Source of the DNA: Phaeobacter italicus
GTDB lineage: Bacteria; Pseudomonadota; Alphaproteobacteria; Rhodobacterales; Rhodobacteraceae
NCBI RefSeq assembly: GCF_001258055.1
Contig: NZ_CVRM01000011.1
Coordinates: 124,001-188,000, forward strand
Direction: 5' to 3'
Length of the DNA: 64,000 nucleotides
Shown: positions 1 to 64,000 of the stretch, in pieces
Numbering within the stretch: position 1 is the stretch's first letter
Layout of the letters: each line of letters opens with the position of its first letter
Program-made: the position numbers and the translations under genes
The notes under the pieces: generated by a model
Told to the model about the DNA's origin: nothing
Databases searched by the model: none
Seen by the model: only the letters and a program-made list of their open reading frames with translations

Positions 1-410
1 TTGGGCCGCGCAGCGGCGGTGGTTCGGCCCCCGTTGCACCCGCGTCACCATCAACCGTGCCTGCTGCGCCGGACGTAGCGGCCACGCCGCTTGCACCGCT
101 GGAGGCCGGGACCACATCTGTTGCACCGGCACCGGGAACGTCCGCAACCAGTGCAGGCTACACGGGGCGCGCCACAACAGTGGCGAGCCTTGGTGATCCG
201 TCCCAACCGGGCCTGTGGATGGAGACGCCGCTTGTCTCTTCTGCGCAGCGCGCGCGGGTACGCAGCCCCCGTGGCAACGAGGTCGTGCTGACCCTGCGAC
301 CGATCGAAGGGGCTGCCGGTGCAGGAAGCCGCCTGTCGATTGATGCGATGCGCGCGTTGGGGTTGCCGTTGACCGAACTGGTAGAGGTTCAGGTTCTGCC
401 AGCGGGCTGA
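1..410 (+). CDS. Partial CDS, Ala/Pro/Ser-rich secreted-type protein (C-terminal part)
   Basis: The reading frame is open from the window edge (first whole codon at base 3), so the 5' end and any signal peptide lie outside. The visible part starts with a low-complexity Gly/Ala/Pro/Ser/Thr-rich stretch of about 50 residues, as in periplasmic linkers. A compact domain follows, with a GLWMETPLV segment and an RLSIDAMRALGLPLTEL segment near the C-terminus. I recall small Rhodobacterales proteins of this type labelled D-galactarate dehydratase, but nothing here supports that enzymatic role. A lipoprotein or envelope protein is more plausible. Function unknown. Confidence 0.6.
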   Translation, partial: GPRSGGGSAPVAPASPSTVPAAPDVAATPLAPLEAGTTSVAPAPGTSATSAGYTGRATTVASLGDPSQPGLWMETPLVSSAQRARVRSPRGNEVVLTLRPIEGAAGAGSRLSIDAMRALGLPLTELVEVQVLPAG

Positions 411-440
411 GCGGGCCAGCCTGGTAAGTTGGGAGTAAAT

Positions 441-470
441 CAAAACGGCGCGGGTGACCGCGCCGTTTTG
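441..470. terminator. Bidirectional rho-independent terminator
   Basis: A perfect 12-bp stem (CAAAACGGCGCG paired with CGCGCCGTTTTG) encloses a 6-base loop. A-runs and T-runs at the stem base let it act on both strands. It lies between the convergent ends of the partial plus-strand gene and the minus-strand glycosylase gene. Confidence 0.8.
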
Positions 471-501
471 GTGTTTGCCACATGGTCCGTTGGACGACCG
501 G

Positions 502-1230
502 TCAGCTTGCCGCGTCCTCCTGCGAGGAGGCGGCTGCGCCTTGTTGTGCGGACTTGCGCAGGTATTTGGCCGCTTCCTTGCGGGCAAAGGCTTTCATCGC
601 TTCGCCATGCTGCAGCAGAAAGGCGCGGCTCATGTCCGGGTCATGTTTTGACAGATCACGGATCCACCAGGCGACCGCCTTTTGGATGAACCAGTTGCGA
701 TCATGGACATAGCTGGCGGCCCAGGCGACGATCTGTTCGCGCTGGTCCAGTTCGGCAGGTTTCGGGTTGGCCAGTTTCGCCCAGGGCAAAGTGCTGACCA
801 ATGCGGCGCGGCGGGTCCACATGTGTTCTGACGTGGTCCATTCGCTGATCTCCTCCAGCCGCGCCGGCTGGGCCTGAAGGCGCTTGCCGATGGCTGATGC
901 AACCGCATCCGCGATGGCCCAGCTGTCAAAGTCCGCAACCCAAGATGTCTGCAGCTGCCAAACGGCCTCGTCTTCCTTGATCCGAGCCTGCGTCAGCAAC
1001 TTGGCCGCCAGAATGCGGGCCTCAAAGATGTTGCTCTGCCACAACTCTGCTGCAAGGTTGATGCGGGCGTCGAGGTCAAGTTGCTGTCGCCAGCTCTTGG
1101 CCAGATCGTTGAGCGCAACATTCGAAACGCCAAGCACCTCGCGGCTCTGCTTGTGGTAGGCCGCCATCTGTTCTGCCCGGCCCGGCTCAATATGGGTCCT
1201 CAGCGCCTCCAGCGCGTCGTCGCAGGTCAT
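502..1230 (-). CDS. DNA alkylation repair protein, AlkD-like
   Basis: A 242-residue all-helical HEAT-like protein resembling the AlkD family of DNA glycosylases, which remove bulky or positively charged alkylated bases without flipping the base. Family features visible are the W-A-I-A-D segment with Asp108 (equivalent to the catalytic Asp), a W-x-R-R segment with Arg141, and the F-I-Q-K-A-x-x-W stretch at about 181-188. The ATG overlaps the glmS stop codon by 4 bases, so it is probably translated from the glmU-glmS transcript. Alkylation repair downstream of cell-wall precursor genes looks like shared transcription rather than shared pathway. Family call is firm; substrate range is unknown. 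Confidence 0.85.
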   Translation of the reverse strand: MTCDDALEALRTHIEPGRAEQMAAYHKQSREVLGVSNVALNDLAKSWRQQLDLDARINLAAELWQSNIFEARILAAKLLTQARIKEDEAVWQLQTSWVADFDSWAIADAVASAIGKRLQAQPARLEEISEWTTSEHMWTRRAALVSTLPWAKLANPKPAELDQREQIVAWAASYVHDRNWFIQKAVAWWIRDLSKHDPDMSRAFLLQHGEAMKAFARKEAAKYLRKSAQQGAAASSQEDAAS

Positions 1231-3035
1231 TCGACGGTCACGGATTTGGCGAGGTTTCGAGGCTGGTCCACATCGGTGCCCTTGGCAATCGCGGTGAAAT
1301 AGGCGATCTGCTGCGCCGGTACGGCATAGAGGATCGGCGCGAGCGCATCAGGGATCTGCGGCATGATGATCACCTCATGGGTGCCTTCGCCAGCGATCTT
1401 TGCGCCTTCGGCATCAGTCACCAGGATCACCTTGCCACCACGGGCCATGACCTCCTGCATGTTGGAGACTGTTTTCTCAAACAACTCGTCTCGCGGAGCC
1501 AGCACCACCACGGGCACCTTTTCATCAATCAATGCAATCGGCCCATGTTTCAGTTCGCCGCTGGCGTAGCCTTCGGCGTGGATATAGCTCAGTTCCTTCA
1601 GCTTCAGCGCACCCTCAAGTGCCAATGGGTACAGCTGGCCCCGGCCAAGGAAGATGATGTCCTGAGCCTTGGCAAGGCTGCGGGCAGAGGCGGCAATCTG
1701 TTTTTCGCCTGCGAGCGACTGGTGGATCAGTCCGGGCAGGGATCGCAGATCACCCGGCATGCCATCAGGCAGTGGCAGGCCACGCTGTTCAGCAGCACGC
1801 AGCGCCAACAGCAGCAGGATCGACAGCTGACAGGTAAAGGCCTTGGTGGATGCGACCGAAATCTCGGGCCCGGCATGAAGCGGCAGGATCACATCGCTTT
1901 CACGTGCGATCGAACTCTCGGGTACGTTGACCAGCCCGACGATCTTTTCTGCCTTGCCGTCCATATACCGCAGCGCTGCCAGCGTATCGGCTGTTTCGCC
2001 GGACTGAGAAACAAACAACGCAAGCGTATTGGGTGCCACAGGAGGCTCGCGATAGCGGAACTCCGAGGCCACATCGACCTCAACCGGCAGACGGGCGATC
2101 CGTTCAAACCAGTATTTGGCGACCATGCAGGCGTAGAACGCAGTGCCGCAGGCCACCATCGTGAGACGCTCGACTTTGGTGAAATCCAGCCCCTCCGGCA
2201 GGGTGATCTCTGCGTTGTCGTTCATGTAGGCCTTGAGCGCGCGATCAATGGCGACGGGCTGCTCCGCAATCTCCTTGGCCATGAAATGCTTGTGCCCGTC
2301 TTTGTCGACGCGGGCGTTTTCCAGAACGATCTTGCGCTTTTCGCGGTTTGCAATCGCGCCGCGCTGGTCGCGGATTTCAAGGCTGTTGCGGGTCAGGACC
2401 GCGAAATCGCCCTCTTCCAGGTAGCTGATTTCATCCGTGAAAGGCGCGAGCGCGATGGCATCGGAGCCAACAAACATCTCGCCGTCGCCATGACCCACCG
2501 CCAGGGGGGAGCCCTTGCGCGCCGCGATCATCAGATCCTCCTCGCCTTCAAACAAGAAGGCGAGGGCAAACGCCCCATCAAGCTGCTGAACGGTTTCGTA
2601 GGCCGCATCAACGGGGGCTTTCCCGTCGGCAATCAACGACTCGCACAGAAGGGCGACAGTTTCCGTGTCGGTTTCAGTGGCAAAGGTGATGCCCTTGCGG
2701 CCCAGATCCGCGCGCAGGTCCTTGAAGTTCTCGATGATGCCATTGTGAACAACAGCAACACGGCCCGCGCGGTGGGGGTGGGCGTTGCCCACGGTCGGGG
2801 CCCCGTGGGTGGCCCAACGGGTGTGACCGATGCCGGATTTTCCAGCCAGCGGCTCATGCACCAAAAGGTCCGATAGATTGGCGAGCTTGCCCACCGCACG
2901 GCGCCGGGCGAGATCACCGTTGTTGACGGTTGCAATCCCGGCGCTGTCGTAGCCGCGGTATTCCAGCCGCTTCAGTGCCTCGACAAGAATGGGGGCTGCC
3001 TCGTGATTGCCGAGAACACCGACGATGCCACACAT
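1227..3035 (-). CDS. glmS: Glutamine--fructose-6-phosphate aminotransferase (isomerizing)
   Basis: Makes glucosamine-6-phosphate from fructose-6-phosphate and glutamine, the first committed step to UDP-GlcNAc for peptidoglycan and lipid A. The protein starts MCGIVGVLGN, with Cys2 as the N-terminal nucleophile of the class II glutaminase domain (about 1-220). Two SIS sugar-isomerase domains follow, including SQSGETADT and the STKAFTCQ stretch, and the protein ends in the family pattern RNLAKSVTVE. Its 602 residues are usual for the family. The start codon overlaps the glmU stop by one base (TAATG), giving translational coupling. No glmS ribozyme-like leader could fit between the two genes. Confidence 0.97.
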   Translation of the reverse strand: MCGIVGVLGNHEAAPILVEALKRLEYRGYDSAGIATVNNGDLARRRAVGKLANLSDLLVHEPLAGKSGIGHTRWATHGAPTVGNAHPHRAGRVAVVHNGIIENFKDLRADLGRKGITFATETDTETVALLCESLIADGKAPVDAAYETVQQLDGAFALAFLFEGEEDLMIAARKGSPLAVGHGDGEMFVGSDAIALAPFTDEISYLEEGDFAVLTRNSLEIRDQRGAIANREKRKIVLENARVDKDGHKHFMAKEIAEQPVAIDRALKAYMNDNAEITLPEGLDFTKVERLTMVACGTAFYACMVAKYWFERIARLPVEVDVASEFRYREPPVAPNTLALFVSQSGETADTLAALRYMDGKAEKIVGLVNVPESSIARESDVILPLHAGPEISVASTKAFTCQLSILLLLALRAAEQRGLPLPDGMPGDLRSLPGLIHQSLAGEKQIAASARSLAKAQDIIFLGRGQLYPLALEGALKLKELSYIHAEGYASGELKHGPIALIDEKVPVVVLAPRDELFEKTVSNMQEVMARGGKVILVTDAEGAKIAGEGTHEVIIMPQIPDALAPILYAVPAQQIAYFTAIAKGTDVDQPRNLAKSVTVE

Positions 3036-4390
3036 TATTCGGCTCCTTTCTGGAGACGGGCCTTCTTGGCGCGCAGCATGTCCATCAGCTTGCGGGCTCG
3101 GCCGGGTTTGTTTTGCTGTTCGGCGCGGCCAAGGGCCAGCGCGCCGTCCTCGATATTCTTGGTCACCACTGTGCCTGTCGCGGTCATGGCCTCATGACCC
3201 ACCTTGACCGGCGCAATCAGCATGGTGTTCGAGCCGATAAAGGCGCGCGCACCAATTTCGGTGCGGTGCTTCATCACGCCGTCGTAGTTGCAGGTGATGG
3301 TGCCCGCCCCGATGTTGGTGGCGGCTCCGACGCTGGCGTCGCCGATATAGCTCAGATGGTTGACCTTGGCGCCTTCGGCGATCTCGGCGTTTTTGATTTC
3401 GACAAAGTTGCCGATATGCGTGTCTTCGGCGAGCTCCGCTCCGGGGCGCAGGCGCGCATACGGGCCGACCTTGGCGCCGCGCGAGACATGACAGCCTTCC
3501 AAATGGGAAAACGCCCGGATCAAGGCGCCGCTTTCCACTGTGACGCCGGGACCGAAAACCACATTGGGTTCGATCACAGTGTCTCGCCCGATCATGGTGT
3601 CAAACGCCAGGTAGACGGTTTCCGGCGCCATCAGCGTTACGCCCAGATCCAGCAGCTCTGCACGCGCCTTGGCCTGGAATACGGCATCTGCCTTTGCCAG
3701 TTCCGCACGGGAGTTGATGCCAAGCGTCTCAGCCTCATCGCAGGACACGGCGGTGACACTCAGGCCTTCGGCGCGCGCAAGGGCAGGCAGGTCCGTCAGA
3801 TAGTATTCCCCGGCGGCATTGTCGTTGCCGACCTTCTCCAGCAGTCCAAGCATCTGCTTTGCGTCGCCTGCCATCAGACCAGAGTTGCAGAAGGTGATTG
3901 TCCGCTCTTCCTCGCTTGCGTCCTTGTACTCGACGATCTTTTCGAGCGTATCGCCCCGCATCACCAACCGGCCATAGCGTGCAGGATCTGCGGCCTCAAA
4001 GCCCAGGACGACCAGATCGGCGCGGGCGCGAGCGGCGACCATGCGTTCGATGGTGTCGGCGCTGATGAACGGCGTATCACCGTAAAGCACCACGATATCC
4101 CCATCAAATCCCGAAAGGGCATCCTTGGCCTGCGCGACGGCGTGACCGGTGCCCAGCTGTTCTTCTTGCAGCACCACGGTGGCTGTTTCGTCGATCTCGG
4201 CAACTGCTGCGCGGACCAGATCAGCCCCGTGACCGGCCACCACGATGGTGCGTTCCGGCTCAAGCGACCGCCCGGCGACCATGGCGTGTTCCAGCATCGG
4301 AACCTGCGCAATCGGATGCAGAACCTTTGGAAGGTCAGAGTTCATCCGCGTGCCTTTGCCTGCGGCCAGAATGACGAGGGCTGTGCTCAT
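3035..4390 (-). CDS. glmU: Bifunctional UDP-GlcNAc pyrophosphorylase / glucosamine-1-phosphate N-acetyltransferase
   Basis: Catalyses the last two steps to UDP-GlcNAc: acetylation of GlcN-1-P, then uridylylation. The N-terminal nucleotidyltransferase domain has the signature LAAGKGTRM at 8-16. The C-terminal half is a left-handed beta-helix of hexapeptide repeats (for example IGNFVEIKNAEI and NIGAGTITCNYDG), the acetyltransferase part. Its 451 residues match the family. It is the first gene of the minus-strand glmU-glmS-glycosylase unit, divergent from the HAD phosphatase gene. Confidence 0.97.
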   Translation of the reverse strand: MSTALVILAAGKGTRMNSDLPKVLHPIAQVPMLEHAMVAGRSLEPERTIVVAGHGADLVRAAVAEIDETATVVLQEEQLGTGHAVAQAKDALSGFDGDIVVLYGDTPFISADTIERMVAARARADLVVLGFEAADPARYGRLVMRGDTLEKIVEYKDASEEERTITFCNSGLMAGDAKQMLGLLEKVGNDNAAGEYYLTDLPALARAEGLSVTAVSCDEAETLGINSRAELAKADAVFQAKARAELLDLGVTLMAPETVYLAFDTMIGRDTVIEPNVVFGPGVTVESGALIRAFSHLEGCHVSRGAKVGPYARLRPGAELAEDTHIGNFVEIKNAEIAEGAKVNHLSYIGDASVGAATNIGAGTITCNYDGVMKHRTEIGARAFIGSNTMLIAPVKVGHEAMTATGTVVTKNIEDGALALGRAEQQNKPGRARKLMDMLRAKKARLQKGAE

Positions 4391-4423
4391 GTTTTCTTTT
4401 CTCTTTGTCTTTTCAGCGCCCCC

Positions 4424-4451
4424 GTTTTATCCGCTAACAGCAGGCGTGCAA
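4424..4451 (-). promoter_or_regulatory. Candidate glmU promoter
   Basis: On the minus strand a TTGCAC box (4446-4451) is followed after 16 bases by TAAAAC (4424-4429), about 35 bases before the glmU start. The match to a housekeeping sigma promoter is moderate and position is the main support. Confidence 0.35.
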
Positions 4452-4522
4452 GGCAAAGCGCCATCAAACAAGGTTGCGTCCTGCAACAAGCGGCGGCGGA
4501 AATGCGCCGAGAGAGGGTAAAT

Positions 4523-5191
4523 ATGCGAACTGTTATCTTCGATCTGGATGGCACATTGGCGGACACGTCGGGTGATCTGCTTGCTGCTGCCAATGCCTGT
4601 TTCCGTGAGATGGGTTTGGGTGATCTGCTGACGCGAGAGCGAGATGCCGGCACCGCATTGCGGGGGGGCAAGGCCATGTTGACTGCTGGTCTTGAGCGCG
4701 CTGGAAAGTTTGAAGAGGCGCTGGTGGAGGAGTTCTATCCGGTTCTGCTGTCGCATTACCGGGATGCGATTGACCATCACACCGTCATGTACCCCGGTGC
4801 GATGGATGCGGTGGAGCAGCTGAAATCCGATGGGTTTGGCGTTGGGATCTGCACCAACAAACCCGAAGCTCTGGCTGAGAAACTGATGCAGAGCCTGGGT
4901 GTGCGGGATGCGTTTCATTCGCTTGTGGGCGCCGACACGCTGCCGGTGCGCAAACCCGATCCCGCGCCGCTGTTTGAAGCCGCGCGCCGGGCCGGTGGTG
5001 CCCCCGACAAGACCATTCTCATTGGCGATACCATCACGGACCGTACCACTTCGGCCAATGCTGGGGTGCCGTCGGTTCTTGTGACCTTTGGCCCATCGGG
5101 CGAAGACATGGCCGCGCTCAAGCCCGAAGCCCTGCTGTCAGATTTTGCGCATTTGCCTGCCATCGTGGCAGAGTTGATTGGCCGCAACTGA
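4523..5191 (+). CDS. HAD-superfamily phosphatase, phosphoglycolate phosphatase-like
   Basis: A 222-residue HAD subfamily IA hydrolase. Motif I is D-L-D-G-T at 7-11 (nucleophile Asp7), a helical cap follows, motif II is the C-T-N-K-P segment, motif III is the Lys of VRKPDP, and motif IV is GDTITD. The family includes phosphoglycolate phosphatase Gph, which clears 2-phosphoglycolate; substrate cannot be fixed from sequence. The ATG was chosen because GAGAGG lies 7-8 bases upstream and residue 1 directly precedes the catalytic strand. The longer open frame upstream is antisense to glmU and not coding. Confidence 0.88.
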   Translation: MRTVIFDLDGTLADTSGDLLAAANACFREMGLGDLLTRERDAGTALRGGKAMLTAGLERAGKFEEALVEEFYPVLLSHYRDAIDHHTVMYPGAMDAVEQLKSDGFGVGICTNKPEALAEKLMQSLGVRDAFHSLVGADTLPVRKPDPAPLFEAARRAGGAPDKTILIGDTITDRTTSANAGVPSVLVTFGPSGEDMAALKPEALLSDFAHLPAIVAELIGRN

Positions 5192-5289
5192 TTTGGGTTG
5201 CACAGCGCGAGGATGAATTCTGTGGCATGGCAGCCGATCTGGTGATCTGAGCCTTGACCTGCTTCGTCATGGCGCGCACTACTCGGCCC

Positions 5290-6510
5290 ATGACGGACGT
5301 TTTCAAGGGTAACTTTACCCAGCAAGAACCCATCCCCGAAGCCGCCATCGAGGCCGCAGTCGACGTGATGCGTCACGGTCGGCTCCATCGGTATAATGTG
5401 GCAGACGGCGAGGCGGGGGAAACCACCCTTCTGGAAGAAGAGTTTGCGGCCCAGATGGGCGCGCCCTATGCGCTTGCGGTGGCGTCGGGTGGCTATGCGC
5501 TTGCAACGGCCTTGCGGGCGGTTGGGGTGAAGCCGGGGGACAGGGTTCTGACAAACGCCTTTACCCTCGCGCCGGTGCCGGGCTCTATCGCCTCGGTTGG
5601 GGCGCGGCCGGTCTATGTCGGTGTCACCGAGGCTTTGACGCTGGATCTGGAGGATCTGGCCGGGCAGCTTGCGCAGGCAGATCATCCTAAGGTGCTCATG
5701 CTGTCGCACATGCGGGGCCATCTTTGCGATATGGACCGATTGATGGAGATCTGTGACGCTGCCGGGGTCACGGTGATTGAGGATTGCGCCCACACGATGG
5801 GCGCGCGCTGGAATGGCACGCTGTCCGGTCGGCACGGCGCGGTTGGGTGTTATTCCTGCCAGACATACAAACACGTGAATTCGGGCGAAGGTGGCTTGCT
5901 GGTGACTTCGGACGAGGAGATCGCCGCCCGCGCGATCATGCTCTCTGGCTCTTACATGCTGTATTCTCGCCACCGTGCGGCACCGGATCCGGAAGTCTTT
6001 GAGCGGGTGAAATATGTGACCCCGAATATTTCCGGGCGCATGGACAATCTGCGGGCAGCCATTTTGCGGCCGCAGCTGCAGGATCTTGAGGCGCAGGTGG
6101 ACCGCTGGAATGCCCGTTATCGTCGGCTTGAAGCAGGGCTGCGCGATACACCTGGGCTGACCGTGATCGACCGCCCTGAACCTGAGCACTTTGTCGGATC
6201 GTCCATTCAGTTCCTGCTCTTGGATTGGTCTGCGGACGGGGTCGAAGACGTCCTGCGCCGCTGTGCTGCCCGTGGAGTTGAACTGAAATGGTTTGGTGCG
6301 CCTGAACCGGTTGCCTTTACCTCTCGCTATGACAGCTGGCGGTATGCCGACGCACCTGCCATGCCCAAAACAGACAGGGTGTTGGCGGGCATTATCGATA
6401 TGCGCGTACCGCTGACCTTTTCGCTTGAGGATTGCGACCAGATTGCTCGCATTATCCGCAGTGAAGTCAGCGCTGTTTTTCAGGCGGGTGGCGCAGCGCC
6501 TGGCGTCTGA
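5290..6510 (+). CDS. DegT/DnrJ/EryC1/StrS-family PLP-dependent aminotransferase
   Basis: A fold type I aminotransferase-like protein of 406 residues. The PLP Lys is probably Lys194 in QTYKHVNSGEGG, and the cofactor-binding Asp lies in VIEDCAH (about 163-169). Family members usually transaminate keto-sugars on nucleotide carriers, but no sugar-nucleotide genes are nearby, so this is an isolated copy of unknown substrate. ATGs at 5269 and 5290 and a TTG at 5254 are in frame with no clear Shine-Dalgarno. I prefer 5290 because MTDVFKGNFTQ begins the conserved region. Confidence 0.85.
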   Translation: MTDVFKGNFTQQEPIPEAAIEAAVDVMRHGRLHRYNVADGEAGETTLLEEEFAAQMGAPYALAVASGGYALATALRAVGVKPGDRVLTNAFTLAPVPGSIASVGARPVYVGVTEALTLDLEDLAGQLAQADHPKVLMLSHMRGHLCDMDRLMEICDAAGVTVIEDCAHTMGARWNGTLSGRHGAVGCYSCQTYKHVNSGEGGLLVTSDEEIAARAIMLSGSYMLYSRHRAAPDPEVFERVKYVTPNISGRMDNLRAAILRPQLQDLEAQVDRWNARYRRLEAGLRDTPGLTVIDRPEPEHFVGSSIQFLLLDWSADGVEDVLRRCAARGVELKWFGAPEPVAFTSRYDSWRYADAPAMPKTDRVLAGIIDMRVPLTFSLEDCDQIARIIRSEVSAVFQAGGAAPGV

Positions 6511-6548
6511 CGGTCTGTTTTCCCCGCCCGTGTCGGCGCCGTGATGGA

Positions 6549-7613
6549 TCAGGCTGCATCCAGGACAGGGTGTTGGTTTTTGGCGAGCCGTTGAATCAGC
6601 CGCTTCTGGCGGGCTGTCTCCGGTATCGGGCGGGCAGATGCGGCCGCGGTTCCGGTGCGGTGCACAAGATGGGGAAAGAGCGCTTGCAGCTCTTCCTGTG
6701 CGGCTGGGGTAAGCGCAGCAAAAGACCGCTCAGTCACCAAAAGGCTTTCACTTGGGGCGCCGTTGGCCCGGACAATTTCATGATTGTCGAACAACATGTG
6801 AAAGTAGCTGACGGGCTCTGTGCCCTCGCTGATTTCGATGCCGGGCAGGTCAGTCAGCCTTATGGCTGGCAGCAGGATTTCCTGGCTGCCAAACATGCGC
6901 CCTGCCACGCGAGAGCGCACCAGCATCCGGTGTTGCCGTGAAACCTCCAGCGGCTGTGTCGGAAGACCCGCGCCCAATGCACCGGTGTCGATGCGCACCG
7001 GCTTCAGTTTGGCGTTGCGTGTCATTTCGTCGGGCCGAACAACCCGCCGCCCGATCCAGCGCAGCGGCTTTGCACCGGTTTCGGTGAGGATGATGTCACC
7101 GGCTTGCAGGGTTTCGATCGCGCGAGGCCCGTCTGGCGTTCCAATCATCGTGCCACCGCAAAAGCACACAATCAGGGAGATGTTGTCGACAATCGCGCCG
7201 AGACTGTTGTCTTTGCCCAGCTCTGTCAGGCGGAGGGTGTAGTCGCCCGCGCTGTCAAAGGTCACGTCGAGGCTGACCTGGGTAAAGCTGTTGGTGGTTG
7301 GAAGGACTGTCATGGAGGCGATGACAGTGCCGTCAGATGCCAGAACCTCAACGGCAAAACCTTCGGTTCCGGCCTGATTGAGCGACGCATTGCGCAGTGC
7401 TGCATCCAGGGTGACCGCCGTTTGGATCGGGCCATCAACGCGGAACGTCTGCTGCATCACCGTGGTCTGATTGGCACGACCGTCCATTTCGGCCACCCGG
7501 TTGGAGGAGCCGTTGTTGAGATAGGCACCCTCGCTATAGCTCGTCTCAAGGTCATTTCCGGTCCAATAGGCCGAGCCGGAATCAAAGGTGCCGTTGATGA
7601 TCAGATTACGCAT
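6549..7613 (-). CDS. Hint-domain protein with N-terminal jelly-roll-like domain (Hint copy 1)
   Basis: About 354 residues. The N-terminal part (3-148, starting NLIINGTFDSG) has the look of a DUF642/carbohydrate-binding beta-sandwich. The C-terminal part is a Hedgehog/intein (Hint) domain: nucleophile Cys152 in CFCGGTMIGT, R-A-I-E-x-L-Q-A-G-D, His228 in SRQHRMLV, and the conserved Y-F-H-M-L-F-D-N-H segment. Such domains can cleave at the Cys, here possibly releasing the N-terminal domain. No C-extein or signal peptide is seen, suggesting non-classical export. A GTG at 7652 is an alternative start adding 13 residues. It is an isolated gene. Confidence 0.82.
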   Translation of the reverse strand: MRNLIINGTFDSGSAYWTGNDLETSYSEGAYLNNGSSNRVAEMDGRANQTTVMQQTFRVDGPIQTAVTLDAALRNASLNQAGTEGFAVEVLASDGTVIASMTVLPTTNSFTQVSLDVTFDSAGDYTLRLTELGKDNSLGAIVDNISLIVCFCGGTMIGTPDGPRAIETLQAGDIILTETGAKPLRWIGRRVVRPDEMTRNAKLKPVRIDTGALGAGLPTQPLEVSRQHRMLVRSRVAGRMFGSQEILLPAIRLTDLPGIEISEGTEPVSYFHMLFDNHEIVRANGAPSESLLVTERSFAALTPAAQEELQALFPHLVHRTGTAAASARPIPETARQKRLIQRLAKNQHPVLDAA

Positions 7614-7743
7614 TGGGCTGCCACGGGTTACCAAAACCTGAATTGTTGTCACACGATACTATGGCGCAAGCAAGGCAACCCTTGGATGTTTGTTAATGTT
7701 TCAATCGCTTGTGAAGGTTTAGCGGTCTGCTGTGCGAGGTTGT

Positions 7744-7787
7744 TGACTGGGGGCGGGGTATATGCCTATTAATGAACAACTGTTCAA
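7744..7787 (+). promoter_or_regulatory. Candidate ivd promoter with palindromic operator
   Basis: TTGACT (7744-7749) and TATTAA (7768-7773), spaced 18 bases, form a plausible promoter 25-30 bases before the ribosome site of ivd. The palindrome TGAACA-AC-TGTTCA (7774-7787) directly follows the -10 box, where a repressor would cover the transcription start. The regulator is unknown. Confidence 0.45.
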
Positions 7788-7812
7788 TAATGGATTGGTT
7801 CGGGAGGAATCG

Positions 7813-8973
7813 ATGTTTAACGCGAGTATGACCTTCGACCTGGGCGAGGACGTGAACGCCCTTCGCGATATGGTGCATCGTTGGGCGCAAGAGCGCATCA
7901 AGCCGATGGCGCAGGAAATCGATCAGAAAAACGAGTTCCCCGCCGAACTGTGGCAGGAGATGGGGGAGCTGGGTCTGCTCGGTATCACGGTGCCCGAAGA
8001 ATTCGGTGGTGCAGGCATGTCCTATCTGGCCCACACTGTTGCGGTCGAAGAAATCGCCCGCGCCAGCGCCTCGGTGTCGCTGTCCTATGGGGCGCATTCG
8101 AACCTCTGCGTGAACCAGATCAAACTGAACGCCAGTGAAGAGCAAAAGCAGAAGTATCTGCCGCGGCTGATTTCCGGCGAACATGTCGGCGCCCTGGCGA
8201 TGTCCGAAGCGGGCGCTGGGTCTGACGTTGTGTCGATGAGCCTGCGGGCCGAAAAGCGCAATGACCACTTCCGTTTGAACGGCAACAAATACTGGATCAC
8301 CAACGGCCCCGATGCTGACACTCTGGTGGTCTATGCCAAAACGGATCCTGAGGCTGGTTCCAAAGGGATCACGGCTTTCCTCATCGAAAAGGAAATGAAG
8401 GGCTTTTCCACTTCGCAGCACTTCGACAAGCTGGGGATGCGTGGGTCCAATACGGCAGAGCTGGTCTTTGAGGATGTGGAAGTCCCGTTTGAGAACATTC
8501 TGGGCGAAGAGGGCAAGGGCGTGCGCGTCCTGATGTCCGGTCTCGACTACGAGCGTGTTGTCTTGGCAGGTATCGGCACCGGGATCATGGCCGCCTGCAT
8601 GGACGAGATGATGCCTTACATGAAAGAACGTAAACAGTTCGGCCAGCCGATCGGGAACTTCCAGCTGATGCAGGGCAAGATCGCGGATATGTACACCGCG
8701 ATGAACACCGCCCGGGCCTATGTCTATGAAGTCGCAAAGGCCTGTGACAAGGGCACCGTCACCCGGCAGGACGCAGCAGCGTGCTGCCTCTATGCTTCTG
8801 AGGTTGCGATGACGCAGGCTCATCAGGCGGTTCAGGCTTTTGGCGGTGCAGGGTATCTCAACGACAATCCGGTTGGCCGGATCTTCCGCGATGCCAAGCT
8901 GATGGAAATCGGCGCAGGCACCAGCGAAATTCGCCGCATGCTGATTGGCCGCGAGCTGATGGGCCAGATGTAA
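7813..8973 (+). CDS. ivd: Isovaleryl-CoA dehydrogenase
   Basis: FAD enzyme oxidising isovaleryl-CoA to 3-methylcrotonyl-CoA in leucine breakdown and passing electrons to ETF. Its 386 residues fit the acyl-CoA dehydrogenase fold. The active-site Glu at about 247 lies in [10 protein letters not shown], the position used by isovaleryl-CoA dehydrogenases rather than the later Glu of medium-chain enzymes. The end has [22 protein letters not shown] and [10 protein letters not shown] signatures. The start at 7813 has GGGAGG 6 bases upstream; an earlier in-frame ATG at 7762 lies in the promoter region. The genes for the next pathway steps follow. Confidence 0.95.
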
Positions 8974-9009
8974 TGGCGCTCCGGTCCTGATCAGAACAAG
9001 GATGCAGTC

Positions 9010-9354
9010 ATGCGGGTGATCTACTGGGGGCCCTTTGTTCTGCTGACGCTGGTTCTGGCCGGGATCGGATTTCGCTACGGTGTGATGCGACAGGGGATCA
9101 CGGAGTCCGACGTCATCACCCTTTATGCGCAACGCTACCTTGCCGATCATGCAGCATCCGGACTGGAGGGTGTGCCCCGGACAACCGACTGCTCTGCCCG
9201 GCCTGGCAATGGCCCCTGGACGTGGTTGGTCGTGACATGTGGGGTGGCGGATGAACATGACGCGGCGCTGTTTCGTTACGAGGTAAACTGGCTCGGCGGT
9301 TTGATCCGCCACAGTGGACCAACCCCTCGTTTGCCCGGCGCGCCAAAGACGTGA
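9010..9354 (+). CDS. Small protein with one N-terminal membrane segment, unknown function
   Basis: 114 residues with a hydrophobic stretch at about 5-24 (signal anchor or uncleaved signal). A soluble domain follows, with two Cys, a YAQRYL segment and WTWLVVTCGV. It starts 36 bases after ivd behind an AAGGA site, so it is probably cotranscribed. No family recognised. Confidence 0.65.
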   Translation: MRVIYWGPFVLLTLVLAGIGFRYGVMRQGITESDVITLYAQRYLADHAASGLEGVPRTTDCSARPGNGPWTWLVVTCGVADEHDAALFRYEVNWLGGLIRHSGPTPRLPGAPKT

Positions 9355-9366
9355 GCTGCAATAAAG

Positions 9367-9393
9367 AAAGGCGCCGCAGAAGCGACGCCTTTC
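9367..9393. terminator. Rho-independent terminator between convergent genes
   Basis: Stem GAAAGGCG/CGCCTTTC of 8 bp with a partly paired 11-base interior. It lies between the end of the plus-strand small gene and the end of minus-strand ompW. The T-rich tract on the minus strand favours ompW termination. Confidence 0.6.
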
Positions 9394-9413
9394 CGAAACC
9401 CGAAGGTGAAAGA

Positions 9414-10016
9414 TCAGAAACGGTGCACGTAGCCAAAGCCAACCACGACCGGATCGATTTCTGCGGTGCCGACATCGGTGCCGTTCAGGGTCACATCGGT
9501 GTCGATGTCCATGTAACGGACGTTGAAGCGCAGGGCGCCGCGATCAGACACTTGCCAGTCCGCACCAAGGTTCACGGCCAAGCCAAAGCTGTCATCCAGG
9601 GAGATCACACCAGCAGGAGTGCTTTCCTCAAAGAAGGTGGTGTAGTTGATACCAACGCCGACGAAGGGCTTGAATTTGCTCTGGGTCGGGAAGTGGTAGT
9701 TGATCGACAGGGTGGGCGGCAGTTGTTTTGTGGTCGCCGCATAGCCGCCGTTCAGGAAGATGTCGTGCTCGAACGGGCTGGCAGCCAGCAGCTCGATACC
9801 GATGTTGTCGCGGATGAAGTACTCAGCGGTGAAGGTCAGCGCGGTGTTGTCATCTACGGTTGCCGCTGCACCACCGACGGTGCCGTTGTTGGACTTGGGG
9901 TTCACATTGGCAAAGCCGAAACCAACGGTCCAGTCGCCTTGCGACTGAGCGAGAGCGGGGCCTGCGACAGCGGCGATTGCAGCGCTGAGTGCCAGGGCGG
10001 ATACCATACGGGTCAT
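9414..10016 (-). CDS. ompW: OmpW-family outer membrane protein
   Basis: A 200-residue small beta-barrel porin. The start MTRMVSALAL, preceded by GAGGG, opens a signal peptide cleaved near ALAQ. The mature part has the alternating beta-strand pattern of OmpW and ends ...VGFGYVHRF with the terminal Phe recognised by the BAM complex. OmpW proteins carry small hydrophobic or cationic solutes across the outer membrane and are often oxygen- or iron-regulated. Upstream in-frame codons to 10148 run through the promoter region and are excluded. An FNR-like box lies 62 bases upstream. It interrupts the leucine cluster on the opposite strand. Confidence 0.88.
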   Translation of the reverse strand: MTRMVSALALSAAIAAVAGPALAQSQGDWTVGFGFANVNPKSNNGTVGGAAATVDDNTALTFTAEYFIRDNIGIELLAASPFEHDIFLNGGYAATTKQLPPTLSINYHFPTQSKFKPFVGVGINYTTFFEESTPAGVISLDDSFGLAVNLGADWQVSDRGALRFNVRYMDIDTDVTLNGTDVGTAEIDPVVVGFGYVHRF

Positions 10017-10077
10017 TGGGACTATCCCTCTTCTTTCTTGTACGAGAGATCTATGCGCCATGCTGCTCAGCTCTGCT

Positions 10078-10091
10078 CTGATCTGGATCAA
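10078..10091 (-). promoter_or_regulatory. FNR/FnrL-like box upstream of ompW
   Basis: The 14-mer CTGAT-CTGG-ATCAA matches the FNR consensus TTGAT-N4-ATCAA at 9 of 10 defined positions. It lies 62 bases before the ompW start, a position suited to activation under oxygen limitation. FnrL control of ompW-type genes is known in other bacteria; here it is inferred. Confidence 0.5.
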
Positions 10092-10162
10092 GAAGAGGTC
10101 GTCTTTCCCCTTGGGAATGAACGGAAATTCCGCATAGCAGATATGCAAAAAGCGAAGGGCTG

Positions 10163-11704
10163 ATGATGGCGAGCGATACCACCTATCCTGGTTTGATGGC
10201 CGATGGCAGCTGGGTTTTTCCGGCCCGGCTGAACATGGCGGCGCAGGCGCTGGATCATGACGAGAGCCAGCTGGCGCTGATTGATCTCACCGGGCCAGAT
10301 CGGCAAGACGTGAGCGTCGGGGCCTTGCACGATCACGTCGACCGCATTGCGCGCCATTTGCTGGAAAAGGTCAAACCGGGTGATCGGGTTGGTGTTTTGT
10401 TGAGCCAGTCGGTTGGCTGTGCGGCGGCGCATCTTGCGATCTGGAAGATTGGCGCCATTTCGGTGCCGCTATTTAAACTGTTCCAGCATGACGCTCTGGC
10501 CTCGCGGATCAATGATGCAGGTCTCAGCTATGTGGTGACGGATGCAGCAGGAGAGACGCAACTGGGCGCACTTGCTACGCCGTTGCGGGTGGAGCCGTTG
10601 CTGATAGCAGGGGCAGAGGCCGCCTCTCGTCTGCCTTTTGCGGACACAACGCCGGAAACCCCGGCTGTCCTTATCTATACGTCCGGCACCACCGGCAGCG
10701 CAAAAGGCGCCGTTCACGGGCATCGGGTATTGTCCGGCCATCTGCCGGGCGTTGCGATCAGCCATGACCACTTGGGTCAATCTGGGGACTGCCTGTGGAC
10801 ACCGGCGGACTGGGCCTGGATCGGGGGGCTGTTCGACGTGCTGATGCCAGGTTTGGCGCTGGGCGTGCCGGTGGTTGCGGCGCGGCTCGACAAATTCACG
10901 CCCGAGGCCTGCGCCGAGATCATTGCACGCGGCGAGGTGCGTAACGTGTTTTTCCCACCCACCGCGCTGCGGGTGCTGAAATCAGCAGGGCAGGGGCTCG
11001 ACGGTTTGCGTTCTGTCGCCAGCGGCGGAGAGCCGCTGGGCGCAGAGATGCTCGCCTGGGGCCAGCAGAATCTGGGCGTCACCATAAATGAGTTCTATGG
11101 CCAGACCGAATGCAACATGACCGTGTCCTCCTGTGCCGTGGACTTCCCGGTTCGTCCCGGCTGCATCGGCAAGCCGGTACCGGGTTGCGTGGTGGAGGTG
11201 ATCGATCCAGATGGCGCCCCCACACAGGGCGAGGGGGATGTGGTCGTGCGTCGCGGGGCTGCATCAATGATGCTGAAATACTGGAACCGCCCCGAGGCAA
11301 CGGAAGAGAAATTTCATGGCGACTGGCTGGTCACCGGTGATCGCGGCATCTGGGAGGGCGACTATCTGCGCTTTGTCGGCCGCGAGGATGATGTCATCAC
11401 CTCTGCGGGCTACCGCATCGGCCCGGCCGAAATCGAAGACTGCCTGATGACCCATCCCGCAGTGGCGACTGTGGGCGTCGTCGGTAAACCCGACCCGCTG
11501 CGCACGGAAATCGTGAAGGCCTATGTGGTGCTGAAAGCAGGCGCCACGGCCACCGAGAAAGAGCTTCAGGATCACGTCAAGCAGCGCCTGGCCCAATACT
11601 CCTATCCCCGCGAGGTGGAATTTCTGGATGCATTGCCGATGACCGTAACCGGTAAGGTGATCCGCAAGGAGCTGAAGGCGCGGGCGGTGAGGGAGGTGAA
11701 CTGA
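10163..11704 (+). CDS. AMP-dependent acyl-CoA synthetase
   Basis: A 513-residue ANL-superfamily ligase activating a carboxylic acid through an acyl-adenylate to its CoA ester. The nucleotide loop is YTSGTTGSAKG at about 172-182. FYGQTECN is the adenine-site motif, TGDRG carries the ATP-ribose Asp, and the C-terminal PMTVTGKVIRKEL holds the adenylation Lys. Within a leucine/isovalerate cluster it probably activates a branched- or short-chain acid such as isovalerate or acetoacetate. Start is ATGATG at 10163/10166 after GAAGGG. Its stop overlaps the next gene (TGATGA). Confidence 0.88.
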   Translation: MMASDTTYPGLMADGSWVFPARLNMAAQALDHDESQLALIDLTGPDRQDVSVGALHDHVDRIARHLLEKVKPGDRVGVLLSQSVGCAAAHLAIWKIGAISVPLFKLFQHDALASRINDAGLSYVVTDAAGETQLGALATPLRVEPLLIAGAEAASRLPFADTTPETPAVLIYTSGTTGSAKGAVHGHRVLSGHLPGVAISHDHLGQSGDCLWTPADWAWIGGLFDVLMPGLALGVPVVAARLDKFTPEACAEIIARGEVRNVFFPPTALRVLKSAGQGLDGLRSVASGGEPLGAEMLAWGQQNLGVTINEFYGQTECNMTVSSCAVDFPVRPGCIGKPVPGCVVEVIDPDGAPTQGEGDVVVRRGAASMMLKYWNRPEATEEKFHGDWLVTGDRGIWEGDYLRFVGREDDVITSAGYRIGPAEIEDCLMTHPAVATVGVVGKPDPLRTEIVKAYVVLKAGATATEKELQDHVKQRLAQYSYPREVEFLDALPMTVTGKVIRKELKARAVREVN

Positions 11705-12207
11705 TGAAACAGCCGGTCCTTTCCATTGTTGCAGCCTGTGCTTGCGCTTTGGGCGCGTCCTTTCCTCTTACTGCGGCAGGTGAGGCGACCCCCGTTTTTG
11801 ATACAGCCGGTTTTCTGAGCGCTTGCACTGGATTTGTTCCCGATGTTGGCTTTGCGGTGCCCATGGATACCCAATGCGTCTCGCAGGTCGTCCGCATGTG
11901 CAACATGAGCCTGGAAAACAATGCTTTACAGTATTGTGTTGATAGCGCCGCGGCGTGGTTGGAGGCGGATGGAGCGCGCATCGTTAGCCAGATGCCCGGC
12001 TTCGACAAAAGTGTTCTTGATGGCAACGGGCCTGCAGGTCTGTCTCTGCCCATGCCTGCTTTGGGCGACGCTCCCGATTGTACCAAGATATCGGACCCCA
12101 ATTTGCCTTCCGAATTAGTGTGCCGCTATTCGGAGGCACTTTCAGAATGGCTCAAACTAAGAGTTCTGATGCGCAGCGAGGATATGACCGGGGAAGCAAG
12201 CCAATGA
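11704..12207 (+). CDS. Exported cysteine-containing protein, unknown function
   Basis: 167 residues, translationally coupled to the acyl-CoA synthetase. The hydrophobic N-terminus ends near LTAAGEA, a likely signal peptide. The mature part has six Cys, consistent with periplasmic disulfides, and a [12 protein letters not shown] segment. No enzyme motif recognised. It sits between synthetase and mccB in the same direction, so it belongs to the catabolic operon by position only. Confidence 0.68.
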
Positions 12208-12307
12208 CTCAAGGTGTTGCATACCCGGCGTACGCTGCCCCAACCGGAATGAAAGAAATTTCCCGTATAACGGGACACAGCCTAACCCCTACAACGGGAG
12301 AGTGGAC

Positions 12308-13912
12308 ATGAAACTCACATCCAAGGCGATGCCTTCCTCCGAAGGTTTCAAACAGAACCGCGCGGCGCATATGGACGCGCTGGCGCAGATCAGCGAGGCG
12401 GCTGAGGCTGCGCGCATGGGCGGCGGCGAGAAATCCCGCGCGCGGCACGAAAGCCGCGGCAAGATGCTGCCGCGCCGCCGGGTGGCGAACCTCCTTGATC
12501 CCGGCTCTCCGTTTCTGGAGATCGGCGCGACGGCCGCACATAATATGTATGACGGTGCTGCACCCGCAGCGGGCGTGATCGCAGGCATCGGCCGGGTGCA
12601 TGGGCAAGAGGTCATGGTGGTCTGCAACGACGCCACCGTGAAGGGCGGCACCTATTACCCGATGACGGTCAAGAAACACCTGCGCGCGCAGGAGATCGCC
12701 GAGGAAAACCGTCTCCCCTGCATCTATCTGGTCGACTCGGGCGGTGCCAACCTGCCCAACCAGGATGAGGTCTTCCCCGACCGCGATCATTTCGGGCGCA
12801 TCTTCTACAACCAGGCGCGCATGTCGGCTAAGGGCATTCCACAGATTGCTGTTGTCATGGGCTCTTGCACTGCGGGCGGTGCTTATGTGCCGGCGATGTC
12901 GGACGTCACCATCATCGTGAAGGAGCAGGGCACCATCTTCCTGGCGGGCCCGCCGCTGGTAAAGGCCGCAACGGGCGAGGTTGTCAGTGCCGAAGACCTG
13001 GGCGGCGGCGATGTGCATACGCGCCTGTCCGGCGTGGCCGATTACCTGGCCGAGGATGATGCCCACGCGCTGGCGCTGGCGCGCCGTGCAGTGCAGTCGC
13101 TGAACATCACCAAGCCTCTGACGGTGAACTGGGCCAGCCCGGAAGAGCCTGCCTACGATCCTGAGGAAATCCTCGGCGTGGTGCCCGGCGACCTACGCAC
13201 GCCTTATGACATTCGCGAGGTGATCGCGCGTCTGGTCGACGGCTCCCGCTTTGACGAGTTCAAGCCGCGCTTTGGCGAGACCCTGGTGACCGGCTTTGCC
13301 CATGTGAAAGGCTGCCCGGTTGGGATTATCGCCAACAACGGGGTGCTGTTCTCGGAAGCTGCCCAGAAAGGCGCGCATTTCGTCGAACTGTGCAGCCAGC
13401 GCAAGATCCCGCTGGTGTTCCTGCAGAACATCACCGGCTTCATGGTTGGCCGCAAATACGAAAACGAGGGCATCGCCCGCCACGGCGCCAAGATGGTGAC
13501 GGCGGTGGCGACCACCAATGTGCCGAAAGTGACGATGCTGGTCGGCGGCTCGTTCGGGGCCGGTAACTACGGCATGTCGGGGCGGGCCTACTCGCCGCGC
13601 TTCCTGTGGACCTGGCCGAACTCCCGCATTTCGGTGATGGGTGGCGAGCAGGCCGCAGGCGTGCTGGCAACGGTGAAACGTGATGCCATCGAACGCCAGG
13701 GCGGCAGCTGGAGCGCTGACGAAGAAGCGGCGTTCAAGCAGCCCACGATCGACATGTTCGAAGAGCAGAGCCATCCGCTTTATGCTTCCGCACGGCTCTG
13801 GGACGACGGCATCATCGACCCGCGCAAATCGCGCGACGTGCTGGCCCTGTCCCTGAGCGCTGCCCTGAATGCGCCGATCGAAGATACACGCTTTGGCGTG
13901 TTCCGGATGTGA
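12308..13912 (+). CDS. mccB: Methylcrotonyl-CoA carboxylase, carboxyltransferase (beta) subunit
   Basis: Transfers the carboxyl group from biotin to 3-methylcrotonyl-CoA in leucine breakdown. The 534-residue protein has the two crotonase-like carboxyltransferase domains: an N-terminal CoA-binding half with the [15 protein letters not shown] stretch characteristic of MCC beta, and a C-terminal half with [16 protein letters not shown] and [15 protein letters not shown]. The start at 12308 has GGGAG 7-8 bases upstream; a GTG two codons earlier overlaps that site. Partner of the biotin subunit encoded at 14341. Confidence 0.96.
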
Positions 13913-13919
13913 GGCAAAA

Positions 13920-14348
13920 ATGACCTCCCTTGCTGAAGCCATCGCAGAGTTTCCCGGCGCGCAAAGCTATCGCCCCGGCGATTCACCGGCATTGAACGCC
14001 GAAATCATCGGCCTGATCCGGTCGGGGGCCAAGACCGTCAGCTGCGAAGCCTGGTCGGTCTTTGACGATGGTTTGGAGAGCCTCCCCGAGGTGGGGCGCG
14101 TGGATATCGTCTTGAGCTGGGACGGAACCGCCGCCTGCGCCACACAGACGGAAAAAGTGGAAAAGATCCGCTTTTGCGATGTGACGGCAGAGATGGTTCC
14201 GCGGCAGGGGGAATTCAAAGATTTGGAGCACTGGCGAGCCGGGTATCAAGCCTACATGACCCGCGCGGGCCGCTTTCACCAGAACGCACCGATGATGGTT
14301 GAGACCTTTCGTCTGGTCCGTGATTTCGGAGACCACAAAGATGTTTGA
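13920..14348 (+). CDS. ASCH-domain protein
   Basis: 142 residues resembling the ASCH fold, a PUA-like beta-barrel thought to bind RNA or modified nucleosides. The SGAKTVSCEAW segment corresponds to the family G-x-K-x-x-T/S loop, and FCDVTAEMVPRQGEF to the following strand and helix. Start is ATG after GTGAGG. It begins 8 bases after mccB and overlaps the mccA start by 8 bases, so it is fully embedded in the carboxylase operon. Its role there is unknown. Confidence 0.75.
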   Translation: MTSLAEAIAEFPGAQSYRPGDSPALNAEIIGLIRSGAKTVSCEAWSVFDDGLESLPEVGRVDIVLSWDGTAACATQTEKVEKIRFCDVTAEMVPRQGEFKDLEHWRAGYQAYMTRAGRFHQNAPMMVETFRLVRDFGDHKDV

Positions 14349-16290
14349 CAAGATTCTGATCGCAAACCGCGGCGAGATCGCCTGCCGCGTGATGGAAACC
14401 GCCCGCGCCATGGGCGTGAAAACGGTTGCCGTCTATTCCGACGCAGATCGTGGCGCAAAGCATGTCGCCATGGCGGATGAGGCCTGCCATATCGGTACTG
14501 GCCCTGCGCCTGCTGACAGCTACCTCCTTGGGGATGAGATTATCGCAATTGCCCAATCGACAGGGGCTCAGGCGATCCATCCGGGCTATGGCTTTCTTTC
14601 GGAAAACCCGGACTTTGTTGATGCCGTTGAGGCCGCTGGCCTCACCTTTATTGGCCCGTCCGCTGATGCGATCCGAAAAATGGGGCTGAAGGACGCGGCC
14701 AAGGTATTGATGGAGGAGGCGGGTGTTCCGGTCGTACCGGGCTACCACGGCACCAATCAGGATGCAGGGTTCCTGCAGGAACAAGCGGATCAGATCGGCT
14801 ATCCTGTTCTCATCAAGGCTGTTGCCGGTGGTGGCGGCAAGGGGATGCGGCTGGTCGAGGCTGCTGGTGACTTTGCCGAAGCACTGAAGAGCGCACAGGG
14901 CGAGGCCACCACTGCCTTTGGCAACCCGGACGTCTTGATCGAAAAATACATCCAGCAACCGCGCCACATTGAGGTGCAGGTCTTTGGTGACGGAACCCAC
15001 GCGGTGCATCTGTTTGAGCGGGACTGTTCACTGCAGCGCCGCCACCAGAAGGTGATTGAGGAGGCGCCCGCACCCGGCATGACCCCGGAAATGCGCGAAG
15101 CGATGGGGCAGGCCGGCGTGCGCGCGGCCGAGGCGATCGGCTATAAGGGCGCAGGCACGGTGGAGTTCATCGTCGATGGATCTGACGGGCTGCGCACCGA
15201 CGGGTTCTGGTTCATGGAAATGAACACCCGACTGCAGGTCGAACACCCCGTCACCGAACTCATCACCGGTGTCGATCTGGTGGAATGGCAGCTGCGTGTG
15301 GCCTCGGGCGAGAGCCTGCCTGCCCAGCAGGACGATCTCTCCATCACGGGCCACGCGTTTGAAGCCCGGCTTTATGCAGAAGACGTGCCCAAGGGGTTCC
15401 TGCCTGCGACCGGCACCCTGACTCATCTGTCCTTCCCCGAAAGCTGCCGCGCGGACAGTGGCGTGCGGGCTGGCGACACGATCAGCCCGTGGTACGATCC
15501 GATGATCTCTAAGGTCATCGTGCATGGACCCACCCGCGCCATTGCCCTGTCCCGCCTGTCGCAGGCCCTGGCCGAGACGGAAGTGGGCGGCACGGTGACA
15601 AACCTGGCTTTCCTTGGTGCGCTGGCCGCACATGAGGGGTTTGCAGCGGGAGAGGTCGACACCGGGCTGATCGCGCGGGATCTTGAGCAGCTGGTCAAGG
15701 CGCCTGAGGTCAAGCCGGAACACAAGGCCGCAGCAGCCATGCAGGCGCTTGGGCTGATCAATGGCAGCTGGGAGACGGGCTTTACTCTCTGGTCCGACAT
15801 GCGCCGTTCCGTGCACCTCAGCTATCAGGGGGAGCCCTTTGAGGCGATGGTCGAAGTTGACGGGCCGGATCGACAGCTTTGGGAATTCCCCGAGGATCCT
15901 GACGCTCAGGTCTGCGCGAACCGGATCGGTGGCGGCTGGGTTCTGGGGGGCGATCGTCTCCCGGCCATGTCGCAGTCCGGAAACACGATTACCGTATTTG
16001 ATGGCTATGGCCTGCAGTTCGAGGTGGTTGACCCGCTTGAACGTGCCTCGGCAGCGGGAGGGGACCAGAACGTGATCGAGGCCCCGATGCCGGGATTGGT
16101 CAAGGCGGTTTTTGCCGAAGCGGGGCAGAGCGTCAAAGAAGGTGAACGATTGGCTATCCTTGAGGCGATGAAAATGGAACACTCACTCTTGGCGGCGCGC
16201 GATGGCGTTGTGGCCGAGGTGCTGGCCGCGGCTGGTGATCAGGTCGAAGCGGGTGCAGCCCTGGTTCGTCTGGAAGAGGCGGACAGCTAA
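14341..16290 (+). CDS. mccA: Methylcrotonyl-CoA carboxylase, biotin-containing (alpha) subunit
   Basis: ATP-dependent biotin carboxylase plus biotin carrier, 649 residues. Biotin carboxylase domain from MFDKILIANRGEIACRV to about 450, with the glycine-rich GGGGKGMR ATP loop and EMNTRLQVEHPVTE active-site stretch. A BT-like middle region follows, then a C-terminal biotinyl domain with EAMKM, whose Lys at about 611 carries biotin. The in-frame codons upstream of 14341 lie inside the ASCH gene. The biotin ligase needed to load it is encoded at 35144. Confidence 0.96.
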   Translation: MFDKILIANRGEIACRVMETARAMGVKTVAVYSDADRGAKHVAMADEACHIGTGPAPADSYLLGDEIIAIAQSTGAQAIHPGYGFLSENPDFVDAVEAAGLTFIGPSADAIRKMGLKDAAKVLMEEAGVPVVPGYHGTNQDAGFLQEQADQIGYPVLIKAVAGGGGKGMRLVEAAGDFAEALKSAQGEATTAFGNPDVLIEKYIQQPRHIEVQVFGDGTHAVHLFERDCSLQRRHQKVIEEAPAPGMTPEMREAMGQAGVRAAEAIGYKGAGTVEFIVDGSDGLRTDGFWFMEMNTRLQVEHPVTELITGVDLVEWQLRVASGESLPAQQDDLSITGHAFEARLYAEDVPKGFLPATGTLTHLSFPESCRADSGVRAGDTISPWYDPMISKVIVHGPTRAIALSRLSQALAETEVGGTVTNLAFLGALAAHEGFAAGEVDTGLIARDLEQLVKAPEVKPEHKAAAAMQALGLINGSWETGFTLWSDMRRSVHLSYQGEPFEAMVEVDGPDRQLWEFPEDPDAQVCANRIGGGWVLGGDRLPAMSQSGNTITVFDGYGLQFEVVDPLERASAAGGDQNVIEAPMPGLVKAVFAEAGQSVKEGERLAILEAMKMEHSLLAARDGVVAEVLAAAGDQVEAGAALVRLEEADS

Positions 16291-16380
16291 ATCGCTGGCA
16301 TGGGTGCGGCTTTGGCCGTGCCCGCGCTGCACGGCCCGAAGGGCCAGTTGATTTGTGCATTGAGCTTGGGAGGATAGCCT

Positions 16381-17232
16381 GTGAGTGAAAGTGTCGAGAT
16401 TTTCGAAGTCGGACCGAGAGACGGACTGCAAAATGAAAAGCGGGATATACCTGTCGCCGAGAAAGTGGCGCTGGTTGACCGTCTTACGCAGGCGGGGTTC
16501 CGGCGCATTGAAGTCGCGAGCTTTGTGTCTCCCAAGTGGGTTCCCCAAATGGCTGGCTCTGCGGATGTGCTCGCCGGGATCAACCGGGGGAGCGATGTGC
16601 GCTATGCTGCACTGACACCCAACATGCGCGGCTATGAGGACGCGCTGGCGGCCAAGGCTGATGAAATCGCGATTTTTGCCTCTGCCTCCGAAGGGTTTTC
16701 CCAAGCCAACATCAATGCCAGCGTGGCCGAATCCATCGAACGGTTCACCCCGATCATTGAGGCCGCCCGCCACATCGACCTGCCTGTGCGGGGCTATATT
16801 TCCTGCGTCGTCGAGTGTCCGTTTGACGGCCCCACAGACCCGGGCGCTGTTGCCGATCTTGCCGACCGGCTGTTTTCGATGGGCTGCTATGAGATTTCGC
16901 TCGGCGACACCATCGGCCAGGCGACGCCCGATTCGATCGCGCGAATGCTGCTTGCGGTGCGTGACCGGGTGCCGGTCAGTCGCCTTGCGGGTCACTATCA
17001 TGACACGGCAGGGCGGGCGATTGACAACATCGATGCGTCGCTGTCGCTTGGGGTGCGGGTGTTTGATGCGGCTGTTGGCGGTTTGGGCGGATGCCCTTAT
17101 GCGCCCGGTGCGGCAGGCAATGTGGCAACCGAAGCCGTGCATGAGCATCTGACGCGCCTTGGCTATGAGACGGGGCTGGACGCAGAGGTGCTGTCTGATG
17201 CTGCCGAAATGGCACGGGCCATGCGGGGCTGA
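16381..17232 (+). CDS. Hydroxymethylglutaryl-CoA lyase
   Basis: Cleaves HMG-CoA to acetoacetate and acetyl-CoA, the last step of leucine degradation. The 283-residue TIM-barrel has the N-terminal EVGPRDGLQNE signature (Arg13, Asp14), the GHYHDT metal-binding strand, and the catalytic-loop Cys238 in GGLGGCPYAPGA. Start is GTG with GGGAGG about 8 bases upstream. Family gene names in use are mvaB, hmgL and liuE. Confidence 0.95.
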   Translation: MSESVEIFEVGPRDGLQNEKRDIPVAEKVALVDRLTQAGFRRIEVASFVSPKWVPQMAGSADVLAGINRGSDVRYAALTPNMRGYEDALAAKADEIAIFASASEGFSQANINASVAESIERFTPIIEAARHIDLPVRGYISCVVECPFDGPTDPGAVADLADRLFSMGCYEISLGDTIGQATPDSIARMLLAVRDRVPVSRLAGHYHDTAGRAIDNIDASLSLGVRVFDAAVGGLGGCPYAPGAAGNVATEAVHEHLTRLGYETGLDAEVLSDAAEMARAMRG

Positions 17233-17265
17233 GCCAGCGGCGCATTGCAGTCCAAATCTGATGAT

Positions 17266-17288
17266 GCCGCCGGAAAACAACCGGCGGC
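17266..17288 (+). other. Hairpin between HMG-CoA lyase and hydratase genes
   Basis: Perfect 8-bp stem GCCGCCGG/CCGGCGGC with a 7-base A-rich loop, 28 bases before the hydratase start and with no T-run. It could stabilise mRNA ends or influence translation; it does not look like a terminator. Confidence 0.4.
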
Positions 17289-17315
17289 GCACAGGATCTT
17301 TTGAAAGGCATATGG

Positions 17316-18098
17316 ATGTACAACACACTCACCCTGTCTCGGGATGACCGCGGCGTTGCAACGCTGATGTTGAACCGACCGGAAAAACACAATGCCATGT
17401 CGGGCGAGATGCTGCAGGAGCTGAAGGCGGCCGCAGCGACGCTGGCGGCGGACAGGTCGGTCCGTGTGGTTGTGCTGACCGGCGCTGGCAAGAGTTTCTG
17501 CGCAGGTGGTGATCTGGGATGGATGCAGGCGCAGATGACTGCGGACGCTGAAACGCGCGCGCGGGAAGCCCGCGTGCTGGCAGAGATGTTGATGGCGATC
17601 AACACGCTTCCTCAACCCGTGATCGGAGCGATTCAGGGTAACGCTTTTGGTGGTGGTGTCGGAATGGCCTCCGTGTGTGATGTCGCCATCGGCGCGGACC
17701 ACATCAAGATGGGGCTGACCGAAACTCGGCTTGGCCTGATTCCCGCAACCATCGGCCCCTATGTCGTTGCGCGGATGGGCGAAGCGCGCGCGCGGCGCGT
17801 CTTTATGTCTGCGCGCCTGTTTGATGCTCCGGAGGCGGTGGAGCTGGGGATTCTCGCAAAAGCCGTCCCTGCTGCTGATTTGGAGGCCGCAATCGAGGCC
17901 GAAGTTGTCCCATATCTGAGCTGCGCACCCGAAGCAGTGGGGGCTGCAAAGGCTCTTGTGCGGGATCTGGGGCCGAAAATCGACGATGCGGTCATTGATC
18001 ACACAATTGCGGCATTGGTCGAACGTTGGGAGGGCAGCGAAGCGCCAGAAGGCATCGCGGCCTTCTTTGCAAAGGAAAAACCCAGCTGGCAGCGTTAA
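17316..18098 (+). CDS. Enoyl-CoA hydratase family protein, probable methylglutaconyl-CoA hydratase
   Basis: A 260-residue crotonase-fold enzyme. The oxyanion-hole strand is KSFCAGGDLGWM, followed by the GNAFGGGVGMASVCDVAIG segment and TETRLGLIPATIGPY with the active-site Glu. By context it hydrates 3-methylglutaconyl-CoA to HMG-CoA, between MCC and the lyase. Start ATG at 17316 has GAAAGG 7 bases upstream; the in-frame TTG at 17301 is less likely. Last gene of the leucine cluster. Confidence 0.92.
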   Translation: MYNTLTLSRDDRGVATLMLNRPEKHNAMSGEMLQELKAAAATLAADRSVRVVVLTGAGKSFCAGGDLGWMQAQMTADAETRAREARVLAEMLMAINTLPQPVIGAIQGNAFGGGVGMASVCDVAIGADHIKMGLTETRLGLIPATIGPYVVARMGEARARRVFMSARLFDAPEAVELGILAKAVPAADLEAAIEAEVVPYLSCAPEAVGAAKALVRDLGPKIDDAVIDHTIAALVERWEGSEAPEGIAAFFAKEKPSWQR

Positions 18099-18242
18099 AA
18101 GCGGCGTTATTGTCGCATTTCATTCACCAAGGCGTGCCTTTGACCGGGCGCGCCTTATCCTATGAAAACAATAGGGTTTAAAGGGCGTGATGTTGTTCTG
18201 CCGCGTCGGTTACAGAAGGTTCATCCATTAACGATGCCTTGG

Positions 18243-18271
18243 TTGACGGTGAGAGGGCAGGGGAGTAGACA
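18243..18271 (+). promoter_or_regulatory. Candidate nuo operon promoter
   Basis: TTGACG (18243-18248) and TAGACA (18266-18271) with a 17-base spacer, 66 bases before nuoA. A GTTGAC/GTCAAC inverted pair (18242-18247, 18281-18286) flanks the predicted start site. The -10 box is a weak match. Confidence 0.4.
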
Positions 18272-18336
18272 CTGCCCCAAGTCAACACGCCAATTGACGG
18301 CGCGCAGGAATCCGCGCGCACGGAAAGGAGCCACTC

Positions 18337-18702
18337 GTGGAAGAGATGTTGCGGGAATACCTCCCGATTCTGGTGTTTCTGGCCGTAGCGGTCGGGCTTG
18401 GAATTGTTCTTATTTTGGCGGCAGTTGTACTTGCCGTCCGCAATCCGGACCCCGAAAAGGTCAGTGCTTATGAATGCGGTTTCAACGCATTCGATGACGC
18501 GCGTATGAAATTCGACGTACGTTTTTACCTCGTGTCGATTCTGTTCATCATTTTTGACTTGGAAATTGCATTCCTGTTCCCCTGGGCCGTCGGCTTCAAG
18601 GACATCAGTGATGCGGGCTTCTGGTCGATGATGGTGTTCCTCGCAGTCCTGACCATCGGTTTTGCCTATGAATGGAAGAAAGGGGCCCTGGAATGGGAGT
18701 GA
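18337..18702 (+). CDS. nuoA: NADH-quinone oxidoreductase subunit A
   Basis: Three-helix membrane subunit (121 residues) at the junction of the peripheral and membrane arms of complex I. It has the conserved loop [20 protein letters not shown] with the quinone-pathway Cys, and EIAFLFPWA in the last helices. The GTG start has AAGGAG 7 bases upstream. First gene of the nuoA-N operon. Its stop overlaps the nuoB start region. Confidence 0.97.
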
Positions 18703-19226
18703 TGACCGGAGCCAACACCGCAGGTGTCGACAAGGAAATGGTCACTCAGGCCCTGAACGCTGAGCTTCAGGATAAGGGGTTTCTTCTGACCTCTGCCGAG
18801 GACATCATCAACTGGGCCCGCACCGGCTCGCTGCACTGGATGACCTTTGGTCTGGCGTGCTGCGCGGTTGAGATGATGCACACCTCCATGCCGCGCTACG
18901 ACGCCGAGCGGTTCGGCATCGCCCCCCGCGCCTCTCCGCGTCAATCGGACGTGATGATTGTGGCCGGGACGCTGACCAACAAGATGGCTCCTGCGTTGCG
19001 CAAGGTTTACGACCAGATGCCCGAGCCACGCTATGTGATCTCGATGGGCTCCTGTGCGAACGGCGGTGGCTACTACCACTACAGCTATTCGGTGGTTCGC
19101 GGCTGTGACCGTGTTGTGCCGGTTGATGTTTACGTGCCGGGCTGCCCTCCGACGGCAGAAGCTCTGCTTTACGGTCTGATGCAGCTGCAGCGCAAAATCC
19201 GCCGCACCGGCACGCTCGTGCGCTAA
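18693..19226 (+). CDS. nuoB: NADH-quinone oxidoreductase subunit B
   Basis: Carries the terminal 4Fe-4S cluster N2 that reduces quinone. It has the tandem Cys of LACCAVEM, the [17 protein letters not shown] segment and [15 protein letters not shown], which together hold N2. 177 residues from ATG 18693; a second ATG at 18702 overlaps the nuoA stop and is possible. Confidence 0.97.
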
Positions 19227-19250
19227 GTGGCTTTGGTTGGAGAGACGAAA

Positions 19251-19856
19251 ATGACTGAAGCCCTGAAAGAACTCGGCGCCCAGATCGAAGCGAAACGTCC
19301 TGACTGTGTGATCGGCTGGGATGTGACCTTTGACGAGCTGAACGTCGACGTTGCCCCGGCAAACATCGCCGGGTTTGTTGAGTTCCTCAAGAACGACCCT
19401 ACCTGCAAATTCTCTTCTCTGGTGGATGTGACCGCGGTTGACTACCCCGAGCGCGCCAAGCGCTTTGATGTGGTCTACCACTTCCTGTCCATGTACCAGA
19501 ACCAGCGGATCCGCCTGCGGGTGTCGATCCGTGAGGATGAGATGGTTCCGTCGATCGTGGATGTGCACCCCTCCGCCAACTGGTTTGAGCGGGAGGTGTT
19601 CGACATGTTCGGCATCCTGTTCACCGGCCACCCGGACCTGCGCCGCATCCTGACCGACTATGGTTTCCGTGGCTATCCGCTGCGCAAGGATTTCCCGACC
19701 ACCGGTTACACCGAGGTCCGTTACGACGAGGCGCAAAAGCGCGTTGTCTACGAACCGGTGAGCCTGGTTCAGGAGTACCGCCAGTTTGACTTCATGAGCC
19801 CGTGGGAGGGTGCCGAATACATCCTGCCCGGCGACGAGAAAGAGGGGGCGAAGTAA
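19251..19856 (+). CDS. nuoC: NADH-quinone oxidoreductase subunit C
   Basis: Structural peripheral-arm subunit (201 residues) of the 30-kDa family, with the signature ERE(V/A)FDMFGI and [23 protein letters not shown]. Start ATG has GGAGAG upstream; an in-frame GTG at 19227 directly after nuoB lacks a ribosome site. The stop overlaps nuoD (TAATG). It is not fused to nuoD, unlike in enterobacteria. Confidence 0.97.
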
Positions 19857-21067
19857 TGGACGGCTCCAAAATGGACGACGCCCTGACCGGCGAACAGAAG
19901 ATCCGTAACTTCAACATCAACTTCGGCCCGCAACACCCTGCGGCACACGGCGTTCTGCGTCTGGTGCTGGAGCTGGACGGCGAAATCGTTGAGCGCTGCG
20001 ACCCGCATATCGGCCTGTTGCACCGCGGCACCGAAAAGCTGATGGAAAGCCGGACGTACCTGCAGAACCTGCCGTATTTCGACCGCCTCGATTACGTGGC
20101 GCCGATGAATCAGGAACATGCCTGGTGTCTGGCCATCGAAAAGCTGACCGGCGTGGAAGTTCCGCGTCGCGCTTCGCTGATCCGCGTTCTCTATTCGGAG
20201 ATCGGCCGCATCCTCAATCACCTGCTGAACGTGACCACGCAGGCGATGGACGTTGGCGCGCTGACCCCGCCGCTGTGGGGCTTTGAAGAGCGCGAGAAGC
20301 TGATGATCTTCTACGAACGCGCCTGCGGTGCCCGTCTGCACGCGGCCTATTTCCGGCCCGGCGGTGTTCACCAGGATCTGCCCGACGCGCTGATCGACGA
20401 CATCGAAGCCTGGACCTATACATTCCCGGCTGTGATGGATGACATCGATGGTCTGCTGACCGAAAACCGGATTTTCAAACAGCGTAACGCCGATATTGGT
20501 GTTGTGACTGAAGAGGACATCCTGAACTACGGCTTCTCTGGTGTGATGGTTCGTGGCTCTGGCCTTGCATGGGACCTGCGTCGCTCGCAGCCTTACGAGT
20601 GCTATGACGAATTTGATTTCCAGATCCCCGTTGGCAAGAACGGCGACTGCTACGACCGCTATCTTGTCCGCATGGAAGAGATGCGCCAGTCGCTGTCGAT
20701 CATCCGTCAGTGTATCGGCAAGCTGCGCGAAACACCGGGTGATGTTCTAGCCCGTGGCAAGCTGACCCCGCCCAAGCGCGGCGACATGAAAACCTCGATG
20801 GAGAGCCTGATCCACCACTTCAAGCTCTACACCGAAGGGTTCCACGTGCCTGCTGGCGAAGTTTACGCCGCTGTTGAAGCGCCCAAGGGCGAATTCGGCG
20901 TCTATCTTGTGGCCGACGGCACCAACAAACCCTACCGCGCCAAGCTGCGCGCGCCGGGCTACCTGCACCTGCAAGCCATGGACTACGTGGCCAAAGGACA
21001 CCAACTGGCCGACGTGGCTGCCATTATCGGCACCATGGACGTCGTATTTGGAGAGATTGACCGCTAA
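19856..21067 (+). CDS. nuoD: NADH-quinone oxidoreductase subunit D
   Basis: The 49-kDa subunit (403 residues) forming the quinone cavity with Nuo[11 protein letters not shown] near the N-terminus carries the quinone-ligating His, and the HRGTEKLME and C-terminal DVVFGEIDR signatures are present. It starts one base inside the nuoC stop; an alternative ATG lies at 19871. Confidence 0.97.
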
Positions 21068-22242
21068 TGCTCCGTCGTCTGCATTCCGAACAACCCGAAA
21101 GCTTTGCCTTCACGCCTGAGAACCAGACCTGGGCTGAAGCGCAGATCACCAAGTTCCCAGAAGGCCGCCAGGCCAGCGCGATCATTCCGCTGCTGTGGCG
21201 CGCACAGGAGCAGGAAGGCTGGCTGACCAAGCCCGCAATCGAATATGTCGCGGACATGCTGGGCATGGCCTATATTCGTGCGCTTGAGGTTGCGTCCTTC
21301 TACTTCATGTTCCAGCTGCAACCGACTGGCTCTGTTGCACATGTTCAGATCTGCGGCACCACGTCCTGCATGATCTGCGGTGCCGAGGACCTGATCGCTG
21401 TCTGCAAGGAAAAGATCGCGAACAAGCCGTTCACCCTGTCGGCAGACGGCAAGTTCACCTGGGAAGAGGTCGAATGCCTTGGTGCCTGCACCAACGCTCC
21501 GATGGCTCAGATCGGCAAAGACTACTACGAAGACCTGACGGCTGAGGGCTTTGCCAAGCTGCTTGACGATCTGGCGGCTGGCCAGGTTCCGCTGCCCGGC
21601 CCGCAAAATGGCCGTTATGCGGCAGAGCCGAAGTCCGGTCTGACCTCGCTCACCGAATATGAGAGCGGCAAGACCCAATATAACGCTTCGGTCCAGCTGG
21701 CTGCGGACATTGGTGATACCGTCAAGCGGATCGACGGGACCGAGGTTCCGATCCTGACGCCGTGGATTGGCAAGGATGGCAAGGTTGCCGGTCGCGACAC
21801 CGCTGACACTCCGCCGCCAGCCCCGAAACAGGCTGTCCCGGCCGCCAAGCAGGCAGCTGCTGCCAAGAAGGCCGCTGCTGAAAAGCCCAAGAAATCCGCT
21901 GTTCAAGAGCCCGCATCCCCCGAGGGTGGTGCAGCTGCTGTTGCCGAGAAAGAGCCAGAGACCCTCTCTGCGGCGCGTGGCGGTCAGGCAGATGATCTCA
22001 AGATGCTGAAGGGCGTTGGCCCGAAGCTGGAAGAGACGCTGAACGAACTGGGCTTTTTCCACTTTGATCAGATTGCTGCGTGGAGCGAGGCGGAGATCGC
22101 CTGGGTCGACAGCCGTTTGAAGTTCAAGGGCCGCATTGAGCGTGACGGTTGGATCGAGCAGGCAAAACAGCTCGCTTCCGGTGAAGAGACCGAATTCGCC
22201 AAGAAGGCAAAAGCAGACGATCGCTACGGCGACGACGACTAA
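21067..22242 (+). CDS. nuoE: NADH-quinone oxidoreductase subunit E with C-terminal helix-hairpin-helix-like extension
   Basis: Thioredoxin-like 24-kDa subunit with the N1a 2Fe-2S cluster, ligated by Cys96, Cys101, Cys137 and Cys141 within about 1-178. At 391 residues it is more than twice the usual length. After the core comes a conserved-looking segment, an Ala/Lys/Pro-rich linker (about 255-300), and a small domain from about 309 with [20 protein letters not shown]. This is a helix-hairpin-helix-type motif, also found in some alphaproteobacterial ribosomal L21 tails. Role of the tail is unknown. Coupled to nuoD by TAATG. Confidence 0.95.
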
Positions 22243-22296
22243 AGAAACAACAGCGCCTCTGCCTGATTGCGGGCAGGGGCCAGACATCAGGACCAA

Positions 22297-22524
22297 ATGA
22301 GCGCAGAACGCGAAAAGGCACTGGCAGCAAAAGGACGGCACATCGCATTGGTGATTGCTGCAACCATGCTTGGCTGGCTTGCCGTGACGCTGTTCATCGG
22401 CCCCGCTCTGGGGCTCGCCGGACGCTACGCTTTACTGTTCGATTTTGCCGCGCTTGCTGGCTTTATCTATGCAGGGGTCAACATTTTTCAACTCTGGCGG
22501 ATGCGCCAGGACAGCCAAAGGTAG
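22297..22524 (+). CDS. Small two-helix membrane protein (DUF5337-like) in nuo operon
   Basis: 75 residues: a short charged N-terminus, then two hydrophobic helices (about 13-37 and 44-64) and a basic C-terminus ending LWRMRQDSQR. It resembles the DUF5337 family that I know from Rhodobacterales nuo operons. It lies between nuoE and nuoF, ending 6 bases before nuoF. Possible complex I accessory or assembly factor; no experimental role known to me. Confidence 0.75.
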   Translation: MSAEREKALAAKGRHIALVIAATMLGWLAVTLFIGPALGLAGRYALLFDFAALAGFIYAGVNIFQLWRMRQDSQR

Positions 22525-22530
22525 GCAGAC

Positions 22531-23829
22531 ATGCTGAAGGACCAGGACCGGATCTTTACCAACCTTTATGGGATGCATGAGCGCACGCTGGCAGGCGCCA
22601 AACAGCGCGGCCATTGGGATGGCACCGCAGGCCTCATCGAAAAAGGGCGGGACTGGATCATCCAGACCATGAAAGACTCTGGTCTGCGCGGCCGCGGCGG
22701 TGCGGGCTTCCCTACGGGTCTGAAGTGGTCCTTCATGCCCAAGGAGAGCGACGGTCGTCCCTCTTATCTCGTCATCAACGCTGACGAATCCGAGCCGGGC
22801 ACCTGTAAAGACCGCGAAATCATGCGTCACGATCCGCATACGCTGATCGAGGGCGCGCTGATCGCTTCTTTCGCGATGAATGCGCACACCTGCTACATCT
22901 ATCTGCGCGGCGAATACATCCGCGAGCGTGAAGCCCTGCAGGCCGCGATTGATGAAGCCTATGACAACGGTCTTCTGGGTCGCAACGCAGCGGGGTCCGG
23001 TTGGGATTTCGACGTTTTCCTGCATCACGGTGCAGGCGCGTATATCTGTGGTGAAGAAACCGCGCTGATCGAAAGCCTGGAAGGCAAAAAGGGCATGCCC
23101 CGCATGAAACCGCCGTTCCCGGCGGGTGCGGGTCTTTATGGCTGTCCGACCACCGTGAACAACGTGGAATCGATCGCCGTTGTGCCGACCATCCTGCGCC
23201 GAGGTGCGGATTGGTTTGCAGGCTTTGGCCGCCCGAACAACGCAGGCACCAAGCTGTTTGCGATCTCTGGCCACGTCAACAACCCCTGTGTTGTCGAAGA
23301 GGCGATGAGCATCTCGTTTGAAGAGCTGATCGAAAAACACTGCGGCGGCATCCGTGGCGGTTGGGACAACCTGCTGGCAGTGATCCCCGGTGGGTCTTCC
23401 GTGCCGTGTGTCCGCGGTGAGAACATGCGCGATGCGATCATGGACTTTGACTACCTGCGCGGCGAACTGGGGTCCGGCCTTGGCACCGCGGCGGTCATCG
23501 TCATGGACAAGCAGACCGATATCATCAAGGCGATCTGGCGTCTGTCCAAGTTCTACAAACACGAAAGCTGCGGCCAGTGCACTCCTTGTCGCGAAGGCAC
23601 CGGCTGGATGATGCGCGTGATGGACCGTCTGGTGAAGGGCGAGGCAGAGCTGGAAGAGATCGACATGCTTTGGGATGTGACCAAACAGGTTGAAGGCCAC
23701 ACCATCTGCGCGCTTGGCGATGCGGCTGCATGGCCGATCCAGGGCCTGATCCGCAACTTCCGCGAGGAAATCGAAGACCGCATCAAAGCACAGAAGTCCG
23801 GGCGCATGGGCGCCATGGCGGCGGAATAA
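22531..23829 (+). CDS. nuoF: NADH-quinone oxidoreductase subunit F
   Basis: Binds NADH and FMN and holds cluster N3, the electron entry point. 432 residues. The FMN/NADH glycine-rich loop is [13 protein letters not shown] (54-66), and the 4Fe-4S ligands are Cys347, Cys350, Cys353 ([10 protein letters not shown]) and Cys393 (TICALGD). Preceded by an AGGTAGG site. Confidence 0.97.
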
Positions 23830-23846
23830 GGCCGGGGGTGCTGAGG

Positions 23847-24194
23847 ATGCTGGGCGTAACAAAAACCTTTGCCTTGATCGGCCTTTGTGCCGGGGCTCTG
23901 GCGGGCTGTGCCGATCTGGTGAACAATCGCCCGCTTTATGGCGGCGTGCCGTTCAAGGCAAAGGCCAAAGCGGTCGACAAGAAAGCGGATCGTGCGGTGT
24001 TCACCGTTGCGGTGTCCGATGCGACCCGCTCGCTGGAAGGCGCCCGGCTTGCCGCCCATCACGAGGGCGTCCGCTACTGCATCGAAAACTATGGCACCTC
24101 CAAGATTGCCTGGCAGGCGGATCCGCTGAATGCGGATGATGCCGTGCCGCTGGCTGGCGGGGATGCCGTTTATGGCGGAACCTGCACCCCGTGA
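23847..24194 (+). CDS. Small predicted lipoprotein in nuo operon, unknown function
   Basis: 115 residues with a lipobox LAGC (18-21) after a hydrophobic N-terminus, so probably membrane-anchored in the periplasm. The mature part has YCIENYGTSKIAW and a C-terminal YGGTCTP; the two Cys may pair. It starts 18 bases after nuoF. A GTG at 23838 is an alternative start. No family recognised. Confidence 0.65.
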   Translation: MLGVTKTFALIGLCAGALAGCADLVNNRPLYGGVPFKAKAKAVDKKADRAVFTVAVSDATRSLEGARLAAHHEGVRYCIENYGTSKIAWQADPLNADDAVPLAGGDAVYGGTCTP

Positions 24195-24304
24195 TCGGGG
24201 CTGCGGCATATCCTGTGGCAGCGAACCGCGCGCTGGCACCGGTGTTATTGCATAACGCCGGTCTGTCGCGTCGTTGTGGGCACTCCAATTCCAAGGAGCG
24301 TTCC

Positions 24305-24712
24305 ATGAAGCACACACTGATCGCCGCTATTGCTGCCAGCCTCGTGCTGGTGCCAGGTCTTGCCACTGCCAAGCCGTCCCTGCGGGACGTGCCCGAAATC
24401 GAAGATCCGCTGTTCGCGGTCGCCCTGGCAAAGGAAGTTGCGGATCACTGCGACTCTCTGTCTGCGCGGTTCTTCAAAGGCCTCGGTGAATTGCGCCGCC
24501 TTCGTGCGCGCGCCAACCAGCTGGGCTACACCGATACGGAAATCCGGGCCTACATCAGCTCGGACGCCGAAAAGTCCCGGATGCGGGCCAAGGGAGAACG
24601 CTTCCTGGCGCAAAACGGGGTCTCATACGAGAAAACGGAAACATTCTGTACGTTTGGTCGTGCGGAAATCAAGAAAAACAGCGCGATCGGCGTGTTACTG
24701 AGGGCGAAATAG
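24305..24712 (+). CDS. DUF5333-like exported protein in nuo operon
   Basis: 135 residues with a signal peptide cleaved near LATAKP and preceded by AAGGAG. The mature part is helical with LRDVPEIEDPLFAVALAKEV and a YISSDAEKSRMRAKGE segment. Two Cys (DHC, TFC) may form a disulfide. It matches what I recall of DUF5333, a Rhodobacterales family found next to nuoG. It ends 3 bases before nuoG. Confidence 0.75.
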   Translation: MKHTLIAAIAASLVLVPGLATAKPSLRDVPEIEDPLFAVALAKEVADHCDSLSARFFKGLGELRRLRARANQLGYTDTEIRAYISSDAEKSRMRAKGERFLAQNGVSYEKTETFCTFGRAEIKKNSAIGVLLRAK

Positions 24713-24715
24713 ACC

Positions 24716-26698
24716 ATGTCTGACCTCCGCAAGATCAACATTGACGGAACCGAGATTGAGGTGGATGGGGCGATGACCCTGATCCAGGCGTGTGAAGAGG
24801 CAGGGGTTGAAATCCCGCGTTTCTGCTATCACGAGCGCCTGTCCATTGCGGGCAACTGCCGTATGTGCCTGGTTGAGGTTGTTGGCGGTCCGCCGAAACC
24901 TGCGGCCTCCTGCGCGATGCAGGTGCGCGATCTTCGCCCCGGTCCAGAAGGTCAGGCCCCGCAGGTCAAGACCAACTCTCCGATGGTCAAAAAGGCGCGC
25001 GAAGGGGTGATGGAGTTCCTGCTCATCAACCACCCGCTTGACTGCCCGATTTGTGACCAGGGTGGCGAATGCGACCTGCAGGATCAGGCGATGGCCTATG
25101 GCGTCGATTTCTCGCGCTTCCGCGAAGCAAAGCGTGCGGTTGATGATCTCGATCTCGGTCCGCTCGTCGGCACTGCAATGACCCGCTGCATTTCCTGCAC
25201 GCGCTGCGTTCGTTTCACCACCGAAGTCGCGGGCATCACTCAGATGGGCCAGACCGGGCGTGGTGAAGATTCAGAGATCACCAGCTATCTGAATGAAACC
25301 CTGGACAGCAATCTTCAGGGCAACATTATCGACCTCTGCCCGGTTGGCGCGCTGACCTCCAAACCTTATGCGTTTACCGCCCGTCCGTGGGAGCTGACCA
25401 AGACCGAAACCATCGACGTGATGGACGCGCTTGGCTCCAACATCCGTGTTGACACCAAGGGCCGCGAAGTGATGCGGATCCTGCCGCGCAACCATGACGG
25501 CGTGAACGAGGAATGGATCAGCGACAAGACCCGCTTTGTCTGGGACGGCCTGCGCCGCCAGCGCCTGGATCGTCCTTACGTGCGTGTCGATGGCAAACTG
25601 AAGCCCGCAACATGGCCCGAAGCGCTTGAGGCTGTTGCCTCGGCAATGAAGGGCAAGAAGGTTGCTGGTCTGATCGGTGATCTTGTTTCTGTCGAGGCTG
25701 CATTTGCGCTGAAACAGCTGATCGAAAGCCTGGGTGGCAAGGTTGAGGCCCGCACCGACAATGCACGCCTGCCCATCGGCAACCGTGCAGGCTATGTCGG
25801 GTCCGCAGCGATCGAAGATATCGACACCGCGCAAGAGATCATCCTGATCGGCACCAACCCCCGTGACGAAGCACCGGTTCTGAACGCCCGCATTCGCAAG
25901 GCATGGCTGAAGGGCGCAAACGTCAAGCTGGTCGGCAAGGCTGTTGATCTGACCTACGACTATGATCACGTCGGAACCGATCGCGCTGCGCTTGATGGTC
26001 TTTCGGCTTCGGATGGTGCGTTGGTAATCGTGGGGCAGGGCGCCCTGCGCGAGGCTGACGGTCTTGCGGTTCTCGCCAAGGCACAATCGCTGGGCAACAT
26101 GCTGGTCCTGCACACTGCGGCATCCCGCGTGGGCGCAATGGACATCAATGCCGTCACCGAGGGTGGCCTTGCGGCGGCGATTGATGGTGCCGAGGTGATC
26201 TACAACCTTGGTGCTGATGAGGTCGAAATTGATGCAGGTGCCTTTGTGGTTTACCAAGGCAGCCACGGTGATCGCGGCGCACATCGTGCTGATGTGATCC
26301 TGCCGGGTGCGGCCTACACCGAGGAAAACGGTCTCTTCGTGAATACCGAAGGTCGTCCGCAGCTGGCCATGCGTGCCAGCTTTGCCCCCGGTGAAGCGAA
26401 AGAGAACTGGGCGATCCTGCGGGCACTGTCTGCGGAGCTGGATGCAAAGCTTGGCTATGACTCGCTGGCACAGCTGCGCAGCGCCCTGATTGCCGAGGTG
26501 CCGCATCTGGCGCGCATCGACGAGGTGATCGAAAACGACGGCGAAGCGCTTGCGCAGGATGCAATGGGTAAGGCGGACTTCCTCACGGCAGTGAAGGATT
26601 TCTATCTGACCAACCCGATTGCGCGGTCCTCGCAGCTGATGGCCGAACTGTCCGCGAACGCCAAGGCGCGCAGCGCCGAGAAGATCGCGGCGGAGTGA
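24716..26698 (+). CDS. nuoG: NADH-quinone oxidoreductase subunit G
   Basis: The 75-kDa subunit (660 residues) carrying most of the peripheral-arm Fe-S chain. 2Fe-2S ligands are Cys37, Cys48, Cys51 and Cys66. A His/Cys 4Fe-4S site lies in [17 protein letters not shown], and a further cluster in [17 protein letters not shown]. The C-terminal molybdopterin-oxidoreductase-like domain is inactive as in other NuoG. The next gene's GTG overlaps its stop codon. Confidence 0.97.
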
Positions 26699-27081
26699 TC
26701 CGGACAGCCATCATATCCCCCCTTCTGCTGGTGGCCTGCGTGCAGGCCCCACAGAGCGCGGATGCGGCGTTTTCCCCTGATTATCAGGGGGTGTCGACGC
26801 GGCTTCTCGAGGGGGATCTGGTGCAGTTCCACGTTTCCATGACCGGCGCGCGAAACAGTGCCGATCTGGACAACTACGCTGAATGCGCAGCAGCGCAATA
26901 TGCGCTGATCCGCGGATACGGATTTGCACGTCATGTGCGCACAAAAATGAAACAAGAGGGTGGCGTTCAGACCGCAGATGCTGTCTACACCATCTCGCCT
27001 TCCCTCCCGCGCGGACTGCGCACCATCGACGCCGAAGTCGTGGTCGCGGATTGCGAGGCTAACGGAATACCCACGGTGTGA
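26695..27081 (+). CDS. Small predicted lipoprotein between nuoG and nuoH, unknown function
   Basis: 128 residues starting at a GTG that overlaps the nuoG stop by 4 bases. The hydrophobic N-terminus ends in LVAC, so Cys15 may be lipidated. The mature part has [22 protein letters not shown] and a terminal [10 protein letters not shown]. It ends 6 bases before nuoH. No known family recognised, but it is clearly translated with the operon. Confidence 0.65.
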
Positions 27082-27087
27082 GGACCT

Positions 27088-28125
27088 ATGGCTGAATTCT
27101 TTAACACCCCAGGCGGCATCGCTGTTCTGATTTTGGCGCAAGTGCTTGCAGTTGTTGCCTTTGTCATGATTTCGCTCCTGTTCCTCGTCTACGGGGACCG
27201 CAAAATCTGGGCCGCTGTCCAGATGCGTCGGGGCCCCAACGTCGTGGGCGTTTACGGCCTGCTGCAGTCGGTGGCGGACGCTCTCAAGTATGTTGTGAAA
27301 GAGGTGGTGATCCCCGCCGGTGCAGACCGGGCGGTGTTCATTCTGGCGCCTCTGACCAGCTTTGTCCTGGCGATGATCGCCTGGGCAGTTATCCCTTTCA
27401 ACGATGGTTGGGTTCTGTCGGACATCAACGTCGCAATTCTCTATGTTTTCGCGGTCTCCTCGCTTGAGGTTTACGGCGTTATCATGGGGGGCTGGGCGTC
27501 GAACTCGAAATACCCGTTCCTCGGAAGCCTGCGCTCTGCGGCGCAGATGATTTCCTACGAGGTGTCCATCGGTCTGATCATCATCGGTGTGATCCTGTCG
27601 ACAGGTTCGATGAACTTTGGCGACATCGTGCGCGCTCAGGACGGCGAGTTTGGTCTGCTGAACTGGTACTGGCTGCCGCACTTCCCGATGGTGTTCCTGT
27701 TCTTCATCTCGGCATTGGCCGAGACCAACCGCCCGCCGTTCGACCTTCCTGAAGCGGAATCCGAACTGGTTGCCGGTTACCAGGTTGAATATTCTGCAAC
27801 GCCGTTCCTGCTGTTCATGGCGGGGGAATACATCGCGATCTTCCTGATGTGTGCGCTGATGTCTCTCCTGTTCTTTGGCGGCTGGCTGTCCCCGTTCCCG
27901 TTCCTGCCCGATGGCGTTCTGTGGATGGTTGGCAAGATGGCGTTCTTCTTCTTCCTCTTCGCGATGGTAAAGGCGATCACGCCCCGCTACCGCTATGACC
28001 AGCTGATGCGTCTGGGTTGGAAAGTCTTCCTGCCGTTCTCGCTGGCCTGGGTGGTGTTCGTGGCCTTTGCTGCAAAATTTGAATGGTTCTGGGGCATCTT
28101 TGCCCGCTGGACCGTGGGAGGCTGA
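27088..28125 (+). CDS. nuoH: NADH-quinone oxidoreductase subunit H
   Basis: Membrane subunit (345 residues, about eight helices) linking the quinone site to the proton channels. It has [21 protein letters not shown] with quinone-channel Arg residues and [21 protein letters not shown], the conserved acidic loop facing the peripheral arm. Confidence 0.97.
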
Positions 28126-28128
28126 TAC

Positions 28129-28623
28129 ATGGCGAACCTCGACTATACCCGCGCCGCCAAATACTTCCTGCTTCAGGATTTCTGGGCTGGCATGAAACTG
28201 GGTCTGAAGTATTTCTTCGCACCCAAGGCCACCGTGAACTATCCGCACGAGAAGGGCCCGCTGTCGCCGCGCTTCCGTGGTGAGCATGCGCTGCGCCGCT
28301 ACCCCAACGGGGAAGAGCGCTGCATCGCCTGCAAACTCTGCGAGGCGGTCTGTCCTGCACAGGCGATCACCATTGATGCGGAACCCCGCGAAGATGGCTC
28401 GCGTCGCACCACCCGGTACGACATCGACATGACCAAGTGCATTTATTGCGGTTTCTGCCAAGAGGCGTGCCCGGTGGATGCCATCGTCGAAGGCCCGAAT
28501 TTTGAATTCGCCACCGAGACCCGCGAAGAGCTGTTCTACGACAAGGAAAAGCTGCTTTCGAACGGGGAACGTTGGGAAGCCGAAATCGCCCGCAACCTGG
28601 AACTGGATGCGCCGTACCGATGA
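28129..28623 (+). CDS. nuoI: NADH-quinone oxidoreductase subunit I
   Basis: Two-4Fe-4S ferredoxin subunit (164 residues) holding N6a and N6b. The cluster motifs are [12 protein letters not shown] and [12 protein letters not shown]. The amphipathic N-terminus with YFLLQDFW sits on the membrane. The stop overlaps the next start (ATGA). Confidence 0.97.
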
Positions 28624-29039
28624 GTGACGCCAAGAACCCGTTTGAGGCCATGATGGCCCAAGCACAGGACATGGCAAAGGCCTTGAACCCGGCGCTGGAG
28701 AGCTTCTCGCCCTCTGGCGCATTCAAGGAATTTGAGGCCCTGTGGCCGACCATGCCCAAGGACGTCATGGAGCTGATGTTCGGCAATACCGTCAACAAGG
28801 ACGGGCTGGACGCAAAGACCCGGCTGCTGCTGACGTTGGCCGGGCTGACAATGCAGGGGGCACAGGCAGATACCGCTGTGCGCCAGACCGTGCGCCACGC
28901 TCTTGAGGCGGGCGCGAAGAAACAAGAGATCGTGGAAACGATCGGACAGATGTCGGTCTTTGCCGGCATTCCGGCCATGACCCGGGCGCTGGAGCTGGCG
29001 CAGGAAGTCATGGACGCCAAAGGGGACGATGAAACATGA
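28620..29039 (+). CDS. Carboxymuconolactone decarboxylase (CMD)-fold protein within nuo operon
   Basis: 139 residues with the helical CMD/AhpD-type core (about 60-130: [42 protein letters not shown]). It has no Cys, so it cannot act as an AhpD-like CxxC peroxidase reductase. It resembles the gamma-CMD branch, whose members are often of unknown role. Overlaps nuoI by 4 bases and nuoJ by 4 bases, so it is firmly inside the operon. Confidence 0.8.
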
Positions 29040-29638
29040 CCGTTTTTGCCTTTTACCTCTTTGCCATCAGCGCCATTACGGGCGGGCTGTTTACGGTGAT
29101 CAGCCGTCAGCCAGTTCACTCGGTGCTGTGGCTGATCCTGGCATTTATTTCTTCTGCGGGGCTGTTCGTCCTGCTGGGCGCTGAATTTGTCGCCATGCTG
29201 CTGGTGATCGTCTACGTCGGCGCCGTTGCGGTTCTCTTCCTCTTCGTCGTGATGATGCTGGACGTGGACTTTGCTGAACTGAAGGCCGAGATGGCGCGCT
29301 ATATGCCGCTGGCTCTGCTGATCGGTTTGGTGATCCTCATGCAGTTTGTCATGGCGTTTGGCGCATGGGAAAGCGCACCGGCGGCAGGTAGCCAGCTGGC
29401 GCAGCCGATCCCGGCTGACAAACACAACACCGAGGCGCTTGGCCTCATCCTTTATGATCAATACTTCCTTCTGTTCCAGCTGTCGGGCCTGATCCTGCTG
29501 GTCGCCATGATCGGTGCGATCGTGCTGACCCTGCGCCATCGCCAGGACGTGAAGCGTCAGGACGTTGTCGCCCAGATGATGCGTGACCCGGCCAAGGCAA
29601 TGGAACTCAAGGACGTGAAACCGGGGCAGGGGCTTTGA
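29036..29638 (+). CDS. nuoJ: NADH-quinone oxidoreductase subunit J
   Basis: Five-helix membrane subunit (200 residues) with the conserved third helix region [19 protein letters not shown], whose pi-bulge takes part in proton coupling. The C-terminal part carries the late helix [18 protein letters not shown]. Start overlaps the CMD gene. Confidence 0.97.
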
Positions 29639-29642
29639 GACA

Positions 29643-29948
29643 ATGATCACAATTGAGCATTATCTAACCGTCGCGGCGACGCTGTTCGTCATCGGCATCT
29701 TCGGGCTCTTTCTGAACCGCAAGAACATCATCATCCTGCTGATGAGCATCGAACTGATGCTCCTCGCGGTGAACATCAACCTCGTGGCCTTCTCGTCGTT
29801 CCTCGGCGATCTGGTCGGGCAGGTCTTCACTTTGTTTGTTCTGACAGTGGCCGCTGCTGAGGCCGCCATCGGTCTTGCGATCCTGGTTTGCTTCTTCCGT
29901 AACCGCGGCACCATTGCCGTTGAAGACGTCAACGTGATGAAGGGCTAA
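29643..29948 (+). CDS. nuoK: NADH-quinone oxidoreductase subunit K
   Basis: Three-helix membrane subunit (101 residues). The channel Glu pair lies in [20 protein letters not shown] and [16 protein letters not shown]. Usual length and position before nuoL. Confidence 0.97.
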
Positions 29949-29954
29949 AGCGTC

Positions 29955-32054
29955 ATGGAAACCATCCTTCTCTTTACCCCGCTGGTGGGGGCGCTGGTCT
30001 GTGGCTTTGGCCACAAGATCCTTGGCGAAAAAGTGGCGACCGTGTTCGCCACTGCACTTCTCTTCCTGACGGCGGCGCTGTCCTGGATCGTCTTCCTGAC
30101 GTTTGATCCCTCTGCGCATGAAAACGGCTATTACACCGTCGAAATCCTGCGTTGGATCCAGTCCGGTAGCCTCGACACGTCCTGGCAGTTCCGCGTTGAC
30201 CGTCTGACCGCGATCATGCTGATCGTGATTACGTCCGTGTCCTCGCTGGTTCACCTCTACTCCTTTGGCTACATGGATCACGATCCGCAGTGGAAGGACG
30301 GGGAGAGCTACAAGCCGCGGTTCTTTGCCTACCTGTCGTTCTTTACCTTCGCCATGCTGATGCTGGTGACCGCCGACAACCTGGTCCAGATGTTCTTTGG
30401 CTGGGAAGGTGTGGGCGTTGCCTCCTACCTGCTGATCGGCTTTTACTACCGCAAACCCTCTGCTGGTGCGGCCGCGATGAAAGCGTTCATCGTCAACCGC
30501 GTCGGTGACTTCGGCTTTGCGCTTGGTATCTTTGCGCTGTTCTTCCTGACTGGCAGCATCAACTTTGATGACATCTTTGCCGCGACGCCGATGCTGGCTG
30601 AAACCCAGCTGGGTTTCCTGTGGACGGAATGGAACGCGGCAAACCTGATTGCCTTCCTGCTGTTCGTCGGTGCGATGGGTAAATCGGCTCAGTTGATCCT
30701 GCACACCTGGCTGCCAGACGCGATGGAAGGCCCGACCCCAGTGTCGGCCCTGATCCACGCAGCGACGATGGTTACTGCTGGTGTGTTCCTTGTGTGCCGC
30801 ATGTCGCCCCTCATGGAAGTGGCGCCTGAAGCGACCGCCTTTATCACCGTGTTGGGTGCGACCACGGCGTTCTTTGCGGCGACGGTTGGTCTGGTCCAGA
30901 CCGACATCAAACGTGTGATCGCCTATTCGACCTGTTCGCAGCTTGGCTACATGTTCGTTGCAGCCGGTGTCGGCATGTACTCCGCAGCGATGTTCCACCT
31001 GTTCACGCACGCCTTTTTCAAAGCGATGCTGTTCCTTGGTGCGGGGTCCGTGATCCACGCGATGCACCACGAGCAGGACATGATGAACTACGGCGGTCTG
31101 CGCAAGAAAATCCCCTATACCTTCTGGGCGATGATGATCGGTACCCTTGCCATCACCGGCGTTGGTATTCCGCTGACGCACATCGGCTTTGCAGGCTTCC
31201 TGTCGAAAGATGCCATCATCGAAAGCGCCTATGCAGGTGGTTCCATGTACGGCTTCTGGATGCTGGTGATCGCAGCGGCGATGACCTCCTTCTACTCCTG
31301 GCGCCTGATCTTCCTGACCTTCTACGGCAAGCCGCGTGGCGACAAGCATACGCACGATCACGCGCATGAAAGCCCGATGGTCATGCTGGTCCCACTGGGT
31401 GTGCTGGCTCTGGGTGCTGTGTTCTCCGGTATGGTCTGGTACAACAGCTTCTTTGGTCACACCGACACCGTGGGCAAGTTCTATGGCATCCCGTATGCCG
31501 AAGCCTCTGCCGAGACGCATGGAGACGACCATGGTGCAGCCAAGGATGATCACGGCGAGGCCGCCAAGGGCGAACATCACTATGCCTTTGCTGGTGAACC
31601 GGGGCAGGGCGCGCTTTACATCGCACCTGACAACACCCTTCTGGACGATGCCCATGCTGTCAACAAATGGGTCAAGGTTTCGCCCTTCATCGCAATGGTG
31701 CTTGGCCTGTCCCTGGCGATCTGGTTCTACATCGTGAACCCGAGCCTGCCCGGCCGTTTGGCACAGACCCATCAGCCGCTCTACCAGTTCCTCAAGAACA
31801 AATGGTACTTTGACGAGCTGTATAACTACGTCTTCGTCAAACCGGCTCTGGCGCTTGGCCGCTTCTTCTGGAAGCGCGGCGATGGCAGCACCATTGATGG
31901 TGCCCTCAATGGCCTGGCCATGGGTATCATTCCCTTCTTCACCCGCCTCGCCGGTCGCGCACAGTCGGGTTACATCTTCACTTATGCCTTCTGGATGGTG
32001 CTGGGGATTGCAGCCCTGGTTACCTGGATGTCGATCGGCGGAGGAGCGCACTGA
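29955..32054 (+). CDS. nuoL: NADH-quinone oxidoreductase subunit L
   Basis: Distal antiporter-like proton pump (699 residues) with a long lateral helix at the C-terminal side. Channel residues lie in [19 protein letters not shown] and the [25 protein letters not shown] segment. A His/Asp-rich loop is present at about 458-470 and 520-545 (for example KHTHDHAHE and [13 protein letters not shown]), facing one membrane side and able in principle to bind metal or protons. Stop overlaps nuoM. Confidence 0.97.
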
Positions 32055-33601
32055 TGGACAATCTCCTTTCAATTGTCACCTTTATCCCGGCGCTCGCGGC
32101 GGCCATCCTGGCCCTGTTCCTGCGCGGCGAGGATGAGGCGGCACAGCGTAACGCGAAATATGTTGCGCTTTTTGCTACCACGATCACCTTCCTGGTGAGC
32201 CTCGGGATCTACTTTGAGTTCGATCCCGCCAACACCGGCTTCCAGTTTGTGGAAGAGGCCGAGTGGATCTTTGGCCTGAAATACAAAATGGGCGTGGACG
32301 GCATCTCGGTTCTGTTCGTGATGCTGACAACCTTCGTCATGCCGCTGACCATTCTGGCCAGCTGGGACGTCAAGACCCGTGTGAAGGAATACATGATCGC
32401 GTTCCTGCTCCTGGAAACGCTGATGCTCGGTGTGTTCATGGCGCTGGATCTTGTCCTGTTCTACCTCTTCTTTGAAGCAGGCCTGATCCCGATGTTCCTT
32501 ATCATCGGTATCTGGGGGGGCGCGAACCGCATCTACGCGTCGTTCAAGTTCTTCCTCTACACGTTCTTCGGCTCTGTTCTGATGCTGATCGCCATGATCG
32601 CCATGTTTGCAGACGCAGGCACCACCGACATCGAAGCGCTGCTGACGCACAGCTTCTCTGCCGGAAGTTTCGACGTCCTCGGCATCCACATCGTGGGTGG
32701 CATGCAGACACTTCTGTTCCTGGCGTTCTTTGCGTCTTTCGCAGTGAAGATGCCGATGTGGCCGGTTCACACCTGGTTGCCTGATGCGCACGTTCAGGCT
32801 CCGACTGCTGGGTCTGTTGTTCTGGCGGCGATCCTGCTGAAAATGGGTGGCTACGGCTTCCTTCGCTTCTCTCTGCCGATGTTCCCGGTCGGGGCCGAGG
32901 TGATGACTGATCTCGTCCTTTGGATGTCCGCGATTGCGATTGTCTACACGTCGCTGGTTGCGATTGTTCAGGACGATATGAAGAAGCTGATTGCTTACTC
33001 CTCGGTCGCACACATGGGTTTTGTCACCATGGGTATCTTTGCTGCCAACCAGCAGGGCATCGACGGTGCGATCTTCCAGATGCTGAGCCACGGCTTCATC
33101 TCTGCCGCGCTCTTCCTCTGCGTTGGGGTGATCTATGACCGCATGCACACCCGTGACATCGACGCCTATGGCGGTCTTGTCATCCGGATGCCCGCCTATG
33201 CGCTTGTCTTCATGTTCTTTACCATGGGCAACGTGGGCCTTCCCGGCACATCCGGCTTTATCGGTGAATTCCTGACCCTGATGGGCACCTTCCAGAAAAA
33301 CACCTGGGTTGCGATGATCGCGACCACCGGCGTTATCTTCTCGGCGGGCTATGCTCTGTGGCTGTATCGCCGTGTGGTCTTTGGCGATCTGATCAAGGAG
33401 AGCCTGAAAACCATCAAGGATATGACTGCGCGTGAGCGCTTCATCTTTGCACCGCTGGTCATCATGACCATCCTGCTGGGTGTCTATCCTGCGGTTGTCA
33501 CCGACATCATCAGCCCGTCCACCGAGGCGCTGATCGCTAACTTCAACCAATCTCTGGCCGCTGCGGATCTGTCCCCGGCGACCCAGATCGCTTCGCACTA
33601 A
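32054..33601 (+). CDS. nuoM: NADH-quinone oxidoreductase subunit M
   Basis: Antiporter-like proton-translocating subunit (515 residues). It has [20 protein letters not shown] with the conserved Glu, and [31 protein letters not shown] with the broken helix. Start is one base inside the nuoL stop. Confidence 0.97.
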
Positions 33602-33615
33602 GGGGGCATGGGCTG

Positions 33616-35055
33616 ATGATCCCAGCTGATCTCACCGTTATCCTGCCAGAGATTGTTCTGGCGCTCAGCGCAATGGCGGCGCTCCTTGGCGCTGTCTACA
33701 CCGGCAAAGACAAACTGGCCTCGGCGCTGGTTTGGCTTATCGCTGGCCTGATGCTGGTTCTTGCCATCTGGATTGGCACCGGCTCCGATGGTAGCCGGTC
33801 TGCCTTCAATGGCATGTTCATCGACGATGGCTTTGCGCGTTTCGCAAAAGTTGCCATCCTGCTTTCTGCAGCTGCGGTTCTGGTCATGGGGCAGGACTAT
33901 ATGTCCCGCCGTGGCATGCTGCGGTTTGAATATCCCATCCTCGTCGCGCTGAGCGCGGTGGGCATGATGGTGATGGTCTCTGCAGGCAACCTGATGTCGC
34001 TTTACATGGGCCTCGAGCTGCAGTCTCTGGCGCTCTATGTCGTGGCGTCGCTGCGCCGGGATAGTGTGAAGTCGACCGAAGCTGGCCTGAAGTACTTTGT
34101 TCTTGGTGCGCTGTCCTCCGGCCTGCTGCTGTATGGTGCTTCGCTGGTCTATGGCTTTGCCGGAACGACCGATTTCGCGGGTATTTACGCGGTGGCACAG
34201 CACGGCGAAGTCTCTGTCGGCCTGCTGTTTGGTCTGGTCTTCCTGATCTCGGGCATGGCGTTCAAGGTCTCTGCGGTTCCGTTCCACATGTGGACCCCGG
34301 ACGTCTACGAAGGCGCGCCGACCCCCGTGACCGCGTTTTTCGCATCTGCTCCCAAGGTCGCTGCGATGGGTCTGTTTGCCCGCGTGATGCATGACGCATT
34401 CGGCCACGCGGTCGAAGACTGGAGCCAGGTTGTCGCGCTGTTGTCTCTCTTGTCCATGTTCGTTGGCGCCGTTGCCGCGATCGGTCAGCGTGATATCAAG
34501 CGTCTGATGGCTTATTCCTCGATTGCGCATATGGGTTATGCGCTGATGGGTCTGGCTGCTGGCACCGCCTATGGTGTTCAGGCACTGCTGGTCTATCTGG
34601 CCATCTACGTGTCCATGAACATCGGGACCTTTGCCTTTATCCTGATGTTGGAAAAGGACGGCAAACCGATCACCGACATCCGCGCGCTGAACCTTTACGC
34701 GCGCCGCGAGCCGGGCAAGGCGCTGGCAATGCTGATCCTGCTCTTCTCGCTGGCCGGAGTACCGCCGATGCTGGGCTTCTTTGGCAAGCTTTACGTCTTG
34801 AACGCCGCTTATGATGCGGGCCTCGCCTGGCTGGCCATCGCGGGTGTGATCGCCTCTGTTATCGGTGCGTTCTACTACCTGCGCATCGTTTACTACATGT
34901 ACTTTGGTGAAGAGGGCGAAGAGCTGGACAGCAACCGCTCGCCGATCCTCTGGGGCTTCCTGATGGCGTCCGCCGCTGTCATGCTTCTGGGTATCATCAA
35001 CATGTTTGGTGTCGAAGGGGCAGCTGCCGCTGCGTCGGTGGCGCTGGTCAACTGA
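33616..35055 (+). CDS. nuoN: NADH-quinone oxidoreductase subunit N
   Basis: Third antiporter-like subunit (479 residues), next to NuoK. It has [20 protein letters not shown] and [29 protein letters not shown] signatures. Last gene of the complex I operon; a strong terminator follows 25 bases after its stop. Confidence 0.97.
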
Positions 35056-35079
35056 TCGTTGATCGCCTAAAAAACAAAC

Positions 35080-35108
35080 AAGGCCTGGTCTTAGGACCGG
35101 GCCTTTTT
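35080..35108 (+). terminator. Rho-independent terminator of the nuo operon
   Basis: Stem AAGGCCTGGTC/GACCGGGCCTT, 11 bp with one T:G pair, a 4-base loop and a following run of five T. It separates nuoN from birA. Confidence 0.88.
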
Positions 35109-35143
35109 GCCTTGATAAGACCCGAGCACGAGGGGAAACGGAC

Positions 35144-35899
35144 ATGAGCGACTGGCCCGAAGGATATGGACGCTGCCTCCTTGATGAGGTGGACAGTACC
35201 TTGGACGAAGCCGCGCGACGTGCGCCGACCCTGAGCGGCCCTGAGTGGATCCTGGCCAAGCGGCAGACCAAGGGGCGGGGCCGTCGTGGACGGGCCTGGA
35301 AAGAGCCGACTGGCAATTTCGCGGCGACACTGGTCCTTCGACCGAAGGGGCCGGCCGACCAGGTGGCTTTGCGGAGTTTTGTGGCTGCGTTGGCAGTCTA
35401 CGACGCCTGCATCGCGCTGTGCGGAGAGGTTCCGGGCCTCGCTTTGAAGTGGCCCAATGATGTGTTGTTCAACGGTGGAAAACTGGCGGGCATTCTGTTG
35501 GAAAGCGCCGGAAGCGGCAATGATGGCGGTGTCAGCCACCTGTCTATCGGGATCGGTGTCAATCTGATCGAAACACCAATGCAGGAATGGTTGGAGCCGG
35601 GCGCTGTATGGCCCGTGTCGCTGTTGTCCGAGACCGGCATTCAGGTCACACCTGAGGTGTTCCTGGGCGAGCTGGCAGCGGCCTACGCCCGGCTTGAGGC
35701 GCAGTTTGTGACCTACGGGTTTGAACCTATCAGAACCGCCTGGCTGTCCCGTGCCGCCCGGTTGGGCGAGGTTGTGACCGCACGCACGATGACCAGCGAA
35801 ACCGAGGGGACTTTTGAAACGATCGACGCCTCAGGAAATCTGGTTCTGAACACCGCGAAGGGACGCATCAGCATCCCGGCCGCGGACATCTTTTTCTAG
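35144..35899 (+). CDS. birA: Biotin--[acetyl-CoA-carboxylase] ligase
   Basis: Makes biotinyl-AMP and attaches biotin to carrier lysines, including that of MccA encoded upstream. It has the flexible biotinyl-AMP loop GRGRRGRAW (44-52), LKWPNDV (101-107) and KLAGIL. Its 251 residues lack an N-terminal helix-turn-helix, so it is a mono-functional ligase and not a biotin-operon repressor. Confidence 0.94.
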   Translation: MSDWPEGYGRCLLDEVDSTLDEAARRAPTLSGPEWILAKRQTKGRGRRGRAWKEPTGNFAATLVLRPKGPADQVALRSFVAALAVYDACIALCGEVPGLALKWPNDVLFNGGKLAGILLESAGSGNDGGVSHLSIGIGVNLIETPMQEWLEPGAVWPVSLLSETGIQVTPEVFLGELAAAYARLEAQFVTYGFEPIRTAWLSRAARLGEVVTARTMTSETEGTFETIDASGNLVLNTAKGRISIPAADIFF

Positions 35900-35914
35900 G
35901 CGAGAGGGCAGAGC

Positions 35915-36697
35915 ATGCTTCTGGCGGTAGACTGCGGTAACACGAATACAGTTTTTTCAATCTGGGACGGCGAAAACTTTGTCGGCACGTGGCGCACAGC
36001 AACAGACTGGCGGCGCACGGCAGATCAATATTATGTCTGGCTCAATACGCTCATGCGCCTGCAGGGGATCGAGGCGGATATCACCGATATGATCATCTCC
36101 TCGACGGTGCCGCGCGTGGTGTTCAACCTGCGCGTCCTGGCAGATCGCTACTTCAACACCCGGCCGGTGGTGGTCGGCAAAACCGATTGTCTTTTGCCCG
36201 TGGCGGTGCGGGTGGATGAGGGAACCAATGTCGGGCCGGACCGTTTGGTCAATACGGTGTCGGGTTTTGACAAATATGGCGGCAATCTGATTGTGGTGGA
36301 TTTCGGCACGGCGACAACCTTTGACGTGGTGGCCGAAGATGGTGCCTATATCGGCGGCGTCATTGCGCCGGGGGTGAACCTTAGCCTTGAAGCGCTACAT
36401 CAGGCTGCAGCGGCACTGCCCCATGTGGATATTTCCAAACCTCAGGCCGTGATTGGCACCAATACGGTTGCATGTATGCAGTCAGGTGTGTTCTGGGGCT
36501 ACGTAGGCCTGGTACGCGAGATCTGCGCGCAAATCAAAGCAGAGCGGGGCGTGCCGATGAAAGTAATCTCGACAGGCGGGCTGGCGCCTTTGTTCCAGCA
36601 GACAGCAGATCTGTTTGACGCATGGGAGGACGATCTCACCATGCATGGTCTTCAGATCATTCACAAATATAACAAGGAAAACGGTCTCCAAGGATGA
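35915..36697 (+). CDS. coaX: Type III pantothenate kinase
   Basis: First step of coenzyme A synthesis. The ASKHA-fold protein (260 residues) begins MLLAVDCGNTNTVFSIWDG with catalytic Asp6 and the phosphate loop. It has GPDRLVN and VVDFGTATTFDVV signatures and a STGGLAPLF C-terminal motif. It follows birA by 15 bases and overlaps the RNase J gene by 4 bases. Confidence 0.95.
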   Translation: MLLAVDCGNTNTVFSIWDGENFVGTWRTATDWRRTADQYYVWLNTLMRLQGIEADITDMIISSTVPRVVFNLRVLADRYFNTRPVVVGKTDCLLPVAVRVDEGTNVGPDRLVNTVSGFDKYGGNLIVVDFGTATTFDVVAEDGAYIGGVIAPGVNLSLEALHQAAAALPHVDISKPQAVIGTNTVACMQSGVFWGYVGLVREICAQIKAERGVPMKVISTGGLAPLFQQTADLFDAWEDDLTMHGLQIIHKYNKENGLQG

Positions 36698-38361
36698 GCA
36701 CTGAACGTTTGATCTACCTGCCCCTGGGTGGGGCAGGGGAAATTGGCATGAATGCCTATGTCTATGGCTATGGCAAACCGGGCAAGGAACGCCTTGTTCT
36801 GGTCGACCTCGGGGTGACATTCCCCGATATGGACAGCACCCCAGGTGTTGATCTCATCATGCCGGACATCCGCTGGCTGAAAGAGCGGGCCGACCAGCTG
36901 GAAGGGATTTTCATCACCCACGCCCATGAGGACCACATCGGCGCGGTTGCGCATCTCTACCGGGATCTGAACACACCGATCTATGCCCGCGCCTTCACTG
37001 CCAACCTTGCCCGCCGCAAGATGGATGAGGCGGGTCTGGATAGCGAACAGGTGAAAACCGTGTCCGCCTGGCCCGAAGTCACACAGCTTGGCCCGTTCAC
37101 CATTGGTGTTGCGCCGATTTCCCACTCGATCCCGGAAAGCGGTGGTCTGGTGATCGACACACCTGCCGGGCGTGTCGTGCACACTGGGGACTTCAAAACT
37201 GACCCAACACCGATCGTGGGCGAGCCTTTTGATCCGGAAATGTGGGCAGAGATCGCCAAGGATGGCGTCAAGGCGCTGGTCTGCGATTCCACGAATGTGT
37301 TCTCGTTGAACCCCGGCCGGTCCGAGGTCGAAGTCGGCCCCGAAATTACCCGCCTCGTCGGCGAGGCAGAGGGCATGGTCGTTGCGACCACCTTTGCGTC
37401 AAACGTCGCGCGTGTGAAGACGCTGGCAGAGGCTGGCCACGCCGCCGGGCGGTCCGTTGTCCTGTTGGGGCGGGCCATGCAGCGGATGATCGATGCCGCC
37501 ACCGAAACGGGTGTCCTGCAGGGCTTTCCCAAGGTGGTCAGCGTCGAGGCCGCGCAGGAGCTGCCGCGCGACAATCTGATGCTGATCGTGACCGGTAGCC
37601 AGGGCGAGCGGCGTGCGGCCTCTGCGCAATTGGCGCGTGGCAAGTATCGTGGCGTAGAGGTGAAAGAGGGCGACCTCTTCCTGTTCTCGTCCAAAACCAT
37701 TCCGGGCAACGAACGGGGTGTTATCCGTATTATCAACCAGTTCTCTGAAAAAGGGGTCGACGTGGTTGATGACAGCTCCGGGCTGTATCACGTGTCTGGG
37801 CATGCAAACCGGCCTGATCTGGAGCGGATGCACGATATCATCAAGCCGCAGATGCTGATCCCGATGCACGGCGAGCACCGTCACCTGCGCCAGCATGCCC
37901 GTCTGGGAGAGGCCAAGGGTATCGCCAGTGCAGTGGCCGTGAACGGCATGATGATGGATCTGACAGGCGATGCGCCCAAGGTGGTGGATTACGTCGATAC
38001 CGGCCGCACCTATCTGGACGGTTCCGTCAAATACGGTGCGCTAGATGGCGTCGTGCGCGACAGGATCCGGATGGCGTTGAACGGTCATGTGGTTGTCACC
38101 CTTATCCTTGATGAGGAAGATGAGCCGCTGGGTGAACCATGGTGCGACATCAAGGGGCTGGCAGAAACCGGCAGTTCGAACGCGGCTCTGGTTGAGGTGA
38201 TGGAAGAAGACCTGAACCAATTCGTGATGCGTGCCGATGCAAAGACGCTGCGCAACGATGACAAGCTGGAGGAAAACCTCCGCCGGGTTGCGCGTCAGAC
38301 CGCGCAGAATGAAATTGGCAAAAAGCCAGAAGTCACTGTGGTGATCAGCCGTATGCGCTGA
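36694..38361 (+). CDS. rnj: Ribonuclease J
   Basis: Metallo-beta-lactamase/beta-CASP ribonuclease with 5'-exonuclease and endonuclease action on mRNA and rRNA. The 555-residue protein has the zinc motif HAHEDH (76-81), the SHSIPES segment, HTGDFKTD, and the beta-CASP and KOW-like C-terminal part ending VVISRMR. In alphaproteobacteria a single RNase J commonly accompanies RNase E. Linked with birA and coaX in one unit. Confidence 0.95.
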   Translation: MSTERLIYLPLGGAGEIGMNAYVYGYGKPGKERLVLVDLGVTFPDMDSTPGVDLIMPDIRWLKERADQLEGIFITHAHEDHIGAVAHLYRDLNTPIYARAFTANLARRKMDEAGLDSEQVKTVSAWPEVTQLGPFTIGVAPISHSIPESGGLVIDTPAGRVVHTGDFKTDPTPIVGEPFDPEMWAEIAKDGVKALVCDSTNVFSLNPGRSEVEVGPEITRLVGEAEGMVVATTFASNVARVKTLAEAGHAAGRSVVLLGRAMQRMIDAATETGVLQGFPKVVSVEAAQELPRDNLMLIVTGSQGERRAASAQLARGKYRGVEVKEGDLFLFSSKTIPGNERGVIRIINQFSEKGVDVVDDSSGLYHVSGHANRPDLERMHDIIKPQMLIPMHGEHRHLRQHARLGEAKGIASAVAVNGMMMDLTGDAPKVVDYVDTGRTYLDGSVKYGALDGVVRDRIRMALNGHVVVTLILDEEDEPLGEPWCDIKGLAETGSSNAALVEVMEEDLNQFVMRADAKTLRNDDKLEENLRRVARQTAQNEIGKKPEVTVVISRMR

Positions 38362-38403
38362 TCCGTTGTTGCGATCCGCCTACGGTGCGTATCACATTGT
38401 CAG

Positions 38404-38436
38404 AGCCCGCTGCAGAACCCCTGTGGCGGGCTTTTT
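38404..38436 (+). terminator. Rho-independent terminator after ribonuclease J gene
   Basis: Stem AGCCCGC/GCGGGCT around a 15-base loop, followed by TTTTT. It lies 43 bases past the rnj stop. Confidence 0.78.
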
Positions 38437-38473
38437 CGTGCGCTGACCATCCTGGGGTAACCCAGAAACAGAA

Positions 38474-38498
38474 ACGCCCTGCCGAATGGGCAGGGCGT
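38474..38498 (-). terminator. Rho-independent terminator of the small minus-strand gene
   Basis: Perfect 10-bp stem ACGCCCTGCC/GGCAGGGCGT with a 5-base loop. On the minus strand a T-rich tract follows. It sits 51 bases past the stop of the gene at 38550-38723. Confidence 0.7.
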
Positions 38499-38549
38499 CT
38501 TGCGACAGGAGCAGCAGGGAGGAGGCTGCCGATGTCAGATCTTGGTCGA

Positions 38550-38723
38550 TCAGGCGTGGCGCGGGCGGGCGAACAGGCCGGCCAGTTTGCCGGGCAGGGA
38601 CGCAAAGCCGCGACCAACGCTGCGCAGGAAAGAAGCCATCGCCTGCGCGCGCAGCTCGTGGGCGCGCATTTCGATCTGGCGGATTTCTTCAGCGGTCACG
38701 TGTGGGAATTCCAGCTTGTCCAT
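38550..38723 (-). CDS. Small basic helical protein, unknown function
   Basis: 57 residues preceded by GAGG 7 bases before the ATG and followed by its own terminator, so well supported as a gene. It has an amphipathic helix with EEIRQIEMRAHELRAQAMA, then a basic tail ending ARPRHA. It recalls small Rhodobacterales proteins of the RSP_7527 or DUF1127 kind, some of which interact with RNA or regulate stress responses, but I cannot confirm membership. Confidence 0.65.
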   Translation of the reverse strand: MDKLEFPHVTAEEIRQIEMRAHELRAQAMASFLRSVGRGFASLPGKLAGLFARPRHA

Positions 38724-38860
38724 AATGAACCTCGTGTCTTTCGGATGTCGTCTTTGTTGCCGCTTAGATAGGGGGTTGGAGGGGTGAGGACATCCGCGAA
38801 AATCGTCAATCCCGCCATGCTGCACGTGCAAAGGTCCGCCGGACGCATGTGTTATCCATA

Positions 38861-38889
38861 AAAAAAGGCCACCCGTTTGGGTGGCCTTT
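38861..38889 (-). terminator. Rho-independent terminator of the RNA helicase gene
   Basis: 11-bp stem AAAGGCCACCC/GGGTGGCCTTT with a 4-base loop. On the minus strand it ends in a run of T. It is 24 bases beyond the helicase stop. Confidence 0.85.
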
Positions 38890-38912
38890 GTGTCATTGGT
38901 TTCAGCTGTGGT

Positions 38913-40418
38913 TCAGCCAGCGCGACGCTCTGCAAAGCTCAGCGCGATGAAGCTTGGCATGTGGTCGCCCATGCCAACAACCACACGGTCGTTGTTGTTG
39001 CCACGGCCACGGTTGTTTTTGGACTTCTGGTTGCCCTTTTGGTCCGGCTTGCCACGATTGGCTGCCTTGGGCTCTTCGGTCTTTGCGGGTTCTGCGGCCT
39101 TGGCCTCCACCACATTTGCCTCGACGGCTGTGGTCTCTTCCTTGGCGGCATCCTTGCTGCGCGAGGAGCGGCGGCTACGGGTCTTGCGTTCTGTGGTCTC
39201 GCCGTCTTTGGCTTCGGCAGTGTCCTGGGCCTTGGCGTCCGCTTTGGCCTTGGGGTCTGCCTTGGCCTTTTTGAACGGATTCTCGATACGCGGGATCTCC
39301 TGCTGAACGAGACGCTCGATGTCTTCCAGGTTCTTTTCGTCCTTGGGCACGCAGATCATCATCGCAGTACCGTCGCGACCGGCGCGACCGGTACGGCCAA
39401 TGCGGTGAACATAGTCCTCTGCGTGGCTGGGCACGTCGAAATTGAACACGTGGCTGACAGTTGGAACGTCCAGACCACGGGCCGCCACATCGGAGGCCAC
39501 GAGGAAACGAAGATTGCCTTCGCGGAACTCGTCCAGCGTCTTCATGCGCTGGCTCTGATCGAGATCACCGTGGATCGGCGCGGCATTGTAGCCATATTTC
39601 TTGAGCGATTTGGCGCAGATATCCACGTCCGTCTTCCGGTTGCAGAAGATGATCGCGTTTGTGCATTTTTCGCCTTCCTGATCGATCAGGTGGCGCAGCA
39701 GCTTCCGCTTTTCACTGCCTTCACGATCGCGGCGGGAGGCTTTGAACAGCACCACGCCTTGGGTGATGTTCTCGGAGGTCGTGGCCTGCCGGGCGACTTC
39801 GATCCGCTCGGGTGCGGAGAGGAAGGTATTGGTGATGCGTTCAATCTCGGGTGCCATTGTCGCAGAGAAGAACAGCGTCTGGCGAGTGAAGGGCGTCAGG
39901 CCGAAAATGCGTTCGATATCAGGGATGAAACCCATATCGAGCATACGGTCAGCTTCGTCGACAACCATGACTTTCACGTCAGACAGAATCAGTTTGCCAC
40001 GCTCGAAATGGTCGAGCAGTCGGCCGGGCGTTGCGATCAGGACGTCGACACCCTTGTCGATCAGCGCGTCCTGCTCCTTGAACGACACCCCACCAATCAG
40101 CAGCGCTTTGGTAAGGTTCAGGTGCTTGGTGTAGGTGTCGAAGTTCTCGGCGACCTGCGCCGCGAGCTCGCGTGTTGGGCACAGCACAAGGCTCCGCGGC
40201 ATCCGCGCCCGTGCACGACCCCGTGCAAGAAGGGTGATCATCGGCAGAGTGAAGGACGCGGTCTTGCCGGTCCCGGTTTGCGCGATCCCCAGAACATCAC
40301 GGCCCTCGAGAGCGGGCGGAATGGCGCCTGCCTGAATCGGTGTGGGGGATTCGTAACCCGCTTCCTCAATTGCTTTGAGGACTTTGGGGTTCAGGTTCAG
40401 ATCTGAAAATTTTGTCAT
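38913..40418 (-). CDS. DEAD-box ATP-dependent RNA helicase, RhlE-like
   Basis: 501 residues. RecA-like core with Q motif PTPIQ, motif I AQTGTGKT, motif II VVDEADRMLD, motif III SAT and motif VI HRIGRTGRAG. The C-terminal tail from about 385 is low-complexity, rich in Lys, Ala and Glu and ending in an Arg/Asn/Gly-rich stretch, typical of RNA-binding tails in cold-shock and ribosome-assembly helicases. Monocistronic: own promoter and terminator. Confidence 0.93.
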   Translation of the reverse strand: MTKFSDLNLNPKVLKAIEEAGYESPTPIQAGAIPPALEGRDVLGIAQTGTGKTASFTLPMITLLARGRARARMPRSLVLCPTRELAAQVAENFDTYTKHLNLTKALLIGGVSFKEQDALIDKGVDVLIATPGRLLDHFERGKLILSDVKVMVVDEADRMLDMGFIPDIERIFGLTPFTRQTLFFSATMAPEIERITNTFLSAPERIEVARQATTSENITQGVVLFKASRRDREGSEKRKLLRHLIDQEGEKCTNAIIFCNRKTDVDICAKSLKKYGYNAAPIHGDLDQSQRMKTLDEFREGNLRFLVASDVAARGLDVPTVSHVFNFDVPSHAEDYVHRIGRTGRAGRDGTAMMICVPKDEKNLEDIERLVQQEIPRIENPFKKAKADPKAKADAKAQDTAEAKDGETTERKTRSRRSSRSKDAAKEETTAVEANVVEAKAAEPAKTEEPKAANRGKPDQKGNQKSKNNRGRGNNNDRVVVGMGDHMPSFIALSFAERRAG

Positions 40419-40514
40419 TTGCGTCCGTTTTTGCGGACACTGACCTGGCCCGCGCGTGTCTAACAGTGCCTGTCCCGCATGGTCTTGCGTCCTGTCTGGA
40501 CTGGCTTGCGGCGG

Positions 40515-40543
40515 GGCATAGCAAAATCCGCCATGATCGTCAA
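40515..40543 (-). promoter_or_regulatory. Candidate promoter of the RNA helicase gene
   Basis: On the minus strand TTGACG (40538-40543), a 17-base spacer and TATGCC (40515-40520), about 97 bases before the helicase ATG. The roughly 90-base leader could host cold-dependent control, as in other helicase genes, but no structure was resolved. Confidence 0.45.
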
Positions 40544-40598
40544 TTAAACCGCGATTTTACCGCTGTTTTGATTGCGACACGGGTAATCGCGAAACAGT

Positions 40599-41558
40599 TT
40601 AGTCAAATTGAGGGAAATGTCGCTGTCGTTTGGCGTCGAGATCCAGCTGACAGTGGTGGACCATGTTGCGTGACTGCAGTTCGGAAAACACCCTCGGGTG
40701 CTCCGCATTGATTTCTGCAAAGAACCGACGCAAGCCGTCTTGGCCGTGTTCCTCTTCCACCATCGACAGCAGTTCATGAGCGCTGAAACCGCCCATGGCC
40801 CGGGGGAAACCGGCGGAAAGACCTGGCCTGTAAGACCCCCGCTGCAATCGGAAACGGTAGGTGGATTGCCAATGATCCCAGCTTGTCGCGTGCCGGTGGC
40901 ACAGCTGGAGGGCAGAGGTGATTGCTTCGCCGGGAATTTTTTCTCCGTCTCGAAGAAGGTTGTGAATGCGAAACTGCACATCTTGCAGCCCTGTACGGGC
41001 AAACAGCTTGCCTGCGGTGTGGCTCAGGAAGCCACCTTTCAGAAAACTACCGAATTCGGGATAGATTGCGCGAACCTCGTCCTCGCGTTCAGGGCCTGGA
41101 GGCACCATTGATTTATAGTGGTCTTGCCGCCCGGCCAGCGCCTCTAGCGGGCGCAGCCGCAAGGTCGTGGTGCCTGGTGGCAAGCTCGTCAATATATCCG
41201 CGACCTTGGGTGCGCCGACGTCCGGCATTGGCCAGATGAATTCATCCGCATCAATATGGGCAACCCAATCGGTTTGAATGCGGCGGTAGGCGTGGGTGGC
41301 GTTCATGGTCTGTCGGACCTGATGCATCGCCGGCCGGGCGCGTTTACGCTTGCGCCAATAGGTGTCGTCACATGTCGTGACGCGGACCTTTGGATGGGCC
41401 TTCAAATGCACAAAGGTCTCGTCATTGGGTTCATCGAGATAGATGTGCACGCGATGGGCGCCGAGATCCAGATGGTAGGCGGCAAACGTCAGAACCGTAC
41501 GCGCATCGGCCTTGATGGTGCTGACAATGCCCCAGGTGGTTCGTTTCTCTGGCGTCAT
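40599..41558 (-). CDS. Glycosyltransferase family 2 protein (GT2_4 type)
   Basis: 319 residues with an N-terminal nucleotide-sugar transferase core: WGIVSTIKADARTVLTFAAYHLDLGAHRVHIYLDE at the start and the metal-binding D-A-D-E-F at 103-107. The remainder is rich in His and Arg, ending HFPQFD. Members add sugars to surface glycans or unknown acceptors. Start overlaps the upstream gene by 4 bases, so the pair probably works together. Confidence 0.85.
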   Translation of the reverse strand: MTPEKRTTWGIVSTIKADARTVLTFAAYHLDLGAHRVHIYLDEPNDETFVHLKAHPKVRVTTCDDTYWRKRKRARPAMHQVRQTMNATHAYRRIQTDWVAHIDADEFIWPMPDVGAPKVADILTSLPPGTTTLRLRPLEALAGRQDHYKSMVPPGPEREDEVRAIYPEFGSFLKGGFLSHTAGKLFARTGLQDVQFRIHNLLRDGEKIPGEAITSALQLCHRHATSWDHWQSTYRFRLQRGSYRPGLSAGFPRAMGGFSAHELLSMVEEEHGQDGLRRFFAEINAEHPRVFSELQSRNMVHHCQLDLDAKRQRHFPQFD

Positions 41559-42301
41559 GATTTGCGAGGCGCCTTGTAACGCTGGATGCGTCCAAAGATG
41601 CTGCGTGGATCCTCCATCACCATCCGCAGCATTTTCATGCCAAGCGGACGCAACACCAAATCGTTTTCACAGATACGCCACAGCCGGGCCAGCATGTGTC
41701 GGTCCAGGTCCCCATGGGGGAGGTGGTAGGGGCTCATGCCAAAACCCAGGTCATCCAATTCCTTGCCCTTGATCCGGGGCAGGCCGCGATCAAGCGGGCG
41801 ACCAGACAGTCTGCGTTCACTGTCATGCAGCTTGATCAGGTGAAACAGCATCTGCAAGCCTTGCCCGCCAAGCCGTTGCTCTATCGTCTCTCCGTGATCG
41901 GCAAAGGTGGCCGCAGCAGAGATCAGCCAGCGGATGGGGAGATCTGCAGCAAGGTCCGCCCCATGTTCGGTCCAGATCCGCAGAAACAGCGCGCGCGCTT
42001 CTTGTGGTGGGTCCCGACGGCGCAGGATCGCGATGCAAAGCGCGTGAAGCGCCCAGATCTCTGGCGCGCCCGCAAATTCTGCGCATAAGGCCTGCCATTT
42101 ATGCGCAATATGATGGTCCGGCAGATCGTCCAGAGAGGGAGCGCTCGACGCAGGGGGCGGGAGTGGGGTAAACAAATCCGTCAACACCACGTCGACCGGG
42201 GGCAGCGCTGACAAAGGCGCCTGAAACGGTGTCTCACGTCTCTCTAGCTGTCGCAGCAGTTTGTAGAACCCGCCAGGATAGTTTTGTTTTGCAATATCCA
42301 T
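41555..42301 (-). CDS. Protein of unknown function, coupled to glycosyltransferase
   Basis: 248 residues, mainly helical. It has a Pro-rich stretch (PLPPPASSAPSLDDLP) near residue 48-63, a central region with LHALCIAILRRRDPPQEARALFLRIW resembling a helical repeat, and a basic C-terminus. No signal peptide or catalytic motif seen. Translationally coupled to the glycosyltransferase gene, which suggests a role in the same surface glycan process. Directly downstream of prfC on the same strand (39 bases). Confidence 0.7.
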   Translation of the reverse strand: MDIAKQNYPGGFYKLLRQLERRETPFQAPLSALPPVDVVLTDLFTPLPPPASSAPSLDDLPDHHIAHKWQALCAEFAGAPEIWALHALCIAILRRRDPPQEARALFLRIWTEHGADLAADLPIRWLISAAATFADHGETIEQRLGGQGLQMLFHLIKLHDSERRLSGRPLDRGLPRIKGKELDDLGFGMSPYHLPHGDLDRHMLARLWRICENDLVLRPLGMKMLRMVMEDPRSIFGRIQRYKAPRKS

Positions 42302-42340
42302 GGCGGGTCAGCTGTCAGCGTTTGGAGCAGGAAACGGGGT

Positions 42341-43948
42341 TCAGACCATCATTTCTTTGGTCGCGGTCAGTTTCAAGTCCGGATAGTCGCGTTCTACCCG
42401 GTCGATGTCCCATTGCAGACGTGTGAGGTAAACAACGTCCCCGTCGTGGTCGTGGGCAATGTGCTGCTTGTTGGTGTTGATGAACTTGTCCATCGCCTGC
42501 TTGTCGCCGCTGACCCAGCGGGCAGAGGTGAACTGGGAGGCTTCAAAGCGTACGGGCAGGCCGTATTCCATCTCGATCCTGCTGGCGAGGACCTCAAACT
42601 GCAATTGGCCAACCACGCCGACGATAAAGCCGGAGCCGATTGACGGTTTGAACACCTTGGCTGCGCCTTCCTCGGCGAATTGCATCAGCGCCTTTTCAAG
42701 GTGCTTGGCCTTCATCGGATCGCCCGCGCGCACGCCTTGCAGCAGTTCCGGGGCAAAGGATGGGATGCCGCTCACACGGAGAGCTTCTCCCTCCGTCAGC
42801 GTATCACCGATGCGCAGCTGACCGTGGTTCGGGATGCCGATGATATCGCCGGCCCAGGCCTCTTCTGCCAGTTCGCGGTCTGAGGCGAGGAACAGGACCG
42901 GGTTGGATACCGCCATCGGCTTTTTGGTGCGCACATGGGTCAGCTTCATGCCGCGTTTGAAATGGCCCGACGCAAGCCGGACAAAGGCCACACGGTCCCG
43001 GTGCTTGGGGTCCATGTTGGCCTGCACCTTGAACACAAAGCCTGCGACTTTCTTTTCGTCGGGTGCGATCTGGCGGGGTTCGGCGGACTGCGGCTGCGGC
43101 TCGGGGCCGTAGGTGGAAATCCCGTCCATCAGTTCCTTCACGCCGAAGGAGTTGATGGCAGAGCCGAACCAGATCGGGGTCATGTGCCCCTCAAGCACCG
43201 ATTGCGGGTCAAGCGCAGGCAGCAACTCGCGCGCCATCTCGACCTCTTCCAGCAGTTTGTCGAGCAGATGCGCCGGCACGTGTTCGGCCAGCTTGGGGTC
43301 GTCCAACCCTTCAATCGCGATGCTCTCGGCAACCTTGTTGCGGTCGGCCCGGTCCATCAGTTCCAGCCGATCGCGCAGCATGTCATAGCAGCCAATGAAA
43401 TCACGGCCCACACCAATCGGCCAGCTGGCCGGCGTTACGTCAATGGCAAGGTTCTGCTGGATCTCGTCAATGATCTCAAAGGTGTCGCGGCTCTCGCGGT
43501 CCATCTTGTTACAGAAGGTCAGGATCGGCAGGTCGCGCAGGCGGCAGACCTCGAACAGCTTCTGTGTCTGGCTTTCCACGCCTTTTGCACCGTCGATCAC
43601 CATCACCGCCGCATCCACTGCGGTCAGCGTGCGGTATGTGTCTTCGGAAAAATCCGAGTGGCCGGGTGTGTCGACGAGGTTGAAGCGATAGTTTGCAAAG
43701 TCAAACGACATCGCCGATGCAGAAACCGAGATCCCGCGGTCCTTTTCCATCTGCATAAAGTCAGAGCGCGTCCGCCGCGCCTCACCCTTGGCGCGCACCT
43801 GGCCAGCCATCTGAATGGCGCCCCCGTAAAGAAGGAATTTTTCGGTCAAGGTGGTCTTGCCCGCATCCGGGTGCGAGATGATCGCAAAGGTGCGGCGCCG
43901 AGCGATCTCAGCAGGCAGGTCGGGGCGGTTTGTGACGGTATCGAGCAT
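42341..43948 (-). CDS. prfC: Peptide chain release factor 3
   Basis: GTPase that ejects RF1/RF2 from the ribosome after termination. The 535-residue protein has G1 SHPDAGKT (25-32), DTPGHSDFSED for G3 and NKMDRESRD for G4, followed by EF-G-like domain II and the RF3 C-terminal domain. I use ATG 43948 because it begins just before the G domain; the longer frame to 44020 adds a non-conserved extension. Confidence 0.93.
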   Translation of the reverse strand: MLDTVTNRPDLPAEIARRRTFAIISHPDAGKTTLTEKFLLYGGAIQMAGQVRAKGEARRTRSDFMQMEKDRGISVSASAMSFDFANYRFNLVDTPGHSDFSEDTYRTLTAVDAAVMVIDGAKGVESQTQKLFEVCRLRDLPILTFCNKMDRESRDTFEIIDEIQQNLAIDVTPASWPIGVGRDFIGCYDMLRDRLELMDRADRNKVAESIAIEGLDDPKLAEHVPAHLLDKLLEEVEMARELLPALDPQSVLEGHMTPIWFGSAINSFGVKELMDGISTYGPEPQPQSAEPRQIAPDEKKVAGFVFKVQANMDPKHRDRVAFVRLASGHFKRGMKLTHVRTKKPMAVSNPVLFLASDRELAEEAWAGDIIGIPNHGQLRIGDTLTEGEALRVSGIPSFAPELLQGVRAGDPMKAKHLEKALMQFAEEGAAKVFKPSIGSGFIVGVVGQLQFEVLASRIEMEYGLPVRFEASQFTSARWVSGDKQAMDKFINTNKQHIAHDHDGDVVYLTRLQWDIDRVERDYPDLKLTATKEMMV

Positions 43949-44248
43949 GTGCGCGCGTATATCAGGAATGCAGGCCGAGGCAAGAAAAACAGGGGCGGAG
44001 AGGCGTATAGACAGGCTCACCCATCGCGTGTTCTGACGTAAGGTAATGTAAATTTCTGAGTGTCCGCTGTCAGTTGGCCAGACAGTTCCCTGATTGGCGA
44101 CAATCTCGCGGGATTGTTTTTACGTGTTTTGTTTAAATTTGGCGAAAATTGGGCGAAACTTGGGTCAAGTTGCCGAATTTCAGATTTCCGACGGCCGCTA
44201 GCCTTGTCCGATTTGGCGGGCAAGCTTGGCCATTTGTGGGGGAGCTCC
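43949..44248. other. 300-base intergenic region with phased TTGG repeats
   Basis: Divergent region between prfC and the acidic-protein gene. It holds a small hairpin with T-run (44100-44121, ACAATC/GATTGT) and four TTGG-type units at 44139, 44149, 44160 and 44170. No ORF with coding character is seen. Confidence 0.5.
44139..44177 (+). repeat. Four helically phased TTGG(N)C-type direct repeats
   Basis: Units starting at 44139, 44149, 44160 and 44170 read TTGGCGAA, TTGGGCGAA, TTGGGTCAA and TTGCCGAA. Their spacing of 10, 11 and 10 bases puts them on one face of the helix, 70-110 bases before the acidic-protein start. This suggests a regulator-binding array. Confidence 0.45.
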
Positions 44249-45151
44249 ATGCCAGTTCAATCCAAAGTATTCACGTATCAGATCGACGGTCTGTCCTACA
44301 TTGTCACTCTGTACGAACAGGAAGGGTCGTTTTTCTCGGACATCACGGTGGTCGAAGGGGCCATGGACGTGAATGCCGTGTACTTCGGGGATGACGAGTT
44401 CTCAGGCTCCAGCGAAAACCTTGATGGACCGCTCAACATGAATGGAACCCGTCTTGATGGAGAGCGCATCCAGTGGGACGAGGCTGTCGCGCTCAGTGAT
44501 CCGGGCCTTGGCCCAGAAGGCGAAGACAAGGAAACTTACCTCCAGACGGGGGATACCCTGACGTTGGAGCTGGATATCGACAGCCTTGATGAAGTCGATA
44601 TTTTCGGCATTCGTGCCACGTCAACCACCAACGACGCAGGTTCGATCAAGGCCGTGTCCGACGATCCGGAAGAACCGGAAGAGCCCGAAGATCCGCAGGA
44701 TCCAACCTACGAAAAACTGTTCTTCGGAGAGGTCTTTTCGGATGCGGGCGATCCATTGGGCGGGACCTTCATCTTGTCGGAAGAGCCAGATCCGAACCCC
44801 TACAGCATTCCATCCCTTCCCGAGGGAACAGATCCGACCTTTGAGAACTATGTCAGCTATTACCTGTCTGGCGCCATCGGCGGCGATCTGTCCTCCCTTG
44901 AAGGGGTAGTGTTCTATCAAACCGGGGAGGATGGCACGCAGGAGGAGGTGTTCCGCATCGACGCCCCGGAGGGAGGCTTCCAGGATCCAGAAGATCTGTT
45001 TGCTGCCTATGAGGACGCACTGGAGACGCAGGACATGCCTGCTAGCACCGAAGGCGAGAGCCTGATCATGGCCCTCAGCATTGAGGACGCATCAGAAGAC
45101 CTCGCGCCCGAGGCCGAAGAAGAGACCACTGAAGAGCTGGAGTTGATCTAA
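44249..45151 (+). CDS. Highly acidic protein of unknown function
   Basis: 300 residues with a strong excess of Asp and Glu. The N-terminal domain (1-130) is beta-rich: SKVFTYQIDGLSYIVTLYEQ, EGAMDVNAVYFGDDEFSG. A Glu/Pro hinge (DPEEPEEPEDPQDP) follows, then a second domain with PLGGTFILSEEPDPNPYS, and an acidic tail EEETTEELELI. No signal peptide is seen. The composition recalls secreted calcium-binding or RTX-type exported proteins, but no GGxGxD repeat is present. Start ATG has GGGGGAG upstream. Confidence 0.72.
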   Translation: MPVQSKVFTYQIDGLSYIVTLYEQEGSFFSDITVVEGAMDVNAVYFGDDEFSGSSENLDGPLNMNGTRLDGERIQWDEAVALSDPGLGPEGEDKETYLQTGDTLTLELDIDSLDEVDIFGIRATSTTNDAGSIKAVSDDPEEPEEPEDPQDPTYEKLFFGEVFSDAGDPLGGTFILSEEPDPNPYSIPSLPEGTDPTFENYVSYYLSGAIGGDLSSLEGVVFYQTGEDGTQEEVFRIDAPEGGFQDPEDLFAAYEDALETQDMPASTEGESLIMALSIEDASEDLAPEAEEETTEELELI

Positions 45152-45213
45152 AGCAGGCTCTGGTCTGGTGATCCGCTGTAATCAGTCCGCATTGCAGCTG
45201 TTATTCATAAATC

Positions 45214-45240
45214 GGGTCCGCAACCTGCGGGCCCTTTTTT
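45214..45240 (+). terminator. Rho-independent terminator of the acidic-protein gene
   Basis: Stem GGGTCCGC/GCGGGCCC (8 bp with one T:G pair), 5-base loop, then six T. It lies 63 bases beyond the stop. Confidence 0.8.
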
Positions 45241-45256
45241 GTCGGCCGCTTGAAGA

Positions 45257-45688
45257 TCAGGCCCAGGTAAGCCGCTGTCCGGCCAGGCATGCAGGCATCG
45301 CCTCCTCGGGCAACTGGCCGAGCTGTTCGAAAAAGGTGAAGGCATCAAACCGCGACTGGAGCTCGGCAATCTGGTTGTCGATGAACCGCATCATCACGAT
45401 CCCATCGGCCGAGACATTCTGTTCGCTGCCGTGAACATCTGAACGCAGAACGAAGAAGGTCGAGGTCCAATCTCCGTCTTCCATGTGGTGCAGAATATCA
45501 ACGGAAAACCTGCCGATTAGCCGGTGAACAGCCTCTACCAGAACGGGGAAATCGTCATGGGGGTTGGGCATCCCGTCGAGTGTATTGCTCTCTCTGACAG
45601 AAGGATGCAACAGCTCCGCCAAGACCGCAGCATTGTTGTTTTCCCAGATAGCGGTGAACCAGCGCTCAACAAGATGACGTTTGCTCAT
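45257..45688 (-). CDS. NTF2-like / SnoaL-like domain protein
   Basis: 143 residues starting MSKRHLVERWFTAIWENNN, the typical helix of SnoaL-like cone-fold domains. A central DDFPVLVEAVHRLIGRFSVDI segment and W-T-S-T-F-F-V-L-R-S-D-V-H-G strands follow. Such proteins range from polyketide cyclases to ligand-binding proteins; no activity can be assigned. The frame extends upstream to 45838 but lacks a better start. Monocistronic. Confidence 0.72.
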   Translation of the reverse strand: MSKRHLVERWFTAIWENNNAAVLAELLHPSVRESNTLDGMPNPHDDFPVLVEAVHRLIGRFSVDILHHMEDGDWTSTFFVLRSDVHGSEQNVSADGIVMMRFIDNQIAELQSRFDAFTFFEQLGQLPEEAMPACLAGQRLTWA

Positions 45689-45826
45689 ATTCAAATTCCC
45701 ACAGCCGATCCGAAGCAGCACGGAACCGGGCAGTCTGGCGAACGTAGACGTGTTCGGTACAAAAAATGTAAACGCGACTAATGATTGCACTGCCACGCGA
45801 TTGGGCGGCTTGTTAGCGCTAAACAC

Positions 45827-45837
45827 TGTACTGTACA
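45827..45837. promoter_or_regulatory. Palindrome TGTAC-T-GTACA upstream of SnoaL-like gene
   Basis: Perfect 5-bp arms around one base, 139-149 bases before the SnoaL-like start. The size fits a small operator. No regulator gene lies beside it. Confidence 0.3.
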
Positions 45838-45866
45838 ATTGACTGCTGCGGGATGCCGCGTTGCGC

Positions 45867-46898
45867 TCAGCGCATCAGGGCGCGGCGCAGTTGGGATGGC
45901 AGTTGGGATGTCTGCGCAGAACGTTCGACCGCCACAGGCTGGATATCCAGCCCCGATGCAACCCGCTGGTGCCCCATCAACAATCCGGGGCTGTGGGCCA
46001 TATGGTCGTCGGGCAGGGCCGCGCGGGTCAAAGGGTCCAGCAGCAGGCTCTCTGCGGCAATCCCTTCGGCAAAGATGATGTGATGGCGATCAAACAGGAG
46101 TTGGAAATAATCCACGAAACCACCGCTCTGCACGGTGACGTCGCCACCGTTCACCAGATCTCTGGCACGGACGAGATGATCGGCGCGGCCAAGGCGGTGC
46201 AGATCCCGGCGGTTATGAACCAAAAGGCGGTGGTCGGGGCTCAGCAACAGGTCCCGCTCATTTCCATGGACACCGGCCCGGATCAGGACAGGGGCCAGAT
46301 CTCCGATGGCGCGCGTCGTGGTTTGACCAATCCAGCGCACCCGCTGTGCGCCATCATCTCGGGTCAGGACACGATCGCCAACCTGCAGCTTTTCAATTGG
46401 ACGCAGTGTCCCATTTGCGAGGGTGATTTGGGTGCCGCGGGTAAAGGAAACACAGGCCAGCTGCGCCAGTCGCCGTCGGGCCCCATCACGGGTTTTACGA
46501 ACGAGTGTATAGCCCAGTTGCGGCTCAAGCGGGGCAAGGGGCAGCAGATAAACGGCTGCGATCATGCCCGCGTTGTCCACCTCAACCATAACGATGCCGT
46601 CCACATTTGCGCCAACGTCGGGCATGAGGGTGATCAGGCAATCCAGATGGAGATGCGCACCAGCAGATCCTGTATCACTGTTCCCGGCAATCAGCAGCTG
46701 CCCGTCGGCGCGCGCGGTCAATCGCAGTTCCTTGGGCCGCTGACCGGAGGCCAGCTGATACACGTCATCCAACGCCAGATCGTCGATCACTCCGATCGGA
46801 TCCCCGGTGTTGGCGCCCATTTCCACGCAAAATGACGTTGCAGGAAATACTGCAACGGTCTGAGTGATCTGGGCTGCGTTCTGCAACGGTGTCAGCAT
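45867..46898 (-). CDS. Hint-domain protein (Hint copy 2)
   Basis: 343 residues. N-terminal region (1-145) is a beta-rich domain of unknown type. The Hint domain follows, with Cys149 in ACVSFTRGTQITL, LRPIEKLQVGDRVLT, His223 in SPDHRLLV, and the late YFQLLFDRHHIIFAEG motif. It differs from copy 1 in having only one Cys at the start of the domain. No signal peptide. Start is ATG 46898 (a TTG precedes it). Divergent from the SDR at 47158. Confidence 0.82.
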   Translation of the reverse strand: MLTPLQNAAQITQTVAVFPATSFCVEMGANTGDPIGVIDDLALDDVYQLASGQRPKELRLTARADGQLLIAGNSDTGSAGAHLHLDCLITLMPDVGANVDGIVMVEVDNAGMIAAVYLLPLAPLEPQLGYTLVRKTRDGARRRLAQLACVSFTRGTQITLANGTLRPIEKLQVGDRVLTRDDGAQRVRWIGQTTTRAIGDLAPVLIRAGVHGNERDLLLSPDHRLLVHNRRDLHRLGRADHLVRARDLVNGGDVTVQSGGFVDYFQLLFDRHHIIFAEGIAAESLLLDPLTRAALPDDHMAHSPGLLMGHQRVASGLDIQPVAVERSAQTSQLPSQLRRALMR

Positions 46899-46934
46899 CA
46901 AAAAAACCTAACCAAAACAAAGCGGACGCCGGAA

Positions 46935-47007
46935 TTGCGATCGCTGAGGTTCTGTTTGGGATCAAATTGTGGCGACTTGCGGACCGAACCGGGGTGGTTT
47001 TGCGAAA
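46935..47007 (+). repeat. Phased TTG-type repeats between Hint copy 2 and SDR genes
   Basis: Units resembling those before the acidic-protein gene start at 46935, 46956, 46967, 46977 and 47000 (TTGCG, TTGGGATCAA, TTGTGGCGA, TTGCGGACCGAA, TTGCGAAA). Spacings are near multiples of 10-11.5 bases. The match is looser than at the other two loci. Confidence 0.3.
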
Positions 47008-47157
47008 CCGTGTGACGTGCAGGGCGATCCGGCGCGAACAGGGGCTGGCCAAGGCTGTTCCAACCGTGCAAGGTCTTGACCAAGAGGCTGCTGGCGGGCT
47101 GTTGCTTTTGCAATATGTAGTCACGCGGTTCACAGAGTCAGCAAGGAGACGACGCAG

Positions 47158-47937
47158 ATGGATTTGGGATTGTCAGGCAAGCGCGCCTTGGTGTGTGCAA
47201 GCAGCAAGGGGCTTGGTCTTGGGTGCGCGGAGGCATTGGCCGAGGCAGGTGTGAACCTGGTGATGAATGCACGCGGCGTCGAGGCGCTGGAAGCATCTGC
47301 ACAGGCAATCCGGGATGCCTATGGTGTTGAGGTCGTCACCGTTGCTGCGGATGTCACCACGCCAGAGGGCCAGGCCAAGGTGATCAAAGCCGCAGAAGGT
47401 GTCGATATTCTGGTCAACAACGCAGGCGGTCCGCCTCCCGGCATGTGGAGCGACTGGGACCGCGATGACTTTATCGCCGCGCTCGACGCAAACATGCTGG
47501 CCCCGATTGCGCTGATCAAGGCGCTGGTGCCTGCCATGATGGATCGCGGCTGGGGACGTGTCGTCAATATCACCTCGCAATCGGTCAAGGCGCCAATCCC
47601 TGTTCTGGGGTTGTCCAACTCTGCCCGCGCCGGTCTGACAGGATACGTTGCCGGGACGTCGCGCCAGGTCGCTTCCAAGGGGGTCACCATCAACAACCTG
47701 TTGCCGGGCATTCACGCAACCGACCGCGCGATTTCGCTTGATCAGGGGGTTGCGGACCAACAGGGCATTTCGATCGAAGACGCGGCAAAGCAACGCGCGG
47801 CAACCATCCCCGCCGGGCGGTATGGCACCCGTCAGGAATTCGGGGCGACCTGCGCTTTCCTTTGCTCGCAGCACGCAGGCTTTATCGTTGGCCAGAACAT
47901 CCTTCTTGACGGTGGCGCCGTCAATTCAACGATGTAA
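47158..47937 (+). CDS. SDR-family protein with non-canonical active site (BKR-like)
   Basis: 259-residue Rossmann-fold protein of the short-chain dehydrogenase family, annotated by similarity as 3-oxoacyl-ACP reductase-like. The glycine-rich motif is CASSKGLGLG rather than TGxxxGxG. Where the family has Y-x-x-x-K, the sequence is GLSNSARAGL, with Ser for Tyr and Arg for Lys. A subgroup of such divergent BKR-like SDRs is known. Start ATG has AAGGAG. It precedes the AlkC-like gene by 11 bases. Confidence 0.85.
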   Translation: MDLGLSGKRALVCASSKGLGLGCAEALAEAGVNLVMNARGVEALEASAQAIRDAYGVEVVTVAADVTTPEGQAKVIKAAEGVDILVNNAGGPPPGMWSDWDRDDFIAALDANMLAPIALIKALVPAMMDRGWGRVVNITSQSVKAPIPVLGLSNSARAGLTGYVAGTSRQVASKGVTINNLLPGIHATDRAISLDQGVADQQGISIEDAAKQRAATIPAGRYGTRQEFGATCAFLCSQHAGFIVGQNILLDGGAVNSTM

Positions 47938-47948
47938 GGGCCGGGCGC

Positions 47949-49076
47949 GTGGCATCGGGGTTTTCCCTCAAGGATCAGTTGTTCAACCGTGAAAAGACCC
48001 GCTATCTGGCGGGGCTTTTTGCAGCATCTCATGCGGGGTTTGACCCGGATCGGTTTGAAGCCGAGGTGATGGCCGAACTCCCCGCGCTGGAGCTTAAGCA
48101 GCGGATTTCCTTGATAGCCGAGGTCTTGTCGCGCCATTTGCCGCAGGATCCCGGGGGGATGGCAGCTGCGATCTTGAATGCGCTGCCACCGCCACTGGAT
48201 CCGTCGCTGAGTGATGATGACTTTGGCGATTTCATCTTTGCCCCGCTGGGCGAACTGGTGGGGCTGCGGGCGTTGGAGACGGCGCCGGATCTGTCGCTGG
48301 ATGTTCTGGCAGAGATCACCAAACGGTTCTCCATGGAATGGGCGATCCGGCCTTATCTGGTGCATTGGACCGACAAGACGCTCGCACGGATGGAGGTCTG
48401 GGCCGAGGATGAGAACTATCATCTGCGCCGCTTGGTGAGCGAGGGGACACGGCCGCGGTTGCCATGGGGGCAGGCAGTCCCCCTTGCCCTCTCGCAGCCA
48501 TTGCCGCTTCTGGATCGTCTTTCTGGCGACCCGACACGCTATGTGACGCGTTCCGTCGCGAACCACCTTAACGACATCTCCAAAAAGGATCCTGAGTTGG
48601 TTCTCACTCGCTTGCGCCAGTGGCAGGCAGAGGGGGTGCAGTCGCAAAGCGAGCTCGACTGGATCACCACCCATGCGCTGCGCGGCTTGGTCAAGCAGGG
48701 CCACAGTGGCGCGATGGAGATGTTGGGGTATGACCCTGCCGCCCCAGTCACCGCGCATCTGCAACTGGGGTCCGGCCCTGTCCGTATCGGCGGCGCACTT
48801 GAATTTGACTGTATGCTACAGGGGCCAAGCGACGCGCCTGTGCTGGTTGACTACCGGCTCCATTTTCAGCGGCCGGGAGGGAAACTGTCCGCCAAAGTGT
48901 TCAAGCTAAAGCAAACCCGCTTAAAGGGCGGCGCTGCCCGGCTCTCAAAACGTCATCCGCTGAAAGCGGGGGCAAGCACCTTTACCCTCGTTCCGGGCCT
49001 GCACCGGTTGGATCTGTTGGTGAATGGGATTGAACGGGGCAGCCTGACCTTTGATCTGCTGGCCCAGACAGAGTAA
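47949..49076 (+). CDS. DNA alkylation repair protein, AlkC-like, with C-terminal Ig-like domain
   Basis: 375 residues starting at GTG. It opens FSLKDQLFNREKTRYLAGL and contains TRYVTRSVANHLNDISKKDPELVL, both typical of the AlkC branch of HEAT-repeat DNA glycosylases, which excise alkylated bases such as 3-methyladenine. The last 110 residues (about 260-375) form a beta-rich Ig-like domain with VDYRLHFQRPGGKLSAKVFKLK, as seen in a subgroup of AlkC proteins. Same transcript as the preceding SDR. The window also encodes an AlkD-like enzyme at 502. Confidence 0.85.
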   Translation: MASGFSLKDQLFNREKTRYLAGLFAASHAGFDPDRFEAEVMAELPALELKQRISLIAEVLSRHLPQDPGGMAAAILNALPPPLDPSLSDDDFGDFIFAPLGELVGLRALETAPDLSLDVLAEITKRFSMEWAIRPYLVHWTDKTLARMEVWAEDENYHLRRLVSEGTRPRLPWGQAVPLALSQPLPLLDRLSGDPTRYVTRSVANHLNDISKKDPELVLTRLRQWQAEGVQSQSELDWITTHALRGLVKQGHSGAMEMLGYDPAAPVTAHLQLGSGPVRIGGALEFDCMLQGPSDAPVLVDYRLHFQRPGGKLSAKVFKLKQTRLKGGAARLSKRHPLKAGASTFTLVPGLHRLDLLVNGIERGSLTFDLLAQTE

Positions 49077-49225
49077 TCTGGCGCGAGGTTCCCGCGGTCG
49101 CCGATGGCGCCTGTGTCGCAGGTCTTTGCCCGTCTCTTGCGTGTTGGGGGGCGGGTTGGTATCCGGTTGGCCAGTTCAATTCGGCATGCCCCGCCGGAAC
49201 GACGGAAAACTGTTGAAGAGGCCGC

Positions 49226-50359
49226 ATGACATCCGCACCTGCTGATCCGCAGACACCTTCGGGATATCCCACCGCCGATGCACGGCCGCCGCGGCTTGAG
49301 ATCCGCAACCTGCGCCGCTTCTTTGACGGGCGGGCAGTTGTCGATGATGTTTCGCTTCAGATCGAGGCGGGGCAGGTGATGTGTCTTCTTGGGCCGTCGG
49401 GCTGCGGCAAATCCACGACGTTGCGAATGATCGCCGGGGTGGAAATGCAAGACAGCGGCGAAATCTATGTCGACGGCAAGCTGATCTGCGACACCGTGTT
49501 TCGGGTTCCACCGGAACGGCGTGAAATCGGGCTGATCTTTCAGGACTTTGCGCTTTTTCCGCACCTGAGCGTCGCGGACAATGTCGCCTTTGGCCTGAAG
49601 GGCAGCAAAGATGAAAAGCGCGCCCGTGTCCAAGAGCTTTTGTCCAAGGTCTCTCTTGCGCAGTACATTGATGAGTTCCCCCATCAACTCTCGGGAGGGG
49701 AGCAGCAGCGGGTTGCATTGGCGCGGGCCCTTGCGCCCAAGCCACGCATAATGCTGATGGACGAGCCGTTCTCAGGGCTCGACAACCGTTTGCGTGATGG
49801 GATCCGCGATGAGACACTCGCGTTGCTGAAAGAAGAAGACGCCGCTGTCCTGTTGGTTACGCATGAGCCGGAGGAGGCCATGCGGATGGCTGATGAAATC
49901 GCGCTGATGCGGGCAGGCAAGATCGTGCAGCAGGGCGCGCCCTATAACGTCTACACCCGACCAGCAGATCGCGCTGCAGTCAGTTTTTTCAGTGATACCA
50001 ACGTTTTGCGATCGGAAGTGAATGGCGCCCTGGCACAGACCCCATTTGGCCAGTTTCTCGCTCCGGGTCTGCCTGATGGCACGGAGGTCGATATCGTCTT
50101 TCGCCCGCAGCACGTGAAGATCGACTTTGACCGAAATGGACGCGGGCCCAATCCGACTGCGACAGACGGCGTCGCCGCGCGCGGCGTGGTGCAGCGGGCG
50201 CGGTTTCTTGGCAACGAGAGCCTCGTGGAATTCCGTATGGACTTTGACGGCTGTGTGCTGAAGGCGACCGTGCCAAATGTCTTCCTGCCGGAAGCAGGGC
50301 GCGTGATGTGGTTGACCGTCCGCAGAGACCGCTGTTTTGTCTTTCCCACCGGGGGCTGA
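49226..50359 (+). CDS. ABC transporter ATP-binding protein, iron(III)/FbpC-like
   Basis: 377-residue ATPase with Walker A GPSGCGKST (56-64), Q-loop in IFQDFALFP, signature LSGGEQQRVALARAL and Walker B IMLMDEPFSGLD. The C-terminal TOBE-like region (about 240-377) is typical of the FbpC/CysA/PotA group, which drive uptake of iron or other solutes. No permease or binding protein gene is next to it, so it is an orphan subunit. It converges with the WYL regulator gene 12 bases downstream. Confidence 0.88.
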   Translation: MTSAPADPQTPSGYPTADARPPRLEIRNLRRFFDGRAVVDDVSLQIEAGQVMCLLGPSGCGKSTTLRMIAGVEMQDSGEIYVDGKLICDTVFRVPPERREIGLIFQDFALFPHLSVADNVAFGLKGSKDEKRARVQELLSKVSLAQYIDEFPHQLSGGEQQRVALARALAPKPRIMLMDEPFSGLDNRLRDGIRDETLALLKEEDAAVLLVTHEPEEAMRMADEIALMRAGKIVQQGAPYNVYTRPADRAAVSFFSDTNVLRSEVNGALAQTPFGQFLAPGLPDGTEVDIVFRPQHVKIDFDRNGRGPNPTATDGVAARGVVQRARFLGNESLVEFRMDFDGCVLKATVPNVFLPEAGRVMWLTVRRDRCFVFPTGG

Positions 50360-50371
50360 ACAGGATCAGGG

Positions 50372-51085
50372 TCAGTCGGGCGACTGAACGGATTTGACCG
50401 TCTTGGGCTGGTCACTGGCCATTGGATCATAGTCCTGAAGCCGCTTGCCGGGTTCATCCACAAACAACTCGGGCAGAGGTTTGGCGCTGTCGATCAGATC
50501 GACCCGAAAGACGCGGAAATCGTCGCGCGTCTCGCACCAGGCCGTGAGCGTCCAGACCCGCCCCCAATACTCCATATGCAGGGGGCGGATGACACGCTCT
50601 GTCACTGTGCCGTCAATGCGTCGGTAGACGAGCTGCAGTTTCTGGCGCGCCTTGATGGCCGCGCGCAGGATTGGCATCTGGGCAAAGCCCCGCGCGATAT
50701 CAGCAAACGGATAGACTGCAAATTTCCATGCATCCGCTTCGGCAATGGTCTGTTCAGGCAATACGGCATCGATTTTCGACGCAAGCGACTGGGCCGCTGC
50801 CTTGAGGTCTGGATCAGCCGCCTCTGCTACAATGGCCATGCCGAGGTTCAGCGCTTCCAGCTCCTCGGCGGTCAGGGTCAGGGGCGGCAAGGTGATTGCC
50901 TCTCTGACCATATAGCCGACACCGCGCTCCCCCTCGACCGGAACACCGGATGCGATGAGGGTGTCCATGTCGCGATAGATCGTGCGGACAGAGACCTCCA
51001 GCCGCTCGGCAATATCCTTTGCGCGATGCAGTTTTCCGTCCCGCAGGATCTGGATGATATCAAAAAGGCGATCGGTGCGGCGCAT
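50372..51085 (-). CDS. YafY-type transcriptional regulator (HTH + WYL domain)
   Basis: 237 residues. N-terminal DeoR-like winged helix with RRTDRLFDIIQILRDGKLHRAKDIAERLEVSVRTIYRDMDTL. The C-terminal WYL domain has KLQLVYRRIDGTVTERVIRPLHMEYWGRVWTLTAWCETRDDFRVFRVD. Such proteins sense ligands or nucleic acids and usually regulate neighbours. It lies downstream of the small gene at 51209 on the same strand. A perfect inverted repeat upstream of that gene is a candidate operator. Confidence 0.88.
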   Translation of the reverse strand: MRRTDRLFDIIQILRDGKLHRAKDIAERLEVSVRTIYRDMDTLIASGVPVEGERGVGYMVREAITLPPLTLTAEELEALNLGMAIVAEAADPDLKAAAQSLASKIDAVLPEQTIAEADAWKFAVYPFADIARGFAQMPILRAAIKARQKLQLVYRRIDGTVTERVIRPLHMEYWGRVWTLTAWCETRDDFRVFRVDLIDSAKPLPELFVDEPGKRLQDYDPMASDQPKTVKSVQSPD

Positions 51086-51208
51086 GGTCTAGCCTTGGTA
51101 CGGCGGGCGGGGGAGGTCAAGTCCCGCCCGGCGGCCTTTGCCTGCCCGATGTCCGTGGGACGGGTGCATTGCACCCGCCCGCAGGTTGCCCGGATTACGG
51201 CGCCCAAG

Positions 51209-51517
51209 TCAGGCCGCCATGCTCCACTGCACCTCCTCGTGGCGCATATTGGCGGTTTCCGGTGCAATCGCGGCCATGACATTCGGGGTAAAGTCCTGTT
51301 GCATGAACGCCTGTGCCACCTTTTGCGCGGTCGCGAGATCCTTCCAGATCACATAGTCGGTCCAGCTGCCATCTTCACCCTGGCTCAGCTGGCGATGAAG
51401 AAACCCGTCCTGTGCCCGCACAAAGGCCTCGGTTTTCTGCATCAGAGCCACGAAGTTCTCGGTCTTGATTCCATCGGCCAATTTAAAGGTCACGATCTCT
51501 GCAACATGTTTGGTCAT
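51209..51517 (-). CDS. Small dimeric alpha/beta-barrel-type protein
   Basis: 102 residues in the ferredoxin-like fold pattern of antibiotic-biosynthesis-monooxygenase-like proteins: HVAEIVTFKLADGIKTENFVALMQKTEAFVRAQDGF, then WTDYVIWKDLATAQKVAQAFM. Start ATG is preceded by AAGGAG. Substrate unknown. Paired with the YafY-type regulator downstream (124-base gap). Confidence 0.72.
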   Translation of the reverse strand: MTKHVAEIVTFKLADGIKTENFVALMQKTEAFVRAQDGFLHRQLSQGEDGSWTDYVIWKDLATAQKVAQAFMQQDFTPNVMAAIAPETANMRHEEVQWSMAA

Positions 51518-51559
51518 CACGTCTCTCCTTGATTGCTGTGATGCCCGCTGTTTAGAGGT

Positions 51560-51589
51560 ATCCAACTGACATAAACCTGTCAGTTGGAT
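51560..51589 (-). promoter_or_regulatory. Perfect 12-bp inverted repeat, candidate operator
   Basis: ATCCAACTGACA and TGTCAGTTGGAT flank a 6-base spacer. It lies 43-72 bases before the start of the gene at 51209-51517, in promoter position. Symmetry and length fit a homodimeric regulator such as the neighbouring WYL protein; there is no T-run, so it is not a terminator. Confidence 0.55.
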
Positions 51590-51743
51590 GATGCGCTCAA
51601 CAGGAAACTGCGATTCCGGTGTAAATCGGCGGCTCTTGTCGGGCCACGTCTCTTTGCTGCCAGCATCATGCGGGCGTAAAAACGGATCAAACAACACTGC
51701 AGCCCGGCCAATGACGGCGCTGCCGCAGAAGGAGACCCTGCTC

Positions 51744-51962
51744 ATGCTCAATAATATCGGCCTTCCCGGCCTGCTGCTCATCGCCGTTGTCGTTCTGGTC
51801 CTGTTTGGCCGTGGCAAGATTTCTTCGCTGATGGGTGAAGTCGGCAAGGGCATCACCGCTTTCAAGAAAGGCGTCAGCGATGGCACCAAAGAGCTGGAAG
51901 ATGACGCAAACGCAGAAGCCGCGCGCGACGTGACCCCGGCAGCTGACAAAGACAAGGTCTGA
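51744..51962 (+). CDS. tatA: Sec-independent translocase subunit TatA
   Basis: 72-residue pore-forming subunit of the twin-arginine export system. It has a membrane helix from about residue 5-22 followed by the [23 protein letters not shown] amphipathic helix. Start ATG has AGAAGGAG 8-9 bases upstream. Confidence 0.93.
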
Positions 51963-51969
51963 GGCACGG

Positions 51970-52434
51970 ATGTTCGATCTCGGGTGGACCGAACTCCTGG
52001 TGATCGGCGTTGTCGCGCTCATTGTTGTGGGGCCAAAGGACCTGCCGGTTCTGTTCCGCAACGTGGGCCGCTTCGTCGGCAAGGCCAAGGGTATGGCGCG
52101 GGAATTCTCACGGGCCATGAATGACGCGGCCGATGAGGCCGGGGTCAAGGACGTGGCCCAGGGGCTCAAAGCTGCGGCAAATCCTATGAACACCGCAATG
52201 GATGGCGTCAAACAGGCGGCACAGGACATGGCAAAGTCCATCGATCCGACCAAGTTTGACCCCGACAGCGAGACGGGCAAATTGTCGGCTGAACGCGCCG
52301 AAGCCGCAAAAAAGATCCAGGCGGCAACAGCGCGGGCAGCAGCCGAACGCAAGGCGCGTGAAGCACAGGAAGCGCTCGCCAAGGCCGACGAGGCGGAAGC
52401 GGCCCTGAAACAGAGTGACGAGGCCAAATCATGA
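51970..52434 (+). CDS. tatB: Sec-independent translocase subunit TatB
   Basis: 154-residue receptor subunit starting [26 protein letters not shown], with the Glu and GP elbow characteristic of TatB, an amphipathic helix, and a long Ala-rich coiled tail. Overlaps tatC by 4 bases. Confidence 0.95.
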
Positions 52435-53333
52435 GCAACACGGATGAGATCGACGACTCAACCGCGCCGCTGATCGAGCATCTGGCCGAGCTGCGCTCGC
52501 GTCTGATCCATTCAGTCGCGGCGTTTCTGGTTGGCATGATCATCTGCTTTACTGTCGCTACGCCGATCTTCAACTTTCTTACCGCTCCGCTGTGTCAGGT
52601 ATTGGCAGAGGGTGGTCAGGACTGTGCACTGATCTTCATCAGTCCACAGGAGGGTTTCTTTGTCGCGATCAAGATCTCCTTCCTCGGGGGCTTTATCTTG
52701 GCGTTTCCCTATATCGGGTTTCAGATGTGGCGTTTCGTGGCGCCGGGGCTGTATAAAAACGAAAAAGGTGCGTTCCTGCCGTTTTTGGTCGCCTCGCCGT
52801 TCATGTTCCTTCTGGGCGCGAGCTTTGCGTTTTATGTCGTTACGCCGCTGGCCTATGATTTCTTTCTTGGGTTCCAGCAGTTCGGCGCCTCAGGCGAGGC
52901 TGTCGTGGGCGAACAGGTCAATCAGGGCCTCAGCGTGGTGTTTCAGGGCTCCGCACAGGAGTATCTGAACCTTACGATCAAGTTCATCGTGGCATTCGGT
53001 CTGTGCTTTCAGTTGCCGGTTCTCTTGACCCTCATGGGGCAGGCGGGACTGGTCAGTGCCGAGGGGCTTGGCTCTGTGCGCAAATACGCAGTTGTTGCGA
53101 TCCTCGTGCTCGCGGCCCTCGTAACGCCGCCTGATGTCATTACCCAGATCATTCTGTTTGTGGTGGTCTACGGGCTCTATGAGCTGTCGATCCTGCTGGT
53201 GCGTCGGGTGGAAACCAAGCGCGAGGCCAAGCTGCGCGCTGAAGGGTACTATGACGACGAGGACGAGATGGAGGCCCATCCAGAGGATGACCCGCTGATG
53301 GCTGAGTTCGATGAGGACGCGGACAAAAAATAA
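52431..53333 (+). CDS. tatC: Sec-independent translocase subunit TatC
   Basis: 300-residue six-helix core subunit that binds the twin-arginine signal. It starts with the conserved [14 protein letters not shown], has [40 protein letters not shown], and ends in an acidic tail ([14 protein letters not shown]). Last gene of tatABC. Confidence 0.95.
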
Positions 53334-53362
53334 ACGCCCAGCCTCAAATGGCTGATAGCTGG

Positions 53363-53392
53363 AAAGGCGCGCCGGAAACGGCGCGCTTTTTT
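53363..53392 (+). terminator. Rho-independent terminator of tatABC
   Basis: Stem with GCGCGCC core and adjacent A-T pairs around a GGAAAC loop, followed by six T; 30 bases past tatC. Confidence 0.78.
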
Positions 53393-53522
53393 GCTGGTGG
53401 ATGTTGCGAAACACGGATGGTCTGATATTGACCGATTGGCCCCGCACCGGCCGTTGTCACCACCTTGATGATGCGCCGGGCCTGCCGCATGCCTTTGATC
53501 TCGCCATACGGAACATGACACC

Positions 53523-53966
53523 ATGACCACCAGCAAACGCATCGTTCTCTCCAGCGACCACGCTGCCATCCCGCTTCGCCAGGCCGTAGCCGACCACATC
53601 GCGCAGCAAGGCTGGGAAGTGGTGGACATCGGCCCAACCACGCCGGAGAGCACCCATTACCCGATCCACGGCGCCGCCGCTGCAGAGCGCGTGGCCTCTG
53701 GTGACTGTGATCTCGGCATTATCCTCTGCGGGACCGGGCAGGGGATCATGATGGCCGCGAACAAAGTGAAGGGCATCCGCTGTGGCGTCTGCTCTGACAC
53801 GTTCTCTGCGGCGATGATCCGTCAGCACAACAACGCCAACATGCTCTCCATCGGGGCACGTGTCGTTGGTGAGGGGCTCGCGCTTGAGATCGTCGATGCC
53901 TTCCTTGGCGCAGAGTTCGAAGGTGGCCGCCACGCCACCCGTGTGGACATGATCGAAGCGAACTGA
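53523..53966 (+). CDS. rpiB: Ribose-5-phosphate isomerase B
   Basis: 147 residues. Interconverts ribose-5-phosphate and ribulose-5-phosphate in the pentose phosphate pathway. It has the SSDHAAIP loop (Asp12, His13), the catalytic Cys69 in LCGTGQGI, and FSAAMIRQHNNANML. Length and motifs match RpiB rather than the sugar-specific LacAB forms. Confidence 0.93.
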   Translation: MTTSKRIVLSSDHAAIPLRQAVADHIAQQGWEVVDIGPTTPESTHYPIHGAAAAERVASGDCDLGIILCGTGQGIMMAANKVKGIRCGVCSDTFSAAMIRQHNNANMLSIGARVVGEGLALEIVDAFLGAEFEGGRHATRVDMIEAN

Positions 53967-54011
53967 TCCATTCGACGGCCAGCCAAGGGCTCGGCCCATG
54001 ACTGACATCAC

Positions 54012-54048
54012 AAAGCAGGGTGCGCAATCGCGGCCCTGCTTTATTTTT
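54012..54048 (+). terminator. Rho-independent terminator of rpiB
   Basis: 9-bp stem AAAGCAGGG/CCCTGCTTT with a 13-base loop followed by ATTTTT, 46 bases past rpiB. Confidence 0.75.
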
Positions 54049-54166
54049 GGGGCCGGTCAGAGGTGGGCCATGTCGAGCCGGCCAATCCTTGTCGGGGTTG
54101 TCGGGGGCGTCTGAACGTGCTTTGAAATCGATCGGATTTTTCGACAACACGACTAAGGACGCCGCT

Positions 54167-55009
54167 ATGGATGAGACCGCATTGACCCGCATCGCCGAGG
54201 CCCTTGAACGGATGTCACCTGCTCCGCTGAAGGCGCCTGATTTTTCTGCGGCCTCGGCCTTTGTCTGGCATGTCGCACCGGATCGGCTTGAACCGGTCAC
54301 GGCCGTCAGCCGGGTTGATCTGGATCTGCTCGTGGGGATTGACCGGTCCCGCGAGACGCTTTTGGCCAACACCCGGCGGTTTGCCGAAGGGTTTGCAGCC
54401 AACAATGCGCTTTTGTGGGGCGCACGCGGCATGGGAAAATCGAGCCTGGTCAAGGCCATCCACGGACGGCTGTCGCCAGATCATCCGGACCTCAAACTGG
54501 TTGAGCTGCAGCGCGAGGATCTGCCGTCTGTTGCGCGTCTGCTGAACCACCTGCGCACCGCAAAGGAACGCTTCATTCTCTTCTGTGATGACTTGTCCTT
54601 TGGTCACGATGATCAGCACTACAAGAGCTTGAAGGCGGTGCTGGATGGCGGCATCGAGGGGAGGCCGGACAATGTGCTGTTTTATGCCACATCAAACCGT
54701 CGCCACCTGATGCCGCGGGATATGATCGAAAACGAACGCTCCAGCGCCATCAATCCATCCGAGGCCGTAGAGGAAAAGGTCTCGTTGTCCGACCGGTTCG
54801 GATTGTGGCTTGGCTTCCATCCTTGCGATCAGGATGAGTATCTGTCGATGATTGCAGGCTACTGTTCAGCCTATGGTGTGACCATTGATGCCGAAACGCT
54901 GCGCGCGGAAGCCATCGAATGGCAGGCGACGCGCGGGTCGCGCTCTGGCAGGGTCGCGTGGCAGTTCTTTACCGATCTGGCCGGTCGGCACGGGGTCAGC
55001 CTCGGCTGA
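54167..55009 (+). CDS. AAA-type ATPase, DUF815 family
   Basis: 280 residues. P-loop GARGMGKS (85-92) and Walker B ILFCDD (137-142), with R-x-D-N-V-L-x-Y-A-T-S-N-R-R-H as sensor region. Matches the DUF815/COG2607 group of small ATPases, whose function is not established. Start ATG follows AAGGA. Single gene bracketed by terminators. Confidence 0.85.
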   Translation: MDETALTRIAEALERMSPAPLKAPDFSAASAFVWHVAPDRLEPVTAVSRVDLDLLVGIDRSRETLLANTRRFAEGFAANNALLWGARGMGKSSLVKAIHGRLSPDHPDLKLVELQREDLPSVARLLNHLRTAKERFILFCDDLSFGHDDQHYKSLKAVLDGGIEGRPDNVLFYATSNRRHLMPRDMIENERSSAINPSEAVEEKVSLSDRFGLWLGFHPCDQDEYLSMIAGYCSAYGVTIDAETLRAEAIEWQATRGSRSGRVAWQFFTDLAGRHGVSLG

Positions 55010-55031
55010 TCACCTGGATTGGTCTGATAGA

Positions 55032-55066
55032 AAAACGGCGCCGGGAGAGATCCGCGGCGCCGTTTT
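55032..55066. terminator. Bidirectional rho-independent terminator
   Basis: 12-bp stem AAAACGGCGCCG/CGGCGCCGTTTT with an 11-base loop. It separates the DUF815 gene from the converging nlpD-like gene and can serve both. Confidence 0.82.
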
Positions 55067-55091
55067 CCTTTTCACATTGCGTCGTATGCGA

Positions 55092-56324
55092 TCACTGCAG
55101 GAATGGCAGTGGATCCACGCTTTCAAAGCCGTTGCGCACTTCGAAATGCACGTAGGGGGATGGTTCATCGCGCAAGGTGGCGATCGACTGGCCCCGCGAA
55201 ACCGTGTCGCCCTTGTTCACCGAAATCTGGTCGACATTGGCGTAGACGCTCAGCAGCTTTGCATCATGACGGATCACGATGATGGGGACATTGTTCGAAT
55301 CCTTGGTGATGGCGGCCACGGTGCCACTATCAGCGGCCTTGACCGCAGTGCCCGCCGCGGCTGCGATATCGATGCCATCGTTCTTGCCCTTGGCATAGGT
55401 GCGGATGATTTTGCCCTGAACGGGATAGACCATCTGCGCGCTGCTGCTGCGGGTGGGTTCCGGCACCTCAACCTTTGGCAGCTCTTTGGGGGGCTCTGCC
55501 GCGGCAGTGACGGTCTCTTGGGGGAGAGGTTTTGTTGCACTCGGCGGCGTCGGCGTTGCGCTGCCTTCACCAGGCGCGGTGACGGCGGGGGCGGCGCTGG
55601 CTGTGGTTTCACGCTGGGCTGCGGGTTTTTGATCTTTCAGAGGGATCAGCAGGAACTGGCCCTCGCGGATCGCAAAGTCGCTGCCGAGCCCGTTCCATTC
55701 TGCCAGTGATTTGACAGGAACCTGATAGAGACGGGAGATCGTATAGGCCGTCTCGCCGCGCTTGACCTTGTGTCGAACGGGTTCTGGTCCGCTTTGAACC
55801 TTGGCAGGCTCTGCAGGCTTTGCAACGGGCGTCAGCGGGGTTGTGTCCACGCCACCGGAAGGCGCGCTTGGCGTGGTGGTTGGTGCGCTGTCGATGGCCT
55901 GACCGGCAAGCGACGCGATATCCACTCCGCCGTTGTTGATCTGGCTCGGTGCCTGCGTGGGCGACTGTGACGGCGCACGGCGGGGTAGTGCGATGATCTC
56001 ACCCTCGCGCAGGGGATCAGAGGCCTTGATCCCATTGAAACGCGACAGCTCCTGCACTGGCATTCCGATGCGTTGCGCGACATCTCCCAGCGTGTCACCG
56101 CGCCGTGCAACAGCGACCTGATAGGACGGATATGTAATCAGGCCGCGGCTGTCCGGCTTTGGGCGGTTGGTCGTTGCGGTCTGAGCCGCTTTCGTGGTGT
56201 TGAATGCACCGATCTGCCCGCGCAGATCATAATCCAGCGGTCCCTCACAGGCCGCGAGCAAAGCGGCGAAGGGAAACACCAGCAACGCTTTGCGCGCCGG
56301 ATGGATGGGGGAAGTCGCAGTCAT
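55092..56324 (-). CDS. NlpD-like lipoprotein: two LysM domains and degenerate LytM (M23) domain
   Basis: 410 residues. Lipobox LAAC with Cys26 indicates an envelope lipoprotein. LysM domains at about 68-113 and 187-232 bind peptidoglycan; Pro/Thr/Ala-rich linkers separate them. The C-terminal M23 domain (about 310-410) has NDGIDIAA where active enzymes have a zinc His, and VYANVD in place of an HxH motif, keeping only VHFEVR. This resembles NlpD and EnvC, which activate cell-separation amidases instead of cleaving themselves. Downstream of surE and pcm, as in enterobacteria. Confidence 0.88.
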   Translation of the reverse strand: MTATSPIHPARKALLVFPFAALLAACEGPLDYDLRGQIGAFNTTKAAQTATTNRPKPDSRGLITYPSYQVAVARRGDTLGDVAQRIGMPVQELSRFNGIKASDPLREGEIIALPRRAPSQSPTQAPSQINNGGVDIASLAGQAIDSAPTTTPSAPSGGVDTTPLTPVAKPAEPAKVQSGPEPVRHKVKRGETAYTISRLYQVPVKSLAEWNGLGSDFAIREGQFLLIPLKDQKPAAQRETTASAAPAVTAPGEGSATPTPPSATKPLPQETVTAAAEPPKELPKVEVPEPTRSSSAQMVYPVQGKIIRTYAKGKNDGIDIAAAAGTAVKAADSGTVAAITKDSNNVPIIVIRHDAKLLSVYANVDQISVNKGDTVSRGQSIATLRDEPSPYVHFEVRNGFESVDPLPFLQ

Positions 56325-56456
56325 CTCGCTCTCCTCGGAACAGCGTTCCCGAACAAATGGCCCCCCTTGTCCCAGGGGGTGACATTCTGCAAACGCTGCA
56401 CCGGGGTGCAGGCTGCTGCGTCGGAAACGCCTTGGGGTGGGCCTTTCGCCCCTCCC

Positions 56457-57104
56457 TTACGTGTCTTTGCCAATCCCCTCAAGGAGGGGAACAAAACGCA
56501 CCGGGCGCAATTCGTCGTATTCCAGACCGCTCTCAGTCTTGTGGACGCGGATCAGGGTCTGAACGGTGTCGGATTGGCCAACGGGCACGACCATAATACC
56601 GCCGGTCTTCAGCTGCGCCAAGAGCGGTCCGGGCGGGTCTTCGGCAGCCGCTGTCACAATGATTCGATCAAAGGGCGCCTGATCCGGCAGACCATGGCTG
56701 CCGTCCCCCACAAGCGAGGTGATATTGGCCAGATGCAGCTGCTCAAAAACCTGCCGTGCTTCGCGCACAAGACGGGCGTGGCGATCTACGGTGTAAACCC
56801 TGCGGGCAAGTTTGCTGAGGATTGCCGCCTGATAGCCGGATCCTGTCCCGACCTCCAAAACGGTGTCGCGCGGAGATATCTGCAGGGCCTGCGTCATCAG
56901 CCCCACGACCGACGGCTGCGAGATCGTCTGACCGCAGGCAATCGGCAGCGGCATGTCTTCGTAGGCGCGGTTGGAAAACAGCCCCCTGACAAAGGGGCCG
57001 CGATCAATTTGCTCCATCGCATCAAGAACTTGCGAGTCTGTCACCCCGCGCGAGCGCAAGGCGAACAGGAACTGCATCTTGGTTTCTGCTGTCGGGTCGC
57101 TCAT
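56457..57104 (-). CDS. pcm: Protein-L-isoaspartate O-methyltransferase
   Basis: 215-residue SAM methyltransferase repairing isoaspartyl residues in aged proteins. It has the SAM loop [13 protein letters not shown], the acceptor-site [17 protein letters not shown] and the post-motif [12 protein letters not shown]. Overlaps surE by 4 bases. 132 bases separate it from the nlpD-like gene. Confidence 0.95.
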
Positions 57105-57883
57105 TCAATGCCCTTCAGCGCGTCAAGCGCGTCATGAGCGGTCAGGTCTGCCCGCATGGGGGTGACGGAAATATAGCCATCGAGGTTCTGTGACGCATCG
57201 GTTCCGGGCGCGGTTTCGACGTGCTGATTGCCGCCTCGAATCCACAGATACCGGCGCCCATTGGGAGAGGTCTGTTCCTCTGCAGAAAAATGGCTGCCCC
57301 GGCGAAAGCCCTGTTGGGAGATCCGGCGACCCTTGACCGATGCGGCTGGAACCGGCGGGAAGTTGATGTTGTAGAACAGGCGGTAATCCGCCGCTTCGCT
57401 GGGCTGGGTTTCCAGAATGGCCCGGATCAGCTCCGCCCCGTGGTGGGCGGCGGCTTCGAACGGGTTTTCGATATTGGCGTTTTGGGGGCCGAAATACTGT
57501 GACAATGCCATTGCAGGGATTCCCTGCAACGCGGCCTCCATCGCCCCACCAAGGGTGCCGGAGTAGAGCGCATTCTCAGCTGAGTTGTTGCCGCGGTTGA
57601 CGCCCGACAATACCAGATCCGGCAGCGCATCTTTCATCACCACATGCAGCCCCGCCAGAACACAATCCGCCGGAGAGCCCTCGGCTGCAAAGCGGCGTTC
57701 GCTCAGCTGGCTGAGCATGAAGGGACGGGTGTAGCTGATACAATGACCGACGCCGGATTGTTCAAAGGCAGGGGCGACGGTCCAGACCTCGCCGTCCGGC
57801 CCGGCAACCGCCTGCGCGATTTGCTCCAGAACGGCGAGACCGGGGGCGCTGATGCCATCGTCATTGGTGATCAGAATTCGCAT
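57101..57883 (-). CDS. surE: 5'/3'-nucleotidase SurE
   Basis: 260 residues starting [15 protein letters not shown] with metal-binding Asp8 and Asp9, then SGVNRGNNS and [20 protein letters not shown]. Dephosphorylates nucleoside monophosphates in stress and stationary phase. First gene of the surE-pcm-nlpD-like unit. Confidence 0.95.
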
Positions 57884-58073
57884 GAGCTACGCCCCTTACC
57901 TGGCCCTGAATGGCCTTTTATGTCTGAGATTTCCGCGCGGATTTGTTGTGACCTGAATAGGACGCGGGGGAAAAGGGGGCAAGCCTTTCCCCGCCGTGAC
58001 GGGGCTGCCAGGTGTCAGTACGATGCCATGGCGGCACAGAGGTCACAGGTTGGTGAGCGGATCGCTAAAGAAA

Positions 58074-58106
58074 AAGACCGGCGCTGATGGATCAGGCGCC
58101 GGTCTT
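58074..58106 (-). terminator. Rho-independent terminator of the SDR gene
   Basis: Perfect 11-bp stem AAGACCGGCGC/GCGCCGGTCTT with an 11-base loop; the minus-strand side ends in a T-rich tract. 35 bases beyond the SDR stop. Confidence 0.8.
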
Positions 58107-58140
58107 CGGATCAGGTGTCATCGCGTGGCAGCGCCACGGA

Positions 58141-58794
58141 TCAGGACGCATCCCCCAGGATCTGGGGCAGCAGGCGGGCGGCTTCGTCCTGCGGAGAGGC
58201 AAGAGGTGCCCGGTCTTCGCCGGGGAAGAAGCGGGCGCGCACGGCAGTGGCCATCGGAGCAGGTGTCAGGATATCCACCCGTGGTCCGGTCTTGGCTGTT
58301 TCGACCTGCCAGCTGTTTGCCAGCGACATCTGCGCGGCCTTGGTTGCGCCATAGGCGCCAAAGAACTTCTCGCCACTGCGCGGATCATCAAAGAAAACCG
58401 CCTTGCCGGTCTGACCAAGCAGGGGGGAGACATAGGGGATCAGAACCGACGTTGCCTTGGCGTTGACGGCCATCGACTTGTCCCAGTCCTTGGCAGCGAC
58501 AAAATTCGCCGGGCTCAGAGGAGCGGCGTGGATCGCTGTGTGTAGCCAAAGATCAAGGTGCCCCCAACGGTCGTGGATGCCCCGGCAGAGCGTTGCCATG
58601 GCTTCGGGAACGGTGATGTCCATCGGCGCCAGCGTCGCCGAGCCGCCAGCGGCCTTGATGCGGTCGTCCAGCTCTTCCAAGGCGCCTGTGGTGCGTGCCA
58701 CGGCAACGATGTGATGCGTTGGCGCCAGAGCCTCTGCGAGGGCGGCGCCCAGGCCCCGAGAGGCCCCGGTGATGAGAGCGAGTTTCTGTGTCAT
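58141..58794 (-). CDS. SDR-family oxidoreductase
   Basis: 217-residue short-chain dehydrogenase with TGASRGLGAALAEAL (cofactor loop) and the active-site YGATK (Y-x-x-x-K). It ends SPQDEAARLLPQILGDAS. Substrate unknown. Start ATG 58794 follows an AAGG; upstream in-frame codons to 58845 are not conserved in SDRs. It is the distal gene of the minus-strand cluster running back from purF. Confidence 0.88.
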   Translation of the reverse strand: MTQKLALITGASRGLGAALAEALAPTHHIVAVARTTGALEELDDRIKAAGGSATLAPMDITVPEAMATLCRGIHDRWGHLDLWLHTAIHAAPLSPANFVAAKDWDKSMAVNAKATSVLIPYVSPLLGQTGKAVFFDDPRSGEKFFGAYGATKAAQMSLANSWQVETAKTGPRVDILTPAPMATAVRARFFPGEDRAPLASPQDEAARLLPQILGDAS

Positions 58795-58859
58795 ACGCGC
58801 CTTGTGCGGCGCTGGGGGCTTCGGGTCAAGAGGCCAAAGCGGCACAGCAGCGGGGGAGA

Positions 58860-59132
58860 TCAGCTGCCGGGCATGCCGAGGCGGGTGGCCTTGCCGTTTT
58901 TCTGCAGGACCAGGCCGTCTGCGTCGATTGCCACGACTTCAGACCCGGAGAGGCGACTGCCGCGTTTGACCACCCGCGTGCGCCCGCCTGGCAGGCGGAC
59001 CATCGCGTTGAGATCGGTGCTGTCTCCGTAAAGGCCAAGCAGACTGATCCCGTTGCGCGGCAGCGCGCCTTCCTGGGTGGCATGTCCTGCAACATTGGCC
59101 GGAGTTTTTCCGTTGCGTTCACTGTTTGCCAT
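58860..59132 (-). CDS. Small protein with PilP/GspC-like domain, unknown function
   Basis: 90 residues. The ISLLGLYGDSTDLNAMVRLPGGRTRVVKRGSRLSGSEV stretch resembles the small beta domain of type II secretion/pilus HR-type proteins and a Rhodobacterales family of such tails. It has no membrane segment. Start ATG is weakly supported. Between the SDR and DUF2199 genes on the same strand. Confidence 0.6.
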   Translation of the reverse strand: MANSERNGKTPANVAGHATQEGALPRNGISLLGLYGDSTDLNAMVRLPGGRTRVVKRGSRLSGSEVVAIDADGLVLQKNGKATRLGMPGS

Positions 59133-59370
59133 CTGGGTTTGCTCGTCTTTCGTTTTGATTGGTGTTGGCTCAGCAGCGCGCAGCTATCAGGCCTGTTTGT
59201 CCTGCAACAGGCCCCCTGCAGGTGGCAGGCGATCCCTTGCTGGATCTGGGATGTCGTCTTGGCGGAGGATTGCGCAGCCCGTGCCGCTGACCTGTGCGAT
59301 TTCCGCACACCCCCCTTGAAGCCGCGAGAAGGCGGCGCGGGGGCGGCGAGGTCATAGGGGATGCGTCAGA

Positions 59371-59934
59371 TCAGGCGTCGTAAACCAGCGACGGCAGATC
59401 GTGGCCATAGGCGTAAAGAAGGCTCAACAGCTCTTCCAGTTGGGCGCCGACCATTTGCAGGTTGTACAACGGGTGCTGTGGGTCAGAAACCTGCAAATCC
59501 GGGTACTGGCCTTCAGGGCGCATGTGCAACATCGCCTCGATGCCGGGGGTGCCATCTGGTGGGATGGCATTGGCCAGCTCTGCCCGGCGGCTTCCCAGCT
59601 CTTCTGTTTCGCCGATTTCAAACCGCTCGATAAATGCATCGAAATCCTCGCGCTCCAGCCGAGCCCAGGTGCCCAGGATGAATTCCTCCCCCCGAGTGTC
59701 GGCAAGAGGAACAGCCAGAACCGCCCGCACAAAACGCAGATCGCCCAAGCGGCAGAAATCCTCTGTCAGGATATCGCCAGTCTGCGCGTTCAAAGCAGAA
59801 TTGTCGTGCACGAACATGTCGTCCGGGCAGATATCCGGGCGGTCGCAGCTCAGGCTGAGCAGCTGGGCAAAGGTCGCCCCGCAACAGCGGCATTGGCGCT
59901 GCGAGCCTAACATGCGGGCGAGATGTGGATCCAA
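59371..59934 (-). CDS. DUF2199-domain protein
   Basis: About 187 residues. The CRCCG zinc-ribbon-like N-terminus, CPDDMFVHDN, and HMRPEGQYPDLQVSDPQHPLYNLQ near the end fit the DUF2199 family, whose function is unknown. I place the start at TTG 59934 because GAAAGG lies 7 bases upstream; ATG 59913 and TTG 59976 are alternatives. Downstream of purF on the same strand (101-base gap). Confidence 0.72.
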   Translation of the reverse strand: MDPHLARMLGSQRQCRCCGATFAQLLSLSCDRPDICPDDMFVHDNSALNAQTGDILTEDFCRLGDLRFVRAVLAVPLADTRGEEFILGTWARLEREDFDAFIERFEIGETEELGSRRAELANAIPPDGTPGIEAMLHMRPEGQYPDLQVSDPQHPLYNLQMVGAQLEELLSLLYAYGHDLPSLVYDA

Positions 59935-60035
59935 GGGTCGGCCTTTCAGTGGCGGCAGTGGCAACAAAAACGGCAAGAGGCGCCGATCGGGGATCAGCGC
60001 CTCATATCCGAGTCGGTCTGATATCGGCTGCGCTC

Positions 60036-61502
60036 TTACTCTGCCGGGCGCTTCATTTCAAACCCCCGTTCCATCATATCGGATGGAACGACGGGATATT
60101 CGCCAGAGAAACAGGCGTCGCAGTACTGCGGACAGCTGTTGTTGCGGCCCTGATCCTGACCAACCGCGTGATAAAGCCCGTCAAGCGAGATGAACTTCAG
60201 ACTGTCCACTGCGAGGTGTTTTGCCATCTCGTCCTCGGTCATGGTGGCGGCCAACAGCTTGTCCCGGTCGGGCGTGTCCACGCCATAAAAACAGGGCCAT
60301 GCTGTCGGCGGAGACGCAATCCGGAAGTGCACTTCGCTCGCGCCTGCATCCAGGATCATCTCCTTGATTTTGCGCGAGGTTGTCCCGCGCACAACAGAGT
60401 CGTCCACCAGGATCACCCGCTTGCCTTCGATCAGGGCGCGGTTCACGTTCAGCTTCAGACGCACACCCATGTTGCGGATCTGCTCTGTTGGCTCGATGAA
60501 GGTGCGGCCCATGTACTGGTTGCGGATGATCCCCATCGCGTAGGGGATGCCCGATTCCAGAGAGTAGCCAATCGCAGCAGGCGTGCCGCTGTCCGGCACC
60601 GGGCAAACCAGATCGGCTTCGATCGGGTTTTCCTTGGCCAACTCACGGCCGATCGCTTCGCGGGTCTCATAAACAGAACGCCCGCCCAAGATCGAATCAG
60701 GGCGGGAGAAATAAACATGTTCAAAGATGCAGAATTTCGACGGCTGGGGACGGAACGGGAAATGGCTCTGGACCCCTTCGCCGGTGATGACCACCATCTC
60801 GCCAGGTTCGATTTCACGAATGAACTCGGCCCCGATGATGTCCAGCGCACAGGTTTCAGAGCTGAGCGCGTACCCATCGCCAATCTTGCCAAGAACAAGC
60901 GGGCGAACACCAAGTGGGTCACGCACGCCGATCAGCTTGGTCCGGGTCATGGCGACAACAGAGAAAGCCCCTTCAACCCGGCGCAGCGCGTCTTCCATCC
61001 GTTCGGGGATATTGCGCTGCAGGGACCGGGCCATCAGGTGAATGATACATTCACTGTCAGATGAGCTTTGGAAGATGGAGCCACGTTCAATCAGCTCTTT
61101 GCGCAGGGCATCTGCATTCGTGATGTTGCCGTTATGGGCAATGGCTGCGCCACCCATGGCGAATTCGCCAAAGAAGGGCTGCACATCACGGATCGCGGTC
61201 TGGCCCTTGGATCCGGCAGTGGAGTAGCGGACATGACCAATCCCGATCGGGCCGGGCAGGGTAGACATCACATCCTGTGAGGTAAAGTTGTCGCGGACAT
61301 AGCCAAAGCGGCGGGCGCTCTGGAAACCTTCGACGGGGTCGTGTGTGACGATCCCTCCGGCTTCCTGTCCCCGGTGCTGCAGCGCGTGCAGGCCTAGGGC
61401 GACGAAGTTTGCTGCGTCTTGGACGCCGACGACGCCAAAGACGCCACATTCTTCGCGTAGCTTGTCATCATCAAACGGGTGGGCGGGGGGCATCTGCGGC
61501 AT
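60036..61502 (-). CDS. purF: Amidophosphoribosyltransferase
   Basis: First committed enzyme of purine synthesis, making phosphoribosylamine from PRPP and glutamine. It has an N-terminal glutaminase nucleophile Cys in REECGVFG (Cys19 from this start, exposed after propeptide removal) and the PRPP loop VILVDDSVVRGTTS. About 488 residues. ATG 61493 is an alternative; a TTG at 61508 is less likely. PurF follows cvpA and radA, as in many bacteria, but here a Hint-like gene lies between. Confidence 0.95.
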   Translation of the reverse strand: MPQMPPAHPFDDDKLREECGVFGVVGVQDAANFVALGLHALQHRGQEAGGIVTHDPVEGFQSARRFGYVRDNFTSQDVMSTLPGPIGIGHVRYSTAGSKGQTAIRDVQPFFGEFAMGGAAIAHNGNITNADALRKELIERGSIFQSSSDSECIIHLMARSLQRNIPERMEDALRRVEGAFSVVAMTRTKLIGVRDPLGVRPLVLGKIGDGYALSSETCALDIIGAEFIREIEPGEMVVITGEGVQSHFPFRPQPSKFCIFEHVYFSRPDSILGGRSVYETREAIGRELAKENPIEADLVCPVPDSGTPAAIGYSLESGIPYAMGIIRNQYMGRTFIEPTEQIRNMGVRLKLNVNRALIEGKRVILVDDSVVRGTTSRKIKEMILDAGASEVHFRIASPPTAWPCFYGVDTPDRDKLLAATMTEDEMAKHLAVDSLKFISLDGLYHAVGQDQGRNNSCPQYCDACFSGEYPVVPSDMMERGFEMKRPAE

Positions 61503-61661
61503 CGGCAAGGCGGTGTGGCTCCGAATCCGGTTTTGAGGATGCCACCCACATAGAGCCTCAATCGCGCCGTGTCACCAAAGGATCACGCTTTCACGACAGT
61601 TGGGTGAAAAAACCGCATGCTTTCAAGGCATCCGCTTTGCCAGTTGCACCCACCCAGAACG

Positions 61662-61687
61662 AAAAAGACCCGCGCAAGCGCAGGTCT
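61662..61687 (-). terminator. Rho-independent terminator of the Hint-like gene (copy 3)
   Basis: Hairpin of 5+4 bp with one mismatch (AGACC-x-GCGC / GCGC-x-GGTCT) and a 2-base loop; the minus-strand side continues into TTTTT. 52 bases beyond the gene stop. Confidence 0.75.
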
Positions 61688-61739
61688 GTCGGCAGCGAAG
61701 GCATTGGTTTCGTAACGCGGATGTGGCGCCAGCGGAATG

Positions 61740-62438
61740 TTACGCGGCCAGCAGACCCCGCAGCATATCAAAGGCAGACAGGATGTCGTCGCTGTCTTCA
61801 TCGGTGGTTTCGTCTTCGGCCTTGCCTGCGTCGACCAGCGCACGGCCTTCTTCGCTTGCGAGGATCTGACGGGTTTCGCTCAGCGACAGGTCGCGGAATG
61901 CGCTGTCGTCCGCGCTGTCCGCCGCCGGGATGTGGACCAACATGCCACATTCGGCCCAGATCATCTCTTCTTCTGCAAAGGTGATGAAGATGCGCGCCAT
62001 CTTTTCGGGCATCGCTGCGGTAATACCGTTGTAACCAACCAGAGAGATAACCTTGGTCACGGCTGTCGGTACGTCAAAAAGGCGCTCGATTGCGTCCAGT
62101 TCCAGACCAACCTTCTGATCCGCAGGAAGCATGAGATCGTCGTCATTGCCCAGAGCGCCGGCAGGCACATGCACAAGAGAGGTCAGGCGGGGGATGGATT
62201 GCTTCACACTCAGCACTTCCTGTGCGCCACCATCGAGGGTGTAGACCATGTCGCCGGGCTTGATGTGGCGTGCCTGAACAAACCCACGGTCGGTCTCAAC
62301 CATCATGTGCGGCAACAGGCCACCGGTGCGGGGACGCGGACGGCTGCGGGGTGCAGGCGCTGCAACGGCTGCCGGAAAATCCATCAGCAGACCAACGGGC
62401 TGACAGTCGGCGAAAGATGTCGAGTGATCCAGCAGCAT
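61740..62438 (-). CDS. Hint-like protein lacking catalytic residues (Hint copy 3)
   Basis: 232 residues. The middle region aligns with Hint domains of copies 1 and 2: RGFVQARHIKPGDMVYTLDGGAQEVLSV, then LGNDDDLMLPADQKVGL and AEEEMIWAECGMLVHIP. Where others have Cys the sequence is GGLLPHMMVETD, and where they have His it is PADQK, so autocleavage is not expected. Acidic tail with DETTDEDSDDIL. Start ATG has AAGGA 8 bases upstream. It separates cvpA from purF and has its own terminator. Confidence 0.75.
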   Translation of the reverse strand: MLLDHSTSFADCQPVGLLMDFPAAVAAPAPRSRPRPRTGGLLPHMMVETDRGFVQARHIKPGDMVYTLDGGAQEVLSVKQSIPRLTSLVHVPAGALGNDDDLMLPADQKVGLELDAIERLFDVPTAVTKVISLVGYNGITAAMPEKMARIFITFAEEEMIWAECGMLVHIPAADSADDSAFRDLSLSETRQILASEEGRALVDAGKAEDETTDEDSDDILSAFDMLRGLLAA

Positions 62439-62498
62439 GAGTGTTGTCCTTCTGAGCGAGTGCCTGACGTTCTGTCTGACACCAATGTGCGCTGCGAA

Positions 62499-62590
62499 TT
62501 GGGACGGAAATGGGGCAAGCTTTGGGCCGATTGGGACAAGACCGGGGTTTTCGCCCCGAAATCGCGCCTCATTTACGAAATTGGGGCAAA
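62499..62590 (-). repeat. Phased TTGGG-type repeats upstream of Hint copy 3
   Basis: Units starting at 62499, 62510, 62522, 62531 and 62581 (TTGGGACGG, ATGGGGCAA, TTGGGCCGA, TTGGGACAA, TTGGGGCAA on the plus strand), spaced 11, 12, 9 and 50 bases. They lie 61-150 bases before the Hint copy 3 start and resemble the array before the acidic-protein gene. Confidence 0.4.
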
Positions 62591-62696
62591 AAACACGCCG
62601 CAATCTCAAGATTTGTTAACTTTTATGCGTCTGCGAGCCCGATGATGAGGGAGCGTAGGCACCCTAAGGCGCTCGGAATCTGGTGATTCCTGTTGG

Positions 62697-62711
62697 TTAA
62701 TAAAGCGTTAA
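62697..62711. promoter_or_regulatory. TTAA-N7-TTAA, candidate CtrA-binding site
   Basis: Exact match to the bipartite core recognised by the alphaproteobacterial cell-cycle/motility regulator CtrA. It is 259 bases before the Hint copy 3 start and 217 bases from the cvpA stop. A further TTAA occurs at about 62617. Confidence 0.4.
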
Positions 62712-62844
62712 TTGGGCATTTTCGTGTTAACGAAAGTAAAGATCCACAGGGGAGAGCGTGGGCCACCTAGGTCGCCAATGTGCAATCCCCGGCTGAGCAC
62801 GGCAGCATCGTCGCCACACCTGACAGCACGCAACGCGCGGTGCA

Positions 62845-62874
62845 AAAGAAAAGAGCGCCCGGTTGGGCGCTCTT
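62845..62874 (-). terminator. Rho-independent terminator after cvpA
   Basis: Perfect 10-bp stem AAGAGCGCCC/GGGCGCTCTT with a 4-base loop; the minus-strand side continues TTTTCTTTT. 54 bases past the cvpA stop. Confidence 0.85.
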
Positions 62875-62927
62875 GGAATTGCGTTGGTGAATGGCGTCAG
62901 TCTCAACCGGGAGTGAACCGGAAGGCC

Positions 62928-63482
62928 TTACTGGTTGCAGGCGCCAATCAGGGTTTCATATTGCGCGGTGACCCAGCCCAGGGCTTCTTCGGGGTTGCGC
63001 TCTTCGATCTTGCCGATCATGCGCTCGAATACCACTGCAGAGCGGCTCTCATCCACGATGGTAAAGCTCTGACCCGTCATCACGACATTATAAAGGAAGA
63101 AGGCAATCGCCACCAACAGGATGCCGCGCAGAACCCCAAAGAAGAAGCCTGCGCCCTGATCCAGCCCGCCAAGGGCCGAACGCTGGACGAGAGAAGAGAA
63201 AAGTGGCGTAAAGAACGACACCACAATCAACGCCAGGGCAAATACCGCCGCAAAGGCCGCGATGATCGACAATTCGCAGCTGTCTGCGATGAATTCGCCG
63301 ATGACCGGGATCTCTGCCATCAGGGGTTCGACCTGTGGTGCAAACAAAAAGGCCAGAATAGCGGCTGCAATCCAACCGGCGATTGCCATTGCTTCACGCA
63401 CCAGCCCGCGCGAATAGGCCAGCAGTGCCGATACAACAATGACCAGGGCCACAACCCCGTCGATAATGGTGAAACCTTCCAT
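62928..63482 (-). CDS. cvpA: CvpA family membrane protein
   Basis: 184 residues, four predicted helices, starting MEGFTIIDGVVALVIVVSALLAYSRGLVREAM, the family N-terminus. Despite the colicin V name, chromosomal CvpA proteins act in envelope integrity. Between radA and purF-linked genes as usual. Confidence 0.88.
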   Translation of the reverse strand: MEGFTIIDGVVALVIVVSALLAYSRGLVREAMAIAGWIAAAILAFLFAPQVEPLMAEIPVIGEFIADSCELSIIAAFAAVFALALIVVSFFTPLFSSLVQRSALGGLDQGAGFFFGVLRGILLVAIAFFLYNVVMTGQSFTIVDESRSAVVFERMIGKIEERNPEEALGWVTAQYETLIGACNQ

Positions 63483-63523
63483 GTCCCTCGCCCGTTAACC
63501 TGCGATCCGTATTTTCTGCGACT

Positions 63524-64000
63524 TTAGCCAGCTCCGAAGTATTCGCCAACAAAACCGGCCAGATCGGAGGCCTGCCGCAGTGCAAGACCCTCAACCGCGA
63601 CGGATTTACCACCACTTGGAGCTATGGCTGCCGTGAAACCAAGTTTTTGCGCTTCTTTCAACCGGTTTTCGGTCTGAGGGGCCGGTCGTAGGGCGCCAGA
63701 GAGCGATATTTCTCCGAATACCACCGTATCGGCGGGCAGGGCGGTGTCTTCGCGCGCACTCAGCAGGGCGGCGGCGACAGCCAGATCTGCTGCCGGTTCG
63801 GAGATTTTCATGCCGCCTGCGACGTTGAGATAGACATCAAGCCCGGCAAAGGGAATCCCGCAGCGCGCTTCAAGCACCGCAAGGATCATTGCAAGGCGCG
63901 AGGAATCCCAGCCGACCACTGCCCGGCGAGGCTGGGAGTGGGGGGAAGGCGCGACCAATGCCTGCATTTCCACCAGAACCGGACGGGTGCCTTCGATGCC
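63524..64000 (-). CDS. radA: DNA repair protein RadA (Sms), C-terminal part, runs off the window
   Basis: About 158 residues from the window edge, reading GIEGTRPVLVEMQALV at the edge. This is the C-terminal Lon-like peptidase-fold domain of RadA: GTRPVLVE, RRAVVGWDSSRLAMILAVLEAR, LNVAGGMKISEPAADLAVA and FGEISLSGALRP. The catalytic Lon Ser-Lys pair is absent, as in all RadA. RadA is a RecA-like helicase assisting branch migration in recombination. The ATPase core lies outside. Confidence 0.92.
   Translation of the reverse strand, partial: GIEGTRPVLVEMQALVAPSPHSQPRRAVVGWDSSRLAMILAVLEARCGIPFAGLDVYLNVAGGMKISEPAADLAVAAALLSAREDTALPADTVVFGEISLSGALRPAPQTENRLKEAQKLGFTAAIAPSGGKSVAVEGLALRQASDLAGFVGEYFGAG

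Follow-up and report, generated by a model that had tools for sequence, protein, structure and literature searches.

The window analysed here, a stretch of 64,000 nucleotides of the Phaeobacter italicus genome, carries three open reading frames with a Hint_2 domain, which lie on the minus strand at the places given by the initial annotation:

6549..7613, minus strand: copy 1, an uncharacterised N-terminal region followed by Hint_2; Cys150 at nt 7164-7166, His228 at nt 6930-6932
45867..46898, minus strand: copy 2, an uncharacterised N-terminal region followed by Hint_2; Cys149, Ser151 (nucleophile column) at nt 46446-46448, His223 at nt 46230-46232
61740..62438, minus strand: copy 3, a 232-residue stand-alone dead Hint protein; Gly40 (Cys column) at nt 62319-62321, Gln108 (His column) at nt 62115-62117

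The Pfam Hint_2 profile scores copy 1 at 164.6 bits, copy 2 at 137.6 bits and copy 3 at 40.1 bits against a cut-off of 28.4, which bears out the earlier proposal that copy 3 is a Hint relative. The whole genome holds 12 Hint_2 matches, and the three genes within 64 kb are part of this larger genomic set.

We aligned the three proteins to active Hint_2 domains. The earlier assignment of His228 in copy 1 was correct (SxxH column), but the nucleophile column is occupied by Cys150 and not by Cys152, which is the second Cys of a CFC motif. Likewise, His223 of copy 2 stands, but its nucleophile column holds Ser151, two residues after the Cys149 that had been taken as catalytic. For copy 3 the described loss and the replacement of His by Gln (Gln108) were recovered, but the Cys position is held by Gly40 rather than by Leu/Pro; neither a Cys nor a His is kept at the equivalent sites. 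Are the three copies then stages of a stepwise loss, as had been suggested? We found instead that the three copies represent distinct lines of paralogues, and that every one of these lines has orthologues in the genus; copies 1 and 2 group with the active Hints in the tree and copy 3 stands apart. Copy 2 seems to represent a Ser-type line rather than a step of decay: in an alignment of 12 copy-2-type rows (the window, four of the genus and seven of other genera, L290-L300 beside the window), the nucleophile column holds Ser in 11/12 and Ala in L295. As in inteins, Ser could still support an acyl shift. The copy-2-type protein of L295 (835-1839) has Ala and Asn replacing Ser and His, a separate loss.

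Orthologues of copy 3 occur in 7/7 genomes of the genus, with 71-76% identity outside its own genome, and relatives were found in named records at 13 Rhodobacteraceae/Rhodobacterales loci, titled Phaeobacter, Roseobacter, Zongyanglinia, Parasedimentitalea, Pseudophaeobacter, Tropicibacter or unclassified; one of these, L067, and a locus of one genus member represent a single gene. A profile built from 32 relatives of copy 3 (A1), whose membership is thus selected by similarity, matches 76/197 family genomes at E <= 1e-28; 72 of these matches were checked by sequence, and of the other four (G045, G094, G100 and G147) two, G045 and G147, match weakly and within long frames, which might represent Hints of the active side. 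Against 240 class-wide genomes the same profile gave three matches at E <= 1e-10, all in its own family and including its own genome. All 32 members match Hint_2 at E <= 0.001, and a profile-profile comparison of dead and active domains gave a probability of 99.6 over 157 columns. Among PDB profile matches, 11/13 come from inteins or from a bacterial intein-like domain, the best being 2lwy (E 0.0021) and the remainder lying at E 0.035 to 0.95. The AlphaFold model of copy 3 is poor (pLDDT 48.7), and the assignment to the Hint fold, a beta horseshoe, rests on these profiles.

The catalytic columns differ sharply between the two groups. Among 106 distinct dead domains, a set that includes close orthologues, the Cys column contains no Cys but 96 Gly, 1 Ser and 2 Thr, and the His column (block-B S/TxxH) contains no His but 101 Gln; active-side domains have Cys in 16/18 and His in 17/18. 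Dead and active profiles score more than 50 bits apart for all 124 distinct domains but one, L030 (53-1261), a 403-residue, otherwise active-type Hint of a genus member with the same Gly/Gln pair as the dead clade. In a first tree of 58 rows a single branch splits off the 42 dead rows with support 100/100, the bootstrap being unsettled; in a second (FastTree, 140 rows, Cys and His columns removed, few columns) all 106 dead rows fall on one side with an SH-like support of 99. Judged by these sequence comparisons, copy 3 is a member of a single clade of Rhodobacteraceae Hint proteins that stand alone and are vertically inherited.

Within the genus, mean dN/dS was 0.113 for copy 3 (7 genomes, 21 pairs), 0.108 for copy 2 (5 genomes) and 0.164 for copy 1 (6 genomes), in comparisons with dS near 1.1. 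Copy 3 is under purifying selection, in line with the earlier suggestion that the dead member is kept, and its dN/dS largely refutes a reading as a pseudogene. A decaying paralogue at the end of a stepwise series would also have lost its catalytic residues, and two active-side proteins lost theirs too (L030 with Gly/Gln, L295 with Ala/Asn); such decay is nevertheless very improbable in view of the fixed replacements (96 and 101 of 106), the open frames, the low dN/dS and the conserved place and upstream array described below. We consider it very likely that the dead Hint clade is kept under selection; the mark of copy 3 is the fixed Gly/Gln replacement together with a shared upstream array, not decay. 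Could the conserved residues form a new active site? A re-tooled enzyme would be compatible with the Gln in the former His column (101/106) and with Asp or Glu in the former DRHE His column, seen in 93/106 dead domains. However, this conservation may be structural, and we know of no Hint-fold enzyme of this kind; we regard such an enzyme as rather unlikely.

Copy 3 is flanked as follows:

60036..61508, minus strand: downstream neighbour, with GATase and Pribosyltran matches, which we take to be purF
62928..63482, minus strand: cvpA, upstream neighbour, with a Colicin_V match

A PurF homologue lies downstream in 13/13 named loci and CvpA upstream in 12/13, the exception (L075) being a contig that begins too near; in L068, L071 and L079 other sequence of 1.7 to 3 kb intervenes on one of the two sides. 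The PurF homologues at this place are of two kinds, with 92-94% identity to that of the window in L067, L076 and L077 and about 37-38% in the other ten of L067-L079. Among the 28 loci L039-L066, six have cvpA and purF, L039 has purF and 21 lie elsewhere. In evenly drawn genomes the dead Hint follows cvpA within about 3 kb in only 2/60, a count in which purF was not found in 8/60 and the stretch was short in four cases. Dead Hints are also common at a second place, where a sulfotransferase-like gene precedes them in the same orientation (38/60 loci) and where a fadB-like gene (43/60, of which 34 with the sulfotransferase) and a thiolase gene (42/60) are convergent. An example of the upstream gene, Sulfotransfer_2-like, lies at 4164-4829 of L178 (loci L170-L229).

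Upstream of copy 3 we found a direct-repeat array:

62503..62530, minus strand: GCC-N8-GCC-N8-GTC, a candidate response-regulator site

The motif derived from 73 upstream stretches is AaTGCCnCAAtcttGCCncatTtccGgC. The copy 3 site, itself part of this training set, is the best in the window with 23.0 bits, followed by sites of 17.8 and 17.6 bits, and in many clade members the array lies about 90-130 bp upstream. In a test of spacing free of training, GCC-N8-GCC occurred at -140 to -60 in 32/60 and 7/13 loci, compared to Markov expectations with means of 4.15 and 0.68 and maxima of 10 and 4 in 200 runs. Other gaps gave 0-11 loci and CCG-N8-CCG gave 12 and 1, while a looser three-unit pattern was present in 37/60 and 12/13 loci vs 0-4 in five other windows. 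We preferred the 11-bp GCC repeat, backed by the spacing control, to a sigma-54 reading of a GG-N10-GC element. Among 20 rows from upstream of active Hints, L005 with 17.6 bits was the only one to exceed the 99% null quantile of 16.1.

Further matches were found outside the clade. The weaker match of 17.6 bits in the window (44141-44168) precedes a gene that, from its N-terminus, we take to be prfC-like. In the own genome, searches allowing up to two mismatches gave 152 matches vs 96 for the reversed motif with a first pattern and 95 vs 54 with a second, too noisy for naming targets; a crude gene call, which misplaced the copy 3 site, put 27 of the 30 loci read within a called frame. Exact matches to the second pattern in the own genome were restricted to copy 3 and one place near leuD. 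Each genus genome (7/7) has a GCC array once at one place (L308-L314; from position 1501 onward in L311, C22:392024 in the own genome), and G006 has a second match elsewhere. By our presumed gene names, this array lies near a leuD-like gene in L311 and near another gene in others; a short conserved stretch with TTGCATCA follows. The place may be a small-RNA promoter; when six sources were compared with Rfam at gathering scores, nothing matched.

Which regulator could recognise the array? The upstream region of copy 3 fits the Sinorhizobium ChvI site N-GCC-N8-GCC as defined in a passage of PMC9731502, a site that an excerpt of PMC3687685 describes as putative. The same passage of PMC9731502 gives a different consensus for Caulobacter ChvI, TTGC-N3-GCAA, and CenR, another OmpR-family regulator, uses repeats of equal spacing (TGA-N8-TGA; excerpt of PMC9275681), so that spacing alone cannot name ChvI. 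The own genome carries in a row an OmpR-type regulator (Response_reg and Trans_reg_C), a ChvG-like kinase and hprK. The best NCBIfam match of the kinase is ChvG with 383.6 bits, the next reaching 167.2 and the curated ChvG cut-off being 740; no NCBIfam model names the OmpR-type regulator as ChvI, and a GCC array is missing from the promoter of this chvI gene. An OmpR-family response regulator probably switches the transcription of copy 3 by binding the GCC repeats with their 11-bp spacing. The most likely candidate is ChvI, of the envelope-stress system ChvG-ChvI, and we hold ChvI-type control to be reasonably probable.

Two further elements lie upstream of the array:

62697..62711, minus strand: TTAA-N7-TTAA box, which we take to be CtrA-like
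62685..62689, minus strand: GAATC (GANTC), presumably a CcrM-type site, 22 nt after the start of the TTAA box

In the cvpA-purF group the box occurs in 18/26 rows, or 17/25 distinct genes (L039 and L068 being one gene), at -255 to -285 or, for L048 alone, at -189. The expectation from simple shuffles is 0.1, but the rows of this group are related. A GAATC comes 22 nt later (21 nt in L075) in those 16 distinct genes whose box lies at -255 to -285. Outside this group the box is found in only 4/60 loci; GANTC alone is common by chance (53/60 other loci, 47.2 expected). Most of the cvpA-purF subgroup thus has this pair further upstream, and CtrA- and CcrM-type regulators may act on it.

What could a Hint domain do that does not cleave? 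With the nucleophile and the His gone, the self-cleaving step should be unavailable, and the conserved residues point to binding. Sequences and trees show that the copy 3 clade lost the chemistry of self-cleavage and fixed a Gly/Gln pair instead. We propose that copy 3 would not undergo the acyl shift with which Hint cleavage begins, and that it probably works as a folded binding module. In the weakest step of this proposal, one partner that would fit the data is the set of active Hint_2 proteins in the same cell. By binding to the precursor or the junction of these proteins, copy 3 could regulate, chaperone or block their processing in trans. We propose this link because the two co-occur. In 118 genomes, with the own genus left out and kinship ignored by the statistics, other Hint_2 genes were present in 49/49 genomes with a dead Hint, three of which (G045, G094 and G100) were counted without sequence check, vs 54/69 without one (Fisher p 1.6e-4). 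The median number of other Hint_2 genes was 10 vs 5 (Mann-Whitney p 2.4e-6), and among genomes with at least one other Hint_2 gene the medians shrink to 10 vs 8 (p 0.001).

These counts also bear on a rival reading, in which the dead Hint is a stress or envelope-response protein whose partner is unrelated to the active Hints, e.g. a kinase, an enzyme or a peptide. The ChvI-like array upstream of the dead Hints would suit it, as would the neighbourhoods, since dead genes adjoin cvpA-purF or sulfotransferase/fadB-like genes and, as a rule, no Hint genes. However, among the sampled genomes the dead Hint is seen only where other Hint_2 genes are present and correlates with their number, kinship being ignored; we give an unrelated partner a nearly even chance. 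As for our own proposal, action of copy 3 on active Hints is, taken by itself, a tentative and rather doubtful step. Taken as a whole, an explanation as a non-cleaving binding protein under envelope-type (ChvI) control with active Hints as partner is the one towards which we lean, if slightly. The most specific version, a pseudo-Hint family made on envelope stress via ChvG-ChvI that controls the self-processing of active Hints in trans, seems unlikely.

Hint domains are known for self-cleavage, and the dead clade would represent a pseudo-enzyme class for this fold. It is matched in more than one third of the sampled Rhodobacteraceae genomes, often with a common upstream array, and would offer an entry point to the roles of the many uncharacterised Hint_2 proteins in this family. 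Among the papers listed by our literature searches on Hint domains, none showed a dead bacterial Hint family; PF13403 was absent among the literature matches listed, which mostly concerned the unrelated HINT2, and is named in a passage of PMC12487129.

In summary, copy 3 falls into the family Pfam PF13403 (Hint_2) by profile, as do 32/32 A1 members, while the dead clade lacks the Cys, the His and the N-terminal partner domain and has mostly LxHCP-like residues where active Hint_2 domains have ESFxP. Bacterial intein-like domains and inteins are close by profile, the best PDB match 2lwy being a bacterial intein-like domain, but copy 3 has no nucleophile, block-B His or exteins; it stands alone, a 39-residue leader precedes the domain and the domain starts with Gly, and it thus does not qualify as an intein. 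The C-terminal Hint of Hedgehog belongs to the same domain class and keeps its catalytic residues, transferring a sterol. If the most specific version of our proposal holds, pseudo-Hint proteins would be the Hint counterpart of pseudokinases.
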